Below are positions 1 to 34,414 of a DNA stretch of 34,414 nucleotides, piece by piece. A program made the translations under genes and the position numbers. Location: the NCBI GenBank assembly GCA_027083925.1, contig JALWMK010000159.1:1-34414 (forward strand), read 5' to 3'. How positions within the stretch are numbered: position 1 is the stretch's first letter; every line of letters starts with the position of its first letter. The notes below the pieces were generated by a model, which was given only the letters and a program-made list of their open reading frames with translations, had not been told where the DNA came from and searched no databases. The stretch is from Sedimenticola sp. (GTDB lineage Bacteria; Pseudomonadota; Gammaproteobacteria; Chromatiales; Chromatiaceae).

Positions 1-113
1 GCTATTTGCAAGATTTTCAAAGCTTCCGCTCCCAGCTTACGCCCCTCACCTACCTCCCTGTAGGCGACGAAGTTATCGCTGCCCTCATGTGCGTAGATGC
101 CAATCATGAATGA
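1..113. other. Window edge: possible end fragment of a gene, strand undecided
   Basis: The first 113 bases are open in two opposing frames and I cannot choose between them. On the plus strand a frame enters from the left edge and stops with TGA at 111-113, with the last residues reading VDANHE. On the minus strand an ATG at 107 opens a frame reading MIGIYAHEGSDN that runs off the edge. Neither piece is long enough to recognise, and no clear ribosome binding site precedes the minus-strand ATG. One of them may be a real partial gene next to thpR. Positions 114-167 hold nothing I can identify. Confidence 0.2.
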
Positions 114-167
114 ATAGAGGTGCCCTTCAGACCTGAATCACGGTCAGGAGAAGTTTGTAGCTAAACC

Positions 168-716
168 TCAGGACAAAGGCCAGCTCTCCACAACTCTATA
201 CCAGGGCGGGCCATTGCCGGGGACTGACTCCGCAAGCACAAAATACTCTACTGGCCAAAAAACCGGTTGCGGCAACACCAGGGGCAAACCCGGTGTGGTT
301 TTTCGCAACAGGGTGACATGGGGGCGATAGGGTCGCCTTTCTACTCGGAAACCACATTCCTGGAGGTTTTGCCCAAAGCTTTTCACCAACTGCAACAGCG
401 CTTTCGGAATTTTCTCCGGACCTGCCCAGACAATACGCGGCTTTGGCCAGAAATCCAGATGATTGATTTCCAGCTCAAAAGAAAAAGCCTGGACAGCACT
501 GGCTGCATGAAGAATACAATGCTGCTGGCCGGAGGCAACGGCACCAAGGAACTGCAAGGTGATATGCAAATCCATGGGATGCACCCAGTTGCCCTGCACC
601 TGGGGCAGCCGGGTCTGCAAATCCGCCAGCTGACTGCGCACCTCGTCATCTGGCCACAGGGCAAAGAACAGGCGCTTATTTCTCGGCACAAAATGCTGCC
701 AGTTGCTGCAGGGCAT
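168..716 (-). CDS. thpR: RNA 2',3'-cyclic phosphodiesterase (ThpR/LigT family)
   Basis: A 2H-phosphoesterase that opens 2',3'-cyclic phosphates on RNA ends; the family was first described as a 2'-5' RNA ligase. Both HxTx catalytic motifs are visible: HITL at about residue 51 and HVTL at about residue 133, with the family's opening RLFFALWP. The 182-aa length fits the family. The ATG at 716 overlaps the end of pncC by 41 nt and leaves 14 residues before RLFFA. A GTG at 689 would leave five residues, closer to E. coli ThpR, so the true start may be there. Neither start has a strong ribosome binding site, though the ATG has a weak AGGCGG upstream. It is probably co-transcribed with pncC. The function is secure from the motifs; the start is not. 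Confidence 0.9.
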   Translation of the reverse strand: MPCSNWQHFVPRNKRLFFALWPDDEVRSQLADLQTRLPQVQGNWVHPMDLHITLQFLGAVASGQQHCILHAASAVQAFSFELEINHLDFWPKPRIVWAGPEKIPKALLQLVKSFGQNLQECGFRVERRPYRPHVTLLRKTTPGLPLVLPQPVFWPVEYFVLAESVPGNGPPWYRVVESWPLS

Positions 717-1167
717 GGATCACCGCCTGGCGCCTGACCTGTCCCCGGTCACCCGCAAACCAGCACCGCTCGGCGGCAGCACCCTTCCCGTCCGCCCATG
801 CCATCCACACCGTTCCCACAGGCTTGTGCTGTGAACCGCCTCCCGGCCCGGCAATGCCACTGATAGCCACACTGACATCCGCCCTGCTGCGCAGCAGGGC
901 GCCCTGGGCCATCTGTAACACCACCTGTTCGCTTACCGCCCCAAAGTATTCCAGGGTATCAGCCCGCACACCCAGCATGCCTATTTTGGACTGGTTGCTG
1001 TAGGTGACAAAACCCCGCTCGAACCAGGCACTGGATCCGGGGACATCTGTCATCACTTTGGCAACCCAGCCACCGGTACAGGATTCCGCAGCCGTCATGG
1101 TCAGCCGCTTCCAGGACAATAGGCGGCCGGTTTCATCGGCCAACTGTTCTAATCGTTTGTCTTGCAT
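676..1167 (-). CDS. pncC: Nicotinamide-nucleotide amidohydrolase (PncC, CinA C-terminal domain)
   Basis: Stand-alone CinA C-terminal domain of 163 aa. In the characterised family this cytoplasmic enzyme deamidates nicotinamide mononucleotide to nicotinate mononucleotide, recycling the NMN released by NAD-dependent DNA ligase. Recognisable segments are TAAESCTGG near residue 25, the VTYSNQSK segment and the [10 protein letters not shown] loop, followed by KPVGTVWMAW. There is no N-terminal molybdopterin-binding domain, so this is the short YgaD-type form. The start is an ATG at 1167, 45 bp from the ATG of the divergent cupin gene, so their promoters must lie close together or overlap. In many proteobacteria this gene precedes recA; here it precedes thpR. 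Confidence 0.92.
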   Translation of the reverse strand: MQDKRLEQLADETGRLLSWKRLTMTAAESCTGGWVAKVMTDVPGSSAWFERGFVTYSNQSKIGMLGVRADTLEYFGAVSEQVVLQMAQGALLRSRADVSVAISGIAGPGGGSQHKPVGTVWMAWADGKGAAAERCWFAGDRGQVRRQAVIHALQQLAAFCAEK

Positions 1168-1212
1168 TAGAATTCACCCAGTTTCTATAAATCAATGCTG
1201 CACGATATAATT

Positions 1213-1494
1213 ATGAATGACCAAGGCATACTGCTAGAGCGTAACCCTTCCCCGATGAAACTGGAAGTCATGGGCGTGGAAAGCTGGGGTATCTGGAAAA
1301 AGGAAAAATCCACCTTCCCCTGGACATATCATCAACAGGAAACCTGCTATATCACCCGGGGGCGATTTATCGTAACTCCGGAAGGCGGCAAACCCATGGC
1401 ATTCAAGCGTGGTGACCTCATTACCTTTCCCGCCGACATGAAATGTACCTGGGAGATTCTCGAAGACGTAGAAAAATATTACGATTTTCAGTAG
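1213..1494 (+). CDS. Small cupin-domain protein (Cupin_3 / EutQ-like)
   Basis: A single-domain cupin of about 93 aa. The fold is indicated by ERNPSP, the paired aromatic segment with FPWTYHQQETCYI, the turn GRFIVTPEGG, and the GDLITFPADMKCTWEI strand that ends this family. Relatives are annotated as ethanolamine-utilisation-like or ureidoglycine-aminohydrolase-like cupins, but the substrate of stand-alone members is generally unknown and I do not assign one. An in-frame ATG at 1195 would add six residues. I prefer 1213 because homologues start a few residues before ERNPSP and TATAAA/TATAAT-like -10 sequences lie at 1186-1191 and 1206-1211. Neither start has a good ribosome binding site. Divergent from pncC and followed by 236 bp without a gene. 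Confidence 0.8.
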   Translation: MNDQGILLERNPSPMKLEVMGVESWGIWKKEKSTFPWTYHQQETCYITRGRFIVTPEGGKPMAFKRGDLITFPADMKCTWEILEDVEKYYDFQ

Positions 1495-1616
1495 CACCAC
1501 CGCATTTACAACTGGTCACTTGTCTCCCGGCAAGCGCACCGCCTTCCCGTCAGTCTGCCTGCTTTCGCTACCTCTCCCTCTTCTGCTCGCTTCTGAATTT
1601 CAGGGGATCGTTTAAT

Positions 1617-1646
1617 CCGAGATCCACGATTGATTGTGGATCTCGG
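1617..1646. terminator. Perfect 11-bp hairpin between cupin gene and cheA
   Basis: CCGAGATCCAC (1617-1627) and its exact complement GTGGATCTCGG (1636-1646) flank an 8-nt loop; G-U and A-U pairs can extend the stem by three. A short run GTTT follows on the plus side. It could end transcription of the cupin gene, or isolate the chemotaxis promoter that begins three bases downstream. The short T tract makes efficient intrinsic termination uncertain. The rest of the 1495-1730 gap holds no other feature apart from the promoter listed next. Confidence 0.5.
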
Positions 1647-1648
1647 GT

Positions 1649-1675
1649 TTAAGTTCCTCACCGTACAGCCGATTA
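1649..1675 (+). promoter_or_regulatory. Sigma-28 (FliA)-type promoter for the chemotaxis operon
   Basis: TTAAGTTC (1649-1656), an 11-nt spacer, and GCCGATTA (1668-1675). The known FliA consensus is TAAAGTTT-N11-GCCGATAA, so 13 of 16 positions match with exactly the right spacing. Transcription would start near 1683, about 48 nt before the cheA ATG. Co-expression with late flagellar genes is the expected meaning. No flagellar gene lies in this window. Confidence 0.75.
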
Positions 1676-1730
1676 CTCTCGTAACTCAACAATCAACCCA
1701 ATTTACGACACTGTCGGCGACGGTATATTT

Positions 1731-3761
1731 ATGTCCATGGATCTTTCAGAATTTCTCGATGTATTTCTCGAAGAGTGTTTCGAGGGGCTGGAAGCCATGG
1801 AGTCAGGGCTGCTGCACCTGGATGCGGGTACGGATCTCGAGGAAATCAACACCATTTTTCGCGCAGCCCACTCTATTAAAGGCGGCAGCGCTGCCTTTGG
1901 TTTCAACCATATCTCTGAATTCACCCATGTAATGGAAACCCTGCTGGATGAGCTGCGCGACGGTTCCCGGCAGGTAGACGAAAATATCGTGGATCTGCTT
2001 CTGGCTTCGGTGGATATCCTGCGCGAGATGGTGGACGGACTGAAGGAGGAGAGCACTCCTGATGAAGTCCGTGTAGCCGAGTTGAAAAAGGCACTGGAAG
2101 CTGCACTGGGAAACCATTCAGAAGAATCTCCGGCAACTGGGGAACACCAGCTGTGGAAGATTCTTTTTTCCCCTTGCCCTGATCTGTTTCGTGAAGGCAA
2201 CGATCCTCTGCGCATCTTTGAGGCACTGGAGGAACTGGGCACACTAGAAGTTCAGACTGATGCATCCACCTTGCCACCCCTGTCAGCGCTGGATCCGGCT
2301 ACCTGCCACTTGCGCTGGGAAGCAATCCTGGAAAGCACTGCTACCGAAGAACAGATTCACGAAACCTTCAGCTGGGTGGAAGAAAACTGCGACCTGAAAA
2401 TCAGTCGAATTGAAGACAAAGGAGAGCAACCCCCGGTAGCCGAGAAAGAAACGAAAAAACAACCAGCGCCGGAAACACCCGCACCCGCCCCAAAACCAGT
2501 GGTAGCAGTCAAGGCAAAACCAGCCAAACCTTCCGCCAACCGGGAAAGCAGTTCTATCCGCGTAGCGATCGAGAAGGTGGATTTGCTAATTAACCTCATG
2601 GGTGAATTGGTCATCACCCAGTCCATGCTCAATCAGGTGGGACTGGATCTGGCCCAGGAAGGCGGACAAAAAGCTGAGGTTCTGCTCAATGGCCTGGCGC
2701 AACTGGAACGCAACACCCGTGAACTGCAGGAAAACATGCTGCAAATCCGCATGCTGCCCATCAGCGTCGCTTTCAACCGCTTTCCACGCCTGGTGCGCGA
2801 CCTGTGCGGAAAAATGGGCAAGAAGGTGGATCTGGTACTCAGCGGCGAGCAGACCGAGGTGGACAAGACCGTTCTGGAAAAGATCGGCGACCCGCTGGTG
2901 CATCTGGTGCGCAACTCCCTGGATCATGGCCTGGAAACATCCGAAGTGCGGGCCGCCAAGGGTAAGCCGGAACAGGGACGGCTGGAACTCAGCGCCCAGC
3001 ATGAAAGCGGCAACATCGTTATTCGCATTACCGATGACGGTGCCGGGCTGGATCGGGAAAAGATCCTGAAAAAAGCCATCGAACAAGGCCTGGTAAGCGA
3101 TAAGGACGAGCTGTCCGAAGAACGCATCGACAACCTCATCTTCCAGCCCGGATTTTCCACGGCGGAACAAGTCAGTGACCTGTCCGGTCGCGGCGTGGGC
3201 ATGGATGTGGTGAAACGCAATATCAGCGACCTGGGCGGCACCGTCAGCATTCAATCCCGCCAGGGCAAAGGCAGCACCGTAGTGATTCGCCTGCCCCTCA
3301 CCCTTGCAATTCTCGACGGCCAGCTCGCCAGCATCGGTGAGGACACCTATATCTTGCCCCTCATTTCCATCATCGAATCGTTGCAAATCCGCCCGGAAAA
3401 TCTCAAATGCGTTACCGGATCAACAGAGCTGTACCGCTTCCGAGATGAATATATTCCCGTCATGCGGCTCAACAAACTGCTTGGCAGCCAGTGCGGTACT
3501 GACAACCTGGATCAGGGACTGCTGGTAGTGGTGGAATCAGAAGGACAACACGCAGGCCTGTTCATAGACAAGCTGCAAGGACAACAGCAGGTGGTAATCA
3601 AAAGCCTGGAAGCCAATTTTCAGCAACTCGAAGGTGTATCCGGAGCAACCATCCTGGGCGATGGCAGGGTCGCCCTGATTCTGGATATTCCGGGGCTGGT
3701 TCAGCTCTTCCATAAAACCAGAAACTCCAACCCGGCAGCAGCGCTGGCTGCCGCTTCATGA
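1731..3761 (+). CDS. cheA: Chemotaxis histidine kinase CheA
   Basis: Cytoplasmic kinase of the receptor-CheW-CheA array that phosphorylates CheY and CheB; 676 aa. Domains in order: HPt domain (about 1-105) with phospho-acceptor His47 in AAHSIKGGSAAFGF; a central domain (about 140-226) in the place of the response-regulator-binding P2 domain; a Pro/Ala/Lys-rich linker (about 235-270); a dimerisation helix pair (about 272-340); an HATPase domain with the N box HLVRNSLDHGLE (391-402), the G1 box DDGAGLD (435-441) and the G2 box GRGVGMD (486-492); then a CheW-like P5 domain from about 527 to the end. All catalytic boxes are intact. First gene of the operon; its end overlaps cheW by 4 nt (ATGA). 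A second ATG at 1737 is an alternative start. Confidence 0.97.
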   Translation: MSMDLSEFLDVFLEECFEGLEAMESGLLHLDAGTDLEEINTIFRAAHSIKGGSAAFGFNHISEFTHVMETLLDELRDGSRQVDENIVDLLLASVDILREMVDGLKEESTPDEVRVAELKKALEAALGNHSEESPATGEHQLWKILFSPCPDLFREGNDPLRIFEALEELGTLEVQTDASTLPPLSALDPATCHLRWEAILESTATEEQIHETFSWVEENCDLKISRIEDKGEQPPVAEKETKKQPAPETPAPAPKPVVAVKAKPAKPSANRESSSIRVAIEKVDLLINLMGELVITQSMLNQVGLDLAQEGGQKAEVLLNGLAQLERNTRELQENMLQIRMLPISVAFNRFPRLVRDLCGKMGKKVDLVLSGEQTEVDKTVLEKIGDPLVHLVRNSLDHGLETSEVRAAKGKPEQGRLELSAQHESGNIVIRITDDGAGLDREKILKKAIEQGLVSDKDELSEERIDNLIFQPGFSTAEQVSDLSGRGVGMDVVKRNISDLGGTVSIQSRQGKGSTVVIRLPLTLAILDGQLASIGEDTYILPLISIIESLQIRPENLKCVTGSTELYRFRDEYIPVMRLNKLLGSQCGTDNLDQGLLVVVESEGQHAGLFIDKLQGQQQVVIKSLEANFQQLEGVSGATILGDGRVALILDIPGLVQLFHKTRNSNPAAALAAAS

Positions 3762-4300
3762 CCGAGGTCGAAGTACCCATGAACAGTAACACAGCACAAA
3801 AAATTGATATCGATCTGCAGTCTGAGGAAGGAGTGGATCAATACCTTACCTTCTGCCTGGCCGGAGAAGAATACGGCATCAACATTCTCAAGGTGCAGGA
3901 AATCAGAGGCTGGAGCGAGGTGACGCCCATGCCCAATACACCAGCTTCCATTCTCGGTGTAATCAATCTGCGCGGCACCGTGGTTCCCATCGTTGAATTG
4001 CGCAGCCACTTCAACCTGCCAGAAGTACCTCCCAGCCCGACCACAGTAATCATCGTGGTCAAAGCAGTGGAGGCCAACGGCAACCAGCGCACCATGGGCA
4101 TGGTGGTGGATGCGGTTTCCGAAGTACATAACATCGCCGCCGAAGAAATCCAGCCGCCCCCACAGATCGGTGAAGCAGGAGACCAGCGCGCTATTGCCGG
4201 TCTCACCACCATGGAACAACACATGATCATCCTCCTCGATGTGGATGACCTGATGATAAACGGCGTACTCGGCCTGCTCGACGACGAGTCCGGCGCCTGA
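3758..4300 (+). CDS. cheW: Chemotaxis coupling protein CheW
   Basis: A 180-aa CheW-domain protein that links chemoreceptors to CheA. The family core is clear: [38 protein letters not shown] and VVPIVELR, followed later by the [10 protein letters not shown] strand and, near the end, LLDVDDLM. The N-terminal 25 residues before the CheW fold are acidic and may be disordered. The start at 3758 overlaps the cheA stop by 4 nt, which suggests translational coupling; an in-frame ATG at 3779 would give a 173-aa form nearer to E. coli CheW in length. Second gene of the operon. Confidence 0.96.
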
Positions 4301-4335
4301 TCAACGAACCATTTCGCTCGACGGAGAATTACAGC

Positions 4336-7056
4336 ATGAAAATCAATGAGCCAGTAACAGACAAAGAGATCGTGATGACGGAGGGGCAATTCATCGTCTC
4401 CACCACTGACCTCAAGGGCATCATCAAATCCATCAATCGTGATTTCATCAATATCAGTGGCTTCACATCCGAAGAGCTGATTGGCAGGAATCACAACATG
4501 GTGCGCCACCCCGACATGCCGCCGGAAGCCTTCGAGGATTTGTGGCGCACCATCAAGGCGGACAGGCCCTGGATCGGGATGGTAAAGAACCGTTGCAAAA
4601 ATGGCGACTACTACTGGGTCAAGGCCAATGTTACCCCTTTGCGTGAACACGGACGCACCACCGGCTTCATGTCGGTGCGCACCAAGCCCACACGCCAGGA
4701 AATCGAACAGGCCGATGCCCTGTACAAAAAAGTGCGTGCTGGTGAAGCCACCTTGCAACCATCACGCTTCAAGCGAGTCATGCAATACCTGGGCAATCTG
4801 GGAGTATCCAGGTATCTGACTTTGCTGCAAGTTGCGTCGGTATCCGCCATGGCGGGAATTGCCTGGCTGGACCGCCAGGGTGCCGACCTCTCCATCGTAA
4901 TCACGGCTTTTGCCGTGATTACAATCCTCATCTCCCTCTCCATCCATGCGCTCAAACAATACACCCAGCGCCCCATGAAGAAGGCCATCACCGCCATGCA
5001 GCAAATCGCCAACGGCGACTACTTTCAATGGGTCGAAACCAGCCGAGATGATGATCTGGGCCGGTTGTTGCAGAACATCCAGTCCACCCAGATCCGCCTC
5101 GGCTACGAAGTAAATGAAATACGGCAACAGGCAAATGAACTGAGCCGTGTGCAGGAAGCTCTGGAAAGCGTAAATGCCAACGTGATGATTGCCGACCAGG
5201 ATCTCAATATCATCTACCTGAACAAAGCCGTGAAGGAGATGATGCACAATGCCGAGGACGACATTCGCCAGGAACTTCCGGATTTCAGCAGTGACAAGCT
5301 GTTGGGTGCCAACATCGATGCATTCCACAAGAACCCATCTCATCAGCGGGAGGTATTGGAACGTTTGCAGGATGCCTTCACTGCCGACATCAAGCTGGGC
5401 GGGCACTCCATGCGCCTCATCGCCAATCCTATTCTCAATGAAAAGGGTGAACGCCTGGGAACCGTGGTGGAATGGATGGATCGCACCAGCGAGGTAGCCA
5501 TAGAACAGGAACTCCAGAGCATCGTCGACAACGCCCTCATGGGCAACCTGGACGAACGAGTATCACTGACCGGCAAGGAGGGATTCTTCAAGAACCTGAG
5601 CCGTGGCGTAAACGACCTGATGCAGGTGCTGGAGCAGGTGATTGACGATACATCCCAAGTCCTCAGCGCCCTGGCCAAAGGCGAACTGAACAAAACTATT
5701 GATACCGACTATGAAGGCGCCTTTGCCCGTCTCAAAGACGATGTAAATGCCACCATAACCAATCTGACGCGAGTGATTGGCAGCATCCGCCACAGCGCCG
5801 ACGCTGTCGAGCATGCCTCACAGGAAATCGCCGAAGGCAACACCGACCTGGCGCGCCGCACCGAACTGCAGGCCTCCAACCTGGAGGAGACCGCCTCCAG
5901 CATGGAAGAAATCACTTCCACAGTACGCCAGAATGCAGACAACTCACGCAAGGCCAGCGATCTGGCAGCCATTACCCTGGATCAGGCAGTGAATGGGGGG
6001 GAAGTAGTGACAAATACCATCACCGCGATGGAAAAAATCACCCACTCCAGCAAGAAAATCGCTGCCATCATCAGCGTCATCGACGATATCGCCTTCCAGA
6101 CCAATCTGCTGGCACTGAACGCTGCGGTAGAAGCAGCCCGGGCGGGCGAACAGGGCCGCGGATTCGCCGTGGTAGCCACCGAGGTACGCAACCTGGCACA
6201 ACGCAGTGCTACTGCGGCCAAGGAGATCAAGGAACTGATCGAAGACAGTGTAAACAAAGTGGAAGAAGGTTCTGAACTGGTAGATCAATCCGGCAAGACT
6301 CTGGACGAGATCGTCACTTCGGTGAAAAAAGTAAGCGATTTCATCACCGAGATTGCTGGCGCCAGCTCAGAGCAATATGCAGGCATAGACCAGGTAAACC
6401 AGGCAGTCTCACAAATGGACGAAGTAACCCAGCAGAATGCTGCGCTGGTTGAAGAAGCGGCACAAACCAGCCAGATGATGGACGAACAGGCCAAAGAGCT
6501 GGGCGAACTGATCTCCTTCTTCAGAATCGAAAACAGTTCTGGAGAAAACCAGAACCAGGTGGAGCGTCGCTCCGGCAACCGGCCCTGGTCTGGCGCCAGC
6601 GACACCTCAGCCGTGGATTTCGCCGCCGCCCGCGCCAAACACAAACAATGGAAAACCCGCCTGCGCGCCTTCCTCGATGGAAAAGAATCCATGAATGCAG
6701 AGGAAGCCAGCTCCCATCATGATTGCAAGCTGGGGCAATGGCTGCATGGCGTAGGCATGCGCGAATACGGCAGCTTGAGAAAAATGCAAGAGCTGGAAAA
6801 AGCCCATATGGAATTCCACGCTGAGGCCAAGCAGGTAATCGAGGCCAGGCAATCCGGAGACAATGCCAGGGCGGAAACCATGTACGCCCGTGTGGAAAAA
6901 GGCTCAGACCGCATCATCACCTTACTGGAGCAGCTGGAGCGGGAAATCGATACAGCCAACCCGCCCTCATCCCTTCCCGCCCCGGCTGGAAACAGCGCTC
7001 CGGCCAGGCCCAGGCTGCAGGCGGTAGGCACGGATGACGTGTGGGACGAGTTCTGA
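4336..7056 (+). CDS. Chemoreceptor with Aer-like PAS, second PAS, HAMP, CZB domain and xWxxF tail
   Basis: A 906-aa methyl-accepting chemotaxis protein. Order of parts: Aer-like PAS domain (about 15-120; segments [28 protein letters not shown]), which in Aer binds FAD and senses redox state; two close membrane segments (about 160-178 and 185-205) with almost no periplasmic loop; HAMP (about 206-260); a second PAS domain (about 270-385); a HAMP-like stretch (about 390-475); and the signalling domain with its hairpin tip at about 582-612. A chemoreceptor zinc-binding (CZB) domain follows (about 765-870), with His769, Cys797 in CKLGQWL, His824 and His828 in HMEFH. The protein ends in VWDEF, which fits the xWxxF tail that tethers CheR in other receptors. 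All sensing is therefore probably cytoplasmic. A weak AGGAG-like site, GGAGAA, precedes the ATG. Confidence 0.95.
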
Positions 7057-7058
7057 TC

Positions 7059-7346
7059 ATGAATGCCGGAAAAATATGCCTAGAGCCCCATCTGGACATG
7101 GATGCATTGCCAGCTCTGGCGCAGGCACTGCGCGATGCTCTGGCGGAAAAAGCGCCACTGTCGCTGGATGGCTCCCTGGTGAAGAGCATCAATGGCGCCG
7201 CCTTGCAACTACTGCTGGCGGCAACCCGGTCTGCACAACAGGCAGGCATTCCATACAGCTGGCATCAACCCTCTCCCGCCCTGGAAAGAGCAGTTTCACT
7301 TTTGGGGCTCAACAATGATCTGGAATTAGGGGACAACAAGGAATGA
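7059..7346 (+). CDS. STAS-domain protein of the chemotaxis operon
   Basis: A 95-aa single STAS domain (anti-sigma-factor-antagonist/MlaB-like fold). The segment APLSLDGSLVKSINGAALQLLLAA matches the strand-loop-helix that in SpoIIAA-type proteins carries the phosphorylated serine (DSSG); here the aligned position is Asn45 (SING), so it probably cannot be phosphorylated there. Small STAS proteins are common in gammaproteobacterial che clusters, but their role is not settled. I chose the ATG at 7059, two bases after the receptor stop; a GTG at 7041 in the same frame would overlap the receptor gene. The end overlaps the cheR start by 4 nt. Confidence 0.85.
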   Translation: MNAGKICLEPHLDMDALPALAQALRDALAEKAPLSLDGSLVKSINGAALQLLLAATRSAQQAGIPYSWHQPSPALERAVSLLGLNNDLELGDNKE

Positions 7347-8200
7347 ACCGTTTGGCACAAAAAGCCCGGCGTCAGGGATTCGAGTTTACCGATCAGGATT
7401 TTTCCCGGCTGCGGGAACTGGTTTACCAGCATACCGGCATCCGCATGGCAGAGAACCGGCGCGATTTGATCTATGGACGCCTTTCCCGGCGGCTGCGGGC
7501 TTTGGACATGCACAGTTTCAGTGACTATTGCAAGCTCATCGAGAATGGCCATGGGGATGAGCTGGAAGCCTTCACCAACGCTGTCACCACCAATTTGACC
7601 GCCTTCTTCCGCGAAGCCCACCACTTCGACTATCTGGCCAACACCGTACTGCCGGAACTGTTGAAGCGCAAGCGGGAGAATCCGCGTCTCCGGATCTGGT
7701 CTGCAGGCTGCTCCACAGGTGAAGAACCCTACACCCTGGCCATGATACTGCGGGAAAACATTCCCGACATACACAACTGGGATGTACGCATCCTCGCCAC
7801 CGATCTCGATTCCGATGTGCTTGCCAAGGCCAGCGCGGGGATCTATGAGCAGCAGAACATCCAGCGTGTCCTGGGTGAACGCCTCAAGCGCTGGTTCCAC
7901 AAGGGAAGCAGAACCCACAAGGGCAAAGCCAAGGTGCTCCCGGAGCTGCAGGAACTGATCTCCTTCCGGAAACTCAACCTGATGGAAAGCTGGCCCATGA
8001 AAGGCCCGTTCGACATCATTTTCTGCCGCAATGTGCTGATCTATTTCGACAAACCCACACAAAAAAAATTGTTTGAGCGTTTTGCCGCCATTCTGGATCC
8101 AAAGGGACATCTTTTCATCGGACATTCCGAAAGCCCTCTGGATCTCACCGACAAATTCGCCCTCATCGGCCAGTCGATCTATCAGCGGAGCAAACAGTGA
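7343..8200 (+). CDS. cheR: Chemoreceptor glutamate O-methyltransferase CheR
   Basis: Transfers methyl groups from S-adenosylmethionine to receptor glutamates during adaptation; 285 aa, the usual length. The N-terminal all-alpha domain (about 1-85) is followed by [12 protein letters not shown] and the SAM-binding motif [18 protein letters not shown] (about 117-134). Later landmarks are the LATDLD loop and the [13 protein letters not shown] segment near the C-terminus. It overlaps the STAS gene by 4 nt (ATGA). Because the operon's receptor ends in a CheR-tether-like VWDEF, this CheR may be of the tail-binding kind, but I cannot confirm that from its beta-subdomain by eye. Confidence 0.97.
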
Positions 8201-8225
8201 AAAACACGGGAGGAGCATTCAGGCC

Positions 8226-9368
8226 ATGAGCATACGCGTTCTTGTCATCGATGATTCGGCACTGGTGCGCAACCTGCTGACACGCATTCTGGAAAAAGAC
8301 CCGCAAATCCAGGTGGTCGGCACTGCAGCAGACCCGTACATCGCCCGGGAAAAGATCAAGAAACTGCGCCCCGATGTACTGACCCTGGATGTGGAAATGC
8401 CAAAAATGGATGGCATCACCTTCCTGGAGAATCTCATGCGCCTGCACCCCATGCCGGTGATCATGGTTTCGTCCTACACCGAAAAGGGCGCTGAAATTAC
8501 CCTGCGGGCGCTGGAGCTGGGCGCCATCGACTTTGTCAGCAAACCCCTGGGAGATCTTGCCAACTCCCTGGAGACGGTGAGCAAAGAGATTATTCACAAG
8601 GTAAGAACCGCCAGCCAGGCAAATATCCGTGCCGCTGGCCACGCCCGCCCCGCCTCGCCCCTGTCCACAGAAGAAAAACTGAGTGTGGACTCCATCCTCC
8701 CCAAGCCAAACAAGCAGCGCACCAATGGCGCACTGCCCCTGATTGCCATCGGCGCCTCCACTGGCGGCACGGAAGCGATCAAGGAGGTGCTGCTGGGGCT
8801 GCCGGAAAAAATGCCGGCGATTGTCATTACCCAGCATATTCCCCCCGGATTCAGCACCGCTTTCGCCAAGCGCATGAATCGGTTAAGCGTACTGACAGTT
8901 CACGAAGCAGAAGATGCTCAGCCCATCATTCCAGGCCATGTCTACATTGCCCCAGGCTCTCAGCACCTGTTAATCGTTCAGGACAAACAGGGATATCGCT
9001 GCAAACTCAACGACGGGCCACCGGTTAACCGGCACAAACCAGCAGTAGACGTACTCTTTCGCTCAGTAGCCCAAACCGCCGGAAGAAATGCCACTGGCAT
9101 ACTTCTTACCGGCATGGGAGATGACGGCGCCCGATCGTTGCTGGAAATGCGCGAGGCCGGCGCCAGAACCATTGCCCAGGACGAAGAAAGCAGCGTGGTC
9201 TGGGGCATGCCGGGCGCCGCAATCAAACGCGGCGCGGCGGAACAGGTTCTAGCGCTGGAAAAAATCCCTTCGGCACTCATCTATCTGCTTGCCGGCAAGG
9301 GAAAAACCATTCACAACACCAACAGCCTGCGGCAACGCCAGATGGCCGCAGCACCTTCTTTTTCATAA
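8226..9368 (+). CDS. cheB: Chemoreceptor glutamate methylesterase/deamidase CheB
   Basis: Removes receptor methyl groups and deamidates receptor glutamines when phosphorylated by CheA; 380 aa. The N-terminal receiver has Asp9/Asp10 (VIDDSALVR), phospho-acceptor Asp55 ([10 protein letters not shown]) and Lys106 (SKPLG). After a linker (about 125-170), the methylesterase domain carries the catalytic triad: Ser178 (GASTGGTEA), His204 (TQHIPPGFS) and Asp300 (TGMGDDG), with the same spacing as E. coli CheB. The same frame is open further upstream, into cheR, but the ATG at 8226 is preceded by a GGAGGAG site and starts exactly at the receiver domain. There is no cheD beside it. Confidence 0.97.
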
Positions 9369-9389
9369 CCAACACTCAGGAGAACGATT

Positions 9390-9752
9390 ATGAATATCAT
9401 GGTAGTAGATGACAGCCTCGCAATGCGCCTTATCGTCATGAAAACCTTGCGCGAAGCCGGTTATTCCGGCCACGACATCACCCAGGCGGCAGATGGCGCA
9501 AAAGCACTGGAAGCCATCAAGGAAGAGGAACCGGATCTGGTGCTTTGCGACTGGAACATGCCCAACATGACCGGCCCGGAATTGCTGGAAACCCTCAAGG
9601 ACGAAGGCTACAACCTCAAATTCGGATTCATAACCACAGAAGCATCCGAGGAAATGCGCGCCAAGGCCGCCGAGCTTGGGGCGCGCTTCCTCATTGCCAA
9701 ACCCTTTACTCCAGAATCCTTCAAGGAAAAACTGGATCCCTATCTCAACTAA
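9390..9752 (+). CDS. cheY: CheY-type chemotaxis response regulator
   Basis: A 120-aa stand-alone receiver domain. Acidic pocket Asp7/Asp8 (VVDDS), phospho-acceptor Asp54 (LCDWNMPNMTG), switch Thr at 82/83 (GFITTEAS) and Lys104 (IAKPF) are all present, as expected for a protein that binds the flagellar switch when phosphorylated by CheA. AGGAG lies 9 nt before the ATG. It lies between cheB and the 162-aa CheX-like candidate. Without sequence comparison I cannot exclude that it acts as a phosphate sink rather than as the motor-binding CheY. Confidence 0.93.
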   Translation: MNIMVVDDSLAMRLIVMKTLREAGYSGHDITQAADGAKALEAIKEEEPDLVLCDWNMPNMTGPELLETLKDEGYNLKFGFITTEASEEMRAKAAELGARFLIAKPFTPESFKEKLDPYLN

Positions 9753-9764
9753 GGAGCAACCACC

Positions 9765-10253
9765 ATGTCCAGCATCCCATTACCAAAACCCGTCGAGTTG
9801 CAACAGATGCTCGCCATGATGTACGGCAGCGACCTGAAAGCCGAACCCGGCAGCCCGGTTCCCGTCACACCCGGCAGCAAATCCCTGGTAGCACTCTACA
9901 TCGACGACGATGATGCACCTGTGGCCACCTGTGCCGTGGATTACCCCTTTACCGCCTATGCCGGCGCATCCCTGACCCGGGTTCCCTTGGGCACGGCCAA
10001 GGAATGCGCACGAGACGGGGATTTTTCCGAGATCATGGTCGGTAACGTGCACGAAATCATGAACATCTGCTCCCGCCTGCTGATGACAAGCGACAGCCCG
10101 CATCTGCGTCTGCAAGCGCTGTATGCATCCCCGGACGAAATACCGGAAAACGTACAGGAGCTGATGCAGCAGCCACCCGCCAGCGCCGATTTCAACGTCA
10201 CCATTGCAGATTATGGTGACGGGGGCATGTCGTTCATGTCTCTGGTTGCGTAA
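9765..10253 (+). CDS. Unrecognised 162-aa protein; candidate CheC/CheX-type CheY-P phosphatase
   Basis: Last gene of the chemotaxis operon, 12 nt after cheY with an AAGGAG site before the ATG, so almost certainly co-expressed with it. I do not recognise the protein as a whole. It has no signal peptide or membrane segment, so it is probably cytoplasmic. One segment stands out: VHEIMNICSRLL has Glu97-x2-Asn100, followed after 22 residues by Pro123 (YASPDE). The CheC/CheX/FliY phosphatase signature is [D/S]-x3-E-x2-N-x(21-22)-P, so the Glu, Asn and Pro fit, while the leading D/S is Gly93. With no cheZ in the window, a phosphatase for CheY-P is a reasonable inference. It could also be an unrelated CheY-associated protein. 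Confidence 0.75.
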   Translation: MSSIPLPKPVELQQMLAMMYGSDLKAEPGSPVPVTPGSKSLVALYIDDDDAPVATCAVDYPFTAYAGASLTRVPLGTAKECARDGDFSEIMVGNVHEIMNICSRLLMTSDSPHLRLQALYASPDEIPENVQELMQQPPASADFNVTIADYGDGGMSFMSLVA

Positions 10254-10276
10254 GAAAGAAAGCCGATGCCAAAACA

Positions 10277-10299
10277 GCGGGGCCACTGGCTGATCCCGC
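10277..10299. terminator. Weak hairpin between converging che operon and pheA
   Basis: GCGGG (10277-10281) pairs with CCCGC (10295-10299), with an inner GCCA/TGGC pairing. It sits in the 47-bp gap where the chemotaxis operon and pheA converge and may serve as a terminator for either. No T tract is visible on either strand, so this is a weak call. Confidence 0.3.
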
Positions 10300-10300
10300 C

Positions 10301-11386
10301 CTACAGCACGGCCTTCGGGTAGGAACCCAGCACCTTGTACATTCCTGCTTGCTTTTCCAGCGCAGCAAGCGCCTGTTCGACATGGGCTTCATCCTTGTGG
10401 CCATCCACATCGATGAAGAATACATAGTCCCATACGCCGCGCCGGGAAGGGCGGGATTCGATGCGGGTCATGCTCACACCGTGTTTCGCCAGGGGTTCCA
10501 GCAAACGGTGCAGGCCACCCGCCTCGTTCTTGGTGGAGATGAGCAGGCTGGTCTTGTCCTGTCCGGAAGGCGGCACCTGCTGCTGGCCAATAATGAGAAA
10601 GCGGGTGGTGTTCCCCGGCTCATCTTCAATATTGTGCACAAGCACACCCAGATGGTAGATTTCCCCGGCAGTTTCGCTGGCAATGGCTGCCGTATGAGGA
10701 TCTTCACGAGCCATGGCCGCAGCCTCGGCATTGCTACCCACTGCAATGCGCTCTACATGGGGCAGGTTCCGATCCAGCCAGCCCCGGCACTGTGCCAGAG
10801 ACTGCTGGTGGGAATACAGTCTCTCAATCTTTCCCAAAGATCCGGCATTGGAGAGCAGGTTGTGATGGATGCGCAGGGTCACTTCCCCGCAGATGCGCAG
10901 GGGCGAGCTGAAAAACATATCCAGGGTATGGCTGATCACGCCTTCAGAGGAGTTCTCCACCGGCACCACGCCATACTGGCAGTTACCTGCTTCCACTTCC
11001 TGAAACACATCGGAAATAGAACCCAAAGGCGTCGTGGTAACAGAATGCCCGAAGTGCTTGAGCGCCGCCGTCTGGGTAAAGGTGCCTTCCGGGCCAAGGA
11101 AGGCAATATTCAGGGGATACTCCAGGGCGAGGCAGGCGGACATGATTTCCCGGAACAGCCTCGCCATTTCTTCTGCATTCAGCGGCCCCTGGTTGCGCTC
11201 CTTGACCATGCGCAGTATCTGGGCTTCGCGCTCGGGACGGTAAAAAACCGTCTCACCGCTGCTCTGTTGCTTGATATGGGCAACTTCCGTCGCCGCTGTC
11301 GCCCGAGCATTGATGAGGTGCTGAATCTGCTCGTCAATGGCGTCGATACGTTCGCGGATGGCGTTGAGTCGTTCCGTTTCACTCAT
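10301..11386 (-). CDS. pheA: Bifunctional chorismate mutase / prephenate dehydratase
   Basis: P-protein of phenylalanine synthesis: chorismate to prephenate, then prephenate to phenylpyruvate; 361 aa, the usual size. An AroQ-type chorismate mutase domain (about 1-85; ERIDAIDEQIQHLI) is followed by the prephenate dehydratase domain (about 92-270) with IAFLGPEGTFTQ, VVPVENSSEGVI and the NTTRFLIIG segment containing the catalytic TRF motif. The C-terminal ACT domain includes ESRPSRRGVWDY, the family's ESRP phenylalanine-binding motif, so feedback inhibition by phenylalanine is expected. Its ATG lies 4 nt downstream of the serA stop, so it is the third gene of a serC-serA-pheA operon. Confidence 0.97.
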   Translation of the reverse strand: MSETERLNAIRERIDAIDEQIQHLINARATAATEVAHIKQQSSGETVFYRPEREAQILRMVKERNQGPLNAEEMARLFREIMSACLALEYPLNIAFLGPEGTFTQTAALKHFGHSVTTTPLGSISDVFQEVEAGNCQYGVVPVENSSEGVISHTLDMFFSSPLRICGEVTLRIHHNLLSNAGSLGKIERLYSHQQSLAQCRGWLDRNLPHVERIAVGSNAEAAAMAREDPHTAAIASETAGEIYHLGVLVHNIEDEPGNTTRFLIIGQQQVPPSGQDKTSLLISTKNEAGGLHRLLEPLAKHGVSMTRIESRPSRRGVWDYVFFIDVDGHKDEAHVEQALAALEKQAGMYKVLGSYPKAVL

Positions 11387-11390
11387 GGGA

Positions 11391-12569
11391 TCAGCAGCTC
11401 AGGCAACGTACCGACAACACCCCTTCGAGCGCAGCGATTCTGTTTACCACAGCAACATCAGGTCGTGTTTCCAGATCAATAAGGGTGACTGCAATATCCC
11501 CACGGGACTTGTTCAACATGTCCACGATATTCAGCCCTGCTTCGGCCAGATCCGTCGAAATTTGCCCCAGCATGTTGGGCACGTTGCTGTTCACCACCAC
11601 CAGGCGCGGGTTGTCGCCAGGGGGCATATGGATCTCGGGAAAATTTACGGAGTTGGTGATGTTGCCATCCTCCAGCCAGCTGCGCACTTCGTCCACCACC
11701 ATGATGGCGCAATTTTCCTCCGCCTCGCGGGTGGAAGCGCCCAGGTGCGGCAGGGTGATGCAGCGCGGATGATCCTTGAGCAGATTGCTGGGAAAATCAC
11801 AAACATAGCCGTACAGGTGCCCGTCATCCAGGGCTTTGACCACGGCTTCATCATCAACAATGCCGTTGCGGGCGAAGTTGAGGACGATGGCATCTTTTGG
11901 CATCAGCTTGATTCGTTCTTCATTGATCATACTGGCCGTCGCACCATTGAGGGGCACATGGAAGGTGACGAAATCAGACCGGGACAACAGATCGTCTATG
12001 GACAGGGCCTGTTCCACGTCGGCCTTGAGCTTCCAGGCGGACTTGACAGTGATGGACGGATCGAAGCCCACCACTTTCATCCCCAGACCATGGGCGGCAT
12101 TACAGATCTTCACACCGATGGCGCCCAGGCCAACCACGCCCAGAGTACGGCCCGGCAGCTCGAAACCCACAAAATCCTTCTTGCCTGTTTCCACGGCTTT
12201 GCCGATCTGCGCATCATCGCCTGTCAGCCCTGTGGCAAATTTCCACGCCGGCCCGATATTGCGCGCCGCCATCAACATGCCGGCGATCACCAGTTCTTTG
12301 ACCGCGTTGGCGTTGGCGCCCGGCGCGTTGAACACGGGAATGCCCTTCTCCGTCATTTTATCCACGGGAATATTGTTCACCCCCGCCCCGGCGCGGCCAA
12401 TGGCCTGTACCGTTTCAGGAATTTCCATATCGTGCATCTTGAACGAGCGCAGCAAAATGGCGTCAGGTTGGGTGATCTCCGAGGCGACTTCATAAGCCTC
12501 ACGCGGCAGCCTCTCCAGGCCTGCCGCAGAGATATTGTTCAGGGTCAGTAGTTTGTGCATCTGGCTCAT
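11391..12569 (-). CDS. serA: D-3-phosphoglycerate dehydrogenase (SerA, short ACT form)
   Basis: First step of serine synthesis, oxidising 3-phosphoglycerate with NAD; 392 aa. The NAD-binding motif GLGAIG lies at 147-152, Arg234 is in FARNG and the catalytic-type His275 is in LPHLGAS. A C-terminal ACT domain (about 322-392) suggests allosteric control. It belongs to the roughly 390-aa subfamily opening with LLTLNNIS, not the 410-aa E. coli type. The Glu that completes the Arg-Glu-His set in E. coli SerA (DVFPTE) aligns with Asn262 here (DFPSN), which deserves a look. It lies 6 nt after serC and 4 nt before pheA, so the three are one operon. In Pseudomonas serC and pheA are adjacent, without serA. 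Confidence 0.93.
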   Translation of the reverse strand: MSQMHKLLTLNNISAAGLERLPREAYEVASEITQPDAILLRSFKMHDMEIPETVQAIGRAGAGVNNIPVDKMTEKGIPVFNAPGANANAVKELVIAGMLMAARNIGPAWKFATGLTGDDAQIGKAVETGKKDFVGFELPGRTLGVVGLGAIGVKICNAAHGLGMKVVGFDPSITVKSAWKLKADVEQALSIDDLLSRSDFVTFHVPLNGATASMINEERIKLMPKDAIVLNFARNGIVDDEAVVKALDDGHLYGYVCDFPSNLLKDHPRCITLPHLGASTREAEENCAIMVVDEVRSWLEDGNITNSVNFPEIHMPPGDNPRLVVVNSNVPNMLGQISTDLAEAGLNIVDMLNKSRGDIAVTLIDLETRPDVAVVNRIAALEGVLSVRCLSC

Positions 12570-12575
12570 CCCCGC

Positions 12576-13652
12576 TCAGGCATTACGCTGTGCAAATTCA
12601 TGCATGAAATCGATCAGGGCCTGTACGCCGGCCTCGGGCATGGCGTTGTAGATGCTGGCACGCATGCCGCCTACGGAGCGGTGCCCCTTGAGGGTTTTCA
12701 ACCCCGCCTGGGCTGCTTCTTCGAGAAATCTCGCATCCAAACCGGCATCCGCCAGGGTAAAGGGCACATTCATCCGGGAACGGCATGCGGGATCCACAGG
12801 ATTGGCGTAGAAATCCAGATCATCAATGGCTGCATACAAAGCTGCTGCCTTGCGCGTATTGACGGCGGCCATGGCGTCCAGTCCGCCATTGTTTTTCAGC
12901 CACTGGAATACCAGCCCCGCCAGATACCAGGCATAGGTGGGAGGTGTGTTATACATGGAATCCGCATCTGCATGGATCTTGTAGTCCAGCATGGCCGGAC
13001 AACTCTCGGACGCATGGCCGATAAGATCGTTGCGGACGATGACCAGGGTCAGGCCCGCCGGACCGATATTCTTTTGCGCGCCCGCATAGATGATACCGAA
13101 CCTCGATACATCGACAGGGCATGACAGTATGGTGGAGGACATGTCCGCCACCAGGGGAATATCGCCGGTATCCGGGATATAGGGGAACTCCACGCCCCGG
13201 ATGGTCTCGTTGGGCGTGTAGTGCACATAGGCTGCATCCCTGGAGAATCCGAGATCCTTTTCCGCAGGTACCTTGAAATCAGACGACGTGTCGGCGATGA
13301 CGCTCACTTCTCCATAGCGTCTGGCTTCGGCAACGGCTTTTTCCGACCAGGAACCGGTGATAATATAGTCTGCCTTTCCGGTGCGGCCCATGAGATTCAG
13401 GGGCGCCATGGCAAACTGGCTGGAGGCGCCTCCCTGCAGAAACAGCACCTTGTAGTTATCAGGAATCGCCATCACCTCGCGCAGGTCGGTCTCCGCCTGT
13501 TCAGCAATACTCCTGAACTCCTTGCCGCGATGGCTCATTTCCATCACCGACATGCCGGCGCCATGCCAGTCCAGCAGTTCGTCCTGGGCCCGTTTCAATA
13601 CAGCTTCAGGTAGCGTGGCGGGGCCGGCGCTGAAATTATAGATTCGTGACAT
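12576..13652 (-). CDS. serC: Phosphoserine aminotransferase
   Basis: PLP enzyme that converts 3-phosphohydroxypyruvate to phosphoserine, and also serves pyridoxine synthesis in gammaproteobacteria; 358 aa. It starts with [11 protein letters not shown], has [11 protein letters not shown] near residue 75 for PLP phosphate binding, and the Schiff-base Lys194 in [12 protein letters not shown]. The C-terminal segment [15 protein letters not shown] is typical. AGGA precedes the ATG by 9 nt. First gene of serC-serA-pheA, which places the first two enzymes of serine synthesis side by side. It follows gyrA on the same strand but has its own candidate promoter. Confidence 0.97.
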
Positions 13653-13674
13653 CGTGGGTTTCCTGTTGGTTACG

Positions 13675-13703
13675 ACTAAACTCGTTTAAAGCTTTCCTGA
13701 CAA
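13675..13703 (-). promoter_or_regulatory. Candidate sigma-70 promoter for serC-serA-pheA
   Basis: Reading the minus strand: TTGTCA (5 of 6 to the -35 consensus), a 17-nt spacer, then TTTAGT (4 of 6 to the -10 consensus). Transcription would start near 13668, about 16 nt before the serC ATG, leaving room for the AGGA site. The 195-bp gap to gyrA supports an independent promoter here. The rest of that gap has a weak GGGGAA-type hairpin around 13717-13738 that I do not trust as a terminator. Confidence 0.5.
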
Positions 13704-13847
13704 TAAAGAAAGGCAATTCCCCAGAGCGCCGAGGGGAAGCGAAAGACAACCGTCATTCCGGCTCCGGCCCGAACATCCTGCTGCGCTATACATCTCCTTC
13801 ACCCCCGGAGTTGCACACCGGAAAGATTTCAAGCAAGCGCTATGAAG

Positions 13848-16412
13848 TTACTCTCCCTGTGCATCGCTTTCTGTTTCTTCCTCTTCGCCTTCAAGCATCT
13901 CGATGCGGGCGATACCAATGAGTTTTTCTTTCTTGTTCAGGGCAATCATCTTCACGCCCTGGGTGTTGCGCCCCATGCGAGACACATCGCTGACACGGGT
14001 GCGCACCAGGGTGCCGCCATCGGTAATGAGCATAATTTCGTCATCTTCATCCACCAAAATGGCACCGATCTGCTGGCCGTTGCGCTCCGATGTCTGGATA
14101 GAAATCATTCCCTTGCCGCCACGCCCCTTGACCGGGAACTGGGCGATATCGGTACGCTTGCCGTAGCCATTTTCACATACGGTCAGCACATCGCCCTCCA
14201 TAGCGACCACCAGGGAAATCACCCGCTGGTCTTCATCCAGGCGAATGCCGCGCACACCGGCAGCGGTGCGTCCCATGGCACGCACGGCGCTTTCGTTGAA
14301 GCGCACCGCCTTGCCGGCGCTGCTGAAGAGCATGATGTCCTGACCACCATCGGTGATATCCACACCGATGAGCTGATCCCCATCATGCAGATCCACGGCG
14401 ATGATGCCATTGGCCCGGGGGCGGGAGAAGTCCGTCAGGGGCGTTTTCTTTACCGTGCCATCGGCCGTGGCCATGAAAATGTAGCGGTCTTTGGTATATT
14501 CCCGGATCGGCAGCACGGCGTTGATGCGCTCGCCATCCTCCAGGGGCAGCAGGTTCACCATGGGCTTGCCCCGGGCATTGCGCCCCGCCTGGGGCAGCTC
14601 ATAGACCTTGAGCCAGTACACCTTGCCGACGCTGGAAAAGCACAGGATGGTGTCATGGGTGCTGGCGACGAACAGCTTGTCCACGAAGTCCTCATCCTTG
14701 GTGGTGGTGGCCGTTTTGCCCCGCCCGCCCCGGCGCTGGGCCTGGTAGGTATCCAGGGACTGCGCCTTGGCGTAGCCCTGGTGGGACATGGTAACCACCA
14801 CGTCTTCCTCGGTTATAAGGTCTTCCAGAGTCAGATCCAGACGGTTCGCGACAATCTCGGTGCGGCGCTCGTCGCCAAACTGCTCCTTGATTTCCAGCAG
14901 CTCGGTCATGATAACCGCCATCAGGCGTTCGGAGCTGGAGAGAATATCCAGCAGATCGGCGATCCGGTCCAGCAATTCCTGAAACTCTGCAATGATCTTG
15001 TCCTGCTCCAGCCCGGTGAGCTTTTGCAGGCGCAGATCCAGTATCGCCTGGGCTTGGGTTTCGGTAAGCCGGTATCCGTCTGCGGTAAGGCCAAAGCCTT
15101 CGGCGAGATCATCCGGGCGGGAAGCATCGGCGCCGGCCCTGGAGAGCATGTCCTCCAGGGCGCCGGACCGCCAGGTGCGGGCGCAGAGTTCCTTCTTCGC
15201 CGTGGCCGGATTGGGTGCGGCCTTGATCAGGGCGATGACCTCGTCGATATTCGCCAGGGCAACCGCCAGGCCTTCGAGGAGATGGGCGCGGGCGCGGGCC
15301 TTGCGCAAGTCGAAAATAGTGCGCCGGGTAACCACTTCGCGGCGGTGGCGGATGAAGTATTCCAGCAGCTGCTTGAGATTGAGCGTACGCGGCTGTGCAT
15401 CCACCAGGGCCACCACGTTGATGCCGAACACGCTCTGCATCTGGGTGTGCTTGAATAGATTGTTGAGCACCACCTCGCCCACTTCGCCCTTGCGCAGCTC
15501 GATCACCATGCGCATGCCGTCCTTGTCGGACTCATCGCGCATTTCGGTGATGCCGTCGATTTTCTTGTCCTTGACCAGCTCGGCGATTTTTTCCATGAGC
15601 CGCGCCTTGTTCACCTGGTAGGGCAGCTCCGTGACCACCAGGCGTTGCTTGCCATTGTTCATTTCTTCAAAATGGCTGCGGGCGCGCACATAAATCTTGC
15701 CCCGGCCGGTACGATAGGCTTCCCGGATACCTTTGGCGCCGTTGATAATGCCCGCTGTGGGAAAATCCGGCCCCGGCACATAGGCCATGAGTTCATCTAT
15801 GGAGATCTGCGGGTTGTCGATGACCGCCACACAGGCGTTGATCACTTCGGTGAGATTGTGGGGCGGGATGTTGGTTGCCATGCCCACGGCGATGCCCGAA
15901 GAGCCGTTCACCAGCAGGTTGGGCACCTTGGCCGGCAGCACCGTGGGTTCGGATTCGGATTCGTCATAGTTGGGAATGAAATCGACGGTTTCTTTGTCGA
16001 TATCCGCCAGCAGTTCATGGGCGATTTTCGCCATGCGCACTTCGGTGTACCGCATGGCTGCGGGAGAATCACCATCCACAGAACCAAAGTTGCCTTGACC
16101 ATCTACCAACATGTAGCGCAGGGAAAACGGCTGGGCCATGCGCACGATGGTGTCATACACTGCGGTATCGCCATGGGGATGGTATTTACCGATGACATCA
16201 CCCACCACACGGGCGGATTTCTTGTAGGGCTTGTTCCAGTCGTTGTTGAGTACGCTCATGGCGAACAGCACCCGGCGATGCACGGGTTTCAACCCATCCC
16301 TGACATCCGGCAAGGCCCGACCCACGATCACGCTCATGGCGTAGTCAAGGTAGGAGTGCTGCATCTCGTCTTCGAGGTTGACCGGGAGGACTTCCTTGGC
16401 AAAATCAGTCAT
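13848..16412 (-). CDS. gyrA: DNA gyrase subunit A
   Basis: Breakage-reunion subunit of DNA gyrase, which introduces negative supercoils; 854 aa from the ATG at 16412. The catalytic Tyr is in [11 protein letters not shown] (E. coli Tyr122). The quinolone-resistance region reads [18 protein letters not shown]: Thr at the E. coli Ser83 position, with Asp at position 87 kept. The GyrA box QRRGGRGK in the C-terminal domain identifies it as GyrA and not ParC, and the acidic tail [13 protein letters not shown] is typical. The frame is open to an upstream TTG at 16442, but the ATG matches the usual MxDFAxEV start. Its ribosome binding site is weak. mtnA lies 120 bp upstream on the same strand. Confidence 0.97.
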
Positions 16413-16531
16413 GTATGAATCGGTCCGAATGGCATAGAACAATTAGGAGCGGGATTTTACCATAAATCCACCTTGGGGTGCAGGTTGCCCATCAAACCCT
16501 CCTGAACCGCATTTACGGCCCCCAGAAGGAA

Positions 16532-17590
16532 TCAGGACATATGCTGATCAAGCTTTTTGGCATCCGGCGAGAGAATAATCCCCTTCTCGGTCACAATGGC
16601 ATCCACCAGATTTGCCGGGGTCACATCGAATACCGGATTCCAGGCATCCACCCCTGCCGCTGCCACCGGATTACCGGCGCAACCGAGCAGTTCTGCACCA
16701 TCCCGGGTTTCGATGGGAATATCACCGCCACCGGGGCATGCCATATCTATGGTGGAACTGGGCGCCGCCACCATGACTCTCACGCCATGCGCCCTGGCAA
16801 CCAGCGCCAGGCCATAGGTGCCGATCTTGTTCGCCACATCGCCGTTGGCGGCGATACGGTCGGAACCCACGATCACCCAGTCGATACCACCCGCCGCAAG
16901 GCGCGCAGCGGCAGCGCCATCGGCCAACAGGGAAACGGGAATTCCGTCACACTGCAACTCCCAGGCGGTGAGGCGGCTGCCCTGGAGCCAGGGGCGGGTT
17001 TCATCCGCGAATACCCGCTCGATCTTGCCTGCCGCCCAGGCGCTGCGAATCACCCCCAGCGCCGTGCCATAGCCACCGGTAGCCAGGGCGCCGGCATTGC
17101 AGTGGGTGATGACGGAGGTTTTCGCTTCAACCAGGGAAGCACCCAGATCGCCAAGGACGTGATTGGCCCGAATATCCTCTGCATGAATCTGCCTCGCCTC
17201 CCGCAACAACAGCGGCTCGGGATTCCCCTGACCCAGACCGGCAATCAATCCTTGCATCCGCCGCAGCGCCCAACCCAGGTTCACCGCCGTGGGACGCGCC
17301 CCGGCAAGCTGCTCCAGCTCATCCTGCATCGCTGTCTTCCAGCCGCCCTGGGCCTGCCGCCAGGCACTGCGGGCGGCCAGCACCACCGCATAGGCCGCTG
17401 TCACGCCAATGGCCGGTGCGCCCCGCACCACCATATCGGTGATGGCTTTGGCGGCATCCACGCCGCTGGAACAATGCACGAAACACTCTTCATGGGGCAG
17501 CACCCGCTGATCGAGCAAATACAGCTCGTCATCCTGCCACAGCACTGCATCGTCAGCACCGATCTTGCGTTCCAGAACCGGTTGTTTCAT
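16532..17590 (-). CDS. mtnA: Methylthioribose-1-phosphate isomerase
   Basis: Methionine salvage enzyme that isomerises 5-methylthioribose-1-phosphate to methylthioribulose-1-phosphate; 352 aa, of the eIF2B-alpha-like family. The family's [16 protein letters not shown] (about 54-69), [18 protein letters not shown] with catalytic Cys164, and [18 protein letters not shown] with Asp244 are all intact. The same frame stays open far upstream, antisense to the divergent deaminase gene; the ATG at 17590 is the start that fits homologues. A TATAAA -10-like element lies at 17627-17632 on this strand, inside the palindrome shared with the divergent gene. The ribosome binding site is poor (ACGAAAAATT). 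Confidence 0.95.
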
Positions 17591-17621
17591 ATAATTTTTC
17601 GTGTACGGCAAATCAGATTCG

Positions 17622-17634
17622 GGTATTTTATACC
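17622..17634. promoter_or_regulatory. 13-bp palindrome in the mtnA/deaminase divergent promoter region
   Basis: GGTAT-TTT-ATACC is symmetric and lies near the middle of the 72-bp gap between the divergent mtnA and MTA/SAH deaminase starts. It overlaps AT-rich -10-like sequence on both strands. It may be an operator for a shared regulator, or just a chance symmetry in a promoter. No matching regulator is visible in the window. Confidence 0.3.
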
Positions 17635-17662
17635 AATCCCGTCCTCCCATCCGACAAACCAC

Positions 17663-18979
17663 ATGCACGCAGACACCCTCATACATGCCCGCTGGATCAT
17701 TCCGGTGGAACCCGCCGGCCAGGTGCTGGAGAACCACTCCCTGGCGATAAGCGACGGTCGTATCCAGGCGTTGCTGCCCACACCCCAGGCAAAGGAGCAG
17801 TTTACGGCTGCGGAAACCCTCGCCCTGCCGGGACACGCCCTCATTCCCGGCCTGATCAACGCCCACACCCACACCCCCATGAGCCTGTTCCGGGGCATGG
17901 CGGACGACCTGCCTCTCATGGAATGGCTGGAACAGCATATCTGGCCCGCAGAACAACGCTGGGTGAGTGCAGACTTCGTCGCTGACGGCAGCCGCCTGGC
18001 CATGGCGGAAATGATCCGTAGCGGCACCACCTGCTTCAACGACATGTATTTTTTCCCCGACATCACGGGCAGAATAGCCCTGGAAACCGGCATGCGCGCA
18101 GTACTGGGCATGATTCTCATCGACTTTCCCTCCGCCTGGGCCAGCGATGCCGACGGCTACCTGGAGCGCGCCCTGGCGTTGCATGATGCATTCCGCAGCG
18201 AATCCACCATCAAGGCCATTTTCGCTCCCCACGCACCCTATTCCGTATCTGACGAACCCCTGCAGCGGATGCGCACCCTGGCGAACGAACTGGATCTGCC
18301 CATGCACATGCATGTACATGAAACGCAGGACGAAATTGCGCAAAGCATGGCGCAATACGGCAAGCGCCCCTTGGCGAGGCTGCAGGCGCTGGGCCTCACC
18401 GGCCCGGATCTGATCGCGGTACACATGACCCAGCTGCGGGACGAAGAAATCAGGGAGTTCGCCGCTGGCGGCGGCCATGTAGTGCACTGTCCGGAATCCA
18501 ACCTCAAACTGGCATCCGGCTTTTGCCCCGTGGCCAGGTTGCTGGATGCTGGCATCAACGTCGCCCTGGGCACCGACGGCGCCGCCAGCAACAACGATCT
18601 GGACATGCTGGGGGAAATGCGCAGCGCCGGACTGCTGGCCAAGGGCGTGGCCGCCGATCCCGAAGTGCTGCCCGCCCCCAAAGTGCTGGAAATGGCCACC
18701 ATCAACGGTGCCAGAACCTTGGGGCTGGACACAGAAACCGGCTCTTTGAAACCCGGCAAGGCTGCAGACATCACCGCCATCGACCTGCAGCGCATCGAAA
18801 CCCTGCCAGTTTTCGATCCCGTCTCCCAGATCGTGTACTCCGCTGGCCGGGAACAGGTCAGCCATGTCTGGGTGAATGGCCAGATGCTGCTGTCCGCTGG
18901 CGAACTGACCAGCATCAATTCCGGCAGGCTGATGCGCGACATCGGCACCTGGCAGGAAAAACTCGGGGAAACTTACTGA
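17663..18979 (+). CDS. mtaD: 5'-methylthioadenosine / S-adenosylhomocysteine deaminase (TRZ/ATZ family)
   Basis: Amidohydrolase of 438 aa that is expected to deaminate MTA (and SAH) to methylthioinosine (and SIH). The metal-binding set is complete: His68 and His70 in NAHTHTPM, His217 and Glu220 in HVHE, His254, and Asp305 in [10 protein letters not shown]. The strongest context is mtnA, divergently transcribed 72 bp away. In P. aeruginosa the gene in the same place (PA3170, as I recall) deaminates MTA so that a methylthioinosine phosphorylase can feed MtnA. No phosphorylase gene is in the window. The same frame is open upstream, but the ATG at 17663 starts at the family's N-terminal strand. 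No clear ribosome binding site. Confidence 0.9.
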
Positions 18980-19034
18980 ACCCACGGATTCAGGTAGAAT
19001 ACATGCATCAACCGACACCGCCGGCAGACCACCC

Positions 19035-19757
19035 ATGCAGAACCAGCGCCATCACAATGTAGATCCTTCGGAAATCAACAAGTTCGAGGAACTGGCCTCG
19101 CGCTGGTGGGATCCCAACAGCGAATTCAAACCCCTGCATGAGATCAACCCCCTGCGCCTGGCGTATATCGAAAAGCATGCAAATGGCCTGGCGGATAAAA
19201 AGGTGCTGGATGTGGGCTGTGGCGGCGGCATCCTGGCGGAATCCATGGCAGAAAAAGGCGCCCATGTCACCGGTATTGATATGGGGGAAGCCAATCTGGA
19301 AGTGGCGCGGCTGCATCTGCTGGAAAGCGGCAGGGATGTGGACTACCGGCAGATCCCGGTGGAGCAACTGGCGGGAGAAACAACCGCGCAGTTCGACATC
19401 GTCACCTGCATGGAGATGCTCGAGCACGTACCGGATCCCTCCTCCATCGTTACCGCCTGCGCCACTCTGGTGAAACCGGGTGGATTGGTGTTTTTCTCCA
19501 CCATCAACCGCAACCCCAAATCCTACCTGTTCGCCATCGTTGGCGCGGAATACCTGTTGCATCTGCTGCCCAAGGGCACCCATGACTATACGCGCTTCAT
19601 CCGCCCGTCGGAATTGAGCCAGTGGGTTCGCCAGGCAGATCTCCATATCCGTGACATCAGCGGCATGACCTACAACCCCCTCACCCGGGTGTACAGGCTG
19701 GATCCGTCGGATGTAGACGTCAACTACCTGCTGGCCGCGCAAAAACCAGAGGAATGA
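19035..19757 (+). CDS. ubiG: Ubiquinone biosynthesis O-methyltransferase UbiG
   Basis: Carries out both O-methylations in ubiquinone synthesis using S-adenosylmethionine; 240 aa. The family start [19 protein letters not shown] is followed by SAM motif [16 protein letters not shown] (about 56-70), then EMLEHVPDP and the [12 protein letters not shown] segment. UbiG has a membrane-associating region around [16 protein letters not shown], which is present. Its presence implies a ubiquinone-using respiratory chain. It overlaps the following phosphatase gene by 4 nt (ATGA), as in the Pseudomonas ubiG-mupP arrangement. Confidence 0.97.
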
Positions 19758-20410
19758 CCACGCCTATCGAGTGCATGCTGTTCGATCTGGACGGCACCCT
19801 GGCGGACACCGCGCCAGATCTGGCCAACGCCCTGAATGCCACCCTGGAACACTTCGGCCGGCCACCCCTGGCATTCGAGAAGATCCGCCCGGTGGTTTCT
19901 CACGGCGGTATCGCTCTCATTTCCCTGGGCTTCGGCTTGCATCCTGATGATCCCGGTTTCGAGGAGCGCCGGCAACATCTGCTGCAGGTGTATCTGGACA
20001 ACATCTGCCAAAGCACCCGCCTGTTTCCCGGCATGGCGCAAGTACTAAAAGCCCTGTGCCAGCGCAACCTCCCCTGGGGCATCGTCACCAACAAGCCCGC
20101 CTGGCTCACCGACCCGCTGATGGCGGCGCTGCCCATGCCCTGCCGCACGGAAGTTGTCATCAGCGGCGATACCTGTGAGCACAGAAAACCCCACCCGCAA
20201 CCCTTGCTGCTCGCCAGCGAGCGTTTGCATACTCCTCCCGGCCAGTGCCTGTATATCGGCGATGCGCAAAGAGACATCCAGGCCGGAAAAGCCGCCGGCA
20301 TGCATACCGCCTGCGCATTGTTTGGCTACATCCAGGAACAGGATCAGCCCCTGGAATGGCAGGCCGATTTCAGCCTGGAACAACCCGGGGATTTACTTGC
20401 CCTGATGTAG
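19754..20410 (+). CDS. mupP: HAD phosphatase, probably MupP (N-acetylmuramic acid 6-phosphate phosphatase) or Gph type
   Basis: HAD-superfamily phosphatase of 218 aa with the Asp nucleophile and acid in [14 protein letters not shown] (Asp11, Asp13), motif II VTNKP, the Lys in HRKPHPQP and motif [11 protein letters not shown]. By sequence alone it would be called phosphoglycolate phosphatase. Its place between ubiG and yciK is that of P. aeruginosa MupP, which dephosphorylates MurNAc-6-P in the cell-wall recycling route that bypasses de novo UDP-MurNAc synthesis. The context makes MupP more likely, but the partner genes (amgK, murU) are not in the window, so the substrate remains inferred. Confidence 0.85.
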
Positions 20411-20459
20411 ACCCTGTCTGCTAATATAAGCAGCTGGTCAGCAACACAAATGGACAAAC

Positions 20460-21200
20460 ATGCACAACTACCAAGCCCCATCCAACTTATTGCGGGATCG
20501 CGTGATCCTCGTCACCGGCGCCGGCAGCGGCATCGGCAGGACCATGTCCGTTGCCTTCGCCACCCACGGTGCAACCGTGGTGCTACTGAGCAAGACCTTG
20601 CCGAACCTGGAAGGCATTTACGATGAAATCGAGCGCTTGGGCGCTCCCACTCCCGCCATCTATCCCATGCATCTGGAAGGCGCTGCCAGCCGCGACTACG
20701 AAGAGCTGGCAGACAAGCTGGAAGAGTCTTTTGGCCGTCTGGATGGCGTATTGCACAACGCAGCGATCAACCCCTACCTGAGCCGGATCAAGGACTACGA
20801 TCCCCAGGACTGGATGAAAGTCATGCAGGTCAATGCCAACGCCCCTTTCTTCATCACCCAGGCCTGCCTGCCGCTGTTGCTCAAGGCAGAAGATGCCTCC
20901 ATGATCTTTACCTCCGACAGCGTGGCGCACAAAGCCAAGGCGTATTGGGGCGCATACGCTGCCAGCAAATTTGCCCAGGAAGGGCTGATGCAAACCCTGG
21001 CTGAAGAACTTGAACACACAGCAGTGCGGGTCAACAGCATCGACCCCGGCCCCACGCGCACCAATATGCGAAAAACCATTTTCCCCGGCGATGACATCAA
21101 CAAGATCAAGCCCCCGGAAACCCTCATCCCCCTGTATTTGTGGCTGATGGGGCCAGACAGCAGGGGCACCAGCGGACAAGCACTGTCTTACGAGGAATAG
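20460..21200 (+). CDS. yciK: YciK-type short-chain dehydrogenase/reductase
   Basis: Classical SDR of 246 aa with an NAD(P)-binding TGAGSGIG motif (19-26), the NAA-type motif HNAAIN near residue 99, a Ser in the SDS segment (about 152-154), and catalytic Tyr166/Lys170 in YAASK. The substrate is unknown; the family is named after E. coli YciK, for which no firm role is established to my knowledge. It lies 49 bp after mupP and 2 bp before the small lipoprotein gene. Its place next to mupP and ubiG matches Pseudomonas, so it is likely part of the same transcription unit. Confidence 0.93.
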   Translation: MHNYQAPSNLLRDRVILVTGAGSGIGRTMSVAFATHGATVVLLSKTLPNLEGIYDEIERLGAPTPAIYPMHLEGAASRDYEELADKLEESFGRLDGVLHNAAINPYLSRIKDYDPQDWMKVMQVNANAPFFITQACLPLLLKAEDASMIFTSDSVAHKAKAYWGAYAASKFAQEGLMQTLAEELEHTAVRVNSIDPGPTRTNMRKTIFPGDDINKIKPPETLIPLYLWLMGPDSRGTSGQALSYEE

Positions 21201-21202
21201 AC

Positions 21203-21415
21203 ATGAACACACAGCTGTTTCTGCCCGCATTGCTACTGCTGCTGAGTGCCTGCTCTGACAACACTGATAGTAATCAGGATGCCCAACCCGCCGAAAAGCC
21301 CCCCAACCCCTGGAAAAGCCAGGCAGAATCCCTGAAAAGAACCAGGAACCTGGAAGACCAGATGCTCCAGGATGCAAAAGACCACGACAAGCGCATACGC
21401 GAACAAGGCGGGTGA
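21203..21415 (+). CDS. Small predicted lipoprotein
   Basis: A 70-aa protein with a hydrophobic signal sequence (about 4-15) ending in a lipobox, LLSAC, with Cys17 as the lipidated residue. The mature part is highly charged, with a Lys/Arg/Asp/Glu-rich C-terminal half (KRTRNLEDQMLQDAKDHDKR) that is probably helical. I recognise no domain. The ATG is 2 bp after the yciK stop, with GAGGAA 9 nt upstream, and the end overlaps the next gene by 4 nt (GTGA). This tight packing is the main support for it being real. The function is unknown; it probably sits in the inner or outer membrane. Confidence 0.75.
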   Translation: MNTQLFLPALLLLLSACSDNTDSNQDAQPAEKPPNPWKSQAESLKRTRNLEDQMLQDAKDHDKRIREQGG

Positions 21416-21663
21416 TTCCGGTATTCGACGCCCTGGACTCCATCGAGGCGCATTCCATAAAAATCCATCTCATTGGCAATGGCATTGAAGCCAGGGTTGG
21501 TGGCGACTACCTGCAGGGAGCCATGGGCGAACTCCCCGCCCTGGGCATGGTGCGCGTGTTCGTTGCAGAAGCAGATGCAGTACGCGCCAAAAAAATTATC
21601 CAGGAACTGTACAACAAGGTGGAAGAAGATGATGGTTCCTGGATTCCACCGGAACTTCGCTGA
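21412..21663 (+). CDS. DUF2007-domain protein
   Basis: An 83-aa protein of the DUF2007 group (described as putative signal-transducing proteins). The core reads DSIEAHSIKIHLIGNGIEARVGGDYLQGAMGELP with the later VRVFVAEADAVRAKKII, the usual two-strand and helix pattern found next to a zinc ribbon in longer members; no zinc ribbon is present here. It starts with GTG at 21412, overlapping the lipoprotein stop by 4 nt, so translational coupling is likely. Its role is unknown. cca starts 8 bp downstream. Confidence 0.85.
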   Translation: MIPVFDALDSIEAHSIKIHLIGNGIEARVGGDYLQGAMGELPALGMVRVFVAEADAVRAKKIIQELYNKVEEDDGSWIPPELR

Positions 21664-21671
21664 TCGGAACC

Positions 21672-22901
21672 ATGTCCGGGCGCGCACCAGAGCAAGATCT
21701 CGAAACTTATCCGGTGGGCGGCTATGTGCGTGACCAGTTGCTGGGGCGCCAACCCGCAGATCGCGACTGGGTAGTGGTTGGCAGCACCGTTGCAGACATG
21801 CTGGCCAGAGGATTCCAGCAGGTTGGCCGGAACTTTCCCGTATTCCTGCACCCGCAAAGCAGGGAAGAGTACGCCCTGGCAAGAGGCAGGAATCCAGCGG
21901 GCGGCCTGTACGAAAGCCCTGATATCACGCTGGAAGAAGACCTGGCACGGCGGGATCTGACCATCAACGCCATGGCCATGGACAGAGATGGCAGACTCAT
22001 CGATCCGTTTCATGGCGCGCAGGATCTTGCACAGGGCATCCTGCGGCACCTGCCGGCTTTTACAGACGACCCCCTGCGCATCCTGCGTCTGGCGCGTTTT
22101 TCCGCCCAGCTGGATTTCTCCATCACCGAGGAGACCATAAAGCTGGCCAGGAGCATGGTGGCCAAAGGCAGTCTGCTGGCGCTGCCACCCGAACGCATCT
22201 GGCAAGAACTGCTCCACGCCCTGCGCTCACCCTCGCCCCGGCGATTCATCGAAATACTGCGGGAGCTGAATGCCCTGCAAGTGATACTGCCTGAGGTGGA
22301 TGCCTTGTTCGGGATTCCTCAGCCGGAAAAGTATCATCCGGAAATCGACACCGGCATCCATACCCTCATGGCGTTGGACCGGGCCACTGCCCTGACCAAA
22401 GATCCCCTGGTGCGCTTTGCGGTACTGGCGCATGACCTGGGTAAAGCCGCGACGCCTGCCAAATACTGGCCCAGCCACCGTGGACATGAAGCGCTGGGCG
22501 TGCCCATGGTGGATCAGCTTTGCCAGCGCCTGCGGGTTCCGGGGCATTATCGGAAGCTGGCGCGCAGGACTTCCCGCTATCACCTCATGGTGCATCTGGC
22601 CTTTGAACTGAAACCCAAAACTCTGGCGAAACTGCTGGACGATCTCGATGCTTGGCGCTCCCCGGAAGATTTCGAGCGTTTTCTAATCGCCTGCCAGGCC
22701 GATGCCCAGGGGCGCAAGGGATTGCAGGAACAGCCCTACCCGCAAGCAAACTTCCTGCGCCAGATTTACACCCTGACCAAAGACATTTCTGCAAAAGATG
22801 TCCCCGGCAATCTTACTGGCAAACCAATCGGGAGCGAGATCCACCAATTGAGATGCCGGAAAATCGCCACATTCAAAAAACACCACGCCAAGACGCGGTA
22901 A
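21672..22901 (+). CDS. cca: CCA-adding tRNA nucleotidyltransferase with HD domain
   Basis: Adds or repairs the 3' CCA end of tRNAs; 409 aa, close to E. coli Cca. The nucleotidyltransferase head has VGGYVRDQLLG, the metal-binding DRDWVVVG motif and the RRDLTINAMA motif; PLRILRLARFSAQ follows. The C-terminal HD domain has VLAHDLGKA, with HPEIDTGIHTLM just before it, so phosphodiesterase/phosphatase activities like those of the E. coli enzyme are possible. One oddity: the loop between ALAR and PDITL is about six residues shorter than in E. coli and lacks its GSGYTGF-like sequence. The N-terminus is about ten residues longer than in E. coli, with no alternative start seen. Confidence 0.95.
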   Translation: MSGRAPEQDLETYPVGGYVRDQLLGRQPADRDWVVVGSTVADMLARGFQQVGRNFPVFLHPQSREEYALARGRNPAGGLYESPDITLEEDLARRDLTINAMAMDRDGRLIDPFHGAQDLAQGILRHLPAFTDDPLRILRLARFSAQLDFSITEETIKLARSMVAKGSLLALPPERIWQELLHALRSPSPRRFIEILRELNALQVILPEVDALFGIPQPEKYHPEIDTGIHTLMALDRATALTKDPLVRFAVLAHDLGKAATPAKYWPSHRGHEALGVPMVDQLCQRLRVPGHYRKLARRTSRYHLMVHLAFELKPKTLAKLLDDLDAWRSPEDFERFLIACQADAQGRKGLQEQPYPQANFLRQIYTLTKDISAKDVPGNLTGKPIGSEIHQLRCRKIATFKKHHAKTR

Positions 22902-23017
22902 AGGGTACCTCGAATCATTGTTGATCGAGATCTTTGCGCCCGCGACGCCCAATCGCTGCACGGCCTGCAGGGATGAGTGCAACAGACTGTTTCAGATAAG
23001 GTTATTGCAAGAACAAA

Positions 23018-23035
23018 GCACTTCCCGAAGTGCTA
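23018..23035. repeat. Small perfect hairpin upstream of the SHOCT lipoprotein gene
   Basis: AGCACTT (23018-23024) and AAGTGCT (23029-23035) flank the tetraloop CCCG. TACAAT, a -10-like hexamer, starts at its last base (23035-23040), so the hairpin would occupy the promoter spacer; no -35 match is visible at the proper distance. It could be a weak terminator for cca or an operator. The rest of the 22902-23075 gap shows nothing I can identify. Confidence 0.3.
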
Positions 23036-23075
23036 CAATCCCCGGCATAATCGCCACACACAGGAGTTTGATGCA

Positions 23076-23288
23076 ATGAAATATTCTTCCATCCTTTTAC
23101 CAGCTGCGCTGGCTGCCCTGGTATCCCTGGGCGGCTGCGGCAGCAGCACCCAGGTGAGTTCCCGGGTGACAACCACCACCATGGGGCAGGAGCTTCAGGA
23201 TCTCGAAGAGAGCTATAAAAAAGGATTGCTGTCAGAATCCGAATACAGGAAAGCCCGCAAGTCCATTCTGAAACGCTATCAGTATTAA
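23076..23288 (+). CDS. Small lipoprotein with SHOCT-like C-terminus
   Basis: A 70-aa protein with a signal sequence ending in a lipobox, LGGC, and Cys21 as the probable lipidation site. The C-terminal part LEESYKKGLLSESEYRKARK matches the SHOCT (short C-terminal domain) pattern of a helix, a Gly-Leu-Leu/Ile turn and a second helix, followed by ILKRY. The SHOCT motif is thought to mediate oligomerisation. AGGAG lies 9 nt before the chosen ATG; the frame is open further upstream without a better start. It stands alone between cca and the convergent regulator gene. The function is unknown. Confidence 0.8.
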   Translation: MKYSSILLPAALAALVSLGGCGSSTQVSSRVTTTTMGQELQDLEESYKKGLLSESEYRKARKSILKRYQY

Positions 23289-23304
23289 CCCGGCGGGGAA
23301 TAAC

Positions 23305-23341
23305 ACCGCCAGGAGTCAGCTCACGACCGCGACCTGGCGGT
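23305..23341. terminator. 9-bp inverted repeat between converging lipoprotein and regulator genes
   Basis: ACCGCCAGG (23305-23313) and CCTGGCGGT (23333-23341) are exact complements with a 19-nt loop. It sits in the 79-bp gap where the SHOCT lipoprotein gene and the regulator gene converge, a usual place for a bidirectional terminator. There is no T tract, so it may be factor-dependent or only a 3'-end stabiliser. Confidence 0.35.
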
Positions 23342-23367
23342 CACAGCCATGGACAGCTCCTGTGCAA

Positions 23368-24063
23368 TCAGGTGGCTTCTACTGGCAGGCCACAGACATC
23401 AGCAGCATCTTCCAGCGCCTGCCTGTCCAGCAAACGTACTTTGCTGCCCCTGATCTCCAGTATGTTTTTCGATTTCAAGCTCTTGATAATTCTGGAAAAT
23501 GTCTCCGGCTTTACCGAGGTTCGCGATGCAATCACATGCTTGGGAATATCCAGTTCAAAATCATCACGATGCTCGGGCGCACGGGCAAGAATGAAAGCTG
23601 CCACCCTGCAGGTGGCGCTGTGCAGGCTCAGATCATCAATTTCCCGGATCAAGGATCGCAAACGGAAGCTCATGTCCCCCAGCAGCGCCAGGCAGAGATC
23701 CACAGAATCCCGCAAAATAGCAGCAAAATCCCCGGCATCAACACTGATCAGCTCCGTATCACCCAAGGCCACAGCTCCCACCGGAAAACGCGGCTGCTCC
23801 AGAAACATCAGCGCTTCCGCAAAGGTATGACCGGCATCTACCAGCTCAATAACCTTCTCATTTCCATCTGGCGCCAGGCGAAACAGCTTCATATGCCCTT
23901 TTACCACCAGATAAAAGCGTGTCGCCTTATCGCCCTGTTGAAACAGGGGTTCCCCGTCGGCCAGACTCACCGCTTTGGCACGACGTGCGACCCGTTCCAT
24001 TTGTTCATTCGTAAGTCGTTTAAATATCAAATGATTTTTTAGCGTATCCAACAAAGCATTCAC
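23368..24063 (-). CDS. dnr: CRP/FNR-family regulator, Dnr (NO-sensing) type
   Basis: A 231-aa regulator: cyclic-nucleotide-binding-like sensor fold (about 10-130; PLFQQGDKATRFYLVVKGHMKLF), a dimerisation helix, and a winged helix with recognition segment ASRTSVKPETFSRIIKSLKS. That PETFSR segment is what I know from the Dnr branch, which in Pseudomonas binds haem, senses NO and activates nor and nir genes. The N-terminal Cys cluster of FNR is absent, so it is not an oxygen-sensing iron-sulfur FNR. It is divergent from norC, with two FNR-type boxes between. I chose GTG at 24063 because Dnr-like proteins begin shortly before a helix like NALLDTLKNHLIFKRL; a TTG at 24102 would add 13 residues but falls inside a hairpin. 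Confidence 0.9.
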   Translation of the reverse strand: MNALLDTLKNHLIFKRLTNEQMERVARRAKAVSLADGEPLFQQGDKATRFYLVVKGHMKLFRLAPDGNEKVIELVDAGHTFAEALMFLEQPRFPVGAVALGDTELISVDAGDFAAILRDSVDLCLALLGDMSFRLRSLIREIDDLSLHSATCRVAAFILARAPEHRDDFELDIPKHVIASRTSVKPETFSRIIKSLKSKNILEIRGSKVRLLDRQALEDAADVCGLPVEAT

Positions 24064-24096
24064 ACCCAGAATTAAAGTTTCACCTAGTAACTCCCT

Positions 24097-24119
24097 CTGC
24101 AAGCCCGCCGGGTTTGCAG
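24097..24119. repeat. Strong GC hairpin in the leader of the Dnr-type gene
   Basis: CTGCAAGCCC pairs with GGGTTTGCAG (10 bp, one G-U) around the triloop GCC. It lies 34 to 56 bp upstream of the GTG start of the regulator and on the promoter-distal side of the FNR-type boxes from norC. In the regulator's mRNA it would form in the 5' leader. No T tract follows, so I read it as an RNA structure or protein-binding site and not as a terminator. Confidence 0.4.
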
Positions 24120-24143
24120 CCCCTGGTCACCATCCCTGCTTGA

Positions 24144-24157
24144 TTGACAAACATCAG
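24144..24157. promoter_or_regulatory. Upstream FNR/Dnr-type box in the dnr-norC region
   Basis: TTGAC-aaac-ATCAG matches the FNR/Dnr consensus TTGAT-N4-ATCAA at 8 of 10 positions. Its centre is 22 bp, two helical turns, upstream of the second box, so both would be on the same DNA face. It may help activate norC or control the divergent regulator gene. Confidence 0.6.
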
Positions 24158-24165
24158 TATATCAA

Positions 24166-24179
24166 TTGACATGAGTCAA
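24166..24179. promoter_or_regulatory. FNR/Dnr-type box proximal to norC
   Basis: TTGAC-atga-GTCAA is perfectly symmetric and matches TTGAT-N4-ATCAA at 8 of 10 positions. If it sits at -41.5, as in class II FNR promoters, norC transcription would start near 24214, with CATTAG (24204-24209) as a modest -10. The norC ATG is 30 nt further, with GGGAG about 10 nt before it. The divergent Dnr-type gene is the obvious source of the activator. Confidence 0.7.
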
Positions 24180-24243
24180 AGCGCTTTTTTAGCACAATAG
24201 GCACATTAGTCGTACCTAAATTTCATCAAGGGAGATTACTCTA

Positions 24244-24678
24244 ATGGCACAGGCATTTACCAAAGCCATGGCGAGGAACATATTTTACGGGGGAACAGGG
24301 TTTTTCTTTCTGGTTCTTCTCGCGCTCACGTTCCAGACCCATCAAGAATGGCCAGAACTCGATAACCGTCAGGCAATCAATGACGTTGTCACCCTGGGCA
24401 AGCAAGTGTGGGAAGACAACAACTGCGTTGGCTGCCACAGTCTGCTGGGGGAAGGCGCTTACTTCGCTCCTGAACTCGGCAATGTTTATCTGCGCTTCGG
24501 CGAGAGCACAGATGCAATCAAAGGCTTCATTGCAAGTCGTCCCGTGGAAGGAATTCCCGGTCGTCGCAGCATGCCTCAGTTCAACCTCAGCGAGGAAGAA
24601 CTCACCGCGATTGCCGAATTCCTGAAGTACGTTGCCGGCATCAATACTGCTGGCTGGCCGCCGAATATCAAAGGCTAA
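24244..24678 (+). CDS. norC: Nitric oxide reductase subunit C (cytochrome c)
   Basis: Membrane-anchored c-type cytochrome that passes electrons to NorB; 144 aa, the usual length. One N-terminal membrane helix (about 13-31) is followed by a periplasmic domain with the haem c motif CVGCH (Cys61, Cys64, His65) and the axial Met110 in GRRSMPQF. First gene of norCBEFQD. The 30-bp gap to norB contains an AGGAG site, so the two are co-translated from one message, as usual for cNOR. Confidence 0.97.
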   Translation: MAQAFTKAMARNIFYGGTGFFFLVLLALTFQTHQEWPELDNRQAINDVVTLGKQVWEDNNCVGCHSLLGEGAYFAPELGNVYLRFGESTDAIKGFIASRPVEGIPGRRSMPQFNLSEEELTAIAEFLKYVAGINTAGWPPNIKG

Positions 24679-26103
<1,425 letters not shown>

Positions 26104-26110
26104 GCGCTCT

Positions 26111-26139
26111 CGCAAGGAGGGCAATCCGCCTTCCTTGCG
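26111..26139 (+). terminator. First of two tandem hairpins after norB
   Basis: CGCAAGGAGGGC (26111-26122) pairs with GCCTTCCTTGCG (26128-26139) over 12 bp with one G-U pair and a 5-nt loop. No T tract follows (AATTCAC), so it more likely protects the norCB mRNA 3' end than terminates. Confidence 0.5.
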
Positions 26140-26158
26140 AATTCACATGCTCAAACAT

Positions 26159-26186
26159 TAAGGCGGATGAATAATCATCCGCCTTA
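26159..26186 (+). terminator. Second tandem hairpin between norB and norE
   Basis: TAAGGCGGATGA (26159-26170) and TCATCCGCCTTA (26175-26186) are exact complements with the loop ATAA, followed by TTCAATTT. This is a good candidate for a partial intrinsic terminator, lowering norEFQD expression relative to norCB. I see no clear FNR box or strong promoter between it and norE. Confidence 0.6.
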
Positions 26187-26212
26187 TTCAATTTCGGGAT
26201 CGTGAAAACCAG

Positions 26213-26785
26213 ATGAACCCCATGGAAAAAAACAAATGGCCCCCTGGCGATCTGGTTATCTGGATCTTCATTATGGCGGAGCTGCTGGTATTTGGCATCT
26301 TCTTTGCTGCCTACGCCTTCACCCGGGCCAATCACGTCGAGCTGTTCAATACCTATCAGGCGACCCTAGATCGAAACGCTGCTTTACTCAACACCCTGGC
26401 GCTCATTACCAGCAGCTATTTTGTGGTACGTGCGGTGGCTGCCATTAAATCTGACGACAGCAAAAGGTGCTTTCAATGGCTCCTCGCAGCCCTGTTCATG
26501 GGTGCGGTTTTCCTGGTCATCAAAAGCATGGAGTACCAGCACCACTTTTCCCAGGGCATAAACCTGAGCACCAACACCTTCTACATGTTCTATTTGTCCC
26601 TGACTTTTTTTCATTTCCTGCATGTGGTTCTCGGTATGGTTATACTGGTAGCCGTTGCTCTCAAGGCGCGTGCTGGCGGGTATTGCGCCCAGGAACATAC
26701 CGGAGTTGAAACTGGCGCCAGTTACTGGCATATGGTGGATCTGGTGTGGATAGTACTGTTCCCCCTGGTGTATGTAATGAAATGA
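26213..26785 (+). CDS. norE: NorE-type protein (cytochrome c oxidase subunit III family)
   Basis: A 190-aa membrane protein of the haem-copper oxidase subunit III family with about five hydrophobic segments (roughly 12-33, 56-76, 87-105, 124-150, 170-189). Family landmarks are DLVIWIFIMAELLVFG at the N-terminus, STNTFYMFYLSLTFFHFLHVVLGM in the middle and YWHMVDLVWIVLFPLVYV at the end. NorE is an accessory protein of NO reductase that improves activity in other species without being catalytic. A second ATG at 26222 is possible. It overlaps norF by 4 nt (ATGA). Confidence 0.92.
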   Translation: MNPMEKNKWPPGDLVIWIFIMAELLVFGIFFAAYAFTRANHVELFNTYQATLDRNAALLNTLALITSSYFVVRAVAAIKSDDSKRCFQWLLAALFMGAVFLVIKSMEYQHHFSQGINLSTNTFYMFYLSLTFFHFLHVVLGMVILVAVALKARAGGYCAQEHTGVETGASYWHMVDLVWIVLFPLVYVMK

Positions 26786-27066
26786 ATACCATGACTGAAA
26801 ACAAATACTTTTTTCGTCCCTGTACCTGGATATTCCTGCTGCTTGTGGGATTGACCGTCGTGACCTGGTTGATTGGCATGAAGCAGTTTTCCGGCTTGCA
26901 GATTTCACTGATGGCGCTCGGCATCGCGCTGCTCAAAGGGCAGCTGATTGGTGATTATTTTATGGGGCTCAGGCAGGTATCAGGATACTGGCGCTGGGCT
27001 GTCGCTATCTGGCTGCTGCTGATAGGATTACTGGTCAGCTATGCCTTTAACATATCAGCATACTAA
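26782..27066 (+). CDS. norF: NorF-type small membrane protein (COX4-like)
   Basis: A 94-aa protein with three predicted membrane helices (about 14-32, 39-53 and 70-92), resembling the small subunit IV/COX4_pro family. The central segment LMALGIALLKGQLIGDYFMGLR is characteristic: a Lys and an Asp within the membrane part. It overlaps norE by 4 nt, and the norE-norF pairing is the main support for the name. The same frame is open to the left inside norE, but the ATG at 26782 fits. Its stop codon lies within the first arm of the long palindrome that follows. Confidence 0.85.
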   Translation: MNTMTENKYFFRPCTWIFLLLVGLTVVTWLIGMKQFSGLQISLMALGIALLKGQLIGDYFMGLRQVSGYWRWAVAIWLLLIGLLVSYAFNISAY

Positions 27067-27157
27067 GACGAACAGTAACAAAGCCACGTTCAGCATCAGC
27101 CAGGCGTTCCGGGGCAAGGCGTGCTCCGCTGAGTGAGGCCTTGTTACTGTTCGTCTT
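27065..27157. repeat. 93-bp imperfect palindrome between norF and norQ
   Basis: Arms AAGACGAACAGTAACAA (27065-27081) and TTGTTACTGTTCGTCTT (27141-27157) are exact 17-bp complements. After one mismatch the stem continues with GCC/GGC (27083-27085 with 27137-27139), and TCAGC/GCTGA (27090-27094 with 27128-27132) can pair further in. The inside is GC-rich and encodes nothing obvious. The left arm overlaps the norF stop codon. It could be a large mRNA hairpin limiting read-through into norQD, or a small repeat element or MITE. I see no second copy in the window and no clear target duplication. Confidence 0.8.
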
Positions 27158-27207
27158 GGTAACCCCGGATCCTTGGATCCAGAACAACCCCATAGGAGTA
27201 TTACCTG

Positions 27208-27999
27208 TTGAGCTCAGAAACCATCCCTTTTTATCTTCCCCAGGGAAACGAATCAGAATTGTTTGATCAAGCCTGGAACAATCAATTACCCGTAATGATC
27301 AAGGGGCCAACAGGCTGTGGTAAAACCCGCTTTATCGAGCACATGGCCGCCCGCCTTAAGCGCCCCTTGTATACTGTTTCCTGCCATGATGACCTGACAG
27401 CCGCCGATCTGGTAGGCCGTCACCTGATTGGTGATCAGGGCACATTCTGGGTGGACGGGCCTCTCACCCGCGCCGTCAGGGAAGGCGCCATCTGTTACCT
27501 GGATGAAGTCGTGGAAGCCCGCAAGGACACCACTGTAGTCATTCATCCATTGACAGATGACCGGCGCATCCTGCCTATCGAGCGCACCGGGGAGACGCTC
27601 AAAGCCCCAAAGGAATTCATGCTGGTAGTCTCCTACAACCCAGGCTATCAAAACATTCTCAAAGGGATGAAACCCTCCACCCGACAACGCTTTGTCGGCA
27701 TGACCTTTGACTTCCCTGCCCCGGAGCTGGAACAGGAAATCATCCAGCGTGAAACCGGCATCGACGAGAAAACCGCCCAGGCACTGGTGAAACTGGCGGC
27801 GGCACTGCGGGTGCTAAAAGACCATGACCTGGAAGAAGCCGCCTCCACTCGCCTGCTTATTTATGCAGCCCGGCTGATAAAAAGCGGCATGGATGCCAGT
27901 GAATCCTGTCTTGCCGCCATGGCAGAACCACTTACCGATGACCTGGAAACCCGCAGCGCACTGATGGAAGTAATCAACATCAGCCTGCCCCGAAGCTAG
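27208..27999 (+). CDS. norQ: NorQ-type MoxR-family AAA+ ATPase
   Basis: A 263-aa AAA+ ATPase of the CbbQ/NirQ/NorQ group. Walker A is GPTGCGKT (33-40), Walker B ICYLDE (95-100), and the SYNPGYQ sensor segment lies near residue 145. NorQ works with the vWA protein NorD, encoded next, and the pair is needed to load the non-haem iron (FeB) into NorB in species where it has been studied. The start is TTG at 27208: AGGAG stands 9 nt before it and no ATG or GTG is better placed, so a weak start may hold NorQ at a low level. The 57-bp gap to norD contains no terminator. Confidence 0.93.
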   Translation: MSSETIPFYLPQGNESELFDQAWNNQLPVMIKGPTGCGKTRFIEHMAARLKRPLYTVSCHDDLTAADLVGRHLIGDQGTFWVDGPLTRAVREGAICYLDEVVEARKDTTVVIHPLTDDRRILPIERTGETLKAPKEFMLVVSYNPGYQNILKGMKPSTRQRFVGMTFDFPAPELEQEIIQRETGIDEKTAQALVKLAAALRVLKDHDLEEAASTRLLIYAARLIKSGMDASESCLAAMAEPLTDDLETRSALMEVINISLPRS

Positions 28000-28055
28000 T
28001 GCACTGGCCACTGGATTGTGAAAACACACTACTCGCGGAATAATGGGAAGAGGCA

Positions 28056-29930
28056 ATGACCAAGACGGTTTCTGAACTCCTTGAGCTGGTGGAAATGGAA
28101 GAGCATGTCGGAAATTGGTGGCACACTTTCATTACCAAACACAGCGAGCAGCACTTCCCCGAAGCTGGCGTATGTCTGAGTGAGATTCAACACCTCCTCG
28201 GCATCTGGTTCCGTGCCTTGGGGGGCGATGGTGGCCTGGAAATCACCGGGGCTGACGCCACACTCATCAGCTCCCGCCGTACCATACTGCAGCGCGTAGC
28301 AGGCACCAACAATAAAACCGAGCTGGCATGGCGGGATGAAAACGCCCTGCGCCTGCCCCCGCAAATCGATTGTTTCCCGGACAGCAAGCTGAACCGCGAC
28401 CTCTATCTGTGGCTGGGCGCACTCGCCGCCATGGAAGCCGATACACACGAAGAAGCCTGGTTTGCGCACAATCAAAAGCTCACCCTGGCGGCCTTGCAAC
28501 AATACCCGGGCTTGGGGGAGAAATACCTGCAGCTGGTGGAAGCACACCTGGAGCAACGCACCACCAGGAGATGGCCTGCCGACGAGATTGCCCAGGAACA
28601 AGCCATCCGCCGGGCATTGGTTGAACCGGGCAGTATGGACCGGCTCCCCCCGGCCAGGCGCATGCCGCTACCGGTTCCCCTGTGGCTGCATCCCAACCCC
28701 CCTCAGACAGCCAGCATGCCGGGCAGCGAACTGCCGGAGAATAGCCGCACCAACAATGCCAGGGAACTCGAAGAAGTCCAGCGCAAGCAAACCGAACAGG
28801 CTCAGGCCGAGGATGAAGAACGGGGCTTGATTACCGTGCGCATGGAAAACATCTTTTCCTGGGCAGAACATGTCAACGTAGATCGCAGCACGGAGGATGA
28901 AGAAAACGAGGAAAGGGCGGATGAAGTGGCGCGGGATCTGGACAAGGTCAGCATCTCCCGCAACGGCAAGGCGCCGAAGACCAAGATAAAGTTTGACCTG
29001 GATCTACCTTCCGAATCGGAAGATGATGAAATTATCAGCGACGACATGATGCTTCCCGAATGGGATTGGAAAAAGCGCCAGCTGATTCCCGATCACTGCC
29101 GCATCATCGAGCTGGTCGCAAAAGATGCCCCTGCCCTGCCGCTGCCGGATCGTCTGCACAAGACCGCCAGCAAGCTGCGCAGCCAGTTCCAGGCCCTGGC
29201 ACCTGCGCGAGTCTGGCACCGCTCCCGCCCGGATGGCGACGAGGTAGATCTGGATGCCTACCTGCGTTACCGCACAGACCGGGCCAGCGGCTGCAGCGTG
29301 GCTGCTGACAATCTGTACCGGCAAATGGATGCTGGCGCCCGCGATCTTGCCTGCCTGCTCCTTGCAGATCTATCCCTGTCCACAGACACCTGGGTGAATA
29401 ATCACGCAAGGGTGCTGGACGTGATCCAGGACAGCCTGTACTTGTTCGCCGAAAGCCTGGCCGCCACCGGCGATGCATTCGGCATCTACGGCTTCACCTC
29501 GCGCAAGCGCGACCCCATTCGCATCCACGCCATCAAGGCTTTCAACGAAAGCTACAACAGCCATATTCGCGGTCGTATCGAAGCCCTCAAGCCCGGTTAC
29601 TACACCCGCCTGGGCGCGGGTATACGCTATTCCGCAGAAGTGTTGAAGCAACAGGGTGCAGGACGCAGACTGCTGCTCATTCTTACCGATGGAAAGCCCA
29701 ATGACCTCGATCAGTACGAAGGACGCTACGGCATCGAGGACACCCGCCACGCCATCCAGACCGTGCGAAACCTGGGATTCCACCCCTTTTGTGTGACTAT
29801 CGACAAACAGGGCAACGATTACCTGCCCCATCTGTTTGGCAACAGCGGCTATGTGGTAATCCACAACCCTACAGAGCTGCCAGGACAACTGCCTCTGTTG
29901 TATGCTCGGCTGACGGCACAAAAGCATTGA
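28056..29930 (+). CDS. norD: NorD-type von Willebrand factor A domain protein
   Basis: A 624-aa cytoplasmic protein: an N-terminal helical region of about 180 residues, a long charged and probably flexible middle (about 225-345, rich in Glu/Asp/Lys), and a C-terminal vWA domain from about residue 430. The metal-ion-dependent adhesion site is intact: DLSLS (about 438-442), the later Thr in the RLGAGIRYS region, and the LTDGKPND segment. It acts with NorQ in activation of nitric oxide reductase. AAGAGG precedes the ATG by about 7 nt. Last gene of the nor cluster, converging on hrpB. Confidence 0.95.
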   Translation: MTKTVSELLELVEMEEHVGNWWHTFITKHSEQHFPEAGVCLSEIQHLLGIWFRALGGDGGLEITGADATLISSRRTILQRVAGTNNKTELAWRDENALRLPPQIDCFPDSKLNRDLYLWLGALAAMEADTHEEAWFAHNQKLTLAALQQYPGLGEKYLQLVEAHLEQRTTRRWPADEIAQEQAIRRALVEPGSMDRLPPARRMPLPVPLWLHPNPPQTASMPGSELPENSRTNNARELEEVQRKQTEQAQAEDEERGLITVRMENIFSWAEHVNVDRSTEDEENEERADEVARDLDKVSISRNGKAPKTKIKFDLDLPSESEDDEIISDDMMLPEWDWKKRQLIPDHCRIIELVAKDAPALPLPDRLHKTASKLRSQFQALAPARVWHRSRPDGDEVDLDAYLRYRTDRASGCSVAADNLYRQMDAGARDLACLLLADLSLSTDTWVNNHARVLDVIQDSLYLFAESLAATGDAFGIYGFTSRKRDPIRIHAIKAFNESYNSHIRGRIEALKPGYYTRLGAGIRYSAEVLKQQGAGRRLLLILTDGKPNDLDQYEGRYGIEDTRHAIQTVRNLGFHPFCVTIDKQGNDYLPHLFGNSGYVVIHNPTELPGQLPLLYARLTAQKH

Positions 29931-29938
29931 ATGGCTGG

Positions 29939-29962
29939 CACCTGAATCCGAGGGTTCAGGTG
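29939..29962. terminator. Hairpin between converging norD and hrpB
   Basis: CACCTGAATC (29939-29948) pairs with GGTTCAGGTG (29953-29962), 10 bp with one T-G pair, around the loop CGAG. It lies 9 bp after the norD stop in the 73-bp convergent gap. Neither strand has a following T tract. It is probably a 3'-end hairpin or a factor-dependent bidirectional terminator. Confidence 0.45.
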
Positions 29963-30003
29963 GCAAACAAGCCTGCATTCCTGGCATGGAAGATGAATGC
30001 TAG

Positions 30004-32484
30004 TCATAACTGGCGTTTCAGCCTTATCGGCCGGGCATTGGCTGGATCATCCGGCCAGTGATGTTTGGGGTAGCGGCCGCGCATTTCCTTTTTTACCTGT
30101 TCCCAGGCGTCACTCCAGAAGGCCGCCAGATCCGTGGTGACCTGAAGGGGCCTGCCGGCGGGGGACAGCAAGTGCAGCACCAGGGGCTGCCTGCAATGAA
30201 ACACAGCTGGTGTCTGCGCCACACCAAACATGAGCTGCAAGGGCACGGCCAGTACCGGAGGCGAAAGCCGGTAGTCGATGGCGGCAGTGCTGCCGTCACC
30301 CAGCTTCCAGCGCCCTGGCAACAGCTCATCCAGGCGCTGCCTTTGCTCCCAGGTCAGCAGCCCCTGCAACACCGATTGCAGGTCGATCCGGTGCAGCTCC
30401 TTCAGGGAACGCAGGCCTGCAGCCCAGGGCAGCAACCAGATATCGAGATGCTCCCTCAGCCATGTCTCTCCCACATCCGGCCAGTCACCCTGGGTATCGA
30501 GCTGGTGGACAAGGCGTAAGCGCGCCTGAAGCTGACGGGCCTCTACAGACCAGTTCAGGCAGCAATCCAGGCCCAGTTCCGACACCGCCTGCAGCAGCCG
30601 TGCGGTTACGGCCTGATCATCACCAGGGGGAGCTTCCTGTGCAGACAATACAATGGCACCCAGGGCGGTAACTGCCCGTACGCGCACCCGCGCTGCTTCC
30701 TCATCCCAGACCAGCTTCACCTCCTCCTGCACATGGGCATGGTGCGCTGCCATCAGCTCCTGCTCATCCAGGCACAAGGCCAGCCAGATGCGCCCTTCCC
30801 GGCTGCCGGCATCCATCTGGGCAATGGCCAGATACTCTGCCACAGCCAGCCCGTCATCCCTGGGCAGCACGGCGCCCTTACCCGAAGCCATCAGGTAGCG
30901 GCCATCCGCTCCTGGCCGCTTTTTGGCGATACGCTCGGGAAAGGCCAGGGACAACAGCGCGGCAGGCGACAACTCGTCTTTTACTACCGGCAGCCCTTTG
31001 CATTGACGTTGCAGCCGCTCACTCAGGCGCAGAATCTGCCGGCAGGCACGGGGGTCAACCCCGGCCCTGAGCTTCCCACCCCGCCGCAGGGTCTTTAGCG
31101 CCAGCAAGCGCAGATCCAAATCCACAGGTCGCGGCGTTTCCTCCTGGTAGCGCCAGGGGTCACGCTCAGAAAGAAGGGCAGCCAAATCTGCTGCCAGCAC
31201 AGTACCGCCACCACACACCAGCAAATGTGCCAACCGGGGATGCAGCCCCAAATGCGCCAGCCGCCGCCCGTGAGCGGTTATGCCACCGTTGGTATCCAGA
31301 GCATCCAGTTGCCGCAACAGAGACACCGCCTGATTCCAGGCCGCAGCCGGAGGCATGTCCAGCCAGACCAGCCCGGCAGGATCATTCACCCCCCACAGCG
31401 CCAGCTCCAGCACCAGGGGCGCGAGATCGAGCTGCAGTATCTCTGCTGGCCACTGGGCAGGCCGACCGAGAAATTCCTGTTCGGTAAAGGCTCGGTAGCA
31501 AACACCCGGCCCAAGACGGCCGGCACGACCAGTGCGCTGGGTGGCGGACGCTTGGGCAATGGGCAGTAGCTTCAGGCGGCTCAGACCACTATCGGGATCA
31601 AATACGGGTTTGCGGCTGAGACCGCTGTCCACCACTGTGCTGATACCCTCGATGGTCAGACTGGTTTCCGCCACATCTGTAGCCAGCACCACACGGCGGG
31701 GATGATCAGGCTTGGGCCGCAGCACCCGGCTCTGGGTTGCAGCATCCATTTCCCCGTGGAATTGCAGTATCTCCATTTCCGACCCAGATCCCGACAGGCT
31801 CTCCTGCAGCCTGGCCATTTCTCCCTTGCCTGGCAGAAACACCAACACATCGCCCGGCCGCTCTTTGATGGCGCGATGAACCAGCCGTGCAGTGGCAGGC
31901 AGAATATCCTGGCCGGCGGAACGAGGCAGATGTTCAATCATCACGGGATGCAGGCCACCATGGGAAATGATGGCTTCCCCACCAATATGCTCAGCAACCG
32001 CCTGCTCATCCAGGGTGGCGGACATCACCAGCAGACGCAGATCCTCCCGCAAGGAAGCACAGACATCCAGGCACAGCGCCAGACCCAGATCCGCCTGTAA
32101 AGAGCGTTCGTGAAACTCATCGAAAATCACCAGCCCAATGCCGGACAGTTCGGGATCATGCTGCAAGCGCCGTACCAGCAGGCCTTCCGTCAGCACTTCG
32201 ATGCGTGTATTTGGGTTGATTCGCCTTTCCATGCGCACTTGATAGCCCACGGTCTGCCCCACTTCTTCGTGCAGCAGATCCGACATGAAAGCCGCCGCCA
32301 TGCGTGCCGCCGGGCGGCGGGGTTCGAGCATGATGATTTTCTTTCCACCCAACCAGGACTCTTCCAGCAAGGCAAGAGGTACCCTGGTGGTCTTGCCCGA
32401 ACCCGGCGGGGAAGACAGTACCACATGCCCCCGGGACAGGGCATTACACAGTTGCGGCAAGACTTCTTCTACGGGCAGGGACAT
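30004..32484 (-). CDS. hrpB: ATP-dependent helicase HrpB
   Basis: DExH-box helicase of 826 aa, the standard HrpB length. Walker A is PPGSGKTT (26-33), the DEFH box is at 122-125 (VIFDEFHERSLQADL), the motif III-like VMSATLD is near 155 and motif VI QRTGRAGR near 315. The helicase-associated domains and the HrpB-specific C-terminal region follow. It is a widely conserved bacterial protein of uncertain cellular role; RNA substrates are presumed. The ATG at 32484 is divergent from mltF, 65 bp away. Confidence 0.96.
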   Translation of the reverse strand: MSLPVEEVLPQLCNALSRGHVVLSSPPGSGKTTRVPLALLEESWLGGKKIIMLEPRRPAARMAAAFMSDLLHEEVGQTVGYQVRMERRINPNTRIEVLTEGLLVRRLQHDPELSGIGLVIFDEFHERSLQADLGLALCLDVCASLREDLRLLVMSATLDEQAVAEHIGGEAIISHGGLHPVMIEHLPRSAGQDILPATARLVHRAIKERPGDVLVFLPGKGEMARLQESLSGSGSEMEILQFHGEMDAATQSRVLRPKPDHPRRVVLATDVAETSLTIEGISTVVDSGLSRKPVFDPDSGLSRLKLLPIAQASATQRTGRAGRLGPGVCYRAFTEQEFLGRPAQWPAEILQLDLAPLVLELALWGVNDPAGLVWLDMPPAAAWNQAVSLLRQLDALDTNGGITAHGRRLAHLGLHPRLAHLLVCGGGTVLAADLAALLSERDPWRYQEETPRPVDLDLRLLALKTLRRGGKLRAGVDPRACRQILRLSERLQRQCKGLPVVKDELSPAALLSLAFPERIAKKRPGADGRYLMASGKGAVLPRDDGLAVAEYLAIAQMDAGSREGRIWLALCLDEQELMAAHHAHVQEEVKLVWDEEAARVRVRAVTALGAIVLSAQEAPPGDDQAVTARLLQAVSELGLDCCLNWSVEARQLQARLRLVHQLDTQGDWPDVGETWLREHLDIWLLPWAAGLRSLKELHRIDLQSVLQGLLTWEQRQRLDELLPGRWKLGDGSTAAIDYRLSPPVLAVPLQLMFGVAQTPAVFHCRQPLVLHLLSPAGRPLQVTTDLAAFWSDAWEQVKKEMRGRYPKHHWPDDPANARPIRLKRQL

Positions 32485-32549
32485 GGAAGCGCATCATAAC
32501 ATTGCAGCCTTGATCTGGGTCTATGAACACCAGCCGTGGAGTTGATAGA

Positions 32550-34007
32550 ATGCGTCACTTTCCGCAATCCATCTGCCACAAGCTATTGCGTAATCGTATC
32601 TACAGTCAGGCTGTGCCCACGCCCGGAACACCACTTCTGGCGGCTGTTTTTCTCGCCCTGCTGCTCGTTCAGGGTTGCGAACAGACGCCGCTGGTGGAAA
32701 GATTGCAGGAGAAAGGCGGGCTGCGCGTTGCAACAGTCACCGGCTCCCTGAGCTGCCATCTTGGAGAAAAAGGACCTGCGGGACTGGAATACGAGCTGGT
32801 AAGCAGCTTCGCCCGGGAGCTGAAACTCACACCCAGATTCAGCATCTATCCTACCCGCAAGGCGGCCATTGAAGCCCTGAAAACAGGCAAGGAGGACATG
32901 GCTGCAGGTTTCATCATTCCTGTTACCGATGAAGAGCAGGGGCACTATATTTCTACAGGCATAGTACAGACCTCTCCCGCCTTTGCGCATTTCATGGGCA
33001 ACAAGAGTTTTAACCCGGAAAACATGCCCGAAACCCCTGTCACCATTCCCGCTGGCGGCTATGCGGAAAAACTGCTGGGAAAGAAGCCTGTTTCCCTGCA
33101 GCCGCTGGACCGCACTGCAGAAGAAGCCGTGCTATCGCTGGTCGATCAGGGACGGCATCACTATACCCTGACCAGCACGGCGCAGCTCAAAGCCTATGCC
33201 AACCTGCTGCCCCGGCTTGTCCCGGGCAGCGCCCTGGAACAGCCTCTGCACGTCCGCTGGCTTTTCCCCCGCTTTTACGACAGTAGTTTGCGGGACCGGG
33301 CGGACGTATTCCTTCAGCAACAGGAGAAAAGCGGCCACTTGTCGCAGCTTCGTGACAAATACTTCGAGCACCTGCCAAAACGGGATTTTGTAACCCGCCG
33401 GGATTTTTGGAAACATGTACAGGATCGCCTGCCAAAATATCTGGAGCTATTCAAACAGGCGGGAGACGAAACCGGCATAGACTGGCGCCTGTTGGCGGCC
33501 ATCGGCTATCAGGAATCCCACTGGAACGCCAAGGCCGTCTCTCCCACAGGAGTGCGCGGCATCATGATGCTGACCCAGGCCACGGCAAAACAGCAGAAAA
33601 TCACCAACCGCCTGGATCCGGCACAGAGCATCATTGGCGGAGCCCGTCATTTGCTGTGGATGGAACAACGCATTCCATCCCGCATCCAGGGAAATGAGTT
33701 GCTGTGGTTCACCCTGGCGAGCTACAACATTGGTTATGGCCATCTGGAAGATGCGCGCATACTCACCCAGCGCCAGAAAGGCGATCCGGACAAATGGGAA
33801 GATGTAAAACAACGCCTGCCGCTGCTTGCCGAAAAGGAATATTACAAAACCCTCAAGCATGGCCGCGCCCGCGGCAACGAACCTGTAACCTATGTGGAAA
33901 ACATTCGCTACTTCTACAGCCTACTGGTGTACTGGGACAATCAGACCAATGGCAGGGACTGCACTACACCAGCCAACGACTATTTGCGCCTGGCCCTGAA
34001 GAACTGA
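32550..34007 (+). CDS. mltF: Membrane-bound lytic murein transglycosylase F
   Basis: Peptidoglycan-cleaving enzyme that forms 1,6-anhydromuramyl products; 485 aa. A hydrophobic export signal (about 28-42) ends in LLVQGC, a lipobox-like site at Cys43 with an unusual Gln. A periplasmic solute-binding-protein-like regulatory domain follows (about 55-280; GLRVATVTGS, YELVSSFARELKL). The SLT catalytic domain holds Glu322 in GYQESHWN and the GVRGIMMLTQATA motif. I chose the ATG at 32550 because GGAG lies exactly 8 nt before it; an in-frame ATG at 32523 has no such site. Its 3' end overlaps the convergent tadA gene by 28 bp. Confidence 0.94.
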   Translation: MRHFPQSICHKLLRNRIYSQAVPTPGTPLLAAVFLALLLVQGCEQTPLVERLQEKGGLRVATVTGSLSCHLGEKGPAGLEYELVSSFARELKLTPRFSIYPTRKAAIEALKTGKEDMAAGFIIPVTDEEQGHYISTGIVQTSPAFAHFMGNKSFNPENMPETPVTIPAGGYAEKLLGKKPVSLQPLDRTAEEAVLSLVDQGRHHYTLTSTAQLKAYANLLPRLVPGSALEQPLHVRWLFPRFYDSSLRDRADVFLQQQEKSGHLSQLRDKYFEHLPKRDFVTRRDFWKHVQDRLPKYLELFKQAGDETGIDWRLLAAIGYQESHWNAKAVSPTGVRGIMMLTQATAKQQKITNRLDPAQSIIGGARHLLWMEQRIPSRIQGNELLWFTLASYNIGYGHLEDARILTQRQKGDPDKWEDVKQRLPLLAEKEYYKTLKHGRARGNEPVTYVENIRYFYSLLVYWDNQTNGRDCTTPANDYLRLALKN

Positions 34008-34414
34008 CGCAGCAGGTCTGCGCTTTGCTCCGCCATCAATCCACCTGCCACCTCGGTGCGATGATTGAAACGGCAATCCGATGGCAACAGATCAAATACA
34101 CTGCCCGCCGCACCGCTGCGGGGATCGCAAGCGGCAAACACCACCCTGCCCACTCTGGCATGCACAATGGCGCCGACACACATGGGGCAGGGTTCGAGCG
34201 TGACATACAGGGAGGAACCCGGCAGACGGTAGTTTTTCTGGCGCTGGCCAGCATCACGCAGCGCCATGATTTCCGCATGGGCGCTGGGATCGTGCCGGCC
34301 TATGGGCTGATTCCAGCCTTCACCAATAACTTCATCTCCAAGCACCAGCACCGCACCGACAGGCACTTCTCCCCGGGTCTCGGCATATCTTGCCAACTCC
34401 AGAGCCCGTTGCAT
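33980..34414 (-). CDS. tadA: tRNA-specific adenosine deaminase TadA (5' end outside the window)
   Basis: Converts adenosine-34 to inosine in the tRNA-Arg(ACG) anticodon. The zinc site is complete: HAEIMALRDAG with His46 and catalytic Glu48, and EPCPMC with Cys76 and Cys79 (numbering from the visible ATG). VPVGAVLVL and NYRLPGSSLYVTLEP are typical. The ATG at the last base (34414) reads MQRALELA, but E. coli TadA has about ten residues before the matching MRHALTLA, so the true start is probably beyond the edge and this entry is partial. The stop at 33980 makes a 28-bp convergent overlap with mltF. Confidence 0.95.
   Translation of the reverse strand: MQRALELARYAETRGEVPVGAVLVLGDEVIGEGWNQPIGRHDPSAHAEIMALRDAGQRQKNYRLPGSSLYVTLEPCPMCVGAIVHARVGRVVFAACDPRSGAAGSVFDLLPSDCRFNHRTEVAGGLMAEQSADLLRQFFRARRK

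Follow-up and report, generated by a model that had tools for sequence, protein, structure and literature searches.

Organization of the che operon

The window, that is, the whole 34,414-nt stretch of DNA from Sedimenticola sp. herein analysed, carries a set of chemotaxis genes that were identified by Pfam in the order cheA-cheW-mcp-STAS-cheR-cheB-cheY, followed by a gene for a 162-aa protein (Table 1). The sequence-only reading of this DNA had placed a 162-aa reading frame after cheY, and the frame is indeed located there, starting 12 nt past the cheY stop codon (9752). Since an AAGGAG sequence overlaps this stop codon at a distance of 8 nt before the ATG, we consider the gene to be the last of the che operon; no terminator-like sites were found between 9200 and 10500, and the next long ORF starts at 10301 on the opposite strand. 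Response_reg is absent among the Pfam matches of cheA up to E 10. A STAS gene between the chemoreceptor and cheR was detected here and in several related operons.

Table 1. Coordinates of the genes and sequence features in the window
Feature	Position	Strand	Basis
162-aa protein gene, unnamed family, CheC/CheX/FliM fold, putative CheY-P phosphatase	9765..10253	+	ORF, predicted fold, homologs
Coding region for the putative catalytic helix (residues 89-106)	10029..10082	+	DSSP of model; conservation
N94 codon	10044..10046	+	
E97 codon	10053..10055	+	
N100 codon	10062..10064	+	
AAGGAG, Shine-Dalgarno-like; shares bases with the cheY stop codon and precedes the ATG by 8 nt	9751..9756	+	direct reading
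cheY, presumed substrate, single receiver domain	9390..9752	+	Pfam Response_reg 1.2e-25
cheB	8226..9368	+	Pfam and NCBIfam
cheR	7343..8200	+	Pfam
STAS-domain protein, within the operon	7041..7346	+	Pfam STAS_2 1.2e-15
Chemoreceptor with PAS, HAMP, MCPsignal and CZB domains	4336..7056	+	Pfam
cheW	3758..4300	+	Pfam
cheA without receiver domain	1731..3761	+	Pfam Hpt, H-kinase_dim, HATPase_c, CheW

In the genome that contains the window, estimated to be 98.8% complete, no cheZ was found, the operon having already been noted to lack it, and neither CheX nor CheC gave any match. FliM matches were located at the edges of two contigs other than that of the window, probably representing one split gene, and two MCP-signal matches were detected.

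An unnamed protein family

The gene had been described as unrecognised, and this description holds: neither Pfam nor NCBIfam assigned the protein to a family, and it was unrecognised by PHROGs too. The same was true when the family members were scanned singly, 18 against Pfam and 20 against NCBIfam, weak and scattered matches aside; none of the 18 matched CheX or CheC, and no chemotaxis model appeared among the NCBIfam matches of the 20. For the 162-aa protein itself, Pfam gave no match to CheZ (PF04344), FliM (PF02154) or a SpoA/FliN-type second domain. The HcgB matches in two of the 18 members (best E 0.00089) and an AAA_lid_14 match of the 162-aa protein (E 0.26) were taken as chance.

Homologs were identified in 11 of 55 relatives, 10 of which belong to the window's genus (15 genomes, with that of the window itself counted). 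At the class level, 16 of 369 genomes carry a homolog, and these 16 represent 9 GTDB families. At the phylum level, 398 genomes gave four matches: the window's own, one in G466, a copy fused to another domain (G642) and a weak one (G489). The 14 loci on named contigs carry the labels Sedimenticola, Thiolapillus, Thiotrichales or Gammaproteobacteria. In addition, a copy annotated as 'hypothetical protein' lies on plasmid CP099603.1 (Comamonadaceae), where a response-regulator gene and further che genes adjoin it; in this plasmid-borne operon (L111) a 153-aa hypothetical protein is encoded at 8390-8851, between the family gene and a second response regulator. One metagenome-assembled genome (G014) contains two family copies (L004/L015 and L012/L018), 81% and 78% identical to that of the window, possibly reflecting a mixed bin. 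Among the listed matches from titles and abstract beginnings of the open PMC literature, none names the family, which does not imply its absence from print.

Conserved residues of the family

The sequence-only reading had recognised in this protein E97, N100 and P123, spaced as in the CheC/CheX/FliY motif [D/S]-x3-E-x2-N-x(21-22)-P, with G93 in place of D/S. All four residues are present as stated, but the Pro and D/S parts turned out not to be family features when we aligned 20 diverse sequences (alignment A5), including that of the window and 19 others with 22-72% identity to it. From the family alignments G642, G489 and near-duplicates were left out, and L041 and L073 were included in A5 alone. 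Both E97 and N100, of which the conservation in homologs had been proposed as a test, are retained in 20 of the 20 sequences, down to 22% identity, together with invariant P74, L116, Y150 and G151; a 21st sequence, that of plasmid CP099603.1, likewise has both the E and the N. N94 is conserved in 19 sequences of A5, while P123 is found in 8 and column 93 is occupied by E (7), G (6), D (4) or A (3). Neither the Pro match nor the view of G93 as a substitution of D/S thus stands as an element of the signature. As judged from this alignment, the true family signature is E-x2-N, better written as N-x2-E-x2-N, and not [D/S]-x3-E-x2-N-x22-P. For comparison, an alignment of 28 CheX proteins (A4), composed of 27 from the 30 CheX loci plus the CheX of G335 and derived nearly all from the class-level survey, shows no variation at the four classical motif positions D, E, N and P.

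The 162-aa protein contains a single E-x2-N, and DSSP of the predicted model places both E97 and N100 on helix 89-106, in which N94, E97 and N100 form a polar stripe amid mostly hydrophobic positions. The motif string as such was rejected as proof, because E-x2-N-x(21,22)-P was present in 3.0% of 20,000 shuffles of the protein (E-x2-N alone in 17.8%) and because the Pro is not conserved.

Predicted fold

An AlphaFold2 model constructed from the window protein and 13 homologs gave pLDDT 93 and pTM 0.88. In the Foldseek search against PDB, the first 28 matches were solely chains of CheX, CheC, FliY, CheC-like or FliM/flagellar-switch proteins, 12 of them at E <= 0.001, and the top rank was occupied by the CheX-CheY-BeF3 complex of B. 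burgdorferi (E 2.7e-5). By VIA, Z values were 13.6 for the FliM middle domain, 10.8 for CheC, 10.5 for CheX and 10.2 for FliY; all 27 CheC/CheX/FliY/FliM matches showed Z of at least 8.7, and the next match was REV7 at 3.7. The Rev7/Mad2 matches (Z 3.7 and below) were taken as background. The fold, which had been proposed as another test, is thus predicted by AlphaFold2, Foldseek and VIA to be CheC/CheX/FliM-like. Two of the structural observations were counted against the reading as a CheX-like phosphatase: the Foldseek TM-scores are moderate, ranging from 0.34 to 0.63 over these 28 matches, and VIA ranks FliM middle domains highest, and not CheX. FliM middle domains are not known to act as phosphatases. 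Taken together, the gene represents a family that is real, conserved and without a name, with an invariant E-x2-N dyad and a fold predicted to be CheC-like.

Sequence-level relationship to CheX

Search of PDB sequences with the protein, and then with its profile, detected no homology to CheX. Direct comparison with CheX by hhalign gave E 0.2 and a score of 13.7, which was equalled or exceeded by 23 of 100 column shuffles and was lower than that of the reversed alignment (15.5); the alignment sets the E-x2-N of the family and that of CheX in register, at a score within the shuffled background. CheX homology by sequence was therefore rejected after the Pfam, NCBIfam and PDB searches and this hhalign result. 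We make no sequence claim, given the shuffled background and the higher score of the reversed alignment; our claim is that of the same fold and the same dyad, and not membership in the CheX sequence family, because the sequence profiles show no link.

One locus of G489 (L075, 1210-2472) encodes a 421-aa frame after cheR-cheY, carrying an E-x2-N and a CBS domain, in which a weak match to the family (3.2e-4) overlaps a CheX match below the Pfam cut-off (0.0035). This frame is suggestive of a possible bridge between the family and CheX, as far as such weak matches can indicate.

Association with a distinct group of CheY

A scan of 41 loci with the che proteins of the window as queries left, once they had been reduced by contig name and length, 28 distinct loci of the family; to these come the fused copy (L074) and the weak match (L075). 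The sequence-only reading had asked whether homologs always follow cheY. This is the case for 27 of the 28 distinct loci, where the first recognised gene upstream on the same strand is cheY, and fails for G222, where the neighbour is a divergent chemoreceptor gene; at L022, about 465 bases separate cheY and the family gene. The CheY proteins paired with the family share the sequence FGF(V/I)TTE in 24 of 25 cases, as does the CheY of plasmid CP099603.1, and the fused CheY carries VGFVTTE. Phylogenetic comparison of the 25 paired CheYs with 20 CheZ-linked CheYs and with the 6 CheX-linked CheYs found near the 30 CheX loci grouped the paired CheYs into one clade with 99/95 support. The CheZ-linked set was drawn from 18 of the 153 genomes with CheZ, picked by hand and mostly high-ranking in the list, and from G017 and G024.

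The CheY of the window carries, besides FGF(V/I)TTE, the residues D7, D8, D54, T82 and K104, with N56 at D+2 and E84 at T+2. These seven residues match those of E. coli CheY, and we presume that they play the same roles by this homology. Self-dephosphorylation of E. coli CheY is slow enough to require CheZ.

Distribution of the family relative to CheZ and CheX

CheZ, CheX and CheA were searched in the same 369 class-level genomes as the family. For the cross-table, CheA was taken at E <= 1e-10, giving 186 genomes (of 236 at E <= 1e-3), and CheZ at E <= 0.001, giving 153 genomes, of which 151 exceed the curated cut-off and four (G044, G096, G126 and G153) lie outside the CheA set. All 16 family genomes are CheA-positive. 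The anti-correlation with cheZ, suggested earlier as a check, was observed, CheZ being present in none of the 16 family genomes versus 149 of the 170 remaining CheA-positive ones (Fisher 2.5e-13, without correction for phylogeny); the family count does not stem from one clade, since the 16 genomes belong to 9 GTDB families. The 15 genomes of the window's genus contain no CheZ over the cut-off, with one sub-threshold match in a 963-aa frame, and five of them (G001, G003, G005, G011 and G012) also lack the 162-aa family. Within the window's family (f1), CheZ exceeds the cut-off in seven of 16 genomes from other genera (G017, G018, G021, G024, G025, G026 and G030); the 162-aa family is absent from all 16, and nine have neither.

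CheC was not found in the 14 family genomes searched (G335 left out). CheX is present in 3 of the 16 family genomes without mutual exclusion (Fisher p 0.27), which was also counted against a CheX-like reading. In G335 (L040/L081), CheX and the family gene occur in one operon in the order cheR-CheX-cheY-family. The lack of CheZ does not require the 162-aa family, since 21 CheA-positive class-level genomes have neither; nine of these have CheX, and the other 12 gave no match to CheZ, CheX or the 162-aa family. The avoidance of CheZ may reflect an inherited type of chemosensory system rather than the replacement of a single enzyme. At a locus of G642 (L074, 940-1917), a CheY receiver is fused to a copy of the family domain that has lost both dyad residues, E and N, and CheZ is present; in G466 the E and N are intact and CheZ gave no match. 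The contrast between these two genomes fits the pattern as an illustration, not as proof.

Proposed role of the 162-aa protein

The best explanation of these observations, to which we assign a probability of roughly 80%, is that the 162-aa protein is the CheY-P phosphatase of its chemotaxis system, representing a new divergent family that works in a CheX-like manner. Phosphatase activity is what we infer here, together with the contact, the chemistry and the phenotype. Both CheX (ExxN) and CheZ (DxxxQ) are described to need an acidic residue plus an amide for placing the attacking water on phospho-CheY (PMC3510030), and for CheZ and CheC/CheX/FliY the inserted acidic side chain is described to bridge the receiver lysine, the amide of CheX being Asn99 (PMC3035606). 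By analogy, the single CheC-like-fold domain would lay its long helix 89-106 against the phosphorylated receiver of the CheY encoded by the adjacent gene, Glu97 would form a bridge with the conserved lysine of CheY (K104), and the water attacking the phospho-aspartate (D54) would be held by Asn100, both as in CheX, so that the protein would take the part played by CheZ in E. coli. Because of the CheX-like fold, the two key residues and the failure to find CheZ, the family is probably the missing off-switch of its CheZ-less hosts. Against this reading count the unconserved [D/S] and Pro positions, the lack of detected sequence homology to CheX, the CheX gene within the family operon of G335, and G222, in which the family gene does not adjoin cheY. 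A phosphate sink via a receiver on CheA, a design discussed for phosphatase-less genomes (PMC10782961), was rejected for this locus; it is not obviously applicable, since the CheA of the window has no receiver match in Pfam.

A FliM-like or CheC-like adaptor would bind CheY-P without hydrolysis, for CheY localisation, as a motor-side decoy or in other Che regulation. The proximity of FliM middle domains in structure (Z 13.6), the separate CheX within the family operon of G335 and the persistence in G642 of a degenerate CheY-fused copy devoid of E and N all agree with such a role, but plain binding does not obviously need E97 and N100, which are invariant in 20 sequences down to 22% identity, and the family tracks the absence of CheZ; we therefore regard an adaptor as unlikely. 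Still less probable is a phosphatase of CheC-like fold with another receiver as its main target, either CheB or an unlinked regulator: the operon's CheB likewise contains a receiver, and specificity is unreadable from sequence here, but the upstream cheY at 27 of 28 distinct loci, the common CheY clade and the natural CheY fusion point to the adjacent CheY. Chance occurrence of the motif within an unrelated small protein, conceivable from the 3.0% of shuffles carrying the string and the poorly conserved P123, is ruled out by the fold matches of Foldseek and VIA and the invariance of E97 and N100, unless the model is wrong.

Beyond the preferred reading of a CheX-like CheY-P phosphatase, we entertain a more speculative one, rather doubtful at this stage, in which CheZ and CheC/CheX/FliY would be joined by this family as a third lineage of CheY-P phosphatases, closest in fold to FliM middle domains and marked by a separate signature, N-x2-E-x2-N, and by a CheY subfamily dedicated to it. 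The family would then serve as the off-switch of CheZ-less Gammaproteobacteria, and a FliM-like ancestor may have given rise to its active site.

In flagellated Gammaproteobacteria, some chemotaxis systems without CheZ are seemingly devoid of an off-switch under the standard models, and the 162-aa family provides a candidate in 16 of the 369 class-level genomes, in 9 GTDB families. E97 and N100 make a two-residue prediction that is testable in vitro. A protein resembling CheY-P phosphatases can escape profile searches even directly beside cheY, and the counts of systems 'without a phosphatase' may therefore be too high.

Comparison with known systems

With CheZ (PF04344) the 162-aa protein shares the proposed job, the shut-off of CheY-P. 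CheZ is an all-helical dimer, whereas the 162-aa protein is predicted to be alpha/beta of CheC type, and it differs from CheZ also in the absence of a PF04344 match and in the lack of genome overlap (0/16). The motif of CheZ is given as DxxxQ (PMC3510030). FliY (T. maritima 4hyn), described as forming one response-regulator phosphatase family together with CheC and CheX (PMC3035606), resembles the 162-aa protein in fold (Z 10.2), but the latter has no matched SpoA/FliN-type second domain and is encoded within a che operon. The likeness to CheC (PF04509; T. maritima 1xkr and 2f9z) lies in the fold (Z 10.7-10.8) and in E-x2-N. CheC has two E-x2-N sites, in contrast to the one of the 162-aa protein, and its Pfam model matched 0 of 18 family members.

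Closest in fold is the FliM middle domain (Z 11.5-13.6). FliM is a part of the motor with further domains, whereas the 162-aa protein is a single domain without FliM Pfam match, belongs to a che operon and has invariant E97 and N100. CheX (PF13690; B. burgdorferi 3hzh and T. maritima 1xko) resembles the 162-aa protein in fold (VIA Z 9.0-10.5; first rank in Foldseek), in the possession of one E-x2-N and in the location of its gene among other che genes. The family differs from CheX in the absence of a CheX Pfam match and of any profile link, in having N at E-3 and neither the D at E-4 nor the Pro at N+22 of CheX as conserved features, and in its linked CheYs, which form a clade of their own.
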